Source: Caenorhabditis elegans (taxonomy: Eukaryota; Nematoda; Chromadorea; Rhabditida; Rhabditidae). Taken from it: 64,000 nt of DNA. Of the stretch, positions 1 through 64,000 are shown piece after piece. Under the pieces are notes generated by a model. That model had not been told where the DNA came from, ran no database searches, and worked only from the letters and a program-made list of their open reading frames with translations. The position numbers were made by a program, and so were the translations under genes. Location: NCBI RefSeq assembly GCF_000002985.6, contig NC_003280.10, positions 9,606,501 through 9,670,500 of the forward strand. The letters run 5' to 3'. The stretch's first letter is position 1; every line of letters begins with the position of its first letter.

Positions 1-1231
1 TAAAAAGCGACGAAACAAGAATTCTAGACGATAACAGAAAAAAAAACTGGAAAGAACTACTACCACGAGAATTCTCCACGAGTGTTATCTATTTTCAGAA
101 CATTTCGAAATGCAGTCTGCCAATCCCGCCTCCCGATTCAAAATTCTGTCACGTGTGTTTACAGAACGATTATTTACGGAAAAAGCGAGTAAAAACAAGG
201 TTAGGTGTACTAATCCTCCTGAAAAAACCCACCAAAAAACTGAAAGTTGCAAAATGTATTCTAATTCTCGCAGTCTCTCTAGCTATTTTCAGTGGTTACG
301 TGCAATTTTGCAATCTTTTTTTCGTTTGTTGTTGGGTTCCACTGTTCTTTTATTCTCTCGTTTTCTTCAGTTTTCAGCTTTTTTTGTGTTGTTTCTTTTT
401 TTCAAAATGTGTGCTGACCACGTGACGTTGTTGGACATGAGGATTCTATAGACAAAGAACAAAAACAGTACGCACGAATGTAGGCGCACGATGAGTGTAG
501 GCCGCCTTTCATTTTGCGCCTGACAATGCAAAAAGTAAGATTGAGCTCATTTTTAATTTAAATTCTTTCAGCATATCTTTTTTAAAATTGGGAAAATTAT
601 GGAATACCTCATAATTGGAGGGACTTTTAACTGATACAAATATGTGGCTCTTTAATTAATTTGAATGTTTTTTATTTTATTTTAGTACTGAGTAATCTCC
701 TCAAATTATACTCGAAAACTTGATGAAATTTCAAATTGCTCTCATAAAACATTCTGTAACAAAACATGAAAATCAGAATGGTCAGTTCTGCACCAGCTCC
801 ACTCGATCAGTTATCTGTTTTTGATAAGCGGGTCAAGTTTTTGTGGCATCAAAGAAGCATCACAGATTATTGTTAAGACAACAGGAGAGAACTAGGCAAA
901 GAAGAAAAAGTTAAAGGGTTTCAAGAAAACAAATAATTACTGAAAAATTTTTTGATTTGATTTGCCGAAAGTATTTGCAGCGGTAGTGTGTGTTGAATAC
1001 TGTGTATTTTTGTACAGTTTAGAACAAGTTTTGGATTTTATAAGCATTTATTGATTTTGATGAAAATAATAATGTAAAAAATATTGGCACACTACAATTA
1101 AATTTAGAACTCGGTTTTTTTCAATTACCAAAACCGTAACTTATTAGATCACTAGGCTGAAAAACAAAACAAATTAAGTTTACAGAGATCAATAAAACAA
1201 AATGAATTTTAAAAAATAAATAAAGAAATTC
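1..1231. other. No supported gene; left-edge non-coding stretch
   Basis: The stretch is AT-rich. A 113-codon open frame starts at 110 and ends in a Phe/Leu-rich run, but it has low-complexity composition, no recognisable domain and no clear splice partners inside the window. It could be part of a gene lying to the left, so it is not called. An E-box-like CACGTG occurs near 420. The part from about 1000 to 1231 is probably the 3' flank of the poly(A) polymerase gene on the minus strand. Confidence 0.4.
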
Positions 1232-2896
1232 TTAAGCATGAGAAGTATTCTTCTTCAGAGTTGAGAGCAAGGAATCCACAGTTGACTTTTCCAAAACATC
1301 CAGCTTATGCTTCTTTTGAACAGTTGGAGCTTCATCGAGAATATGTCGCTTCAGGTTTCTGGAATCTTTGGTCACTGGAACAGAAACTTCCGTCTTCTTC
1401 ATGATTCTTTGACAACTGAGATCCTTCTTGGAGATGATATTGATTAAATTTGACCTCTTCTCGTATGTGAAATCCGTCTCCACTTGACAACCTGCTGCAA
1501 TCTCCTTCACAGACATTGATTGACGATCGATATTCATTTTGAACTGCTGGATATCACTAGTCAAATCAACGTTCTTCACATTTGCAACAAACTCCAATCC
1601 GATGAACCAAATCGACTTCTTCGGATCCTTCACATCCTTGAACTTTCTTGGATTGATTTGAGCCACTTGAATCACCTGGTTTTTCTCCAAAATTTGCACA
1701 AGTTGCCGGATTCTTGACTCGAAGAATCCACCGAATGCCAGCTCCTCCTTCACAGATTCAGCCTTCAATTTCAGTGCAATAAAATGATGATATTTACTGA
1801 AAAAGTTGATTTCTTCAAGCAAATCACGCCACTCCAATGTTCCTTCGTGGATCTTGTCGCAGATAATCAAAGCTTTCTTCATCTCATCTTGAATCACTTT
1901 CATACTTGATCTTGAGACATTGTGTGTGGAGTTTTGCTGTGGAAATGCAGGAGTAATAATTGGCATCAAATGGTATCGATCAGCATGGTTTCTTCTTGGA
2001 TCCCAGACAAGTTGGTTGAGCTGTGCCAAATCCGTACGATCACAGTTAATGTAGTCGAGGAGCACCGGTGCTGGCCAATTCCATGTTGAGAAAATGAAGA
2101 ATACCTTTTGAATCAGTCTTGATGGAGCAGCATTTGGATACAATTGGCATATTCTTGCGACAAGAATTGCCCAAGTAATTCCTCCAAAGAATCCCATTGA
2201 ATTCGAGTAGATCCCATGGTTTTTTGCCCACAGCTTGATTGCTCGAAGTGTGATACAAAAGTTCTTCTGGTGTGGAACAAGCTTCAGGAGTTGCTCGGCT
2301 ACTCTGCATCCATTGAGACTTCGAACACTTTCCTCGTCGAGATTCTTCAAAAGTGAATCATCGAGAATATTTAGATCCTCTGGAACAGATTTCAATGCGA
2401 GTCTTGCAAACAGGATATCGATGTCCACTCCAGAGTACTTCAGTGTCATGATTGGGACAAATGCCTTTTCGACTGCACATAACTCTGTGACTTCTGGATT
2501 CTTCGCAAGAATATCCTTGAATGAATTGAAGAAATCGGATCGGGTGATATGCCTCGGTGCAACTACAATACTGTCGATATCCGCTCCACTGCTGTGTACT
2601 CCAAGTCGATAAGATCCAAATGGAATTAGCTTTCCACCAGCATTGAACATTTGATCCTTTGGAATCCTTGAAATGGTAGTCTTCTGGACCCAATCCTTCA
2701 CCAATCCATCAAGATTTTTTAAAACTTTGATTCTTAGAAGAGTTTCTTGTTTTGACTCGAAACTTTTGAATTCCTCGAGAGAAGATTGCAGAGAGCTCGT
2801 CAACGCAACGTCATTGGCCTTTGGGAAAGCTGTGGAGATCGGTTGAGAAACTCCGAAGATTGGCGTGGAAGAGGTTGCATTATTCACAGATTGCAT
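1232..2896 (-). CDS. Poly(A) polymerase, intronless gene
   Basis: This encodes a 554-residue nuclear poly(A) polymerase that would add adenosines to cleaved pre-mRNA 3' ends from ATP. The nucleotidyltransferase signature is clear: FGS at residues 93-95, then GADIDS with metal-binding aspartates D106 and D108, and the third aspartate D160 in GVDID. The central PAP domain (GCRVAEQLLKLVP; KLWAKNHGIYSN) and an RNA-binding-like domain follow. The C-terminus is short, with a bipartite basic stretch (RNLKRH...KKHK) that could be a nuclear signal, and it lacks the long Ser/Thr-rich tail of vertebrate PAPs. The whole protein lies in one exon, which is unusual for this genome and suggests a retroposed copy. 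The catalytic triad is intact, so it looks functional. I am sure of the family but not of which worm pap symbol applies. Confidence 0.93.
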   Translation of the reverse strand: MQSVNNATSSTPIFGVSQPISTAFPKANDVALTSSLQSSLEEFKSFESKQETLLRIKVLKNLDGLVKDWVQKTTISRIPKDQMFNAGGKLIPFGSYRLGVHSSGADIDSIVVAPRHITRSDFFNSFKDILAKNPEVTELCAVEKAFVPIMTLKYSGVDIDILFARLALKSVPEDLNILDDSLLKNLDEESVRSLNGCRVAEQLLKLVPHQKNFCITLRAIKLWAKNHGIYSNSMGFFGGITWAILVARICQLYPNAAPSRLIQKVFFIFSTWNWPAPVLLDYINCDRTDLAQLNQLVWDPRRNHADRYHLMPIITPAFPQQNSTHNVSRSSMKVIQDEMKKALIICDKIHEGTLEWRDLLEEINFFSKYHHFIALKLKAESVKEELAFGGFFESRIRQLVQILEKNQVIQVAQINPRKFKDVKDPKKSIWFIGLEFVANVKNVDLTSDIQQFKMNIDRQSMSVKEIAAGCQVETDFTYEKRSNLINIISKKDLSCQRIMKKTEVSVPVTKDSRNLKRHILDEAPTVQKKHKLDVLEKSTVDSLLSTLKKNTSHA

Positions 2897-2939
2897 TTTA
2901 CAAGAGTTGGAGATAGATCGTTAGTGAGAGTATCTAAAA

Positions 2940-4220
2940 ATATAAAAGGTTAGTAAGGAAGAGGGCATTAAATGATTTTCAAGAGTAATAAACGAGCCGG
3001 TAATTAATGGAAAATTATGACCAAAACGAAGCTTAAAGTTATAATGATTAAATGTTGAGGATTAATTATCGAAATTGGGCTTTTTTTCAGTGCACTCAAA
3101 ACAGTCCAGCATAATTCATTATAATAATTAAAAATTTTAAAAAAAGTTGCCATTTTTCAATTTGAAAAACAGTTGTCACTTTATAATTGTAATTTAAAAA
3201 GGTTCAACCAATTTTTGAAGTTTTACTTTTTTTTTGGACCATAGTGACTTTAAACAATTTTCTAATAGGCGATAATTCGATTTTAATAGACTTTGACAAC
3301 GAAACTCTAGAAAAAATAACAACTAAAAAAAACAAATAATCTGTATAACCAGACGACCATCCGGTAAAAGGCTAGGAGGCACAAATGACACAGAGAGCAC
3401 ATCTCATCTATATAGATCTTCAGTCTTGTGTTTGTAACGCAGCGTTTTTGATGTCAATCGATTATTATATTTTCTCATGGCAAAAAAGTGTGAGCTCTAT
3501 ATTATTGGCCTGTATCCGGATGGATATCCAACAACTCGTTTTTTAAAAAATTATTTGACAGGTATCAGAATTTGGAACAGTAAAAGAAAACTGAGTTTTG
3601 AAAAAAAAACGTTCGAATTATGTTGAGTGAGGAAATTATCATAACATATACCAGCACAAATGAGTTTCTAACTAAAGTGAAAGCTATTTTTAAATTTCAT
3701 AGGTAAAAATAGTGACAAAAAATACTTGATTCAAATAAGTAACAAGAAATGTATAAAAGGGTAAGTTAGATAGTCGAATTACAAAAGGATTTTTTGGAAC
3801 AAAAACTGTGTTTTGAAAATCGACACTGAAAATTAAAACCTCTCGGAATAAAAAAGACCTAAACTAATCCATTCGGAAAGGGTATGCTAAAGGTTTTAAA
3901 TTTTATTAACATAATTTTAGAAACGCAACACGTTAACCAACAATATTTAATTTCAAAACTATAGAAAAACTAACAACAAATTGTTTAAAAAATAGTGACA
4001 GAGCAGCAAAAGAAATCCGACAATCCGGTAGAAGGCTAGGAGACACAAATGACATGGATGGCACACAACTCATCACATCTTCAGTCTACGAACGCAGCGT
4101 TTTTGTTATCAATCGATTATTTTCTGATGGCAAAAAAGTGAACTTTATATATATATTTTTTTGTTTTCAAATACATTGATTTTCGATACTTTATTTAGAA
4201 GAGAAAATGACAAAAAGAAA
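2940..4220. other. Intergenic region with a local direct duplication
   Basis: There is no supportable coding exon. The notable content is two related segments of about 190 bp, described as a separate repeat feature. The remainder is AT-rich sequence upstream of the poly(A) polymerase gene and downstream of the lysine-rich membrane protein gene. Confidence 0.5.
3298..4143. repeat. Two direct copies of a ~190 bp non-coding segment
   Basis: Copy 1 (about 3298-3495) and copy 2 (about 3955-4143) share, in order, ATCCGGTA.AAGGCTAGGAG, CACAAATGACA, ATCTTCAGTCT, AACGCAGCGTTTTTG, ATCAATCGATTAT and ATGGCAAAAAAGTG. Spacing between blocks differs by only a few bases. The copies are about 460 bp apart in the same orientation and neither has an open frame. 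The palindromic ATCGAT in each would suit a CUT/Onecut homeodomain site, but a small RNA gene is also possible. Function is unknown. Confidence 0.7.
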
Positions 4221-4931
4221 TCAATAAGCTTTTTCAGACTTCTCCATTTTTTCCACACTTCCCTCCTTTGAATTCTTATTCCTCATCTTCTTTTGCCGTC
4301 TTGATTCTTTCTTCTTGGCTTCAGCTTCATCTTTATGAGACTCCAAGTCTGTCTTCGGATTTTCCTCTTCTTGCTCTTTCTTCGCAATTTTCAGATTCTT
4401 TACAAGAGGTTCGTTGTTATCAGCCTTGACTTCCTTTTTCACATCTTTCTCCACTTTTTCGTCCGGTTCCTTGTCCTAAGAATCGAAATTTAAAAAAAAA
4501 CAATTTTCCAAACTCTTACCTCCTCCTTTTTCTTCGATTTCAATTTCTTCTCACTCAAAACCTTTATCGGCGACTTTTTCTTTTCAGGCGAAACTGGCTT
4601 CTTACATTCTTCCACAGATTTCTCAGCAGACGGTAGTTTTTGATTCTTCGAGTGGGATTCATCAATCGACATTTGTGATGGTGCTGCAGGTTTCGGTTGT
4701 GTGTTCTGGACATTTTGAACCTGAATTGCCACAAATATTCAAGCTACAAAATTTCATTTTCAATGTTAAACTAACTTTTGAAGTCTCTGAAAACGATGCT
4801 GGTGGTGGCTTCGGATCCTTTTTATTTTTGGCACAGAGCATCACGGAAATCGATGTGAACAGTAGGATTACTGTAGCGGAAAGTGTTCGCCATAAGCATT
4901 CGCTTAATAATTCGATTTCTAATCGAACCAT
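4221..4931 (-). CDS. Small lysine-rich protein with one N-terminal membrane segment
   Basis: Predicted exons are 4776-4931, 4520-4720 and 4221-4475, all joined in phase with TTTCAG-like acceptors, giving 203 residues. Residues about 16-33 (TLSATVILLFTSISVML) form one hydrophobic segment, probably a signal anchor. The rest is strongly charged and low in complexity, with many KK, KE and EE pairs (KKKSPIKVLSEKK; KKESRRQKKMRNKN) and Pro/Ser-rich linkers with SP motifs. I do not recognise a family. A type II-like topology with a basic cytosolic or nuclear-facing tail is an inference. The gene is divergent from the PDZ-like gene, with 272 bp between the start codons, so they may share a promoter. 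Confidence 0.7.
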
Positions 4932-5203
4932 TCGATCGAAAATTATAAAATGTTATATGGAAATGATTCATTTTTGTGTTGAAGTTACTTATTGATAATT
5001 GATAAAGATCTGTTAATTTTTTAAAAATTTTTCGTAGAGCTCACGGTTTGAATTTTAAATATATTATTTCAAGAAATAATTCAAAAAATATCTGAACGTG
5101 AACTTTTCTTTATTTTATTTTCAACAATTCATCAACGCCGCCTGTGCCGCCCGTATTCTATTTATTTCTATTTATTCTCCCTGAAAAGTCACCATTTTCG
5201 AAC

Positions 5204-6903
5204 ATGTCAGGAGTTGCAAAAAGGAAAATAAGAATCAAAAAACTCACTGAAGAAATCGCAAAGTTCGTTACCAAAAACATCACCGTCTAACAAGAAGCAG
5301 GCGTCAGCTAAGAAAGTTTCGGTAAGTTGAAAACATTTAAATGATTTTGAAAGTTTACCCATATCTCTTTAAATGCAGCTGAAAAGAAAGAATAGCGTTT
5401 TCATCGATCCAAGAATTCAAGAAGTTGCTGGTCCTTGTGAACCAAGTGATAATGGCAATAATGAAGAAGAAGATAAGATTATCAGTATCCGTGCAACTGC
5501 ATCCAGTGCCAGCATTACCAAAGAGTCTGTACCAGAAGCCCCACCAACTCACTTTATTCCTGTCGTAGTGACGGTTGAGCCAGATGCCTGGGAGAAGTTT
5601 CGAGACATTATTCAAGTCAACAGGAACATAGTTATCGTGAAAGTTGGGAGGTGGTTGATGTCTAGTTTCATGCCAGGAGATCAGATATCACTTGTTAATG
5701 GAACTGCCATTTGGAATTCTGATGATCTTGAAAACCAAGTTCGCGGTCCGAAGAAGGAAACAAAAACTGAAGTTACAGTAATCCGTGTGTGGAATTTGAA
5801 ATGCCTTACTGACATTCAGTTGGATAAGCTTCTTGTTCCACCAGAAGAGCAACTTCATTACTTTTCTGTAAAAGTTTACTCATCAAAAGGAACTATTGGA
5901 TTGAAGTTGTGTTTGGACAAGAAACGAGTGCTCGTGGAACTTGTAAGCATTTCAATATATACCTTTTCGATTTAATTTTTAATTTTCTAGATTCGTGCCA
6001 AGACCCCAGTCAATTCAGCTCTACTCGTTGGAGATCAAATCTTGGGGATAAATGACGAGCTTCTGACTGCAAAAAGCAAGAGAGCTTTGAGAAAGCAAGT
6101 AGCAGAAGTAATGAAGAAGAGCATCAAGAAACAAGGATTCGCAGAGTATTTTCTAGATTTTTTTTGAAAATCGGAAATCTGAATAATTTTAGAATCATTG
6201 CTTGCCGTCAAGTCATCGCTCGAAGCTCCCCAGCACCAAGTTTGGAGGCGGAACTGTCCGAGAAGTTTGCGAACTATGCAGTTGGAGTAGAGAAAGGAAC
6301 AAGAATTGAGAAGAAAGGTTTTTGAAAATGGTTTTCTTCTGAGAACTTTATAATTTCAGACTCCAGTGAAACAAACAGTCTTCCATTGCATTCCGATGCT
6401 TTGGAGATTGCATTGCGGGAGTTGGCATGCTTGAAGCAATGGATTGTAGAAAGTTCCACTGAAGTTGTAAGCTTAAATAGTGAATACGTTTTCTAAAAAT
6501 ACAATTATTATTTCCAGCCACCGTGCGACAAGGGGCCTACTCTCATGATCGATCCACCAACTGCGCCTGGCTCTGCCGAAGGATGCCCACCTCCATTAGT
6601 GAAGGCCAAATCCACAACAAATGCAATCGAGCGATCGGTTTACTTCCCGTTAAGCACAACTGCTGCTGTTGCGATTCTTGTAAGCACTCCAAAGAAGCGA
6701 AGCATTTTTAGACAACAGGACAGGAATTCGGCTATCAATTTTGCGGTAGGTTAAGTTTTTCAAAAATTGTGAATAAAAATATTAATTTACAGGAGCAGCC
6801 CGACCACGAAAAGATCACATCGGATATTCCTGAAGAGGATGACCTGAAGAAATGCGAGCCTATGTCTGGAATTGCTGCATACATTAAGAAAAAGTTCAAT
6901 TAG
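5204..6903 (+). CDS. PDZ-like domain protein
   Basis: The well-supported exons are 5379-5942, 5991-6145, 6193-6317, 6360-6466, 6518-6745 and 6793-6903. The upstream part 5253-5321 continues the same frame but has no start codon. An ATG exon 5204-5212 joined by a 40-nt intron (5213-5252) would supply it in phase, but its acceptor (CACTGAAG) is weak; alternatively translation starts at the ATG at 5373. The protein has a Ser/Lys-rich start, then two PDZ-like folds: MPGDQISLVNGTAIWNSDDL in the first half, and IGLKLCLDKKRVLV followed by NSALLVGDQILGINDELLT later. This matches the two-PDZ scaffold layout common in nematode-specific families. The C-terminal third (PPTAPGSAEGCPPP onward) is unstructured. 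The gene is convergent with hlh-6, with 110 bp between stop codons. Confidence 0.8.
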
Positions 6904-7013
6904 GCAGAGATATGTGTGAATAAATCGTTTTTACATGTTTCTGTGTTTTCTAGAACTTGACAGTTATTATCCACTATTTATTAATTTATTTCGTATTCCA
7001 AATAACAATCCGC

Positions 7014-8312
7014 TCACATAGCATTATTACTCGAATTAAAATTAAACGTAGAAATATCGATTAAAATATTTCCTTCGGACTCCTCTTGGAATCCATTGAA
7101 GCACTTGCAGTTATACTGATGAAGCTCGCTCCTCAATAAGTTATCCAAATGTTTGATATAACGGATTGCAAGCCGGAGAGTGTCAACTTTTGAGATTCGC
7201 TTTTCACTGGAAAATATTATTGTCAACTGTATCTATAGGAAGATAATTATTGATTAAATGTTTTGATAGGTACGTGTCACTAGCCAAATTTTGGTAGCAA
7301 AATCTTGGAAATACTTGGCATTATAATAGTAGCCTTTTGCATGAGTTGCTGCCAGATAGCTGTCACGGGGATTCCCGAGTTTCCTTCGGGATTTAATAGC
7401 ATTTCAAGGTAAATTTGAGGTAAACTTTACTCTAAATGAATTTTCTCATCTACAACTTCCCTACAATTTCCAGAAGCATTTTTTTAATTTTTTAGAAAAT
7501 CATTGAAACTTACTCAAAATGAACTGGAAGATGTTTTCTCAGTCTCTCATAACCATCATTCACATTTCTCACTCGACATCGCTCACGTTCGTTTCGTTTC
7601 CAAACTGATGAGCTGAAAATTAAAATTTTCAAACTTTAATAAAAGCATGATCTTACCTATATGGTCCGTATTGATCTTCAAGTTCAACAGGCAGGGGTAC
7701 TGTAGCTTCAGGTGCAAATGGGTTCACATATTTCTTAAAGGCGTTTGAGCTAGTGTCCAATGACGCTTTAGAAGAAGGTTTTGGCTGACTTTGAGTGGGA
7801 AGTTGAGGTTGAACTTGGCTTTGAATTTGAATTTGTGGTTGATTGTGAATAGGTATTTGAGATATTTGTGGTTGAAGTTGAGATTGAATTTGAGTCGGGA
7901 TTGGTGCAAGTTGGAGTGGGGTGGAAGTTGGAATGTGGAATTGCTGATCGATTAGTGGTACTGTAATATATTCAAAAAATGATATAAGTACATACATAAT
8001 ACATTTATTGGAGTTAGTTTCCATTTGGATAATTTTTAGATTTTTAGAGATATAAGCTGTCACCTTTGAATAATCGGGTGCAATATAAAACATTCACTCA
8101 CCCATTAGTTTTTGTACATCGGTTTGAACATTTTCCAGTAGAAGATTTGTATTTGGAATTGAAGTTTGAATATGATTTTGAATATGATGTTGAATCGGAT
8201 TTGGAATCGGGGTTTGAATAGTATTCTGGTTGATAATAGTCGAGTAGACCCCATTCTCAAATGTATAAGTTACAGGGAACATGGTCAAAAAGTTGTTTTG
8301 GGAAATTGACAT
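7014..8312 (-). CDS. hlh-6: bHLH transcription factor HLH-6
   Basis: Exons 8102-8312, 7657-7960, 7514-7612 and 7014-7206 join to 268 residues. The N-terminal two thirds are low-complexity, with Gln/Pro/Ile repeats from tandem IQ, PNP and QPQ units. The bHLH domain lies at about residues 177-230. Its basic helix carries RNERERCRVRNVNDGYERLR, its loop HLPVHFDEKR, and its second helix ISKVDTLRLAIRYIKHLDNLL. This is an Achaete-scute/Twist-group class A-partner bHLH. In C. elegans, hlh-6 is known to be required for pharyngeal gland development. The exon 3/4 junction splits the loop, as in many bHLH genes. Symbol assignment rests on the domain plus the neighbouring dnj-20, from memory. Confidence 0.85.
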
Positions 8313-9502
8313 TTTTTGAACTATTCTAAGCAGGTTATCTATAACTGACTATCCACAGGGACAACCTAAACAGTAAAATGTGGGCGGGGCCTACAGTAAA
8401 TATAAGCTGTGCAAACAATCGGGGAGCCAACCCGAAAAAGGCGATCCATGCATGATATTTATTTGTTAGCCACCGAAATGTGGTTTTGCACAATGAGCAC
8501 ATCATTTGTCGGCTTCCGACATTATTTATTGAGGGCAATTGGGAAACATCGATATTGGAAAAAAAAACCCGCAAAAACAGAATTTCCGAAATGAATTTTG
8601 TATTATATTTACAGTGTCATTTTCTAGGTATATTTCTTGAGTAAATACTGAAGCAGATGTTTGGTATGCGAGCTATATGATAATCAATCATTTTTTGTTT
8701 TGATTGAATATGGTAATTTCCCATAATTAACACCTGCACATCATCAGAATATACGAAAAGATTGCAATTTTTCATCATTGTAGGTGATTTCAGTGGGAAA
8801 AACTAGTTTTCATATAAAATTTCGAAAGGTCCTGGCACGACTAACCCTTTATTACCTCTCCTACCCGAAAATACGGTACCTGGTCTCGGAACGGCACATT
8901 TTTGTTAGATGCGAGTAGATGTGCGCCTTTAAAGAGTAATACAGTTTTCCTCGTGATTTGACAAAATGTATATATTTTTTGTTGTTACATTTGAATTGTA
9001 AAAATATAAATAAATATTTTTTTTTAATTGTAAAAAAACTTAAAAATCGATGAAAGCTTGAAAGCTGCGCTGAAACGAAAGTTTTAAATTACAGTACTCT
9101 TTAAAGGAGCACACCTCTCGCATTCAACAAAAAAATGTGTGTCGAGACCGTGTACCGTATTTTTGGCATAAAACTTCGCGCCTGGCCAATATGTATATTA
9201 TTTCTCAATGCGAATTGTCTTAACTTTAAAAAAATACTTTTCAGAATTTTTTAAGTGTCTGCTTTCTTCAAATTTGTCGATGCTGAGAATCAAAATTTTA
9301 AAATTACTGAATACTTTATAAATAGGAACTTTCGATGAAAATAAAAATAAGATCAGTCAGTTACAGGAACCCATTGATCCTGTTCCTTTTCTGAAAACTT
9401 ATAAAATACTGACACACAACGCTATAATTTATATGGCACATTAAAAACACGATACTAAAAACTTAAAGTAGATCACAGGGCAAAACGAAAAAAAAAAAAA
9501 TT
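8313..9502. other. Intergenic region upstream of hlh-6, containing a MITE
   Basis: There is no supported exon. The first 300 bp (about 8313-8600) is the proximal promoter of hlh-6 and includes a GC-rich patch (GTGGGCGGGGCC near 8381). A palindromic repeat occupies about 8864-9168. The remainder, 9169-9502, is AT-rich 3' flank of the coiled-coil gene. Confidence 0.5.
8864..9168. repeat. MITE-like inverted repeat (GGTACCGTATTTTT family)
   Basis: Two arms of about 100 bp face each other: CGAAAATACGGTACCTGGTC at the left and its imperfect complement ending ...GACCGTGTACCGTATTTTTG at the right. Inside each arm are matching blocks ACATTTTTGTT, ATGCGAG and GCGCCTTTAAAGAGTA. A single arm of the same family recurs at about 32968-33055, in a GPCR intron. 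This is a non-autonomous foldback element; no transposase is present. Confidence 0.8.
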
Positions 9503-10623
9503 TTATTTTTGTGCCTGACGAATTCGATCCCTGAGCCGTGTAAGTTGTTCCAATGAGAAGTCTTTGAACAAATCTTCCAACTGTTCAACTCGAACCCTTT
9601 CCTTTTCTTCCATCATTTTCATTGTCGCGTCGTGAAGCTTTCGTTGCCGATTTCGTTCGGCAATCAGCTCTTTTTGCATTTCTTCGTTTCGTTTTTTTAC
9701 ATTTTCGTACGATTGGAGAGAAGCGGCCTGTAAAGTTCATATTTTGTAGTTGAAAGTTTATCTAATCTCTCCACTTACACATAACTTGCTGATTTTGCTA
9801 AATTTCAAAAATTCATCAGGCAAATTGGAATCCGCATCATCAGCGAGATATTCGTCCTCTCTCAACTCCAAAACACTCTTCACGGCCATTTGTTGGGATT
9901 TCAGAATTGCGACGCTCGAACTACAAATTTGGAAAATAAAAATATAAATTTAAAAGAAAGAACTTACTCAAGCCGGCTCAATTGGCTCTTCAACTGCTCC
10001 ACGGCATTGTCAAGGTGATCGCGTCGAGCATGAAGGGACTGAATATCATACTCCAAAAGTCCACTGGCATTTTTCACTGAAAACGAATGGTTAATATATA
10101 TATATATATATAATATTAATTCTTTCGCCAGTTAAACTTACACCACTCGCCCTCTTTCTGTTGAAGACGAAGCACGTCGGTTAGAATTGTGTTAGCATTG
10201 ACAATACGCCGATATTCTGAATATTTTACTTTTTTAAATAAATATAAATATTGATTTCTGAGGGCAAGAAATTATAAACCTGTGCGGAACTTGGATTTCG
10301 GATCGATTCCAGCACTCCCAACGGGGCATAATCCTTGTGCCTGCAGCTCATCGCGGAAATTTCTGATTCGGTTTTCAATGTCCATTCCGTCAATTTTCCA
10401 CTGAAAATAGATTGATTTTTGATAAATATTAATGAAGAGTATTTTTTAAATTGACTTGATTAATCAATCATGATTAACAATTGCGATGAAAGCATATATA
10501 ATTGGAATTTTTATCTACATATTTAATACCACAAACCTCTTTCGGAAAATTGGGAGACGTTTCGAAGTTTACTGATGATTCGTTTGGAGAATCGAATACT
10601 AATTTTCTTTTTGCTGCCGCCAT
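9503..10623 (-). CDS. Coiled-coil protein of unknown function
   Basis: Six exons (10537-10623, 10280-10400, 10142-10216, 9968-10076, 9779-9920, 9503-9727) give 252 residues. The N-terminus (MAAAKRKLVFDSPNESSVNF) has a basic patch and an SP site that could be phosphorylated by a CDK. From about residue 30 the protein is mainly helical with heptad-like spacing (IENRIRNFRDELQAQG; HLDNAVEQLKSQLSRL). The last 75 residues form a highly charged coiled coil (RNEEMQKELIAERNRQRKL). No catalytic motif is visible. A kinetochore, centrosome or cytoskeletal adaptor role would be typical for this composition, but that is a guess. A TTTCAG directly before AAATGG at 10624-10630 suggests a trans-splice acceptor close to the start. 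Confidence 0.8.
10084..10114. repeat. (TA)n dinucleotide run in an intron
   Basis: An uninterrupted stretch of about ten TA repeats lies in the intron between exons 3 and 4 of the coiled-coil gene, centred at about 10103. It is a simple microsatellite. Confidence 0.8.
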
Positions 10624-10639
10624 TTCTGAAATATTTTTT

Positions 10640-12139
10640 TACATGAAACAAAAGGATTACATTTAAAATTAACCCAAAATTAACTTAAAAATTAAATTTT
10701 CAAGCACGCCGTGGTTACGGTGGATTTTTGTACGCAACAAGTGTTTGCACCAATTGCATTAGATTTGACGACGAACATTTTTTGTTTGTTTTTCTTTGGC
10801 TTTGAAAGTTTATTTCAAACCTAGAATATGGCAAAACTGAATTTTCTAAACTCTCCATAACAAATTATTTTAAATACTCAGTGTATTCTTCGCACTCTTC
10901 TTATAAATTTTTGTGTTTGTTGCAATGCAATTTATCTGAAAATTAAAACCAAAAAAAAACAGTTTGAATAATATTCCCTTATTTATCTTGAAATTACAGT
11001 TAAAACCAAATTAAGGGGGAGCACAGAGGCAAGAAGGCACATCTCGGTATAGAACATTAGAAAAATTGAGCCTTTGCGGGGAAGATTTCTGAAAAATTCC
11101 AGTCAAAAATGGGAATTATACACTAGAACTTTACAGAAATCATTTAAAAAAAATTAATTTCTATCACAGATACAACAACTGAGAAAACTAGATTTTTGCG
11201 AGAAAATTGAGAAGGCCACCAAATGAGAAAATGGAATACCCAAAAAAAACAATCAATCGATAATTTCAGAGACTTTGGATTCATGGGAAAAGCAGAGATT
11301 GTGGACGGGTGAGAGAGAGAGACAGAGAGACGTAGAGAAGAAAAGTAAGAAACCTGTTAAAAGAACGAAGAAATCGAAGGGGAGAGAGAGAAAAGGGGAA
11401 AGAGAAATAGAAACTCTGACGTGGTTAACAATTTTTGGGTGACAATGAAAATACACAGTAATATTATAAATTCGTCAAAACCTGAAAGCCGAGCCCAATG
11501 AGAGCAAGGCATTGTTTCGACGAATGAATAATAAGCAATACAATTCGACAAATAATATATAAATTTCGATCCAAATGGATCATTTTTGAGTTGAAGATCA
11601 GGTTCGACTCAACACTGGATTATCTCCGTGATCGGTAGCTACAAGCTTAGATTATGATAGTGATAAGAGGTTTTTTGTGAACTCATAAGAATTTCCATAA
11701 CTTCTTAAACTTATCAATGATGCAGTTTCTAGTACCGAGTGCTGGCCAAGTTTGGTTTTGGGCTTTTTGAGTGGAAAACATGATTAAATTATTTTCAGAT
11801 ACAAATTTTTTGAATTTAAAATTCGAAAGTTTGCCACTCAGAAAACTCAAAAAACATTGAAAAAAAATAACTGAGAAAAATAAGATTGGTTTTATAAAAT
11901 GATGGACTTGATGAAGTTGAAGATGAAGACGTAGAGATCAGCGTCTGCTAGAAGAAGATTCGGGCGATTTTCGGTTTGAAGTGGTTGGGTGGGGGTGGGA
12001 TTTGATCCGGAGATCGAGCACGAGTTTTCCGATGCAAAATTTCAAAAATTTTCTTGCAGATTGGAAAAAGATCTAATAGTGTGGTCACTGTGTGTGTAAT
12101 TGATGTCGACTTCTAGGCTTCATCCACCCAATTTAATGT
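10640..12139. other. Intergenic region between the coiled-coil gene and the dnj-20 stop codon
   Basis: No coding exon is supportable. A GA-rich stretch on the plus strand lies at about 11310-11410. Part of the right half may be 3' UTR of dnj-20. Nothing else stands out. Confidence 0.4.
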
Positions 12140-15100
12140 TTAGAGGCCGTTGTACGCTTTGGGCTTCACGGTGTTTTGTTGAAGAATCTCGATGATCTGC
12201 GCTTTCTGTTCGTCCGACAGCTCCGTCTTGGGGAATTCAACATCAAAAGTGACGACAAGCATACCCTTCTTGTTGTTATCTTCAAGGGATGGCATTCCTT
12301 CGTCCTTCTTACGAAGACGGGCCCCTGGCCAGGTTACCTGGAAAAATCAAGTTCAATTATAACGGTAAAGGGAATTAATTTTAGAAAAAGAATATCTATA
12401 ACTTTTGGCTTTTTGAAAACAGAAAACGTGAATGTTGTGTTCAACCATATGTGTTCACTGTGGTCATTTCATCACCACCCTTATGTTTGCCACGTCATTC
12501 TCGTGATCAGCTGTTTGAACACTTTCGAACATTGTACCCCCTTTAAGTTAAACAATTCTTTTAGTGAAGCAAAACAGAAAGTGACGAATATATTCTCTAA
12601 AAATATGAGAAAAACCAACCTTATCTCTTTGAACCTTGACAATGTGCCCGTCGAGATGTTGAATTTCCATTTCGAAGCCGTTGAGCGCGTCTTGAAGTGA
12701 AATTGTCACATTTGTGTACAGATCATCACCCTTGCGTTCGAACCTGTAAAACATTTATAGATTGAGATTATATGAGCTTATAACGGAGATTGGAAAGGTC
12801 CAAAGTAAGAAGTGGAACTAAATTTCATTTTATATACGGTAGACTAAAAGTTCTGAGACACGAGACGAGCAAAAACGAACTGCCGATCATTTCCCGCCAA
12901 TTCGTGAATTGATCGACACACACACACAACACTTGCTGATAGAGATAGCGTGATGTCTCACTTCATTCCCAATCAATTCCAACAGCAAAAACGCAGATCA
13001 GTGTGAGATGACAGTGATAGAGAGAGTCAGAACTGCTGCTATTGATGCACCGAGACGATGACATAGAGAAGCAGACGCATCCCGCCCGGGCACACACACA
13101 CATACCGCCAACGCATCAAACATTCGTTTCGTATTACATCTCCTCCTACTACTCGCAGAGAGGAGGCGCGGAAGGCATGTATATACATATTGCGGAGATT
13201 AGTAATAGTAGTAGTTAGTTAGAAGTAGAAGGAGGAAAAGAAGAAGAAGAAGTGAAATGATATTGTCATTGACATGAACAACGATACGAGTAGATTGGAA
13301 AAAAGATGAAGAAGATGTCGATCGGGGTCATCTTGATTGACTCTTTTACTCCCACTATGCATTTTTTAAATAAGAACAGTGTGAGAAGGTTACTTTAAAA
13401 TCATTCAGGAGCACTATATTATGTATGCCCTCAGGTGTATTTAATTTATGGATCAATGTGTAGAAGTATAAAAAGACATTGAACATTCTCTCGCTTCCAG
13501 TGAAACACGATCAAATCAGATTCAATGCAGCTATCGAACTATCAGCAAGTTCCGTGTGAACATGAAGTGTGATTATCTAGAAATACCTAAAAAATCCCGA
13601 ATCACGTAGTCAAAGTTTTTTCATCGTCAGCTTCTGATGTCAAAGTTGGAACCTGTCCGCGTAATCGGGTAATATCGCTTATCCCGAATCCCGAGAGAAC
13701 GAAATGAGTAGCAACAAAACCGGAACTATTCCAGTTTTCATTAGATAAAAAGACGAGACTGACAAAAAATCTGAGACGACTGCGGCGGAGAAGGAAAAAA
13801 ACGTGTGGAAATTGGGAAGGAAAACGGCGGATGAGATAGAAACTGATAAGAGAATCCTGGAGACGACGACCTGGAGAAATGCGTGGTAGGGGGAGAGAAG
13901 AGAGTGAGAGAAAGGGAAAGAAAAATCACAGGTGTGGGCGTTTTTTAATATACACTTTTGTTATTTCTCTCCCCAACATGCACACAAAATAAAAGAACAC
14001 ATTGTGTGGAGGTGGTGGAAATTTCTGAAAATGAATCAACAAAATGGAAAAATATATAAATTCCAGAGCTACAGTAACCCAAACGACATCAAGCAATGGA
14101 GAACTTTAAACACGGAAGAAGTGCAATACAATAGATACTTGCAACATACACACCCAAACAAGAGAAGGTGGGCGTAGAAAATAATGTCATTTCAATTCAA
14201 ATCAATCAATCGGTTTCCAACGTTTCTTCTTGATCATCATCTTCTCGATTGACACAACCTTGTCATTTGAGTTGGACGAGGACAAGATATTTAGATTGAT
14301 TGGAATTTAATCAATTCCTCATTTTGATAAGAAACATATTTCGGAAACAACTATAAAAGTATGCGTGGGGTTTAATGAAGAATGGCAATTCTGAAGATCG
14401 TGACTAGTATCAGTTGACTAAAATTCGGTTAACAATAACAAGCTGTCGAAGGCCAGCAAAGATTAATTGCCGATTAATTTCACCGTTAAACAAACGTTTT
14501 CATCGGCAATTTTCATTTGAATTTTGAAGGCATCGAAGGCAATTTTTAACTTAAAATTACCATGTTACATTTTGAAAATCCACATCCTAAAAGATTGAAA
14601 TAAAATTTCTCAAAATCATGGTAATCGATAAAGAACGTCTGACAAAAGATAAGCCGTCAATCAACGCTAGAAGCCAAAGAAGAAATGAGCGAAAGGACGA
14701 ACTGACGCAAGCGCAACCTGGTGCTCGTCGTCAAGAGCCTAGTCTTGAGCCCGGTGGAGCACAGAGAGAGAATGACAAACTTCGCTTCTACACACACATC
14801 AATCAGTTGGACAAATAGAAAATCAAGAGAGGGAGAGAGAGAGAAAGAGAAACCAAGCTCATGGGCCGGACGAAAAAAAAAGTGAAAAAGAAGAAATGAA
14901 TGAGCACAAAGTATGTGTGCGTCTGTTTGCGGCTGACGACGATTTTTTATCGATTCATCAATCGGGAATGCTCTAACCGGATGTTTGGGCAGACCCATCA
15001 CTGTTCAGTAGCAAACTTTGAGAGAAATGTGAAACAGAAATGCCATTCTTAAATGCCGAAAATTGTTCAATTCGAAAAATCCGATGATCAGCGAAAACAA

Positions 15101-17670
15101 CGATTAAAATCATAAATTCCTTCTTCTTTTGAAAAACAAAACGTTGTTGTTGCCGAGAAGATGAACAAGGAGACGAAACAAGTGACGATGAATACGCACA
15201 CAGTACCAACGCCCTCATTCAAATTGTGAAATCAGTGAAAATGAATCAATTGAAATGTAAACGAGGAGAGATGGGCGGATGGTTGGGTGTTGAACTATGA
15301 GTGTTCATTTCAAAGGGAAAACATTCTACCGAATAGGCTTCCACTAAATGTTTTGATATTTCAAGAGAGCTAAACAATTAATTGTTCTAATTCAATAAAT
15401 TGGCAAAAACCGGGTTAGCAATGCGTTATGTGCTCGTTCGGATTGGACAGGTGGAAGAGCAAGGAATAAAGCAAACAATTGTGAAACAGTCCGAACATGT
15501 CTGTTTTTTCTCTAAAATCACGAGCCACCTTCACTTTCTCGTGTGTGTGCTTGTTTGCGGGGTTGACTAACTGACTAACAGGGCGGTCTCTCAAAGCGAA
15601 CATGTGATTTCTGCCTGTCTAAATTTTAATTAAAATAGCAAAACTTCCTATATCACAATTTTCGACGGAAAAGTACAGGAGAATGTTCTCTCACAAATTT
15701 TCAGTTATGAATGACGTTAGGGTATTATGTATGTATTTAGTATTCAACAGTATAAGTATGTGTGATTGACACATGCCAAATCTGAACTGGTTTCACAGTT
15801 TTGTGTTGGAAATGATGGGAGAAAATCGGAATGACTATGAGTGAGAGGTGTTAAGTGGAAGAGCGGTTTCACTTTTTTGGCGAATTTTTTGTTTATAGGG
15901 AAATGAACATATTATGCAAACGACGAAATGTCTCGCAACGCGGATAGCAGATTACTGTAACGCATTGCCCGCGTGGCGAGACCCATGATCTACCGAAAAT
16001 TCTCATCTTTAGGCGTCTGCGTTACAAGAAGAATTCAATAATCACGAAAATATCTGATTTTGAAAATTGGGATGATTTTTTCTGACGATTTAATAATTCC
16101 AAATTTCCCATATTTTTCGACATATCAACGAGGAAGTTTCACATTTCCGGGTTAGAAATACAATTTCTAAACAAAAATTCAACACTATTTTCAGTGAAAA
16201 AACATCGAGTGTTCGTTCACCTGCGGAAAAAAGTACAAGTGCGTGGTGGAGTGAAGAGTGTGATGATGAGGAAGTCAAAAATGTTACACTTTTCCAACTA
16301 AAACTAACTAACTAAATGATGGAATCGTTAGAAACAAGGAGGAGAAAAAATAACGGAGAAACTAATGGGTTTTTGAGGGAATTCGTTAAAAAAGTGCAAT
16401 TTTTCTAAGCTAGACGGCTTCTGAGGAGGGGAAGATCAAATAAATTTAAAAAGAGAAGGAAAACCTACCTTGGATGCTTCTGAATTCGAATCTTGAATTT
16501 CAAATCTCCTGGATCTCCTTCAATGTGTGGTTCTCCCTCTCCGTGGAAAATTTGTTGATGACCATTATCGGCTCCAACCTCCACTTCAACCTTAAAATTT
16601 ATGTTGAATTAGAATAACTTCACTGCCAAAAAAAAAGTATCGCTCACCTCCAAAACTTTATTCTCCTGAACCAGCTTCACATTTGGGCACTCGTCACAAA
16701 CTTTCACTTGGAACATTTGGAACCTTCCCTGTCCCATTTGTTCGGTACGCATCTCGTGACGGCAGTTACATTGACGAGTTCCTGACGTTTGCTTGTAAAC
16801 CGCCTTTTTACGTTTGATCTGGAAAAAATGAATTTCTTATAAGGGGGAACATGTTATTGTGAACTATGATAATCCGATTATTTCAACTGGATTCTTTTTT
16901 GCAGATTTAAGTCCTATTTCACTTACCTCGACAAAATGTCCATTGTACACCTCTTCCAGCGTGACGAACAAGTCGATTGTCACATCAGCTCCCTGAAAAA
17001 TCAATAATTGTGAAATTAATTAATAATTAAACTTTCGCGTATATTTGAAACTAAATTCGAAAGGAAATAGTTTTAAATATTGATAAATAACCTTTGGAGT
17101 TCCTTCTTCACCTCCATGACCACCTCCGCCACCGAAGAAGTCTCCGAAGAATGATGAGAATGGATCATGGCCTCCACCACCACCACCACCCATTTTCGCA
17201 ACACCTTCTTCTCCATGTCGATCGTACATTGCTCGTTTTTCTTTATCAGAAAGTACCTGAAAAATCGATTTTTGTGACGTTTTGGAAAATTAGATCTTGG
17301 AGAATCAGCACCAAAATTTTTCTTTTGGGTATTTGTTTTTTTTTAAACTTATTTTGAATGGCAGAATGAAAACTAGTTTTAAATCTACAAACCTCGTAAG
17401 CCGACGATAAATCTTGGAATTTCTCATTTGCCATTTCATCGTCCTGGTTCCTATCGGGGTGTAATTCTTTTGCTAATTTTCGATAGGCCTGAAATAATTG
17501 CAAATTTTCAATATAAAAACTCAATTAACAATTCAAAAACTTACCTTTTTAATCTGATTAGCATTGGCATTTTTTGCGACACCCAAAATTTTATAAAAAT
17601 CCCTTCCACACTCGACAAAAGCGACCAGGGATGAGGCCAAGACCAGTAGGGAAACGTTCAATATCCGCAT
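12140..17670 (-). CDS. dnj-20: ER-lumenal DnaJ co-chaperone (DNAJB11/ERdj3 type)
   Basis: Eight exons (17545-17670, 17393-17488, 17092-17256, 16927-16992, 16648-16818, 16469-16590, 12620-12743, 12140-12337) join to 355 residues. A signal peptide ([21 protein letters not shown]) precedes a J domain with the HPDRN motif that stimulates BiP ATPase. A Gly/Phe region ([27 protein letters not shown]) and the C-terminal substrate-binding domains follow. The cysteine-containing insert ([18 protein letters not shown]) is typical of ERdj3. The protein works with BiP on unfolded secretory clients in the ER lumen. There is no KDEL-type tail, as in the family. Intron 6 is 3.7 kb, far larger than all the others. 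The gene is divergent from glucosidase II beta, and the intervening promoter has UPR-like sites. Confidence 0.93.
12744..16468. other. 3.7 kb intron of dnj-20
   Basis: No open frame with splice partners was found inside. Content: a CA-repeat and GC-rich patch around 12918-13110 (CCCGCCCGGG), a (GAA)n-like patch near 13230, GA-rich patches at 13880-13920 and 14825-14855, and a single MITE terminus at about 15955-15995 (GCGTGGCGAGACCCA). The size suggests an enhancer-bearing or alternative-promoter intron, but no RNA gene was recognised. Confidence 0.5.
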
Positions 17671-18138
17671 GTTTTACTGCAAAAAATTTTTTTTAGAAAA
17701 TTTAGAGCAGGACACAAAGAAATTGGGGCTGAAATTCTAAGAAAATTATTTTTCCGGATGAAAAAGTCCAAAAACTACCACGTTTATGCACACGTCAGTT
17801 AAACGGTGAAGCGGTGGAGCGCACTTGCATTTTTTCTTATCGGTTATAAAATTATTGGCATGTTTTTGGTATTTTTTAAAGTTTTTATGTCGAAAATGAT
17901 TAGAAAACTTGTTTAAACAAAGAAAAATCAATAATAAAAAATTTGTTTTCGAACGTTAAAACTTTAAAACATTGATATCGGCATGAGACCCATCCTGAAC
18001 CACATATGCGCCTTTAAATTAAAACCGTAACCCTCTTTTTTTCTTTTTGAAAATTTTCTTTGTGAATTATCAATTTTTTGATTTCTATTGCTATGTTGTT
18101 GACTATTTTCAGAATTTCAAAGCATATATTTTACAGAT
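17671..18138. promoter_or_regulatory. Shared divergent promoter of dnj-20 and glucosidase II beta
   Basis: This 468 bp segment separates the start codons of two ER protein-folding genes transcribed outward. It contains CCACGT at 17778-17783 and ACACGTCA at 17790-17797. Read on the minus strand, the second is TGACGTGT, one base from the XBP-1/ATF6 consensus TGACGTGG; the first reads ACGTGG. Paired ACGT-core sites 12 bp apart fit unfolded-protein-response control of both genes. The sites are seen directly; the regulation is inferred. Confidence 0.6.
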
Positions 18139-19914
18139 ATGCTTCCAAAAATATTAATATTCCTACTGCCTGCATTTTTAGCAGCTGAAGACGTCACTCA
18201 GAGACAACTGAAACCGGTAAAGGGAGTTCCTCATTCTCGTAAGTATTTACAACATTTTAAAATCGTTATGAACTGTTCAATTAAAGTTTTAAACTCAAAA
18301 ATTTTTATTTTAATTTCAAGATAAAAATCCCTATTGGCTCCACATATAAAACCCATTATACTTTCATTTATCGATTTTCAGGTCTCAACCTGTACCAACC
18401 TTCCACAACTGACACCTTCCGATGCTTGGACGGATCCCAAACAATTCTCTATTCCCAATTAAACGATGACTATTGCGATTGTAAAGATGGAAGTGATGAG
18501 CCCGGAACTTCTGCTTGTGGAAACGCTTTTTTCTACTGCTCCAATGTCGGTCATAAAGGAAATTTCATTCCAACTAACCGAGTAAATGATAAACTTTGCG
18601 ATTGCTGTGATGGAAGTGACGAGTATGATTCTGGTGTCGATTGCCCAAACATTTGTGATGAACTAGGCAGAGCAGCTAGAATTGAACATGAAAAAGTTGC
18701 AAATATAGCTAGAAAAGGATACCAGAAGCGTCAAGAGTTGGCTAAGGAAGGACAAGCTTTGAGAGATTCTAAGCTGAAGGATGTCGAGCCACTTAGACAA
18801 GAAAGAGCACTTTTGGAGCCGGATCGTGTGAAGTTTGAAGGAGAGAAAAAGGTTGCGGAAGATGCAGAGAGAAAGTTGCAAGATGAACATAGAAATCAAT
18901 GGGAATCAGTGAAAAATGAAAAGAAGAAGTTGAGAGCAGCAGAATGGTTCGATGAGTTGGATTTGGATAAGAATGGAAAAATCGATAAAGAAGAGCTCAG
19001 ACAGAATATATTTTTAGACGATGATAATGATGGATTCGTTAGTGAAGATGAGGTTAAAGCATATCACACAGTTGGTAAGTTTGAAAGATTTTAAGGTTTT
19101 ATATTTAAAATATTAATTTATTTCAGATGAAGCTGATTTGGAGCACTTCCAGTCACTCATGTACGATCGACTGAAAACTGCTAAACGCACTCATCTTGAC
19201 GACATCCGACACAAAGAAGAAGAGGAAAAGGAAAGAGCTAAAGCTTTAGAAAATGCTCCAGATGACGATGATCTTCTAGCAGAAGAAGACAGACACGATG
19301 CTGAAGGTTCGGAGGATATTGCCCACCCAGATGAGGATGACGAGAAGATGCCAGACTATCCACCAGAAGTTCAACAATTAACTGAAAAAGCACGTGAAGC
19401 ACGTCGACTATTCGATGAAGTTAATACGAAAGTTCAAGACCTTGACGCAAAGATTCGTGAAGCTGAAGACTTTGCTAACTCAGATTATGGCGAGGACAGC
19501 GCGTGGGCTGCACTTAAAGACAAATGTTTTGATAGAAATGTCCAACAGTACACATATCAATTCTGTCCATTTGGACAAAATACTCAAAAAGATACGGGCG
19601 CCTACAGTGGAACTTCACTTGGAAGTTTCAAGGAATGGAGTGGCCCAGAAGGAAATAAGTACTCCAAGATGCATTTTGGAGATGGACAACAGTGTTGGAA
19701 TGGACCAAAGAGGAGCACTGATGTGAGTTTTAAAACAATACGGAATACAAAAAAACCTTCAATCTAAATTTAATTTCAGATCACCATTGAATGCGGAGAA
19801 GAAAATGAGCTTGTTGAAGTCACGGAGCCAGCAAAATGCGAGTATCTCTTCACCTTCCGAACTCCATTGGCATGTGCTGATCCTGACAAGGAAGTTGTTC
19901 ACGAGGAACTTTAA
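18139..19914 (+). CDS. Glucosidase II beta subunit (PRKCSH/80K-H homologue)
   Basis: Exons 18139-18238, 18382-19074, 19127-19722 and 19780-19914 give 507 residues. The protein is the non-catalytic subunit that retains glucosidase II in the ER and helps it trim glucose from N-glycans in the calnexin cycle. Domains in order: a signal peptide (MLPKILIFLLPAFLAAE); two LDL-receptor-A-like Cys modules (CLDGSQ...CDCKDGSDEP and CDCCDGSDEYD); a long coiled coil; an EF-hand pair (DLDKNGKIDKEEL and DDDNDGFVSEDE); a second, acidic coiled coil; a C-terminal mannose-6-phosphate-receptor homology domain (YTYQFCPFGQNTQ; CWNGPKRS; CGEENELVEV; CEYLFTFRTPLAC); and the ER-retention tail HEEL. Length and order match the family. 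I recall this locus as ZK1307.8. It is divergent from dnj-20. Confidence 0.95.
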
Positions 19915-22841
19915 ATTCATGTAACAAAATTTTACAACATGTTTTATCATTATTTTATACTTCTTTTAACTGTTTTATCATAGAATTTGTGAGCACACTT
20001 TTTTAATTCTTTGGGTATCTTTTCATCTGTGAAAACAACATTCTTCTTTTATTATTTTTCAATGAAAGAAAAGTGAGAATTATTCTCCTTGTTTCGCTTG
20101 AATGAATAAAGAAAACTAATGGCGGGAACTCTTTGAATTTTAAATTTGTTTTATTCATTCGTTTCTCCTGCAATTCTCAAGATCAGAGGATTCATTTTTC
20201 AGGATGCTCTTTCTTTTAAAAGAATCAAATTTCCTTTTTGAACTCAGATTGAAGGCGTCAAATTTGGCACGTTTCTTGGATTGTAGTCTGAATTTGATTT
20301 TTTTTCATTCGGGATAGTAAGGATTTTAATCTGAAAATTTGTTTTAGCAAAGCACGAGGATAACAAAATGGAGAATAATTTAAACTTTCAATTAACAGTC
20401 TTGAAAAGTTATTTTTAAAATTATATAATTCATCTCAAATTGAAAAAAAAATGAATAGGAATTTTCGAGTATAACAGATCTTTGAAATATTCTCAATTCA
20501 GTGCAATTATAACATGCACTACAAATATTTGTGAACATGTAATAATATGATTGTATGCTTTTCCTGAATTATTTTTCATTTTTCACATTTTTTTTTCTTC
20601 TGAAATCCATGGATCCCATCGTTGTTCGATCCTTCTCCAATTGCCTCAGGGCGTTTTTGTTAGGATTTTGTGTAATTACATGTTTGAAGCAAATAATCTG
20701 AAACTAAAACTTCCGGGAAAAAAAGAATAACCATTATTAATTCTCGGTGTTTTTCTTTAAAGTTGAGAGAAATCGAACAAAACGCATAAAAATAGATTAA
20801 GATCTTAGGCAGAAATTTGAAAATTCTTATTATTAATCCGATGAATTTGGTAAACTAGTTCAAAGGCACATGAGGTTTTGTGACAACCAGGCTATTCATA
20901 TTAAATTTAAAATCAATTCAAAACATCGCTACAGTACTACGACCGTACAATACCATAGCCAAACATTGCCCACCACATGGCGCATCGAAAAAGAATACTA
21001 TTTTAATAAATATTTAAGATTTATCTCAAAAGATTGCACAACCTTGAAAGATTTCTAATTTTTCTAATAAGATTGCTATTTAATCTTGTGAGATTACACA
21101 ACTGCTAAAATATTGCTAATTTATATGAAAAGATTGGATTTGAGTTGCCTAAATCATCAACAGTAAGTTATTGTCAGCTGTGACGTCACTACACTACAAA
21201 CTACCAATACTACAAACTATGACTTTCTATACCTTCCGATTGAACTTCTTGCACGTATTCTGGCCCATGCTCTTTCTTGAAAAACAGAACAGAATAGACT
21301 TTTTGACCTAAAAACTGCACCCCCGCTAGAACGACTTTTCCTATTTTACTCATTTCTTCTCCATTTTTCTTCAAAATTTTACGCATTTTTTGTTCTTTCG
21401 CCGCCTTTTCCTCTTCATCTCAAGTAATCATCCAAAAGCACGCAATGAGCCGAATAGTCCAAAAAAGTAGGCGGAGCTTAGACACCCTCGGGGCTTCATT
21501 CGGAATTGGCAGTGTTTCTTTAGTTCCAGGAATAATGGACTTTCGTGGAATTTCCCAAATATTTCAAGTATAAAAGAAAATTTAAATGGCTCATTTTTGT
21601 TGAGTTCTGCTGCTCCGATTCATTTTTTGGCACATTCATAGCTAATTGACAAAGAGTGGCATGTGAGAAAATTGGTCTTTATTAGTCGTTTTCTGAGCTT
21701 CTGATGTTGAATCTGAAACAGCTTTAGTTACAGAATCAACAAGATTTGTCACTTTTTGTTTGGAATTCCGGGTCCATCGAGAATTTTTTATTTATATTTT
21801 TATGTGAAAAAAAACTCGGAACATCCACTCGACAGCTTCTTTCTTCCTCTTTTCCCCCAATTCACAAAATCAAATTTTCAAGTGCGATCCTAAAAATCTC
21901 GTGAATTTCGCAGAACACCCAGCGAGGGAATAATTTCATTTTTCAGAGGTTTTTTTTTCGATTTGCCGGAATTGCCGGATTCTGGAAATTTTGAAAAGAT
22001 GCCGAAAATTTTCAAATCCGGCAATTGTCGATATTTCCGTAAAGCAGGTTCTGCCAAAAAATTCAGCATTTCAAACAGTATTTTCATCGATCTTCGCCCA
22101 ATGGTTGATGAACTTTTCCCTCTCTTATGATGTTCTGAGTTCAAATATTACAATTTTCATCTGATTTTTTTCCATATTTTTCCGCCTGGACATTCATCAT
22201 CAACGAAAGAATCCCATTCTTTGCTGTCTGCTCGGAATAAGTGAAGATGCTCTTTTCTTGAGTAGTCGTTTTTTTGTTGAAAAATGTCCTCATTTTTCTT
22301 TTTTCGTTTTTTTTCTACTTTTTCTGCACCAAAACCACCGTAATCTAATCTTGTTTGCAATTTCACGAGACAAAAACGAAAAAATTTCCGTTCGTTTTGA
22401 GAGGAAATTGTGAAGAAAAATGAGATGGCTCTACCTCCTGGAATAAGGGTAAATGAGTTTTAGTTTGAAAGTCAAAAAAGTTTTTTTTTTGGCTGAAAGA
22501 AACTTGGAAAAAAGTTAATTGGAAAAAATGGTAGTGGGGGTGGAGTAAGACTGGCTTTGTCTGAACGTTTTGACCTACTTGCAAGTTAGTTTTGAAGCTC
22601 AAAAATAATTTTGCTTTTTCAGGCAATCGTTTTGGACTACAAAGTCACTGACTATGGGGGCATCCGTGCCTACAGTACATTACTATTGTTTTATTCAACC
22701 GCTATAGAAGTATACTATAGTTTTCTACAATAAAATAGTTAGGCAATACAACATTTTAAATTCCCATTTATTAAATACCTGCCAGCAAAAGGTGCAAGCC
22801 CAGACTCGGTTGTCCAAATAACTTTTTGAACTCACGAAATC
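19915..22841. other. Gene-poor AT-rich interval
   Basis: After the glucosidase II beta 3' UTR (AATAAA-type signal near 20104) no gene is supportable. One possible remnant is noted: ATG at 22425 with a good donor at 22449 and an acceptor before 22623 form two short in-phase pieces (MALPPGIR and AIVLDYK), but no further exon follows before the palindrome at 22842. The sequence TGTGACGTCACT near 21180 resembles a CRE. Confidence 0.4.
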
Positions 22842-24245
22842 GCGTATCTTCAAACTGGCGTATCTTGAAAAATCCACGTCTAGGAAACAAATGTTCAACT
22901 AACCAAATGTTTAAAAATATTTTTTATTTCTTTTGCATTATTTTTTATTGCAAGATACAAATTATTTGTTGAGTTACACTGATTTAAAGTCATTTTACCA
23001 AAATCACTAAAAATTTTGAGAACTGTTCTGTTGTACCAGTCATAACTCAACATTCATTGAATTTCAGAAAACAAATTTTAATGTATCTTAATTGTGAGAT
23101 ATTTTGCTACATTTTATCGGTTTAAAGTTTTTTGATATTTTCATGTTCAGCCAAGTTACAGGCCGTTTTTTGAAAAAACCCAATTTCGTCCATAAAACTC
23201 TTCATATCCAACGTATCGACTTGAAATTTTGAAAAATGATCACTTTTTTGAGGTTTCAACAATGTCCTAAAAAATATTCCAAAAAATCCTGCTAATCTCC
23301 AAAATCGTCCTCCGCCCCGAAAAACGAAAGTGGACCTTTGCCTTCCGAAAAATGGACGAAAAAATGAAATTGAGCGTTTTGGGTCGGAAAAAATATTTTC
23401 AGGATGCTGAGAACACGTTAAACACGAATATCATGTTTATTTTGAGATCCGGATGTTCTGAAAATGTCTGACATAGATTTAAAAAAGCATAGATGTATTT
23501 TCATTTTCAACGTGAAAGTTTTGTGTAGCTTTTAGATTCCAAAAGAATCTCAAAATTTAGAGACATAACCTTCACGTTGAAAATGAAAATAAATCTATGC
23601 TTTTTGAAATCTATGTCAGACATTTTCAGAACATCCGGATCCCAAAATAAACATGATATTCGTGTTTAACGTGTTCTCAGCTTTCTAAAAATATATTTTT
23701 CGACCCCAATATCCCGATTTCATTTTTTGTTCAATTTCCGAAAGGCAAAAGTCCGATTTCATTTTTCGGAGCGAAGGACGATTTTGGAGATTAGCAGGAT
23801 TTGTTGGAAAATTTTTTAAGACATTGTAGAAACCTCAAAAAAGTGAACATTTTTCAAAATTTCAAGTCGATACGTTGGATATGAAGAGTTTTATGGACGA
23901 AATTGGATTTTTTCAAAAAACGGCCTGTAACTTGGCTGAACATGAAAATGTCAAAAAAGTTTAAACTGATAAAATGTGAAAAAATATCCTGCAATTATTG
24001 TTCAACACAATTTTTGTTCTGATATTCAACGGTTGTTGAGATATGACGGGTAGAGCAGAACCGTTCTCAAAACTTTTTGTGGTTTTTGGTAAAATGTCTT
24101 TGAATCTGTGTAACTCTACAAATAATTGATATTTTGCAATGAGAAATAAAGCAAAAGAAAAAATAAATATTTTTAAACACTTTGTTAGTTGAAAACTTGT
24201 TTCCTAGACGTGGATTTTTCAAGATACCCCAGTTTGAAGATACGC
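22842..24245. mobile_element. 1.4 kb near-perfect palindrome (foldback element)
   Basis: Two arms of about 700 bp are inverted copies. The ends read GCGTATCTTCAAACTGG at the left and CCAGTTTGAAGATACGC at the right. Interior matches include CCACGTCTAGGAAACAA, AAGTCGATACGTTGGATATG and AACACGAATATCATG and their complements. The centre is about 23542, with a 5-base loop in AGATTC-CAAAA-GAATCT. No transposase frame is present. This is a palindromic non-autonomous DNA element; transcripts would fold into long dsRNA. Confidence 0.9.
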
Positions 24246-25362
24246 AATTTGGCTAGTTTAACATTTTGATTTTTGGATGTTCTTGCAATCTGCAGTTTTT
24301 TTTGCAGTTGCTGTTGACAAACCGTAAGATTCGCTCCAAGAAATAATATTTTCATACTCATAATAATATTGACGTTAACTTTTTCCTTCTTTTCTTTTCG
24401 CTTTTCATCCAGAATCCTCATCACATTTTTCTAGATATTGTGACGTCTTCTTCTCCATCTCCAGCTTCTCAATCTCAATTCAATGCTATCAACATCATCT
24501 GTGTGAAGACCTCTCTCTTTTGATTCGATTTGTCTCCTCCCCCTTACAATCTAACACTAAATAAGAGTTATTGTGCTATTCCCTCTCTCTCTCTCTTCTT
24601 CCCCCTAAAAACTCTTGAAGAGGGTCCATTAAAACTTGTTTTTCCAGACTTTTTTGCTGAAATGTTCCTCTTTCTCGCTGCGTTTTTATTGCTAATCGAA
24701 CTTTTAACACTGATTTATTTTCCTCCAATTTCCTGAATGCAGAGCTCTTAGTGCTCCGGGCATTTTCTTTGCCCTTTTTGTGAGCCAACGGTGTAAAACG
24801 TCATGCACAGTATATTTTTGTTCAGTATCATATTTGCTTTGATAGATTTTTTAGCTTTATCAAAGTGTAAATTGCACATTTTCCAAGGGAGTTTGGAGTT
24901 TCTGACTGAGGCAGGCGGGCGCAATTCGCGCCTCCATAACGCTTACTATTAGTTCTTAAAAATTCAAAAATTAATGTCCTCAAAACAGACGTCATTAAAC
25001 ATTTTGTGCCGTTCCTTTCTTTCATTACCATCTTGATGGGTTTAAGAATTCCCATGGGAAAACTTAAAGGATGAAGTCTGAAATTTGGTTGAAAATGAAA
25101 AAGGAACTTTTTCTCATAAATTAGGCTTTTAGTCTAAATGTTTTTCTTATCTGAAATATTTCAATAACAAGGTCACATTCATTAAAGTTGGTAAACACAT
25201 GATTACCAACTTGTAAAATTATGCCTGAAATTTGTTTAAAAGTAAATTAATACACTCTTTCTTCCTGATTTCTACCGTTTCTTATTTTAAAAACCAGCCG
25301 CTGACCGCGCCTACGGCGCGGGCAACGACTGGCACCATTAAAAGTATTTGACACACATACAC
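24246..25362. other. Unique-looking intergenic stretch
   Basis: No gene is supported. It has a CT-rich run near 24580-24605. Just before the tandem arrays it has a short GC palindrome, CCGCGCCTACGGCGCGG (about 25306-25322), which could be a terminal hairpin of a mobile element. Confidence 0.35.
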
Positions 25363-26660
25363 TTCCAGAATTTTCTCGATTTTTCTAGAAAGTTCTGGAA
25401 CATTCCAGAATTTTCTCGATTTTTCTAGAAAGTTCTGGAACATTCCAGAATTTTCCCGATTTATCTAGAAAGTTCTGGAACATTCCAGAATTTTTCCGAT
25501 TTTTCTAGAAAGTTCTGGAACATTCCAGAATTTTCTCGATTATTCTAGAAATTTCTGGAACATTCCAGAATTTTCCCGATTTATCTAGAAAGTTCTGGAA
25601 CATTCCAGAATTTCCTCGATTTTTCTAGAAAGTTCTGGAACATTCCAGAATTTTCTCGATTTTTCTAGAAAGTTCTGGAACATTCCAGAATTTTCTCGAT
25701 TTTTCTAGAAAGTTCTGGAACATTCCAGAATTTTCCCGATTTATCTAGAAAGTTCTGGAACATTCCAGAATTTTCTCGATTTTTCTAGAAAGTTCTGGAA
25801 CATTCCAGAATTTTCCCGATTTTTCTAGAAAGTTCTGGAACATTCCAGAATTTTCTCGATTATTCTAGAAATTTCTGGAACATTCCAGAATTTTCCCGAT
25901 TTATCTAGAAAGTTCTGGAACATTCCAGAATTTCCTCGATTTTTCTAGAAAGTTCTGGAACATTCCAGAATTTTCCCGATTTTTCTAGAAAGTTCTGGAA
26001 CATTCCAGAATTTCCTCGATTTTTCTAGAAAGTTCTGGAACATTCCAGAATTTTCCCGATTTATCTAGAAAGTTCTGGAACATTCCAGATTTTTCTCGAT
26101 TTTTCTAGAAAGTTCTGGAACATTCCAGAATTTTCTCGATTTTTCTAGAAAGTTCTGGAACATTCCAGAATTTTCTCGATTTTTCTAGAAAGTTCTGGAA
26201 CATTCCAGAATTTTCCCGATTTTTCTAGAAAGTTCTGGAACATTCCAGAATTTTCTCGATTTTTCTAGAAAATTCTGGAACATTCCAGAATTTTCTCGAT
26301 TTTTCTAGAAAGTTCTGGAACATTCCAGAATTTTCTCGATTTTTCTAGAAAGTTCTGGAACATTCCAGAATTTTCCCGATTTTTCTAGAAAGTTCTGGAA
26401 CATTCCAGAATTTTCTCGATTTTTCTAGAAAGTTCTGGAACATTCCAGAATTTTCCCGATTTATCTAGAAAGTTCTGGAACATTCCAGAGTTTTCCCGAT
26501 TTTTCTAGAAAGTTCTGGAACATTCCAGAATTTTCTCGATTTTTCTAGAAAGTTCTGGAACATTCCAGAATTTTCCCGATTTTTCTAGAAAGTTCTGGAA
26601 CATTCCAGAATTTTCCCGATTTTTCTAGAAAGTTCTGGAACATTCCAGAATTTTCCCGAT
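25363..26660. repeat. 40 bp tandem array (~32 copies) made of heat shock element pentamers
   Basis: Every 40 bp unit is exactly eight pentamers that alternate TTCnn and GAAnn; only the eighth is degenerate (GATTT). Because 40 is a multiple of 5, the alternating phase is never broken between copies. The array is in effect one continuous heat shock element of about 1.3 kb. Copies differ mainly by C/T in the seventh pentamer and TTC/ATC in the first. HSF-1 trimers bind nTTCnnGAAnnTTCn, so the array offers very many sites. No gene lies closer than about 3.5 kb. Confidence 0.95.
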
Positions 26661-26684
26661 TCTAGATTTCCAGAATTTTAGAAT

Positions 26685-27450
26685 TTTCAGAAAATTCAAA
26701 TTTCCCTCCAAAATATTTTTCTCAGAAAATTAAAATTTCCCTCCAAAATATTTTTTTCAGAAAATTTAAATTTCCCTCCAAAATATTTTTCTCAGAAAAT
26801 TAAAACTTCCCTCCAAAATATTTTTTTCAGAAAATTTAAATTTCCCTCCAAAATATTTTTTTCAGAAAATTAAAATTTCCCTCCAAAATATTTTTCTCAG
26901 AAAATTAAAATTTCCCTCCAAAATATTTTTTTCAGAAAATTTAAATTTCCCTCCAAAATATTTTTCTCAGAAAATTAAAATTTCCCTCCAAAATATTTTT
27001 TTCAGAAAATTTAAATTTCCCTCCAAAATATTTTTTTCAGAAAATTCAAATTTCCCTCCAAAATATTTTTCTCAGAAAATTAAAATTTCCCTCCAAAATA
27101 TTTTTTTCAGAAAATTTAAATTTCCCTCCAAAATATTTTTCTCAGAAAATTAAAATTTCCCTCCAAAATATTTTTTTCAGAAAATTTAAATTTCCCTCCA
27201 AAATATTTTTTTCAGAAAATTTAAATTTCCCTCCAAAATATTTTTTTCAGAAAATTTAAATTTCCCTCCAAAATATTTTTTTCAGAAAATTTAAATTTCC
27301 CGCCAAAATATTTTTCACAGAAAATTTAAATTTCCCGCCAAAATATTTTTCACAGAAAATTTAAATTTCCCGCCAAAATTTTTTTCACAGAAAATTTAAA
27401 TTTCCCGCCAAAATATTTTTCTCAGAAAATTTAAATTTCCCGCCAAAATT
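26685..27450. repeat. 35 bp tandem array (~21 copies)
   Basis: The units consist of TTTCCCTCCAAAATATTTTT followed by a variable TTCAG/CTCAG and AAAATTTAAA. The last five or so copies carry CCCGCC instead of CCCTCC, which indicates local spread of one variant. Each plus-strand unit contains a TTTTTCAG/A that matches the C. elegans 3' splice consensus. The array abuts the 15 bp array without a gap. Confidence 0.93.
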
Positions 27451-27781
27451 TTGGGTCTTACCACGGTGGGTCTCACCACGACGGGTCTCACCACGATGGG
27501 TCTCACCACGAAGGGTATCACCACGATGGGTCTCACCACGATGGGTCTCACCTCGATGGGTCTCACCACGATGGGTATCACCACGATGGGTCTCACCACG
27601 ACGGGTTTCACCACGGTTGGTCTCGCCACGATGGGTCTCGCCACGATGGGTCTCGCCACGATGGGTCTCGCCACGATGGGTCTCACCACGATGGGTCTTT
27701 CCACGATGGGTCTCTCCACGATGGGTCTCACCACGATGGGTCTCGCCACGATGGGTCTCGCCACGATGGGTCTCGCCACGA
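27451..27781. repeat. 15 bp tandem array (~22 copies), GGGTCTCACCACGAT
   Basis: The repeat unit is GGGTCTCRCCACGAY with scattered single-base variants. Both strands are open as period-5 repeat peptides (MGLTT and VARPI), which are artefacts of a 15 bp unit. The unit resembles the GTGGCGAGACCC terminus of MITE-like elements elsewhere in this window (15955, 41130, 44735, 44925), suggesting that the array arose by amplification of a transposon end. Confidence 0.93.
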
Positions 27782-27960
27782 AGAAATTTTTTTTAATTTT
27801 CCAGAAGGTTCTAGAACAATCCAGAATTTTTTCGAATTTTCCAGAAGGTTCTGGAACATTCCAGAATTTTCTAGAATTTTCCAGAAGGTTCTAAAGCTTT
27901 TCAGAATTTTCAGAAGGTTCTGGAACATTTCAGAATTTTCCCGAAGTTTCCAATTTCCCT
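27782..27960. repeat. Degenerate heat-shock-element repeats flanking the arrays
   Basis: About four diverged units of the TTCCAGAAGG-TTCTGGAACA type keep the same alternating TTC/GAA pentamer rhythm as the 40 bp array. They are probably old relatives that were separated from it by expansion of the 35 bp and 15 bp arrays. Confidence 0.75.
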
Positions 27961-27979
27961 TCCAAAGACGGAATGTCAC

Positions 27980-28205
27980 TTTTTCCCAAACTACAGTAAT
28001 CCTACCGTACTCCTACAGTACTCCTACAGTACTACTACAGTACCCCGACCATATCCCCCTACTAACCCCAAACCTATATCTCTTCAAAAGACTAAAACAC
28101 AATTTTTCCTAAACTACAGTAATCCTACCGTACTCCTACAGTACTCCTACAGTACTACTACAGTACCCCGACCATATCCCACTAATAACTCCAAACCTAT
28201 ATCCC
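27980..28205. repeat. Two direct copies of a ~123 bp ACTACAGTA-rich unit
   Basis: The block AAACTACAGTAATCCTACCG, followed by repeated TACTCCTACAGTAC and then CCCCGACCATATCCC, occurs at about 27988 and again at about 28111. Within each copy CTACAGTA recurs as a short internal repeat. It probably belongs to the same composite mobile element as the upstream arrays. Confidence 0.8.
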
Positions 28206-30127
28206 TCCAACAGCCGAAAACGCCTTGCCTTTGTAAGCTATGACGTCACTTCTTCACAAACGGAAACTATTTTTTTATATATAGGTAATGATATATATAG
28301 GTAATGATAATTTCTAAAAAATCATCGCAAGTCTTTCAATATGGCATCATCCTAAACTATAAACTATTCTCAAGTGGATACTTGGAAATTGAGACTTTTC
28401 GTAAAAGATCTTTTGATTTGGACCGTGAGAAAATAAGTTTTGGGAGTTTCTAATATGGAAGTAACTTCTCCATTTTTGTTCCAAGAATATTCAGATTCTG
28501 GAAAGAAGACGTGACTTCTTATACAATGGGAAACTGAAATTGTCATGTTAGACGGCGTGTGCAAAAAAAACATTCTAAGAATATATTGTAGTCTCTCATT
28601 GTTTGAATGAAGTCAAGTTAGACTTTTAAATAAAATTTCTCTGAAGAATGAAAGAATACTTTCGTTTTTGTGTTTTCTTTTGAACATCTAGAATTACATG
28701 CGTTCGTATTTCACTGATCTGTTTTTAATTCCTGTTCTAGTACAAAAATTCTTAATTAAAATGTTATGAAAATCTGATTTTCAGTTTTCTGAAAAAAAAC
28801 CACGAGTCGTTTTAGTTTTCAGTTTGACTTCCGGTAATCTGCACTGTATTAACATAAGGCGGTAGGCAGGCATGTAGGCAGTCAGGGAAGAATTTTATTC
28901 GCCGCCTGCATAAATTTAATGGGTGTCCTAATTTTTTTTTTGGCTATTGATATTTAAGATCTTAAACACCACACCCAATTTTTTATTCTCCAGAAAAGCT
29001 CTCTCCAAATTTCCCAGAACTTTTAGTTAAAACAATAGTTGTAGGTACATTATATCCACTCACTTCCTTCCTCAATTCTCACATTTCTCTCCTTTTCTTC
29101 TCTCTGTTCTCATTTTTCAGAAAAACAACCGAAAAAAGGTTCATTTGACAATAATAGTTTGACAATAATAATAGACATGGAGGAACATTTAGTGAGTACA
29201 GCCTAAACCAAAATTTTGGTAAAAGTTGGCTCTGAAATCTTTTTGAGCAGTTTTCTTTTAGAGCAACTTAGCGGAGAGGAGAGCACAATCAACCACCATT
29301 TATCTTTGTTAGAGTTTCGGGTGTATTCCTTTCCTTCGACCACCACAAATCTCTTTTTTCATGATTTTTATCTGAGCTTGACCTAATTTTTTATGTTTGG
29401 TGGTTTTTGACCGAGTTTGCAGAAATTTGAGTCATATTCTTTTAATTCTCTAATTTAAACTTGCTTCTGATCCAAAAACCTTAACAAGGAAAGTAAGTTA
29501 ATCTAGTCCCGGACTTCGAATCGAGACGTATGTCATTTGAAAGCTTATGGTTAGCCTAGATCACCACAAAAATTTTAGCGGCGGAACTAAACTCTTTTTT
29601 GCTTTTTGCTTTTTTGCAAAAAAATAAAAATTTCCAAAAAGCTTCCACATTGTTTGTTTGACCCTAAAGACCCCCAAAAACAATTTTTAATCGCTCATAG
29701 CCACTTTTAAGGCCATTTACTTGACCTAGAATTCAGCAAAAAAATGCACTGGAGCACTTTCAGATAGCGATTTCAGGGGTTCAGAGTTGAGTTCCGACGC
29801 TGAAATTTTTGTGGTGATCTAGTCTAAACATAAGCTTTCAAATGACATATGTCTCGATTCAAAGTCCGGGACTAGATTGACTTCCTTTCCTTGTAAGTTA
29901 AAGTCATTCACAAGATCAAAATTGTCTTTACTTTCTCTATTGCTGTGTTGTTTTCGATAAATTTTAAATTATTTCACTAGGCCACACGCACGCAACATTT
30001 CAAAAACCCCTCAAGGCCATCCTTTATCTTTTAATTAAATTTCAAAAAATTATTCGAATTTTTCACACCGCATTTCTTTAATTTCCGATCATCTTCTTTT
30101 TTCAGCTCCTAGATCCACTTACACAAA
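28206..30127. other. 5' region of the GPCR gene, including an inverted-repeat transposon
   Basis: Apart from the 409 bp element at 29485-29893 no gene is seen. An ATG at 29177 with a donor (TTA/GTGAGT) at 29193, spliced to the TTTTTTCAG before 30106, would form a leader with a short upstream frame that runs through the GPCR start codon. This suggests a 5' UTR intron of about 0.9 kb. GGCAGGCATGTAGGCAG at about 28865-28881 is a member of a scattered TAGGCAGGC motif. Confidence 0.45.
29485..29893. mobile_element. MITE with ~100 bp terminal inverted repeats, TAA flanks
   Basis: The left end CAAGGAAAGTAAGTTAATCT and the right end ...GACTTCCTTTCCTTG are inverted copies. The match continues inward through CTAGTCCCGGACTT, CGAATCGAGAC and CATTTGAAAGCTTATG and their complements. 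TAA flanks both ends (29482-29484 and 29894-29896), which may be a target site duplication. The interior has no transposase. It lies in the presumed 5' UTR intron of the GPCR gene. Confidence 0.88.
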
Positions 30128-33100
30128 ATGAGCAGTAGCACGGAAATTGCTGATACATCTGAAAATGTGCTCAGCAGCTCTGATGGTTATTCATATGAGG
30201 ATGAGTGGTGGGAAATGAATTGTTCAATTATACCGCCCGAGTTTAACAGGTTAGTTGCATTTTGCAATTTTTATTGTGCACTAGATCTTTCCAATATGCG
30301 GATCAAGTGTATAAACTATGTTCTTCTATCGTACCTACCTACCTGCCTACTTAGATAGTATACCTATAGGTAGGCATAGGTCATCTTGAAGGCAGGAGCA
30401 CATGTTTTATGCCTGTTTGGAAAGCTGAAATCAATCTAGATTAAGTCTTCTATTTTGGATAATGTATTGAATAAAACATAGCTTTCGAATAATTTATTTA
30501 TGTTGCAGAAAAACTGAAACATGATATTCTTGATTATATAATGATGCCATTCAAAAATAATTTATAAAGAAAAAAAAAATAATTTCGCACGTATGTAACT
30601 TCACTCAAGGGAAGAGTGTTCCAAAAATGAATAGCAGATTTTAGCAGGAAAGGTTCTCAGAAAACTTCTGTAACATCAAGCAATCATGAGATCGTTGAAA
30701 ACTGTGAAAAAAAAAGAAAATTAGTTAAAAAGCTAAGAAATCCTGGAGGTTGCCAATAAACGTCTTGTTGAGTTGCTTGGAACAATTTAATTTTCATGTA
30801 AAAAATTTCAAATCTTGGCATTTGCAACTTTCTGTCGAACTTTGGTTTTTATAACTTCCAGGCAAAGTTTGGCAACTTTCTGACAACTTTTCGCTCTTGA
30901 CAAACTTTTTCAGTTTCTGGGTCTGCAACTACCTACCTGCAACTTGTTTGAGCAGCTTTTCAGAAATTGTTGGTAGGAAGTTACCGCTTAAATTTCGGAC
31001 AGCTGACCTTTTTTGACATGGGCAATTATTCAATTAATCAGATACTCTAAATTCCGAATCAACTCTCTTTTGCAATCCTTTCTATTGATTGATAGCACAA
31101 TAAAGTTTTAATATTTCAGACTAATGTTGGTGGGTGTAGTTGGTGCAGTGATTGCCTTCATCTCGGTGTGCTTCAACACATTTCTCTTCGTCGTTCTCTG
31201 CAGGAATCCACGTCATAGACATTCTCACTTGGTGTATTTGATGTTTCTATCAGTAGCTGATATATTTTTATCAGCAGCCTATATTCTATTGTTTCCTGTC
31301 AATTTGTACATGGACTATTTTGCATCTGAACTGTTGGCTGCAGCATGGTGGTCTTATATGAGAATTATGATCACAATATCTCATGTATTCATTTCAACGT
31401 CAGCATTTTTAATTTGTGCAGCAGCATTTGAAAGGTTTGTACTATTCGGAAGATTTCTATTTAAAAATAATCAATATTTAAAGGTACATAACAATTTCAA
31501 AAATTGCGTGCCAGTTTGCTCGTCATCACCGGCTTATAATTATTGGGGCATGTATTTTCATTGCAATTATTGCCAAGGGGCCAATGTATTTTGAGTTTGA
31601 GGTAATTTGAAAAACTAATTATCCACTTGATAGTAATCAATTTTTTCAGGTTGTACCAAATGCGAATTGCACCGGAGTGACGTCACTAACTGCAATTCCC
31701 TCTGAATTCTCAGAGTCCGAGCCTTACAAAACTGCATATAAGGTAAACAGTTGATGGAATTCCTAGTTTAGAATATCCAAGAAAATCGAACAAATCTCAA
31801 AATAAAAAACAACTTTTCTATCAATAATTAATAATAAAATTTCCAGTTCTGGTTCCGAAATCTGCTCACAGTCGCTCTTCCCTTCATAATGTGTTTCTAC
31901 CTCAACTTTGCAATAATGCATCGTCTCCGAATTCAACACCTCGGTGCGAAACTCTTTCGATTCGCCACATCAGAGCATCGTCAGAATATCCGAGCCGCCA
32001 CGCTGATGCTTGTTGCAGTTACATGTTCATATCTGGCATCAAACCTTCTCAATGTTGTAGTATACACTTGGGAACTGGTAGATAAAGAGTCATTACTATC
32101 AGAAAACATTCGGCCTCTTTACACTTTATCTTCGGATTTGGTATCATTGCTGACTGTGGTCGCAAGTGCTTGTCGACTTCCGATTTATTTGGTTTGCAAT
32201 GCAAGGATTCGATGTGAAATTTTGGATTATGTCGATAATTGTGTGCTCACTCATTTACATATCAAACCGTATTCGGTGAGCCTTTTTTTTTGGAAAATAA
32301 AACTGAACCAGCAGTTCCCAGCTTCTACCACTGTTAGTGTAGCTCATTTTTCCATAAAGGCTTAAGTGAAATTTGAGAAAAGTATATAAATCCAGTAAGA
32401 ATAACCTAGTTTGAAAAAATTTAATCATTTTGAAACCTAGAATTTGCATATTCTTCGATGGTATTGCTAGTATTAAGAAAAAATCTAAAGATCTATTGAA
32501 ACATCAAACGTCAAAACTTCGCCTTAGGCCTGCCTGCCTACGTTCTTGTTGACTTCGGCAGAAGGCAGGCAGGTGTGCCTACGTAGTTGGTTTATCCACT
32601 TCTCCGCATGAACCTCTTCTCATAACTTCCGCCTCATTTTAGGGTCTCGGAAGTAAACGATGTCGTGCAACAACTGTAAGATATTGTGACACTGGTAGCG
32701 GTTATATGGTCTATGATGTAAGTTTGAATACACGGAATTTGAGTTATCGGCTCTGCCAAAAATGGGCATATTTGCCCCAAAATATTTTTATTTTTAAAAT
32801 GTAATGAATAATAAAATTATATTTATTCATTTAGTTAGGTTCCGAAAAACTTGTTTCAATATTACTGAATCTAAGTGTTTTAATGATTGTTTTTTAGTAT
32901 TTCGGTAAATTTTATATTTTTAACAAAAAAACTAAGACAAACCGATACAGATTTCGCAGTTATAAAAGTTTGAAGCTACAGTACTTTTTAAAGGCGCACA
33001 CCCGTTTGCATTTAACAAAAATTTGTCGCGTCGAGACCGGGTACCGTATTTTTGACGAAACAATCACGTTTTTTTCTCAATTTTCCAAAAGGGAGCATAT

Positions 33101-33552
33101 TTTATGCTGTCAAAAAAAGTAAAAATGCAAAAAAAAAGTTATCAAAAATTCAGACAAAACAAGAGGAAGTGATACCGAGTCCAGTGGTAAGACATGTATT
33201 TAACACATTTTTCTCGCATTTTCATTTGTATTCTTTATTCGATTTTCTTCCGTAACCCTGTAGTAACTCCTTCTGGCATGGGATTACTGTAATTTTTCAT
33301 TTATCTAATTATTGGAATTCTGTGATCAATTTAACAGTTTTAATATTTTTATATCAGAATTCTGATTCGAATCCAAGTTTTCACAATTTACAGGCTCCCA
33401 ATAAAAAAGGCGAGCGACGAGTTCGGTCGGTTGGAACTGGATTAGATCGAGTCGTATTATCAGTTGCCATGGGAAGTATCAAAGCATCACAGAGTACGAC
33501 ACATTTGACTATTCCACTTAATAATAATGCAATGATAATTCAAGAAGAGTGA
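30128..33552 (+). CDS. Rhodopsin-class GPCR, FMRFamide-receptor-like
   Basis: Modelled exons: 30128-30249, 31120-31438, 31515-31601, 31650-31742, 31847-32275, 32643-32717 and 33358-33552 (439 residues). The extracellular N-terminus is acidic with one possible N-glycan site (MNCSI). Seven hydrophobic helices follow: VGVVGAVIAFISVCFNTFLF (TM1), LVYLMFLSVADIFLSAAYIL (TM2), TISHVFISTSAFLICAAAFER (TM3, with ERF in the DRY position), an IIIGACIFIAIIAK helix, FWFRNLLTVALPFIMCFYL, TLMLVAVTCSYLASNLLNVV, and a final helix ending in LPIYLVCN in place of NPxxY. This pattern fits nematode peptide GPCRs of the FRPR/DMSR type. The exon 2/3 junction is uncertain: the obvious GTACAT donor would leave a 31-nt intron, so the earlier GTACTA donor was preferred. 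The basic cytoplasmic tail is spread over two exons. I do not assign a symbol. Confidence 0.85.
30250..31119. other. Intron 1 of the GPCR gene
   Basis: 870 bp without coding evidence. It holds a cluster of TACCTACCTGCCTAC and its complement near 30333-30380, a motif that recurs at 28865 and 32527. Confidence 0.6.
32276..33357. repeat. GPCR 3' introns carrying an inverted TAGGC motif and a MITE arm
   Basis: About 32527-32592 contains GCCTGCCTGCCTACG and, inverted after a short loop, GGCAGGCAGG...CCTACG. About 32968-33055 is one arm of the GGTACCGTATTTTT MITE also seen at 8864-9168, with TTTAAAGGCGCACACC and AACAAAAATTTGTCG blocks. Exon 6 (32643-32717) lies between the two. Confidence 0.7.
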
Positions 33553-34494
33553 ATTCGATTGAAGAAGCTAAGAATTTGGAATTTATGTGCCGATTCGTCT
33601 TCTAAAAATTTAAAAAACCCATAAAATTTTCTAATTTCTGTATATAAATTACTTTTTTCTCAAACAAACGAGTTTTATTTGTTTTTTCATTCTAGGAAAT
33701 ATCAGTTTAATAAAATATATATTATGTCGCAGACAAATAAAAAGCTGGAAGAAATTTGTAAAAATAAAAAAAAACTTGGGGAGGGGTTGGGGATTTGGAA
33801 CAAAAAATGTAGAAGCACTGGGAGCAGTGGGGGAAAAAATAAGCAGACTGGAGCAATAATTTTAAATATTAGGCGAAAAAAGAAACATGTAGGATTCGAT
33901 TGAAAGTTTTTGAAAGACTTATTTGGGGTGGGGTGTTCAGCGAAAAAGCCGAACTTCGATTGAAATTACATGATGATGAATTCACAGGAGCACATAGCAA
34001 CAAAAAAGAAGAACTAGAAATTCTAGGCAAAGTGGTTGGAGATGAATCCCAATTTTTACAGCATATAGTTTTTCAGGAGACGAGAGGGGCGATTTCATAT
34101 TATTACAAACTCGTGAAATCCGTAACTCAGGAATTGACAATTTTGTAATAAGGCGACTATTTCAATGGGGACTAGATGCATGGTATGATTTGGAGGGAGT
34201 ACAGAAATTGAGAAAACGAGCATATAAAGTGAATTTTTTGAATAATCGTGACAAACAATGTGAAGATACAATTCGAAAATCCTAGAGATTATCTTGATTT
34301 TTTTGAAAAATGGTAACCCAGTTTTGGCAATTTTGACCAGAGGAAGGTGATGAGTAGGGAGGTAATAATTTTCTTTAAAAAGGCACAAAATACATTAACA
34401 GAAATTGAAAACATTTTCTATTAATATAGTCGCACTTTTCTTGGAAAACAATCACTTCAGAAAAAAAAAACAAAAAACATGTGAAAATGAAATT
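33553..34494. other. Intergenic region between convergent GPCR and fzr-1 genes
   Basis: No supported gene. Several short open frames near 33680-34150 lack splice partners or domain features. The stretch holds the 3' UTRs of both flanking genes. Confidence 0.45.
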
Positions 34495-37400
34495 CTACCG
34501 GATGGTAGAATGCAAATTCAATTTTGATCTGGTGATCGTCGGTGGATTTCCCTTATTAAAGACGTGCCAGAATCGAAGAGTCTCATCACCGGCTCCAGTT
34601 ACGATCGATTCGCCATCTGGTGACATTGCAAGGTACAATACACGATACTGATGCCCAACCAACTTGGTTACAGGCTGAAGACTTGGGTATTTCCAGATGA
34701 TTACCTGAAGCTTAAGAATTCATTAAACACTGTTTTTGAATTATTCGAATTTCTACGGAAAATTTAAAATTTTTCGCAAACAACTTACATGATTAAATGA
34801 ATAACCGTGCGTAGAGACGAGCTCGCTGCTATGCTTCGACCATGCCACATTGCAAACCTGAAAATAATATAAATTTAAGTTAAAAAAAAAAGTAAGCTTT
34901 GAAAATTCATGTATATGTTCTAAAATTGTATACTACGTTTTTCAGATTTTAGAATTTAAATATTTAGGTTATCGTCAGATTTTTTCGTTTTAGAAATTTA
35001 AAATCATATTATCCGCTCAATTATTAAAAATATTAACCTGTGATCCAGTATCAACACATTGCATCGGCTGCGCAGTCAACGTATTCCAGAATCTCAAGCA
35101 TCGATCAGCAGTACCTCCACCAGAAACAAGAAGTCCATGATGATGTGGCGACCACGCGAGCGCTTTCACAGCTGCATTGTGCTGAGTGTATGTCTGAATT
35201 GGCTCGTTTCTTCTCAGATTCCAGACAAGTAATTGATTATCATTTCCACCGGATGCGAGAAGTTGCTTATCAGGTGACCACTTCAATCCACAAACTTCTT
35301 GTCTGTGATTCGTCAACTTTCTACCCATATCATTATCATCACATCGAATATCACGATGCATAATGGTACGATCCCTGGATCCAGAGCAAATTGTATCAGC
35401 ATTCCATGCCAAGCAACCGACTCTTGACGAGTGTCCAGTGAGCTCTCGTGTCTTTTTCTGAGTCGTTACATCCCAGATTTGGGTGACACCTCGACTTGTT
35501 CCAACTGCCAAAAGATCTCCTTTATCACACCATTGAACAGATGTCACTTGATCCTGCTCATTTGTTTGACCCAAATCGCAAAGCTTTATCACCTGAAAGT
35601 TGTACAAATTGCAAGATAATTTGAGGTAAATGTGCTAATCATTTATTAAAAAGTGAAATAAACATAGTATTTTTAAACTCGAATTTTTCAATTTTTTTTT
35701 GAAAATTTTCCGTAAACGGAGATGGGATGCAATTCTACTAAATTATGATTTTTTTAGAATTTTGTTCCATCATTTTTCTCCAACGTTCATTGCCAAAATA
35801 AAGAAGAATATTTGAAAATTAAATTAATTTAACTGAATCATTTGAAAAAAATGCTCGAAAATGGCATGAGAGTTGCAAACTGCCGAAAACAAAATTTCGA
35901 TAAAAATGATAATCGGTTATTGACAACTTTCAGACCATTTTTTAGAACTTTTGCATATGCTTCATTCAATTGTTTTTCTTATTTTCTGTTAAATCCAATA
36001 TTTTTTTTAATCCGACATTAATTTTTAATGGAAAAATAGGAATAACATGGCTCAATAGGTAGTTTTGTAGAATTTTCGATTTTTTTTTTGAAAATCTTTT
36101 TTAAAATCCAACCTGGCTCGTTGTGGCACTCCATAAATAAACACAAGCTGCCAATCCCACAGAAAGTTGATTCTGTGATGACCAATCGACCAAATTCAAA
36201 TAAAAATCATCTTGAAGTTCCGGAGCATCCAAAACTTTATACGGATTCTTTGGAACTTTTCGAATTGGCTTCCTTGGAGTCCTCAACAAACGTTGCGAAT
36301 CAACTCCAAATGGTCCACCAAATGGAGAAGTCGCTGTAGTTGTTGCTTGGCCTCCGTATTTAACAGGCGTCGTTTTAGCACTGTACGTAAAAAGTGATCG
36401 AGCTGGCGATTGTTTTTGAACAATTGGCGATAATGGAAGAGCTGGTGGTGGGGCTTTTGTTGGTGTATCCCCGTTGATACTGGCAGCTGGTGATAAAGGA
36501 ATATCAGCTACGGAGTCAGCACCACAGCGAAGACGAGGTTCCATCATTTGGGCCATTGTAGGAGATTCTGCACCACTGATTCTGAAAATTAAAGTTGAAA
36601 TAAATGTAAATCATGAAAATTTTATTTATTTAAAATTTTTTTAATATCATTAAATTTTACAATTAAAAATTAAAAACAAGTATCGGGGATGGGCGGCAAT
36701 TATTTTCAACGTTTCTTTAAATATTAGTGTCAAAAATTTAAAAAAAAACACGATTTATCTGAAAATAATATTTATTTCAGCGAATGTGCTCAAACATGAC
36801 CTGTAAGTTGCCAATTACCCATTATCGAACTATCTAGCTTTGTTTTTAATTTTTTGGAATTTTTGGCTTTTCAGGCTATTTTTGAGCACTTTCATGAACT
36901 CCAGTGCACTGGAATAAATGTTATTTTTTGATAAATCAGGTGATTTTCTATATTTTCAAACTAACTTTTAACGGAAAATATTGGAACAGAAAAAAAACTT
37001 TTTTTTCGGATCTATAATTCTTATTTTCAATTCAAAATTAAACAAAAACTTTGAAAACCATTAAAATCTCACCTCGTAACATCAATAATTCCTTCGTTGG
37101 CAACTACTGGGAATACTGTATCAACACTTCCACCGTATGCATTCCGTTCCAATTGTGGTATAATTCCACGTGTACCGGATTCTTGAGTGGGCTGTGGGAA
37201 AGCAGAGACGACAGGACCCAAGGAAAACGTGGCAATAACTTCTTCGGAAGTTTGAACTTGCGTTTTGACGTCATCAATTCGATCTTTCAGCATTTCGTTT
37301 CGTAGAAGGGCTCTGAGGACGGCTTCACTACTTCTGGTGTCATCCATACAAGCTGCTTGAGCTGTTGGAGAAGTATTTCCTGATCCAGATGACGTTCCTT

Positions 37401-37924
37401 GATAATAATCATGATAAGATGAACTTGACGACGAATGATGATTATGATGTTGATGTGGATGTGATGAGAGTGATGACTGAGAAGAAGATGGAGCAGTTGC
37501 GAGAGCACCTAATCCAGCGAGAGAAGATGAACTTGGATGGGTTGACGAATCAGACATGAATGCAGAATTCTGCCCACCGCCCAAATGCCGATTACAGGAT
37601 GATGTGCCCATTGGTTTTTTGAATCCTGAGTCATCATCCGAGTTGATCGAATGATAGCGAGCATTCCATTCTATATTTGATTGACGTAGAGGCATAAATC
37701 GATCCCCGTAAGGATTCGCTCCTTTTGTAGGTGTGACTCGTGGCGATGTATGAGCCTGAAATTTTTTTTTAATTTTTTCCAAAATGTAAAAAATTTCTTA
37801 CCGATGAGTTTGTGGACATTGATTTAACGGGTGAGTTGTGTGGTCCCAGGGTTCGTCTCACCGGCATCGCTTGTGGCGAATGAAAAATAGCCGGAGAGTT
37901 GGCTGGCGGTTGCTGCTCATCCAT
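34495..37924 (-). CDS. fzr-1: Fizzy-related/Cdh1 activator of the APC/C
   Basis: Exons 37802-37924, 37073-37755, 36113-36581, 35038-35592, 34789-34857 and 34495-34704 join to 702 residues. FZR-1 recruits substrates to the anaphase-promoting complex and keeps cells in G1. The C-box DRFMPLR (residues 59-65) and the C-terminal Ile-Arg tail (LHSTIR, both APC/C contacts) are intact. Between the C-box and the propeller is a long Ser/His/Pro-rich linker with many SP and TP sites suited to CDK inhibition. The propeller starts at RKVPKNPYKVLDAPELQDDF and contains seven WD40-type blades (for example VTQIWDVTTQKKTRELTGH). The linker is much longer than in vertebrate Cdh1. A TTTTTACAG before 37966 suggests a 5' UTR acceptor or trans-splice site close upstream. 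Confidence 0.96.
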
Positions 37925-37966
37925 TTTATGTGCAAAAGGGTAAAGTTGAGGAGAACACGCAAAAGC

Positions 37967-40900
37967 CTGTAAAAAAACGAGAGCTATTAATATTTAATAA
38001 AGCGAGTTGCATGAGGAGAAGAGAAAGCATGGAAAGAATATAAAATATATGTACATGGAAAATTATTAACAGTGTCCCTATGCACCACACACAAGGCCAC
38101 ATAATGATGACCGGCTAAGAGAATGGAGAGGAGACACTAGGAAGAGGACAAATAGAGACCATGTCAGGTCAACTAACTCATCTTATGAAAAAGTGGTGAC
38201 AGATAGAGGATACATAGGTACCCCGATTGGGGGAGGTCACTATTACAAAATGATGACCGTTATCAATTATTGTTTGGTTTATTGTGTGATTTGTGTGCGT
38301 GGTCATCAACTTTTATTGAATACTCGTTTAGTTTATTGATAAGTAAAAGTGGGAACGCTACAGAAGAACTATTTTGGCATCTTATAATTTTTTTGTTGAA
38401 AAGTTCATGGCAGCGAAATCTGAAGCTGAAAATATGCCAAAGTGGATTTTTTAAAAATCTATTTGAATAATGAATTCTGAAAAACCAACCAAGCCTAACT
38501 TTTTGAACCATCACCAAGCGACCTTCAAACACCTCTCCATTCAAAAAGTCTCACCTTATTCCAATCAAGCCTATCGAATACATCTATTCGAGAAACATTT
38601 GGAGAAGAGAAGAAGAGAGATGCCTAATTGCTGATTCCGAGAGATACAAAGATGCATATCTTTTTATGCATCTAGCCGCAACCTTCAGCGTTGACAAGTG
38701 ACGAATAAAGCTATCGATCTATTCGTTAATTGGGCTTAAACTAAACGTTTGTAAAATTTTAGCATTTTATTGGGGATAAAGTGAAAATCAGGAGACTTTT
38801 CAACTAATGACGGCCGTCTTAATCTTCGAGACATCATACGGAAAAGCGAACTTACTTAACAATGATAGAACCCCTCTCTTCAAACCAAGAGATTCATGAT
38901 AAGAAGAGAATCAGACGTTTGCAATGACTGATTGACTGCAAACAGAAACAGAAACGAAGTAATAAAGCGATGTGATAAGGTGAAAATTGGGGAAATTTCC
39001 CCAAACTGCGATATTAAAAAGTACAAGGCATTGTTCTCTTTGTTCGCATTCCACGATTCAGAGCCGCAACATTTCGGAATTTTCAAAATTTGCTCGTAAC
39101 TACTACGACAACTATACGGAAAATCGTGAACATAAAAACATACAACATACATATTTTTGTGTATGCGTATATGTTTTTAATATGATTTGTTCGGTTTGAA
39201 AGCGAAAAAGAAAAGAGAAAATATGCCATAAAATGCCGAAAGTTCGTGGATTCGATGGGAAATTTCAAACCGGTTTTATTATACAAAAGTTGTTTTTTTC
39301 AAAAGAAAAATTTATCCGAGGCACTCAAAAAATTTCGTGTTCGACAGAAAACACGTGCTCTGACTCGAGCTTCATGTTTATGTCATGTGAATTGCAGAAC
39401 ATGTGGGAAAGAGCCGAGTTTATGGGATTTTATTGAAAAAAGATGACACTTTTAAAAAAACTTTTGTTTCAATTTATTTCAATGTTATTTAACAATTACT
39501 TTTTACTTGGACAATCAATTATGAAATAAGAATTTACGAAGGAGGAGTTTTCCTTTGAAAATGGAAAATAAAGTGGATAGTTTCATTTTGAAAAAAAGTA
39601 TGGAAAGCCGTACAAAAATCGAAAACTGTTGAACACTTTCACATAAATATCTCATAGCGAACAGTAGCTTGGAGAGACGCAGAGGCAACGAACTGCCTGT
39701 CTCTTTCCCAGCAGCAGCTGCAATACAGCACCCGAGACCTCCCATTTCTTCAATTCTCTGCGTATCTGACGTGCCGAAGAGAAAGGATTCGCGAAATAGT
39801 GAGTAAGGTGATGAGTGTGCAGAGGAACACCGCGCCGAGTGTATGAAGAGACCCTAGTATCGATTCAGGGACGGATGGGAGGAAGAAGAGGAGAAGTACT
39901 GACTGGTAGAATGGAATAGGGTGGGGTGTGGTGAAGGAGGAGTCCGTCCTTCGAAACCAACCACCCATCAATCCAAACCATGTCACCAATTGGTGAGAGG
40001 AGGTGACCCGGTTAAGTGGGTGACCCTTATACGAGGTGCGTACATATATGGATTAATATCAATATTTTGATTTAGAATTAATTGCCCATCAGACAAATTG
40101 CGCTCGCTTTAAATAAATCGCTCGAAAATAACTCTAGAAAAATTGCAAAACTGAAACTCTCCTGAAATTTCGAGGATTACAAACAGGAAAAGAATATGTA
40201 ATTGGTTCAAGTAGAATTGAAAAAAATTTCGGAAAGAAAAACATACCGAACTGATTTTTAGAAACCGTAAATAAGAAGGAACTCGAAAAAAACTACCCTA
40301 TACAACAGTGAATTTGAAATATTTCTTTCAAGATCAAAAAATAAATCCAATTATTACAAAAAGATGACTAGAAAGGGTATGGGAGGTCACCAGAAGAGCT
40401 TTGATTACACCAAGAGGGAGGACAGACACTGTCGGTTTTGTGTGTACGCAGCAGTGTCCGTCGGTACCAGGTCACTTCCAATGAGGTCCCGACTGCTTAT
40501 TTAATAACACCTTTTTGATGCAGGTGGGTGAACGGAAGGGATAGAAAATGGGTTTGAATTTTTTTCAGAAAAATTTCCAAAAATATCGGAGCATTTTTTG
40601 TTTTTATCCATTACAATTTCGATTTCTTATCAGCTTTTTAGTATTATAACTGTCAAAATCCGTCAAAAGTGACGGAAAATCAAGAATAGCAAACATGTTA
40701 TCAGATTGGCAAAATGCACATTTCAGAAAGTAACAAAAAACTGCTTTTTGAGGAGAATTTCGACTAAAACGTGGAACGAACGACCCTTGGGGTAAATGTG
40801 AGAGAATGGAGACACAGGCACGGGTGTGCGCCGCTTCACGTGACTATTTCGCTCTTTTCTTTGGATAATATTGATTTTTTAGTGGAAAAGTTTCGAAACA

Positions 40901-41437
40901 TATATTATTTTAGAGAAGGAATTTTTCTCGTTCTATTTATGTCTTTTCTAACAACAATATTGTTTTATGATAGAGCAGCGCGTTCTTTAATTAGGAAAAC
41001 ACTTTTAAAAGCACAATGATAAAAAATAAATGGCGATAAAAGCGTTGAAAAATCAAAAAACCAATCAAAAACCGGAGAAAAACTTTTGAAAACAATAAAA
41101 TTCAAACTTTTGTATGTGCCTTTAATATAGCGTGGCGAGACCCGTTCAAACTTTTAGTACTGCGCCTTTAAATTACTGTGAGAGTTATTGATTTTTATTG
41201 GATGCGAATTGAGAGATTTTCTTTTCCTTAAATTTTTTTGGTATTTCTTTTCATTAATACTCTGCGTTTTTGTTACAAACTTTTCCGATTTTTGTGTTTT
41301 GTAATTAAAAAATCCCACATACGTCAAATCCGGCTTAAAATAGTGCTTTGTCGATCACTTTTTGAACTTCCAAATTTCAATTTTTCAGGGATAAATAAAC
41401 CAAATGAAACTGTTCGACCTGTCGCCGCACCGACATA
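37967..41437. promoter_or_regulatory. 3.5 kb divergent upstream region of fzr-1 and sqv-8
   Basis: No coding exon is supported. Six AGGTCA/GGTGACC half-sites occur at 38166, 38234, 40002, 40018, 40384 and 40469, consistent with nuclear-receptor binding. Two CTCTGCGT-type motifs face each other at 39672-39684 and 39755-39767. A MITE terminus (GCGTGGCGAGACCCG) is at about 41129-41143. The unusually large space for two broadly used genes suggests long-range regulation of fzr-1. Confidence 0.5.
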
Positions 41438-42724
41438 ATGTTTCCATCTAGATTACTAGAAAAATGGTGGCTCCGAGCATTTATTGCACTTGTTATTTTC
41501 TTCGTTTGGCAACTATTTTATGCAATTAATCGGGTACAAAGTTTGGAAGAAGAACGGGCCACTTTGCAAGCTACCGTGAGTTTATTTTTATGTTTCAACT
41601 GTTTTTCTGTAACTAAAATGTCACTTTTATCAAAATTTCAGTAATAATTTTCAGATAGAAGTTTTGACACGAAAAAGCGACGGGTTAAGAACGCAGATAT
41701 TCGAAAAAGAACGAAATTTGGTTCGATTAAATGGGAAAGTTGAGGAGATTGATACACAGTAAGATTTTTTAAAAGTATTTATTCTTCTAAGAATATAATT
41801 ACAGAATACGCGATCATCTTTCCCTCCTGCCACGTGTTAATCGTTCAACGCCTTTCATTTATTTTATAACTCCAACACATTTCCGCGCTGCTCAGCGAGC
41901 CGATCTCACTCGTCTATCCTACACGCTTTCCCATGTTCCCAACCTCCATTGGATCGTTGTAGAAGATTCCGATGAACTCACACCATCCATCGCCGGAATT
42001 CTGAAAAGATCAAAAATTCCAAATACACATCTAAATGCTCGAACTCCGTCTGATCAAAAAATGAGATACGATGACCCCAATTGGACGTTGCCACGTGGCG
42101 TTGAGCAACGAAATCGAGCACTTTTATGGATTCAAAATCAATTGAGTGGTGTGAAAGAGGGCGTTGTGTACTTTGGAGATGATGATAACACATATGATCT
42201 GAAAATTTTCGGAGAAATGCGGAAAGTGAAAAATGCAGGAGTTTGGCCAGTTGGAATAGTTGGTGGAATGTTTGTAGAAACGCCAATTTTAGAGAAAAAT
42301 GGTACGGTTTTTAAATATTTCCTTAATTTATTTGAACTAGGTTTTAATTTTCATAACCAGTCCTTGCTTAAATTTTAAATACATCTTTTTAGGATCGATT
42401 TCCCATTTCAACGCTGTCTGGAAACCGGAGCGTCCATTTCCGATCGATATGGCTGCATTTGCAGTCAATATTTCTCTGGTTCTCTCCAACGCGAACGCTC
42501 TTTTCTCATTCGACGTGCCTCGTGGATATCAAGAATCTACTTTTCTTGAAAATCTTGGAATTCATCGTTATAATATGGAACCACTTGCGGAAATGTGCAC
42601 GAAAGTGTATGTGTGGCATACGAGAACTGAAAAACCGAAATTGTCGAAAGAATCGATTGATCGATTGACTAAAAAGACAGGATTCAACTCGTTAGAAGCA
42701 CATGCGCTTGGTGTGGATAATTAA
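41438..42724 (+). CDS. sqv-8: Beta-1,3-glucuronosyltransferase I (GlcAT-I)
   Basis: Exons 41438-41575, 41655-41758, 41805-42301 and 42393-42724 join in phase to 356 residues. This is a type II Golgi enzyme (GT43) that adds the last sugar, glucuronic acid, to the Gal-Gal-Xyl linker on which chondroitin and heparan chains are built. In the worm it is needed for vulval invagination and cytokinesis. The N-terminus has a short cytosolic tail, a signal anchor (FIALVIFFVWQLFYAI) and a stem coiled coil (RVQSLEEERATLQAT). The catalytic domain starts at STPFIYFITPTHFR and carries the DXD-type motif FGDDDNTYD and the acceptor-site region (PVGIVGGMFVETPI; WKPERPFPIDMAAFAVN). The downstream gene starts 266 bp after the stop, a spacing typical of worm operons. 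Confidence 0.95.
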
Positions 42725-42990
42725 GAAAAGTTCTAATTTTGTTATTTTTGTTGAAGTACCCATTTTAGTTTGATATAATTCATTTTCCACAGATTTTACC
42801 CAATGTACAAAAACCTACGAGTACCCTTTTATTGCATTTTGACTAACTTTCATAAATATTTTTCTTTACCTTCTTTTCAAAAAATTTAACTCCTCAACAG
42901 TTGTGTAGCTGTTTTTATTATTTACAAGTCTTTACTTCTTATACCAATTTTATTCTGTTCTGGAAAACGTAAAACTTATTCCAATTATAG

Positions 42991-44387
42991 ATGGGAGAGC
43001 GTAAAGGACAAAACTTCTACTATCCGCCGGATTTCAATTACAAAACCCACAAATCTTTAAATGGATATCATGGAACCCACGCGCTTCGCGAACGTGCCAA
43101 AAAGATTGACCAAGGAATTTTGGTGATCCGTTTCGAAATGCCATTCAATATTTGGTGTCTTGGATGTCATAATCATGTTGGAATGGGAGTACGGTACAAT
43201 GCAGAAAAAAAGAAAATTGGAATGTACTACACGACACCGCTTCACGAATTTCGAATGAAATGCCATCTTTGTGATAATTATTATGTGATTCGGACCGATC
43301 CAAAGGTATTTTCTAACTTAAGAAGTGGATGTAGTCTTTAAAAAAATATAATTCAAATTTCTAATTTTATCTTCAAAAATCTTCAAAAAAAATCATAACT
43401 TCAGAATTTCGACTACGAACTAGTGGAAGGATGCTCACGACAGGAACTTCGTTTCGATCCAACCGACATTGCACAAATCGGAGCAGTTGATCGTGGTTTT
43501 ACTCAGAAACTCGCAGCAGACGCAATGTTTAAAAAAGAACATGAAGCAGAAGATAAAGATAAAGCAGCTACTGAAGAAGGACGAGTTGATAAGTTGGAAT
43601 GGATTCAAGAGAGAATGAGAGACGATTTTACAGCAAATTCGTTTTTGAGAGCACAGTTTAGGGTAGGTTTTTTTGGCTTTTTAAAATCCATTTTTGGGAA
43701 ATGCAGTTGATTTTTTTTTTAATTCTTTGAAAATTTTCAAAAAATTTATTAATTTTTCTTCAATTTTCAGAACGAGAAGAAATCCCTCAACGAAACTCGT
43801 GCTCGAGATGCGAATCTTCGTGATAAACTATCCATTGGAACGACTCAATTATTACCAGAAACAGAAGAGGATCGACGGATAGCGTCTATGATGACAAGAT
43901 ATCGAGATACAAAAAGTGAGTTTTTGCTTCTTTTATATCATTAAAAAATATTTACAGCTTTTAATTCCTGTTCAATAAAAACTATTAAATTACAGCTCAC
44001 GATGATCACCTCGAATCTTCCCGCGATCGAATCGAATCACGTAGGATCTTCAGACGACCGGAAGAAACTGACACACCATCCACGTCTTCTGGATCTTCTG
44101 GAGGCGCTGTTCCATCCGCTTCCGAACGATTGAAGGCTACAATGAAAGCAGAGAGAGATAAACGAATCAATGCCTCATTTTCAACTGCTGGAACATCATC
44201 CGCGACTCAGAAACTTTTAGGAATCAAGAGAAAATCAGCTTCGTCTCTGGGTGTTCAAATTAAAAAAGCCGCTCCGGAAAACTCAAGTCTCCAAGATGAA
44301 GAACCTGCAGTGGAGAAGCCAAACATTTCAAACCCAATCTCACTTATTGCTCAAGAATACGGAAACTCGTCAGACGATTCAGATTAA
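42991..44387 (+). CDS. CCDC130/Yju2 (CWC16) family spliceosome-associated protein
   Basis: Exons 42991-43305, 43405-43662, 43771-43915 and 43996-44387 give 369 residues. CWC16 proteins act around catalytic activation of the spliceosome. The conserved N-terminal half shows MGERKGQNFYYPPDF, then HALRERAKKIDQGILVIRFE and two CxxC pairs that would bind zinc (CLGCHNHVGMGVRY and CHLCDNYYVIRTDP), followed by YELVEGCSRQELR. A charged coiled coil and a Ser-rich, lysine-rich tail ending GNSSDDSD follow. Its location 266 bp behind sqv-8 on the same strand, with a TATAG acceptor just before the ATG, suggests it is the second gene of an operon and SL2 trans-spliced. The 3' half of this gene has been duplicated (see the pseudogene at 45450). 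Confidence 0.93.
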
Positions 44388-44530
44388 TTATTTTATCGAA
44401 CGTTTAGCTGTTTTTTCTCTGTGAGAATTATCTTACTAATAATAATAAACACCCAGAACAAAAATTCCAATCTTCATTTTTACATACAATGCTCAGTTTA
44501 AAAATATCTTGTTTTTCTTTGGTGTATTAT

Positions 44531-45237
44531 TCATTCGGCAGCAGACAACTTGATGACTGTCTCTCCAGAAAGCTCTCCTGGTGGCACTCCATTTGCGAAC
44601 AATGGTTTTGGATCCGTGTTCTCATCAACTACCATACAGTACTGGATGATCAACTTGTCGGCTTGTGGCTTTCCAGGCTGAAATTTCAATGAAAATTATT
44701 ACATAGAAGTCCAAGAATGAGAATTTCCGCCATATCTTCCGCGCATGGGTCTCACCATGCTGACAAAGGGCTACTGTAACTCGTGTCATTTTATGGGTCG
44801 CGATTGTATCATACGTTGATTAAAAAAATTTGGAAGCACTATTTCATTCGATATGAAAGTTATAATGCAATAGTGGAGCAAAACGTTGCGAAGTACAGTA
44901 ACTTATTGTCAGCGTGGTGAGACCCAAACTTTCATCTTTAAACGGCTTCGTAATAGATTGTGTTCCTAGATTTAGAAAATTTATACCTTTCTGGTGATGA
45001 CCAATTCCTTGACATCGCAAACTTTCAAGATTCCATAGATTAAGTTGACGCTGTAGTTTGAGTTGTTTGAGGATTTTACCTGACATGGTATTTTCAATTG
45101 ACCAGTTTTCCGGCAAATAAAGAACCAACCTTATAAGCCATATGGCGATCGGTATGATTGATCATCTTGTGCTTCGAAACTCCTCCATTGGCCTGGATTG
45201 GGCACACTGGTGGATCCAACGAAATTTCGACTCCCAT
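44531..45237 (-). CDS. MSP-domain small sperm protein, copy A (SSP/MSD type)
   Basis: Exons 45130-45237, 44987-45079 and 44531-44677 give 115 residues. It is a single MSP domain without extra parts: EISLDPPVCPIQANGGVSKH, then the strand pattern KMINHTD, VKSSNNSNYSVNLIYGILKV and KELVITRK, ending GELSGETVIKLSAAE. It is shorter than the 127-residue major sperm protein and matches the SSP/MSD sperm-specific class. By homology it would be expressed in spermatocytes and may assist MSP-based motility; no biochemical role is assignable. Intron 2 (44678-44986) is swollen by an inverted-repeat insertion absent from copy B. The gene is tail-to-tail with the CCDC130 homologue. Confidence 0.9.
44730..44955. 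mobile_element. MITE with GGGTCTCACCA termini inside intron 2 of sperm gene A
   Basis: The left end (CGCGCATGGGTCTCACCATGCTGACAA in part) and the right end (TTGTCAGCGTGGTGAGACCC) form an inverted repeat about 200 bp apart. The inner blocks CTACTGTAAC and AGTACAGTAACT also match inverted. The equivalent intron of copy B is only 45 bp, so this is most simply an insertion after the gene duplication. No coding capacity. Confidence 0.8.
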
Positions 45238-45449
45238 TGCGGCTGCACTTGACTTGGTTTTAAATCAGAACAAATTCTAATCGATTGATTCGGACGTTCT
45301 GTTTTACACGTGTTAAGATTTTATCAGCTGATGTTTTTTTTTGAGAATATGGAAGGTCGCGTGGAAATTTGAAAAGTTGTGAAAACGAAAATTAAAGTGA
45401 TTTTATTAATTTGTGAAGTAATGGCATTGAGGAACAAATAATAAAATTT

Positions 45450-45745
45450 TCAGAAAGTTAAGTAATATCTTAACCAAACTCGTTCTCGAGATAGTGTCTA
45501 TCCGTTGGACCGACCCAATTTTTTTTTCAGAAACAGAAGAGTTTCTGCTTCTTATGTATTATAAAAACTACCTATCTATGTATACGACAACTATGTTAAA
45601 TTTCATCTTACGATGGTCACCTTGAATCTTCTCGCGATCGAATAGAATCACGTAGGAAATTCAGGCGACCGGAAGAACCTGCAGTGGAGAAGCCAAAAAA
45701 TTCAAGGCCAATCTCATTTTTTGATTAAGAATATTGAAGCTTTTC
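45450..45745 (+). pseudogene. Decayed copy of the CCDC130-homologue 3' exons
   Basis: Remnants of exon 3 (AACTCGTTCTCGAGAT near 45478; CAGAAACAGAAGAG near 45528) and exon 4 (GAATCTTCTCGCGATCGAAT near 45625) follow the same order as at 43771-44387. Exon 3 is disrupted by small deletions and stop codons. The acceptor before exon 4 is lost (TTACAG has become TTCATC). In exon 4 about 200 bp between two GAAGAA motifs has been removed, so GGAAGAA joins directly to CCTGCAGTGG. There is no 5' half and no start. It lies between the two sperm genes and marks a tandem segmental duplication. Confidence 0.88.
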
Positions 45746-45878
45746 AGATTCAGATTACAATTCCCTCTGAGAATCAACACTAATGAAAAGAAAAATAAAC
45801 CCAGAACAACAATTCCAATCTTCATTTTTACATACAATGCTCAGTTTAAAAATATCTTGTTTTTCTTTGGTGTCATAT

Positions 45879-46467
45879 TCATTCGGCAGCAGACAACTTG
45901 ATGACTGTCTCTCCAGAAAGCTCTCCTGGTGGCACTCCATTTGCGAACAATGGTTTTGGATCCGCGTTCTCATCTTCCACCATACAGTACTGGATGATCA
46001 ACTTGTCGGCTTGTGGCTTTCCAGGCTGAAATGTTAATGAATTAGGTTCTTATGTTCAGAAATTCGATACCTTTCTGGTGATGACCAACTCCTTGACATC
46101 GCAAACTTTCAAGATTCCGTAGATCAAGTTGACGCTGTAGTTTGAGTTGTTCGAGGATTTGACCTGAAATAGTCTACTGTAAAATTGGCTATCATGGCTG
46201 TGCGGCAACCGGAAACTCTCGGTTGACGAAGCTTCGGCCCAAGTTGCCAAAGTTTTGAAAAAAAACTTATTGCCAGTTGCCAAAGTTTTGAAAAAAAACT
46301 TATTGCCAGTTGACGTACACCCCTGCTGTCTATATCCTCACGATAAGTAAAATACCAACCTTAAAGGCCAAAATTTTGTCGCAATGATTGATCATCTTGT
46401 GCTTCGAGACTCCTCCATTGGCCTGGATCGGGCAAACTGGTGGATCCAACGAAATTTCGACTCCCAT
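45879..46467 (-). CDS. MSP-domain small sperm protein, copy B (SSP/MSD type)
   Basis: Exons 46360-46467, 46071-46163 and 45879-46025 have exactly the same lengths as those of copy A and also encode 115 residues. Differences are few: HCDKILAFK replaces HTDRHMAYK at the end of exon 1, and MVEDENADPKP replaces MVVDENTDPKP in exon 3. The frame and all splice sites are intact, so it should be active. It arose with copy A in a direct tandem duplication that also copied part of the CCDC130 homologue. Intron 1 (46164-46359) carries a 33 bp tandem duplication (AGTTGCCAAAGTTTTG unit near 46241 and 46274). Expected expression is the male germ line. Confidence 0.9.
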
Positions 46468-46664
46468 TGCGGCTGCACTTGACTTGGTTCTGAACTGATT
46501 CAAGTTCTAATCGACTGATTCGAAATTTCGGGTTTACACGTGCCAAGATTTTATCAACTGATGTTTTTTGAGAAGGTCGCGTAGGAATTTTAGAAATTTT
46601 TCAAACAAAAAAATTGAATTAATTTTATTAATTTGAGAAAAAAACAGAAGTAAAAACAACAAAT

Positions 46665-47371
46665 TTAACGTTTTCCAAACCAATTTTTCGAATGATCCGC
46701 GTATCCCCAGACTCCATCGTAATATGGTCCTGAAAATTCGAATATTTAGGTCTTGAGGTTTTTAAAAATAATCCAGATGAACAATGAGCTCGATAATTTA
46801 TTTCGACTTTACAATTTAAGGCTTTCTGAAATTTTCAATACGCGCGCAAATGAGGAGATTTGGGTCTTGAGAAGAGTGAAAGTTTGCAGCTACTGTACCA
46901 CAAATATATTATATATTAGCAGTGATGTTCAATACTTTTCTTGTAGAAATCGGGCAGACATATGAAGAAAAAAAAACATATTTTCAATATATTGTAAGTA
47001 CTCACCGTATCTTTCCTGCTGTAAAGTTTCGAAATCCGTAGGCGCTGGCTGTCCGTATTTGTTCTTGTGGAATGAAATTTCGTGATAATAATTACGATAA
47101 GAAGCAAATGAATAAAGTGGAGGAAGTCCTGAATTATAGAACTTGTCTCTATAAAACCCATAACTATCAAATCCTCCATTTGTAGGTCCTATTCCGAATG
47201 GTCCATAGCCATAGTTGTTTGTGAAATCGTTCCGTTTAACTCGAACATTTTGACTGAAATTTCTTGAAATATAAAAGAAAAAACTAAACTAAACAATAAC
47301 CTTTCAAAAACCTCTGCATCAGAATATCCAATAAGAAACAAAATTCCAGATAATAAAGTAATCTTCTTCAT
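46665..47371 (-). CDS. Small secreted protein with an amidation-type C-terminus
   Basis: Exons 47301-47371, 47006-47253 and 46665-46729 give 127 residues. A clear signal peptide (MKKITLLSGILFLIGYSDA) starts at the chosen ATG; an upstream in-frame ATG at 47494 would bury it behind another hydrophobic run and is less likely. Soon after the signal is a furin-like VRVKR, then a Tyr/Gly/Phe/Asn-rich body (DFTNNYGYGPFGIGPTNGG; YYHEISFHKNKYG). The protein ends exactly in NWFGKR, the form left by neuropeptide precursors whose C-terminal Gly becomes an amide after removal of Lys-Arg. I do not recognise the family. A structural secreted Tyr-rich protein is the alternative. Confidence 0.75.
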
Positions 47372-47930
47372 TTGTTGAAATACAGAATATAATATTTTTT
47401 CTAGAAATGAATACCACAACAAAATACCCAAAAGAGAGATGAGAAGAAAAGTGATCAGTTGTAACATTACAATTCTAGAATTTCTCAGTGCCACCCTTAC
47501 CCTCCTACCGGTTCTAGTATCTTTCTCATGTGATTTTTGTGGTTATATTTTCCAATGAAGATCATACAAATTGAAAGCTGAAAAGGTTCAAAACTTATCT
47601 GAATTTAAAATTAACTTGAAATTTAACTCGGGAATCCGTACTTTAACGGTAAAGCAGTGAAGTGAGAGAAAAATCAGAATTTTTTTTTTTGAAAAATTTT
47701 ACGTACAACACTGATTTCTCGATAGCTTCACAATGCTATATTATAATAGCATCTTTTTTACTTGACTCTTTTTGGCTTAAGCTCAACCAAACTCTCAATT
47801 TTTTAGACGGCTTTTTGAAAGCCAACACTCCAATTTGAAATATTCCAGTAAACGCTTTATTTATTCAAAACTTCATCAAAGATTCACTATAAAAATTCAA
47901 ATATCCAGCCATCAATTCATCCTATCACAA

Positions 47931-49031
47931 TTAGAGCAATCTGAGCACCAAGCACTGACAAGCTCCACCACTTTTCATAAATTCACTCATATCAACTTCT
48001 TCGACACGTTTTCCACGAGCCGACAGATAATCCTTGGTTGCTTGAGAGACACCGATTGGGGAGATTACGGTATCACGAATAGTGATGGCGTTGCACACGA
48101 AAGCATTTGCTTCAGCTTCGGAGACAGCAATCGAGTTTGGAAGACGACGGAGGATCTGCACACAAAAAGTTTTTTAACTAGGGATTTCAAAAAAAAACTC
48201 ACCTCCTTATTGGTTGCCTCAGAGAATGCAGGTGGGTAGTAGAGGGCGCTGGTCTCATCAACTGGAGCAAAACAAGTGTCCAAGTGATAAAAGTTTGGAA
48301 GAATCATATCACAGAGAACAATATCAAAAGTCCCGAGTGCCTTGATTTTCTCGTAGACAGACTTTGAACTACGCTCTCCATAACCAGCCCAAAGAGTTTT
48401 ACGGTCAGAAAATACAGCATCTCCTCCGCCTTCGAAGATCTGAAATTTTATGTTTCAAAATGGAGAACAAAAATTCTCTGGCAAATTTATACCTCTTCAT
48501 ATCCTTCCCCAATAGTTTTGATATTGTTCTTCTTGAACCATTCCAAGTAGAGTGGTTGCTCACCGCTTCTGTAAAAACATAAAATGTTTCACACACAATT
48601 TCCTTTATTCTTTTTTCAAACTCACCTTTCCTTATGCCTGAATCTGGACAAGTAAACCTGATCATCATAGACCAATCCACTATTACAAACGAAAACTTGA
48701 TCTGGAAGACCCTCTGTTTGCTCCATTGTCAAAACTGGAACACCAGCGTTTTCGATTGCAGATTTCAAAGAATTCCATTGCTGATGAGCTTTTTGCTTGT
48801 CAACAACTCCTCCCATCCATGGATTGATTGTGTATTCGACTGTGAAATGCTTTGGTGGAACCATCAACACTCTCTTCAGAATATGGGCAGCAGATTTTGC
48901 AGCAGACATTGTTTCAGACTGAAAATTCAATTGTTTAATTAGTTTTCAAAATCATTTTAACTCAAAAAGTAAAACCAGTGTTTCTAATTTCCAAACTGAC
49001 AATTAAATAGGTCCAAACTCACATCAGACAT
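47931..49031 (-). CDS. DDAH/amidinotransferase-family enzyme
   Basis: Exons 49023-49031, 48626-48918, 48493-48568, 48203-48439 and 47931-48155 give 279 residues; if the three-codon first exon is not used, translation can start at the ATG at 48909. The five-bladed propeller fold of dimethylargininase and arginine deiminase relatives is supported by GLPDQVFVCNSGLVYDD, FEGGGDAVF, a catalytic His in NFYHLDTCFAPVD and a terminal nucleophile Cys in SGGACQCLVLRL. The likely reaction is hydrolysis of a guanidino compound, such as methylated arginine, to a citrulline-type product. Its substrate cannot be read from the sequence. It is divergent from gstk-1, about 1.2 kb away. Confidence 0.9.
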
Positions 49032-50248
49032 TATTATATAGCAGGTTCAATATCAAATAACTATTGTTAATAGTCTACTCGAAATTGAAATGATGCACCG
49101 AGCTAACTAGTATCTTATCAGTTTTTATATTGATACGATTTGTTATCAAATATTGGTATAAAGGTGTTAGCAGCTAGTCTGCAAAAAGTTCAAACTTTCA
49201 AAAATTATAACACCTGACAAAAAATTTAAATTTTCAAACAATTTTTAGTCGTAACTTTAGAAATTTAACAAATATTCAAGGAGGAAGTTGAATGTTAAAC
49301 TAGATAGTTCAAAAAGTAGAACCAAAAACGCGCGAGAAAATAAAAATAAAAGAATAACAATGTACACCCGTGGTCATTTTATTATCCTCCCTCCTTCTTC
49401 CCCGAACCCTTGTAAATCTTTCAATATGTCTTGATGGCCTTATTACGTCACAATACATATTGTGATTGCAGATCTTGATTGATAAAAATTCCAAATGAAT
49501 TATGATCACAGGAAAAATGTTTTCTCGGTGTCAGGTGCCAGGTGTCAGGTGCAGGTACTCAAAAGACACCGGCAAATGAATTCCAAAGGTTTGTGCTTTG
49601 AAAAGCTCCAAAGATCCTTGCTATGCAAAATATGTCAATGGAAAAAGAAAATAAACATTTTTAAAAGAAAGCTTTTATGAAAATTCCATGTAAAAAACGC
49701 GAATTGGGACTTTCCAGGTATCCAGAAAAGCTTTAATTTTTGAAAGGTTAAGAAATTGATATACGCGTTTTCCAAATATCCAAGGTATTCTTGTAGTTTC
49801 CCCAATGCATCATTCAAACCAAGAGAGCTAGACGCAGAGAAACCAGATTGTCTGTCATCTCTGCGTATCTTTTTCCCGATACAAGCTACAGTGTAGTCTC
49901 ACGGTGTGGAACAAGTCACCACGTTGCTTTACTTCTCTAGAACTATTATTTTCCCACGTTATTTTTGCATCTATCTTCATTTCCCACTTTCTTATCACTG
50001 CAAACCGAACATAGATCACAGTTCGTTGTCTCGAAAACTTATAAAACCACACGGTTGTTTGTGCAATTTTTATTTAATTTTTTAAACGGGTTCTCAAAGA
50101 AAAATTGCAGAAAATATAACTTTGATCTACTTTATCGTTCCCGCGAATATTTTTCAAAACATCTTTTCCAAATCTACACTCAACTTACGGATTTTTGTCT
50201 TGCAGATTTCCGTTCGCCGTGCCCAAAAATTCGAATTAATTTTGGAAA
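49032..50248. promoter_or_regulatory. Divergent upstream region of the DDAH-like gene and gstk-1
   Basis: No coding exon. Three CAGGTG E-boxes spaced 7 bp apart, plus CAGGTA, lie at 49532-49557. A facing pair of CTCTGCGT-type motifs lies at 49830-49840 and 49858-49870, nearer gstk-1. The rest is AT-rich without recognisable structure. Confidence 0.5.
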
Positions 50249-51162
50249 ATGCCAAAACTTCCACGTATCGACTTTTATTTTGACGTGATTTCTCCGTACA
50301 GTTATATTGCTTTTGAGGTTGGTTTTTTTTATATACGATATTACATAAAAAACTGTGGTTGTACGCATGTGTCGATGGTTCTCTTATCCTAGGAAGTCAG
50401 GAATTTTTTTTGAACAGTGTTACGGTACAATAATATTTTTTAGTTTTAAAATTCGTAAATTTATTATAGTTATAGAAATTATGCAATGATAAATTGCAGG
50501 TCTTCCAAAAACTGGAAACCCAATGGAAAGGAGTAACAATCCGTTACATTCCATTTTTCCTCGGAGCCGTCATGAAAGAATCAGGAAATCGTCCTCCAGC
50601 AATGCTCCCAGCTCGATCAATTATGATGATGACTGATTTGAAGCGAACTGCAAAGTTCTGGGATATTCCATTGACTCCACCACCATTGTTCATGGAATGG
50701 ATCAAAAAGTACCGTACTACTGGAGCAATGAAGGTTTTGTTGGTTTTGCAGGAGCAGGATAAGGAGCTGATGCTCCGAGCAGCTCGGGAAATGTGGGTCA
50801 GATTGTGGTCTCGAAGTGAGAAGATTTTTGAGGATCAAGACTTTGTGGAAGTATTGAAGGCAGTTGGTGTTAAGAATCCGGAGCAAATTGTGGAAAAGAG
50901 CAAGGATGAGAAATATATAAAGATTTTGATGGAGAATACGAATAAGGGAGTTGATTTGATGGTAAGTTATTCATCTTTGAATTAAAAAAAATTGGCAATT
51001 TTACTTTTTCAGGCATATGGTGCTCCATGGATCAATGTGCACACAGAAGATGGATCGGAGCATTCATTCTTTGGATCAGACCGTTTCCATTTGATTGCCG
51101 ACCTTCTTCAACAGCCACAACCGCTTCCAGACCGACTTTTTGGCCAGAAATCAAAACTTTAA
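50249..51162 (+). CDS. gstk-1: Kappa-class glutathione S-transferase
   Basis: Exons 50249-50317, 50500-50961 and 51013-51162 give 226 residues, the usual size for kappa GSTs. The thioredoxin-like N-terminus has the catalytic serine in FYFDVISPYSYIAFE (DsbA-like SPYS motif), then the inserted helical domain (PPLFMEWIKKYRTTGAMKVLL) and the C-terminal thioredoxin half with the cis-proline loop AYGAPWINVHTEDG and FFGSDRFHLIADLL. Kappa GSTs conjugate glutathione and act in mitochondria and peroxisomes. The C-terminal QKSKL could act as a weak SKL-like signal, although it ends in KL rather than in exact SKL context. The gene is tail-to-tail with the secreted paralogue at 51449. Confidence 0.95.
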
Positions 51163-51448
51163 ATATTTGTTGTAAGATAAGATGCGCTAAATATATGAAT
51201 AAATTGGGTAAATATTTTTAATTAACTCTCTCTGAAACAGTCTGACAATCGACATAATCATAGATTCAAAAACTACAAAGAAAAATTCCAAAAAGATTTG
51301 AATCTAAAATCTTTTAGTTGGCTGCACTCTAGGTTACTTTTCAATTTTACGAACTGTAAAATATTCCAGAAAATTAATTATATGTTCAAAGTTTTATTCA
51401 AATTACATCTGCACTGTTAGTTGTGGGAAAAACCCAAAAAATCACAAA

Positions 51449-52498
51449 TCAGTTGGCCTTGATCAATCCGGCGAACACTTGATACAAACCCCAGGTTCCA
51501 TCCGGCATTTGCTGAAAGTAGAAAAGCTTTATCTACTTTAGATAATAAAAGTGTACCTTTTGGGCAAACTTCTCGCAGTAGTTCATATCTTGCTTGACAT
51601 TGTCGGTTCCAATGACGCTTGGTGGAACTCCCATCTTAAATGGATAGGGTTAAAGTTCGGATTTGAATTTTTGGATTTTATCAGCAGTGAGCCAATTCTG
51701 ATTCTGATATGACTTACATCATAGATGACATAAGCCCATCCTGGCTTATTGATATAGAAGTTGAGAGCCTCTGACATGGTTTCGATGTCATTGTAAGTCT
51801 TAACAACCGTATCGATTGTTGCAGAAACAGTGTCGTCGATGCAGAAATCTGAAAACAAATGAATTTCAGGTTTACTCTAGAAAAAGAGGAGCTCACTGAA
51901 ATCATCATCATCGCGCTTGGTTGGAGTGCCGCTGATCAGCTCAGCATGAACCTTGACTCCAGATTTACGGGTGTAGTGACGGCGAACATTGTAGGTTGCT
52001 GAAATATATGAAAATGAGTTAGATAAAGTTCCACATATTTTATTTCAATTATATTTTTCAAAACTAGGAAGTGGCTTTCAATATTTTTTGAACGCTAACT
52101 TACGAACTGCAGTTGACTGATTGGCAAATTGGAAACGTGCAGCAACCTTGACGGATTTGCGGTCAGCACAGTGAGTGATGCACCAATTTGGTCTGAAAAG
52201 TAGAAATGGATTTTTTCATCTGGATTTGAATAATTAAATTTAAAATTATTGATTAAAAGGATAAAACAATTCTAGATCAGACACTCTGACTTTACATGAA
52301 TTCTTAATTTAATCTTGAAAAGGAATATACTAACCTCACAAAATCCAATCCAGAGGATCGGAAATCTTGAATTGGAACTGCATCCTGTGTGGATTCATCT
52401 CCAACTGGAGTATAATTGCACAAATTTCCTCCTGGAGCAGAAGTTTGTTGAGCAAAAATTGCTGGAACTGCTAAGCAGGCAAGGAGAAGAAGCTTCAT
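51449..52498 (-). CDS. Secreted nematode-specific protein, paralogue A
   Basis: Six exons (52335-52498, 52104-52192, 51897-51998, 51718-51848, 51557-51634, 51449-51511) give 208 residues. A signal peptide ([16 protein letters not shown]) is followed by [11 protein letters not shown] and a conserved core with five further-spaced cysteines ([33 protein letters not shown]) and a Trp-Tyr-rich segment ([12 protein letters not shown]). The domain is not one I recognise. It is 208 residues like its tandem neighbour, with identical exon lengths, so the pair arose by recent duplication. Extracellular location is likely; function is unknown. Confidence 0.88.
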
Positions 52499-52784
52499 TT
52501 TCCTAAAAACTCTCGATAAAAATGAAAAGGAAACTATACTCAAAAACGTTTCAAAGCGAGTAGCAAATGGTCAAATTATCGGAAGTTATCAGTTAAAAAC
52601 TGAAATTTTCCACATCACCGGCCTCCTCTTTTGCCAGTTGAATGTGTTGATAACGGAAAATAAAGAGTGGAAAATTAAATATTGAAAAATCACTAATGAT
52701 TTCATTTTGAGAATAATAAGAATCAAATATTCAATGTAAAACTTTAAATAGTTAAATCGTTTATTAAAAATTAAAAGAAAAAAA

Positions 52785-53915
52785 TCAATTAGCCTTGATA
52801 AGTCCTGCGAATACTTGATATGTCATGTAGGTTCCATCCGGCATTTGCTGAAAAATTTGTAAAATTTGGTGAGGTCTAATTTCTAATTCGGATACTTGCA
52901 GGTCTGGTTTTGTTGCATTTTACAACATTTTCTGAGTACTTACCTTGTTAGAAGACTTCTCACAGTAGTTCATATCGTGTTTGACATTGTCAGTCTCAAT
53001 GATGCTTGGTGGTACTCCCATCTGAATATATGTATTCAAGTAGAAATAGTAGACACCTATATATTTTCCAAAAAAAAACTTGTGTAACTTACATCGTAAA
53101 TAATATACGCCCATCCTGGCTTGTTGATATAGAAGTTGAGGGCTTCTGACATGGTTTCGATGTCATTGTAGGTGTTGACAATAGTATCAATCTGGGCCGA
53201 CACAGCATCGTCCATACAGAAGTCTGAAATTTTGACATGTATTTATACCATAAGATGAAATCACTTACTAAAAGGATCATCGTCACGCTTGGTCGGGTTT
53301 CCGCTGATCAGCTCAGCATGAACCTTCATTCCTGAATAACGGGTGAAAGTACGGCGAACTTTGTAGGTTGCTGAAAATTCCCATTAAATTCTAGGATGTT
53401 TACTGGTATTTTCATAATGTTCCAAATGTTTTTACATGTACTTTAGTGTACTGATCTATGTTAACTTACGGACTGCAGTTGACTGATTGGCAAATTGGAA
53501 GCGAACAGCAGCTTTGACAGATTTGCGGTCAGCACAGTGGGTGATGCACCAATTTGGTCTGAAACTTTTTAAATTAAGATATTCGGCTATTTATGTGGTT
53601 CAAAAATTGGTAATCGTTTAGTATCCCACTGTTGCCAAAGTATTTTTCTGGGTCTAACTAGTAAGACCATCAAGAGTTGGCTCAACATAACTTGGCCGCG
53701 GCCTAAACCAATCATTACTAAAGCTGTTCCAATTTTTGAACATAAACTGACCTAACGAAATCTAATCCAGACGTTCTGAAGTCCTGAATAGGAACAGCCT
53801 TTTGGTTTGATTCATCTCCTTGTGGAGGATAAGTACACAAATTTCCACCTGGAGCAGACGTCTGTTGAGCTAAGATTGCAGGAACTGCCAAACAAGCAAT
53901 AAGAAGAAACTTCAT
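52785..53915 (-). CDS. Secreted nematode-specific protein, paralogue B
   Basis: Exons 53752-53915, 53470-53558, 53269-53370, 53093-53223, 52944-53021 and 52785-52847 match paralogue A exon for exon in length and give 208 residues. The signal peptide is [16 protein letters not shown]. All cysteines are kept; changes concentrate at the ends of exons 3 and 5 (DDDPFNFCMDD; EKSSNKQMPDG) and in the last exon (TYMTYQVF against TWGLYQVF). Both copies have intact frames and splice sites. It stands about 290 bp upstream of paralogue A in the same orientation. Intron 1 holds a TTGCCAAAG-containing fragment also seen in other introns of this window. Confidence 0.88.
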
Positions 53916-54414
53916 TCTCCTGAAAATATAAATATATGCTTCAAAAAATTTAAGTAGCAAATGGTCAAATTAGTATGAATTGTGGAGAGAGTTATCAGTC
54001 TAAAACTGACGTTTTTTAAATTATGAGCGTTTTCTTTTGACATTCAGTTATAGTGATAAGAATATTAAATAGAAAAATGGGAAAGCACTAATGATATCAC
54101 TGGAAAAGTTAAAGGACAAGTTGTTTACAGATAAGTTTATGAGCATTGATTCCGGGGAGCCAGCAGCTTAACAAAACTGATTTCTTGATCCAATATTGCT
54201 CACAATCAGATGATTCAAAAGTTTATGCGAGTAAAATTAGTAGAAATACCAAATTAGTCTGATATGTTTTTCAAAATTGTTCTTCAATTAAAGGATAGAC
54301 GAGTTTCTCAGAAAATAGGCTGAACATTTTCAGACTCTAAAAAGCAAGAAAGTTTTATTTGAAAGCTTTTTCGATGACTAAAATACAAACAAAGAGGGTC
54401 GAAAATTATTGAGT
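53916..54414. other. Intergenic, upstream of secreted paralogue B and 3' of the P450
   Basis: AT-rich, with no open frame or repeat of note. It should contain the promoter of paralogue B and the 3' UTR of the P450 gene. Confidence 0.4.
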
Positions 54415-56340
54415 TCATATCCTTTGCTTCAAATGCATCCAAACAGTTTCCGGTTGAGTCGTGGCTCTTCCAACTAATTTCAATGGGATTTCTGTCTTGG
54501 TGCCAACTTCAAATGTATATTTTCTAAGAATATGAGCCAAGAGCATCTTTTCCTCCATATAAGCCAATCGCATTCCAACGCACTGACGAGGTCCTAATCC
54601 GAATGAAATATATCCTCCTTTTTGGAAAACTTGGTCACAGTTGGGGTCAAGCCATCTGAAATAATAACTAGTAGGATCTCTTACTAAATAATTTAAAAGG
54701 TGGAATACTCTCCAAAGTGATTCGCTTTTTAAAACTTTCAAAAATTAAGCCAATAATACATCTGAATATATTTTTTAATTTTGAAAAAAAAACCTTTCTG
54801 GCTTGAACTCCTTCGCATCATCTCCCCAAATCTTTGTATCAGTATGAAGACTCCAAGTATCTACTTGAACCATTGTTCCAACTTCAACTTCTACATTTCC
54901 CAATTTAGTGGCTCTCATGCATCTCCGAGAGTTCGCCCTGGAATAATTGTTTTTTTATGTGAAGTATAAATTTAAAACTCCTACATTGTTCCCAAAGGGT
55001 ACAAACGTAAAGTCTCTTTGATAATACAATCCATGTATTTTAGTTTTGAGAGATGATCAAATGAAATTGATGGTTCTATGCATTCTCGTTCTATTTCTTC
55101 TTGTAATTTCTTTTGAACTTCTGGATGTGTTGCTAGGAGAAATGTAGTATAGGATAAGGATAGAGCAGTTGTATCGAAGCCAGCAATCAAAAAAACGAGA
55201 CACTGACCGACTATTTCTTGAGTTGTTAGTTGACGGTTTCCCTGCAATTTTTTAAATTCAGGAATAATTTTTCTCCTGAAACTCACATAGCTACTAGTCT
55301 TTGAAAAATCCCCATTATTCTCTTGAAAATGCTCCACATCATCTGCTCTTGCTTCCAAAAATAAATCGATAAAATCCTGTGGCTCTCCGATTTCAATTCC
55401 ATTTTTTCTATCATTCTCCCTCTGATCTATACGATTTTGAACGGCTGTCACAACAGTTTTGTTGACGTGAATGAAATTGGCTGCTCCCAACAATGGAAAT
55501 TTCAACATAAAAAATCGAAAAACTTGAGCAAGAGTAGGAAAAACTCCACCGATGAGGGGAATATGCTTTCGATTATCTCCGAATATCTGGAAATATATGT
55601 TGAATTTCACTGGTAATAGTACCAAAACGAACCGCTCTGACAAACTTCAAAAGTGGATTTTTGAACATTTGCGAGTCGGTCTGACCCATTGCAATTCGTC
55701 CTATAGTATCCATTGTGAACTCTTGGTAGAATCTGTAATTTAAAATTTAAATTACTTTTCCAATACATCGAAAACTCACTGTAACATATCAATTTGTTGT
55801 CCCTCCGAAGTTTGTTCTTCAATATGTCTCAATAATTCCATCGCACTGTCTTCCACAGTTACATTGATTTTTCTCAAACTGTTATTCGAAAAAGTAGGAC
55901 TAGATATAGCTCTGAGCCTTTTCCATCTAAATCCTTGAGCCGAGAACAAGTTAGTTCTCTCGTCTTTTTCCGGATCACCTTGAATTGGATTCAGTTTTCT
56001 ACCATAGAAGTTGTCATACTGCTCAACAAAAATTTGACGAACAATGTCGATATCAGAAACAATTAGAGTTTTAATGGTTCCTTCAGTGTATCCATATATT
56101 GGACCATAAAGTTTTGTCCAATCTCTGATTTGTAAGTATTGAGGATATTCTGATTTGAGAGTTTTTGGAAAACTTCCAACTAATGGATAACCTAGAGGTC
56201 CAGGGATACCACGCCGTCTCCAATATGTCCATATCCAGAGGTAGTAACTTAAATAAATATATTTAGCTTTGAGAAATAAATAAAAAATACCTGATAAAAC
56301 CAATGAACAAAGTTGGAATAGCAAGTAAAATAACACTCAT
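54415..56340 (-). CDS. cyp-13A10: Cytochrome P450, CYP13A family
   Basis: Exons 56291-56340, 55780-56247, 55633-55732, 54985-55586, 54794-54937 and 54415-54655 give 534 residues. The N-terminal anchor (MSVILLAIPTLFIGFISYYL) and the proline hinge RRRGIPGPLGYPLVG place it on the ER membrane. The I-helix has AGFDTTALSLSY, the K-helix has KETLRLYPLG, and the heme-binding loop is FGLGPRQCVGMRLA with its Cys ligand. The set fits the CYP3-like CYP13A clade, which oxidises xenobiotics and lipids using NADPH and P450 reductase. All signature residues are present, so it should be catalytically competent. Member number 10 is recalled from this locus (next to gstk-1) and not proven by sequence alone. Confidence 0.9.
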
Positions 56341-57115
56341 TTAGTTGTATTTTCTTGTAAACGAAGTCTGTATATTTTAAACAAATATTTCCAAAAATAA
56401 AATTTGTTTTTATATTTACAAGAAATCGGACACAAAAACGGCAACTATCTGACACACTTTTTGTGTCTCCGTCTCGACGATTTTGTGACTCCTTGCGCAG
56501 AATCAGTGAGTAATTGGATTACAATGATGATATCAAGACCACTAACTCTAGTCTATCCTGTAGCCAGTTTCTGGAGTTTGGTCTGCAGATTTGAAGAAAT
56601 CACCGATTAACTTAATTTAGTTTAGCAACTCTGGAAGTAACATTGCCAGGCATTTTTGTGGGCAAGGCTTTGTGTCATATTGCGCAAGAAAGTCAAATCT
56701 AGTGGAAACCAGAAAAAATCAAGTATTTTTGATAAAATAACAAGCACATCTTACAATAAGTCAGCAAATTTTCAAACGTACTTTCATATGTATATAAAAA
56801 TGTGGTTGAAATGACTAGATATTAATGTATTCCTAACCCGAAAGTTTTACCTAACCCTGCTGTTGATATTTAACACAAATTGTGCTCTGATCTGTTTCAA
56901 TTATTTGATTAACTTTGCTATTTTGTTATGATAGATGGCCAATAACCAACTTTTTGTTATTCATTCACGAGATCTAGTCAGACATTTATATAGACATGTC
57001 TCACTATCATATGGTACAGGAATGTATAGACAGGAAAAACTTAAACTCAAAAAGATAACATTTATTAGAATTGCCGATGAACGAATAATTAAAATACATA
57101 GTATCTATATGTTGA
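56341..57115. other. Intergenic region between the P450 and 7TM genes
   Basis: No coding support. It contains the P450 promoter at its left end and the 3' UTR of the 7TM gene at its right end. Confidence 0.4.
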
Positions 57116-59164
57116 TCACCCAACAGATCCCATCGATGGTACCGAACTTTTAGGCCTCGTGTGGAACATCATCATACCCGAAGCTCCACCACTGCCCATT
57201 GAAGCTGTACTTTGCTTAGCTAGACTTCCGGAAGACGTAATTGAATTAGGATCTTTGGATATAGAAGCCATTCGACCTCCACTGGGAGGTCTTGGAGCAC
57301 CTCCTCCGCCCATTCCCATCATTGCGAGGCTTGCAGCACCAGCGCCACCCTGAGAGGTATCCACGTCACTGAGAATTCCGATCATTTTCAAGTTGGCAAT
57401 GATGGATTCTTGTGATTCTCGTGTTGCAATGACCTTGACTTTGGACTCTTTATGCAGATTTCTGGCTTTTCGACAGAGAATGAAGTTTCCGAAATAGTCG
57501 ATTCGGAGATTTTTGTTGTTAGCGATTAGTGATAATGGGTAAACAATTGGAAGAAAGCATCGAGCATTGATGTACATCATATCAAGCGTGGAATCTTCTG
57601 AAAGAAGTTTAGTTTTCAGACTATTCTGATCTTTATTTCATATTAAACTCACCTAGATTTATAAATCTCTTGACAATTACATGCAAGATGAAGTCGGCCA
57701 AACAAGCGATGTACAGCATGATGTAGGAATTTTTGAAAAACGTCATTTGTCCACTGAGATTTTGGATCTAAAATTGATGTCAAATGTAAAACTAGAATAT
57801 AAATCCTCAAAAAACTCACTTTCTGGTCATTTCTCATTCCACCGAGTAGGCAGGCACGAGTGTGAGAACCTTTTGCCGATTTGAACATGAGAACCGAGAT
57901 CTGAAATTCAAAATAATAATTATAATATGTTTATTTAAGTTTTGTTGAAATTGCGTCACATGCGTGAGACTTTTTCTAAGGGAACTAAACATAGGATTTT
58001 TATTTTCTGTTGAATATATAAACTAGCCAAAACAGGATACTTACTATAATACATGGCAAAAACAATATTCCGTGATAGAAGTCGTAGTATACATTCGCGA
58101 TGAGTGAACTTTTGATTGAAATTTCATCATTTGAAGATTGAAGAACTTCAAGTCCAGCAGCTTCTTTGAGTTGATCATCACTATTCAAATAGATTCCTCG
58201 AATAATCATCTCCATAATTACGGAGACCACTACTTCGATGACCTATAAAAGGTATTTAGTATTTGTATTTAATATTTATTGTAATAAAAATATTGATACC
58301 CACCCGGAAAACTGCCACATATCGAAACTTGGGACTTTCTCGAATCGTTGGACTCCGATTGTACGTTATCCGTTCAACAGTTGTCCAAAACACAGTGAGT
58401 GCTGGAATAGCACGGCTGACTGATAGAGTTGTCGAGAAGAAGGCTTCGGATTTTGTCGTGCGATTCACGTTGGCACCCCACATTGCAGCTGGAAAGGTTT
58501 ATTTTAGAAAAATAATCAGAAATATTAGTTTCAAGGTTTAAAGATCAAAATATATCCGTATTATCATCAAAATTGTGAAATGCACATAGCAAACAAGTGT
58601 GCATACATATAATTGTGTACCTACGACAAGTGCGTGACCAACTCGGCGTTGTGAGCCAGCTTCTTGTCTTACTAGATAGGTTTTGCCAAAAAATATTAAC
58701 ACGGCTTTATCTTTGGCAAAATTTTGACAAAAGTTGAGGTTAGTAAAGGACACGTCTCAAGTATAATCTAACTTTTGCCAAACCTCGGACTACATTGGCA
58801 AGAGTTGGATCTAACTTGGACTAATTGCATTACACTTCCTGAACTTGCCAAAGTTTTGATACAAGTGAAGATTTTTTGGGCTAAAGTTTGACAAAAAGAT
58901 ATCGTTTACAGTTATACTCGAGCAAGAAATCCCATTTCTGTAGGCAAGTGGGTCTTCATTTTGTGCCTATATAAACTCACCAGCGGCCACAACATTTGAA
59001 CAAGCCAGCACAATATGAGCAACGGACAAAAACCGTAAATTATTTCCGGTAAACTTTGGATAGACCGTAGATCGATGTGTGGCTCTGAGGTAGCACAGAT
59101 TGAGGTAAACTCCGACAACCGAAAGGATCAGACACGAGGTAAAAAACACAATTTCAAGAACCAT
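57116..59164 (-). CDS. Serpentine 7TM receptor, chemoreceptor-like
   Basis: Exons 58981-59164, 58304-58488, 58045-58242, 57820-57900, 57653-57767 and 57116-57597 give 414 residues. Hydrophobic helices are visible at [20 protein letters not shown] (TM1), [15 protein letters not shown] (TM2), a helix around [17 protein letters not shown] ending in an ER motif, [55 protein letters not shown] and [15 protein letters not shown]. The layout suits a nematode chemosensory GPCR, but the family (for example srb, srx, sre) is not clear. The tail is unusual: a Gly/Met/Ser-rich stretch ([21 protein letters not shown]) ends the protein. Intron 1 (58489-58980) contains several TTGCCAAA-type short repeats. 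Confidence 0.75.
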
Positions 59165-61200
59165 GGCGCCTGGAATGCTGATTAAATGAAAGAAAAATAT
59201 GCAGAAGTGAGAAGAAAAGAAAGGAAAAAATAATTGAATTTGGAGGGGGAGGATATGTGTGTCTTTGTAACATAGAGAAACCTAAATTAAAACCTCTCAA
59301 AAATCACCTGCCTAGTTTTATATAATAGTTTTCTATTCACAGACTACTTTTTTTAGTTATATAAACTGTGTATGATAGGTATATTGAGAGTAGAAGAAGG
59401 AATTTGATGTGGGCCCAAAAATGAAGAAAAACATGAAAACAATCAAGTCCCACAGGAAATCGAGTTGGCGATACGTAGATTGTTATTTATTAGCGTTATG
59501 TTCTCTGAATATAATGAGATGTATAACAAGAAGGTATATACATAGATAAATCGATGCACATTGATGAGCACTATTTTAGGGAACTTTTAAATGAGAATAT
59601 GCTGTGTCGAAGTTTTTTCTCGGAAATTTATACAGAAATATAAAGAAATAATAGTTACTTTTTATCAAAAATTTCAAAAATTTGGCCAAAATCTACTATT
59701 AAAATCGCTATGTGCCTATAGCACCTTAGAGTCAGCTTTTGAGCCGCTTTTTTAAATCTATTAATAAGAAGTGAGATATCTTTATAAAGCACAAATAAAT
59801 AGTTTTATATATTTCTGTATAAATTTCCAGAATAAAACTTCGACACAACGATGAGACTTATGAGATTTTGTAAATATTGCCATTTCGTCTGGCTCAAAGG
59901 TTCAAAAAGGTGGGCTCGAGTCTAGAATTCAAGGATTATACAAAAATGGAGAAACTTTCTCTAGTTGATATAAGAACAACTCTTTGATTCACTCGTCATT
60001 TCCCCGTCTATCGACAGTGAAGGCTAATCGAAAGTGATTGTAGGCAGGTGTAAAAGTGCTGATTTACTTTGGTTGCCATGCTCACATGGAGACACGGAAC
60101 CTTGGGTCAGATTGTTCAACTCAAGAATAAAACAATGCAAGAATTGAAACATCTGATGGTCAAAAAGTGATAATGGGTGGTTTGATATATACATGCATGG
60201 GAGGGTGACTGCTGCATAGACAAAACTATGTGTGAGATTTGAGCGTGTTGTCAAGCCCGTGCTTCTCTGCGTTTCTTTCAAGTTGCTCTCAAGGGCACAG
60301 AGCGGTAATTGGTTAGATGCGAAGTAAGAATAGACAGACGAGCCTGCCTAATGACGACGTAAAAATGAAGAGCTGTGAAAAAATGTGAGTAATGGATGAG
60401 GTTTTCTGACAGAACTAGCAAGCCGAATCAATTTGGCAGATGCTATAAGGAAAGGATATACCATGTGATAAAAGTTACAGTTGTCAAAGCAGATGACCCT
60501 AATCTAAATCTATCAGCAGGAAGGTAGGCAGACCTTCCCCTTTCCTAAGTCTCATTTGTCTTTCTTACGCCATAAGCTTTTGCATACGTCTATTCATGTG
60601 ATTTTCTGGCTCACTATCAGTGTAGACTTATATTTAAAAAGAATGTTCTTGTTCAATTTGGTAGTAGGTAGGTGGTATAGGTGGATGCATAGGTATGCAT
60701 TTTGGTGATTTGTCAAAGATCTGTGCGCCTTTAGGGAAAACGATATGTCGAGTGTGAGTAATTCAATGACATAATTAAACGTTTCATTATTATGTTTTAT
60801 CAAACATCAAAAATCTTATTAAGAACTCCTGTCAACCGGAAGTCTAAGCTCGCCGAGCAGGTGGTACACGTGAAGAAAAATGTCTGAAAATCGTGTTTCT
60901 GAAATAGCATTAAAGTCTATAATTTGTTCTCGGTTTTGGATTTTACACATTTTCAGGTTCTCGATTAATTAGAGTCACAGTTTTTTCAGATTCCTACAGC
61001 TGCAGGAATGTGTTTCACCAGATGTGTCGAGAGACTGTGACTGGGTGAGATACGCAGAGTTATTCCGAGAGGAGTGCACATACGACACTCTGTAATAACA
61101 CTAGCACTCCTTGTTTATCGTAAATGCTCATTGATTTATTTAATGCGAATTTTTCGAAAATAGTGCTTTCTTTTTCTATTTGTCCGTTTTATATTAAATA
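59165..61200. other. 2 kb intergenic region with promoter-type motifs
   Basis: No supported gene. A CTCTGCGTTTC motif lies at 60264-60275 and its inverse GATACGCAGAG at 61049-61059. The right 400 bp is copy 1 of a duplicated upstream sequence that recurs before taf-8 (see the repeat feature). Confidence 0.45.
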
Positions 61201-61317
61201 TTTATCAATTATAATATTAATCATGTCAAAGAAAAGGCACGTTTCATGAGTCAGTTTTAAAATTTGATAATATCATAATTTCCATTTTTCAGAGTTCCGC
61301 AGACATGTCGAAAAAAA

Positions 61318-62020
61318 ATGATTGTTGTTGATGGAATTGAAATCATGATTCCCAATGATAAATTAGACGAAGTGGTCAGCATCTTCAAGAGCGGCGTACA
61401 TATAGACGACTTAGAAGGTTGGCAGACCGAGGTAATTTTTTCTTAATTAATTCCCTCACAAAAGTTTCAATTATAGGCTGCTCACGAGGAAGAAAACTTC
61501 GAAAAATTCATCACGGAGGCGAGGGAGTTTTCAAACATGAGCCCACCAGACATTGATCAATTTGAAATAAAAGCGCGGGGAGCTGCTTCGATCTGCGTGG
61601 TGGAGTTCTTTTTGAAGCACTTTGGAATTCTTATCAAATCGAACAAAGCAAAGAGCAGTTTGATGGAGGTCATTTGTTTCGGACTGAGCAGCAAGCAGGC
61701 GGTTCAGGTTATAGATATCTGGATGAAAGCAGAAAAGTAAGTCTACTTTAGCATGAATATTATTTATCTTTTGATTTAGGTCGGATCCGAATTACTATGA
61801 GAATTACTATGACTCATGTATGACGAAGGAAGGCAGAGAAGCGACACTGGATTCAATCAACGAGATGGCCGCCATCTTTGACAAAGCAGATTTAGTTCTC
61901 ATTGAAGCCGAGCTGAAGATCATGACATCGGTGACACTCCGCGATGTCAAGAAAGACACGCGAAAGATCGGAAACTATTCATATGACTACTCGCGTATTG
62001 CCTTTTCTTCTTCTCTGTAA
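61318..62020 (+). CDS. Acidic protein of unknown function
   Basis: Exons 61318-61431, 61477-61736 and 61780-62020 give 204 residues from ATG 61318 (MIVVDGIEIMIPNDKLDEVV). An upstream start at about 61223 (MSKKR) would need a GC-AG intron to join the same frame at 61293 (VPQTCRKKMIVV), which is possible. The protein is mainly helical, with hydrophobic helices (AASICVVEFFLKHFGILI; SSLMEVICFGLSSKQAVQVI) and acidic loops. No catalytic or zinc motif was recognised. It lies between two copies of a duplicated promoter segment and upstream of taf-8. A nematode-restricted protein is likely. Confidence 0.75.
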
Positions 62021-62262
62021 TAAATTATTCTCTGTAATTTTCGTTTCTGCTTTGTTTATTTGGGAGTTTTTTTTTTCTTAAAATTTGTTTCTGTTGCGGC
62101 GAGACCCCTTATGTAGGGAATACGATTCGAGATGTGAATAGTTCGATGACATAATAAAATGTTTCTTCTTGATGTATTATCTTACATCACAGATCTGATT
62201 AAGAATTGAACTCCTGCCGACCGGAATTCTCATACGTGAAGAAAAATGTCTGAATGCGTATG

Positions 62263-62516
62263 GCGCAACATATTTGACGCTCAAAATATCTCGTAGCGAA
62301 AACGACAGTAATTCTTTAAATTACTACTACTGTAGCGCTTGTGTCGAATTCACACTGTCGATTAACTGGCTCGATTATTGAAATGCTTTTATTTTCGAAT
62401 TGTGATAGTGATATTTCATTTTCTTTTGTTTAAATCGACAAAAGCGCTACAGTAGTCATTTAAAGAATTACTGTAGTTTTCGCTACGATTTACTTTTCGC
62501 GTCAAATATGTTGCGC
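62263..62516. mobile_element. 254 bp foldback MITE (GCGCAACATATTTGACGC termini)
   Basis: Perfect 18 bp ends (GCGCAACATATTTGACGC and its complement) continue inward through CGTAGCGAAAAC, ACAGTAATTCTTTAAAT and CTACTGTAGCGCTT on both sides. There is a small unique centre near 62370-62420 and no coding capacity. It interrupts copy 2 of the duplicated upstream segment, so its insertion postdates that duplication or was lost from copy 1. Confidence 0.9.
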
Positions 62517-62823
62517 AGCAGGCATTATCAGAATTTTTTGTTCCCGTAATAGAGTCATAGTTTTCTCCAGATTCCTGCAGAAATTATTTTTTAAATGTTG
62601 TGTCGAGAGAGAGTGGCTGGATAAGATACATACATTTTCCGAGAGGAGTACACAAACAACACTCCGTAATAACACTTGCTCGTCTTGTTTATCGTAAATA
62701 TACATTGATTTTTTAATGCGAATTTTTAGCAGGCGCTTTGTTTTTCTCTATAAATTTACATCAACGTTTTTAATATATTTTTTTTTCATTAAATATTTTT
62801 AAAAACTTTAATCATTATTTCAG

Positions 62824-64000
62824 AATGCTTCCTCAACACAATACATTTATTAGGAGACCGACTATTGCAGGAAGGAGCTTTCATCCATCAGGATATTCTG
62901 TACAGCAATTTGTACCACAGCAGTCCAATTTTCAGCAGCCGATTAGGTAAAATCTGGTTTGAAAATGTTTGAAATCAATGTATATTTTCAGTAATTTCAC
63001 ACAAAAATCTGCTGAATCGCGAGCACAAAAACAAGTTGGAGCGAATTTTCTTCCTTCTATCGTCAATGAAGCTTATCATAACGTTTTGGAACAAATTGTG
63101 ACGGCAATGTGTTATAAAAGCGGATTCGATGATATCGAGGAAGGCGCGTTAGAAACTTTGATGCTTCTCTTTCATTCATGTAAGATTTTCGGAATTTATT
63201 CGAAATTAACTGTGAATTAATTATTTACAGATATAAAACGCATTGGTGAGCAGTCGAGATTTGCTTGTGAGGTTGCTGGACGTACTATTGTGACACCTGG
63301 AGATGTTTGGTTCGGACTTGTTAATATGGGAATTAAAGTCAACCAACTTTCGGATTTTCATCAAGATCAAATTATTTCCGCGCTGACCGTGCATGCTCGT
63401 TAGTTTTCACACATTTTTTCCGTCCTAATCTTGACAATTTTCAGCCGAAATAATCCCCCCAGAAGCTAAAAACCAAGCACTACGAATCGGAACACCTCGT
63501 CCTCATCCCAGTTATGTATACGAATGGCTTCCACCGTTGCCTGATCCTCATACCTATATCAAGACAGAAATAAGTGAAGATATCGATTTTTCGTATGAAA
63601 AAGTGCGTGAAGCAATGTCGCAAAAGAAACGGAATGGAATCACATCACTCGTTAATTATATGATTAGAAATTACCCATCTATCTGCTTGTTTCGAAACTT
63701 TGAAGAAATTATTCATGAGCAAGTCAAGAAAACTGTAAGTTATAATTAAATCAAATTATTATCAATTATCTTTTTAACATTTTTCAGTTCAACAAAGAAA
63801 GTGAGGAAAAACGAATGCAGGAAGCTTTTGTCGCTTTTCGAGATCTTGTTCAAACAAATGATATTGATGAAGTCAAAAACGTATCAAAATCGCTGTATGA
63901 CAAAGGACTAATCAGTAAACATGTGCGTTGAATTTCACAAATTTTGAATTTCTCAAAAATTCAAATTTCAGGAATTACAAAGTGGTACAGAAGTGTTGTG
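62824..64000 (+). CDS. taf-8: TAF8, TFIID subunit (5' part; runs off the window)
   Basis: Exons in the window are 62824-62946, 62992-63179, 63231-63398, 63445-63734, 63788-63922 and 63972 onward; the last is cut by the window end. The N-terminus is Gln/Pro-rich, then a histone fold of the BTP/Taf type: VNEAYHNVLEQIVTAMCYKS, GALETLMLLFHSYIKRIG, CEVAGRTIVTPGDVWFGL. A TAF8 C-terminal domain follows (PEAKNQALRIGTPRPHPSYV; YEWLPPLPDPHTYIKT), which in TFIID contacts TAF2 and TAF10. The protein is a general transcription factor in the nucleus. No defects are visible in the part seen. The upstream region includes a copied promoter segment and a MITE. Confidence 0.94.

Follow-up and report, generated by a model that had tools for sequence, protein, structure and literature searches.

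The window analysed here is a stretch of 64,000 nucleotides (C2:9606501-9670500) from the C. elegans genome (100,286,401 bp, 7 contigs), and positions given without a contig are counted from its first base. Pfam matches identify a DnaJ-domain protein (17246-17524, minus strand), a glucosidase II beta-like protein (18285-19094, plus strand) and a CDC20/Fizzy WD40 protein (35017-35634, minus strand). Three further frames at 30113-30358, 31112-31594 and 31838-32365, in which no Pfam family was found, may form one gene; their first possible ATG lies near 30128, about 1.8 kb beyond a complete Helitron of the HelitronY4_CE type at 25294-28291 (2,998 bp, minus strand, flanked by A and T). The leftmost module of this element is the 40-bp heat shock element (HSE) satellite at 25363-26662 that had been singled out in a first-pass annotation, and the feature should best be extended to the Helitron as a whole.

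Helitrons are recognised by a 5' TC, a 3' CTRR, insertion between A and T, and a 3' hairpin. In minus-strand orientation, the element reads A-TCATTACC...GCGGCTGG-T, with TCATTACC supplying the 5' TC and GGCTGG the 3' end, and it sits between an A and a T (A/TC...CTGG/T). Its 3' terminus forms a hairpin of 17 base pairs (25294-25332, minus strand) with a DNA folding energy of -16.8 kcal/mol (z -3.66; 2 of 200 shuffles equally good), the stem of which runs into the terminal CTGG, whereas the textbook Helitron hairpin lies about 10 bases ahead of that motif. The element is classed as non-autonomous because no Rep-helicase was found inside it, neither in the 4 frames scanned nor in view of a longest stop-free frame of 225 codons; Helitron_like_N has 13 matches elsewhere in the genome. 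Two Pfam candidates inside the satellites were rejected as low-complexity matches, Extensin_1 with 37.4 bits against a cut-off of 105, and DDA1 with 25.3 bits against a cut-off of 24 and no single stretch passing.

The boundaries recur across the genome. Many matches to the left flank start at or near the A preceding 25294, and many matches to the right flank stop near 28292. Left-end matches were obtained in 36 regions, one of which (L041) was left unscored for its other orientation; the boundary reads A/CCAG in all 35 scorable regions, window locus included, although the left flanks of L011 and L022 are identical and thus not independent. Of 19 regions with right-end matches, 15 have complete ends, each followed by T as in the window, the others being degraded, cut, a 22-base partial match or reverse-oriented. 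At the right ends of L011, L040, L061, L028 and L049, AAGTAATGA replaces AGGTAATGA (window plus strand), and this second 5'-end subtype suggests that the Helitron comprises two or more subfamilies. Directly beyond the boundary of the window copy, at 28292-28307, stands a second copy of the 16-bp 5'-terminal sequence TATATATAGGTAATGA; the resulting tandem pair of terminal 16-mers (28276-28307) is possibly a double start or an end error of transposition.

With Tandem Repeats Finder, the 40-bp array (plus strand) is placed at 25363-26661 and has a period of 40, 32.5 copies and 95% matches, in line with the roughly 32 copies first counted. The claim that the HSF phase is carried across the copies also holds: in register from 25363 there are 260 pentamers in strict TTC/GAA alternation, 215 of them with exact cores, where about 225 half-sites had been estimated, and the remaining 45 one base off (two of three core bases match). 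The unit had been described as eight exact alternating pentamers, of which the alternation stands and the number does not, as seven are good and, in every one of the 33 units, the fourth from the unit start reads GATTT and is defective. Because of this one defective pentamer per unit, exact runs end at seven pentamers, a length reached 25 times, and the array is not the single unbroken HSE it was taken for. A functional HSE comprises at least three alternating nGAAn pentamers, a three-repeat requirement stated in the covered part of the review PMC9737000, and the array, with its 215 exact pentamers in runs of up to seven, has the sequence make-up of such an element. In the window, the 18-base HSE pattern TTCNNGAANNTTCNNGAA was counted 61 times, where 100 dinucleotide shuffles gave 0.03 on average, with 56 occurrences in the array and the other 5 in a small patch at 27795-27950. 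The unit variants follow one another in the order AABCDBEAABAFDBEFEBGAAFHAAFABIAFF; the succession D-B-E recurs at a spacing of 320 bp, which suggests that the array was shaped partly by block copying.

To the right of the 40-bp array, the element continues with a 35-bp satellite (26684-27449, plus strand, 21.9 units), a 15-bp satellite of TGGGTCTCACCACGA (27452-27781, plus strand, 22 units), the diverged HSE patch already mentioned, and 11-bp repeats. The 35- and 15-bp satellites contain zero matches to TTCNNGAANNTTCNNGAA and were used as control arrays. The patch, with periods of 20, 40 and 29, lies 341-496 bp away from the terminal 5' TC, and where the array has the broken GATTT it carries an intact GAA. 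The 11-bp repeats (CTACAGTACTC) are found, about five per copy, in a 123-bp duplication at 27980-28221 (plus strand). Of the 39 sampled regions, 21 show the three satellites on one strand in the order 40-35-15, and the other 18 are without at least one module in the stretch examined. In one of the regions, L041 (C4:13462220-13465300), a one-strand reading placed the 35- and 15-bp arrays opposite the left terminus and the adjoining 40-bp array; read on both strands, the region has more modules on the other strand, possibly from two abutting or inverted elements.

Six Helitron satellite families were described by Subirana, Alba and Messeguer (2015; PMC4595182), in the covered parts of which a HelitronY4_CE from chromosome I 7868158, listed with no end, carries the families 4_11, 5_15, 3_34 and 7_40, with family 7_40 and its relatives being approximate multiples of the decamer AGAANNTTCT. 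The window element unites a 40-bp satellite built on this decamer with 11-, 15- and 34/35-bp satellites. Its array matches C1:7869102-7869501 with 95-98% identity and its terminus matches C1:7869879-7869946 with 99%, both 0.9-1.8 kb past the published start. As judged from unit and satellite set, the window satellite is the published Cele_Fam_7_40 of HelitronY4_CE, and the family is therefore already known; publications on this satellite and Helitron class name the window locus nowhere in the parts covered. The proposed link to HSE-carrying C. elegans Helitrons is thereby supported, the array being one module of such an element, and the suggestion that it was inherited from an expanding HSE gains support from the decamer on which the family is built. 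Section 8 of the review PMC9737000, in the part covered, describes C. elegans chromosomes as being without satellite repeats, which conflicts with the catalogue in PMC4595182 and with the 32 or more arrays of HSF sites sampled here.

For comparison across the genome, 64 loci were merged into 39 regions, and both strands were aligned to the satellite units by wraparound dynamic programming. These 39 are the best-scoring or first-listed places, the search with the array alone giving 257 genome matches. Segments of at least 88% identity were kept, which dropped 9 of the 41 found for the 40-bp unit, 5 of 32 for the 35-bp unit and none of 32 for the 15-bp unit; interiors were long enough for scoring in 31 of 32, 21 of 27 and 24 of 32 of the kept segments, respectively. 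The 32 kept 40-bp arrays measure 126-1,619 bp and are found on all six large contigs, with the window array being the second longest. That it might be the longest or cleanest in the genome was ruled out by L027, which has 40.5 units, and by L065 (C1:13613880-13615330), with 35.5 copies of 40 bp, exact runs of up to 15 pentamers and 240 of 282 in-phase pentamers exact. In L065, which was chosen for a known cluster of the GAA context and is not a random draw, the GAA half-site is intact in most units, which makes it a better candidate than the window array for a long unbroken HSE. Genome-wide, a 24-base context around the half-site occurs 269 times in the GAT and 149 times in the GAA version, the one GAA place listed in the window lying within the diverged patch. 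As the half-site is broken family-wide in the sample, the founder unit was probably already without it, and the 40-bp family would probably have grown from this founder; L065 belongs to a sister subfamily that kept GAA at the broken place in most units.

That the phase-locking looks selected was the other central claim of the first-pass annotation. In its strongest form, selection for a transposon or host function keeps the phase, and the array is a purpose-built, long platform for HSF-1 polymerisation. The interiors of the 40-bp arrays (31 arrays, 12,955 bases) contain 10 indel clusters, of which 8, in 7 arrays, are phase-breaking, giving 0.62 per kb; a one-strand reading without the 40-bp array of L041 gave the same 8 events, in 7 of 30 arrays. 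A raw count of 142 indel events in these arrays was discarded as misleading, because many of the events fell in the first bases or the degenerate last unit, where the alignment enters the flanks. The rate resembles that of the 15-bp control, with 3 phase-breaking events in 6,756 bases or 0.44 per kb (Fisher p 0.76; this and all other p values of the constraint tests are rough, because bases within one array are not independent). Phase-breaking events are rarer in the 40-bp arrays than in the 35-bp control (13 in 4,995 bases, 2.6 per kb; Fisher p 0.001), which speaks for selection; in the 35-bp arrays, 12 of 13 indel events fall next to a T run, at unit positions 30-32. Pooled substitution also leans towards selection, with 3.2% in half-site cores and 5.2% in spacers, but the comparison per position is not significant, either for rates (Mann-Whitney p 0.90) or for distinct array variants (p 0.63; mean 5.5 per core position and 6.7 per spacer position). 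Three further figures argue against maintenance of the half-sites. Of 362 reads of unit position 17 (counting from 0), 359 have the defective T, and departures from the core base affect 13.1% of reads at position 7 and 23% at position 15, which belongs to the already broken pentamer. A weak constraint on half-site cores may exist; clear protection of phase or half-sites is absent from the 32 sampled arrays.

The 40-bp segments were selected by alignment to a 40-bp unit and for this reason cannot prove a constant period, and periods were therefore judged with Tandem Repeats Finder. The 39 regions yielded 66 non-overlapping tandem rows with HSEs, and for 49 of these the best period is 40 bp, in keeping with the idea of a selected phase and with periods in multiples of five; as a rule for all arrays, the latter fails in 7 of the 66 rows, 5 of them short rows of 17-18 bp. 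Segments with broken phase were themselves amplified, with periods of 144 bp (2.9 copies, L053) and 159 bp (2.1 copies, L047 and L050), and L020 has additional rows of 27 and 67 bp in 2 copies each. Amplification of the 40-bp arrays thus looks blind to phase, against what selection on phase would lead one to expect. The 144-bp higher-order repeat of L053 (1697-2115 of the oriented region, 99% match) includes a fragment resembling the left flank of the array (GGCACACATACAC), and the array edge therefore seems to have been amplified too.

In our view, the array is a satellite inside a non-autonomous Helitron of the HelitronY4_CE type, with a phase that stems from its descent from a decamer without selection, and with HSF-1 probably binding it on heat; to this reading as a whole we assign a probability of about 0.85. 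Anatomy, boundaries, family, broken half-site and the absence of clear phase constraint were observed in the window analysis. As to origin, a palindromic HSE decamer would have expanded, in an order that can only be surmised, to a unit of four decamers, which would then have been amplified in tandem and spread by transposition. As 40 bp equal four decamers, each added copy continues the HSF phase automatically, and selection on phase is not needed. What the transposon first gained was perhaps a heat-inducible promoter for the transposase, as proposed by Garrigues et al. (2019; PMC6927752).

For the binding, the published record is one of classes and of other copies. According to the covered parts of PMC6927752, HSF-1 ChIP signal on HelitronY4_CE and other Helitrons increases on heat shock, eight HelitronY4_CE copies have more than 100 HSEs, and a HelitronY4_CE with 96 HSEs is situated upstream of the heat-shock-response gene nhr-247. 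Induction of Helitron1_CE was reported to depend on HSF-1 (Schreiner et al., 2019), the provision of HSF-1 sites by Helitrons was restated in a 2022 paper, and in a 2025 paper the deletion of Helitrons upstream of fbxa-215 altered thermotolerance. HSF-1 DNA-binding domains were reported to bind cooperatively in vitro to most of the multi-pentamer C. elegans HSEs tested, with up to 5 domains bound, and binding along the window array on heat shock is therefore likely. We infer that heat-activated HSF-1 trimers probably occupy many overlapping sites of the array. Such binding could bring in Pol II and render nearby genes heat-inducible, and the arrays could collectively draw HSF-1 from other targets.

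The last of these consequences leads to the alternative that, although doubtful, survives best, namely that the arrays jointly serve as decoys for HSF-1 and so weaken the response to heat shock, especially in germ cells. A review, in the part covered, has germ-cell HSF-1 repressed under heat through preferential binding to Helitrons, citing Edwards et al. (2021), and since it already states this for Helitrons collectively, the HSF-1 sink role suggested for the array is not new as an idea. A single array can contribute only a small share, as the window array holds 26 of the 1,554 exact genome-wide matches to a six-pentamer HSE, and in the published work genes beside Helitron HSEs are activated (PMC6927752).

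It is rather unlikely in our view that the HSF-1 nuclear stress granules of C. elegans have their DNA scaffold in the dispersed HelitronY4-type 40-bp HSE satellites, which would then be a transposon-built counterpart of human satellite III that arose independently in a holocentric animal. Human satellite III blocks are far larger than the 126-1,619 bp of the kept arrays, whose dispersal over six contigs further separates them from such blocks. The dense in-phase sites of the arrays would suit a scaffold, as would the heat-shock binding of HSF-1 to Helitron HSEs (PMC6927752). Worm granules re-form in similar places, implying a scaffold; one paper, in the part covered, calls their DNA sites unknown, and the review PMC9737000 infers a scaffold whose composition is largely so. 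This review mentions HSF-1, Helitrons and nuclear stress bodies, and its covered parts draw no link among them, nor was a link between Helitrons and granules found in the partly covered literature searched.

It is improbable that the satellite of decamers is neutral and structure-prone, its HSE match a coincidence of the palindrome, with no real role for HSF-1: the lack of clear half-site constraint within the arrays would fit, but on heat shock the HSF-1 ChIP signal on these Helitron classes increases (PMC6927752), and the effect of the deletion upstream of fbxa-215 on thermotolerance speaks against it. Selection for phase, on the indel, substitution and period results given above, is about equally improbable.

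With the array and its descent from a decamer as the preferred reading, the feature is real, its family and the class-level binding of HSF-1 to such Helitrons are already described, and the terms unbroken and selected are corrected. The striking phase of the array needs no selective story according to the indel and substitution tests. According to Garrigues et al. (2019; PMC6927752), 11,527 of the 18,766 HSEs in the genome, and thus most of them, lie in Helitrons, so that the way in which HSF-1 handles these arrays bears on how heat-shock ChIP data are read and on how the response evolves.

Among known systems, human satellite III in nuclear stress bodies is, in the sources as covered, also a tandem repeat to which HSF1 binds under heat shock; the worm arrays, known here from sequence alone, differ from it in being Helitron-borne, short and dispersed. 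With the Helitron-acquired HSEs of Garrigues et al. (2019; PMC6927752), the window array shares dense tandem HSEs within Helitrons, whereas the phase across units, the fixed GAT defect and phase constraint are not discussed in the covered parts of that work. Compared to the published Cele_Fam_7_40 in HelitronY4_CE, the window copy has the same AGAANNTTCT-like 40-bp unit and the same set of satellites, and differs in its long array and its doubled 5'-terminal 16-mer.
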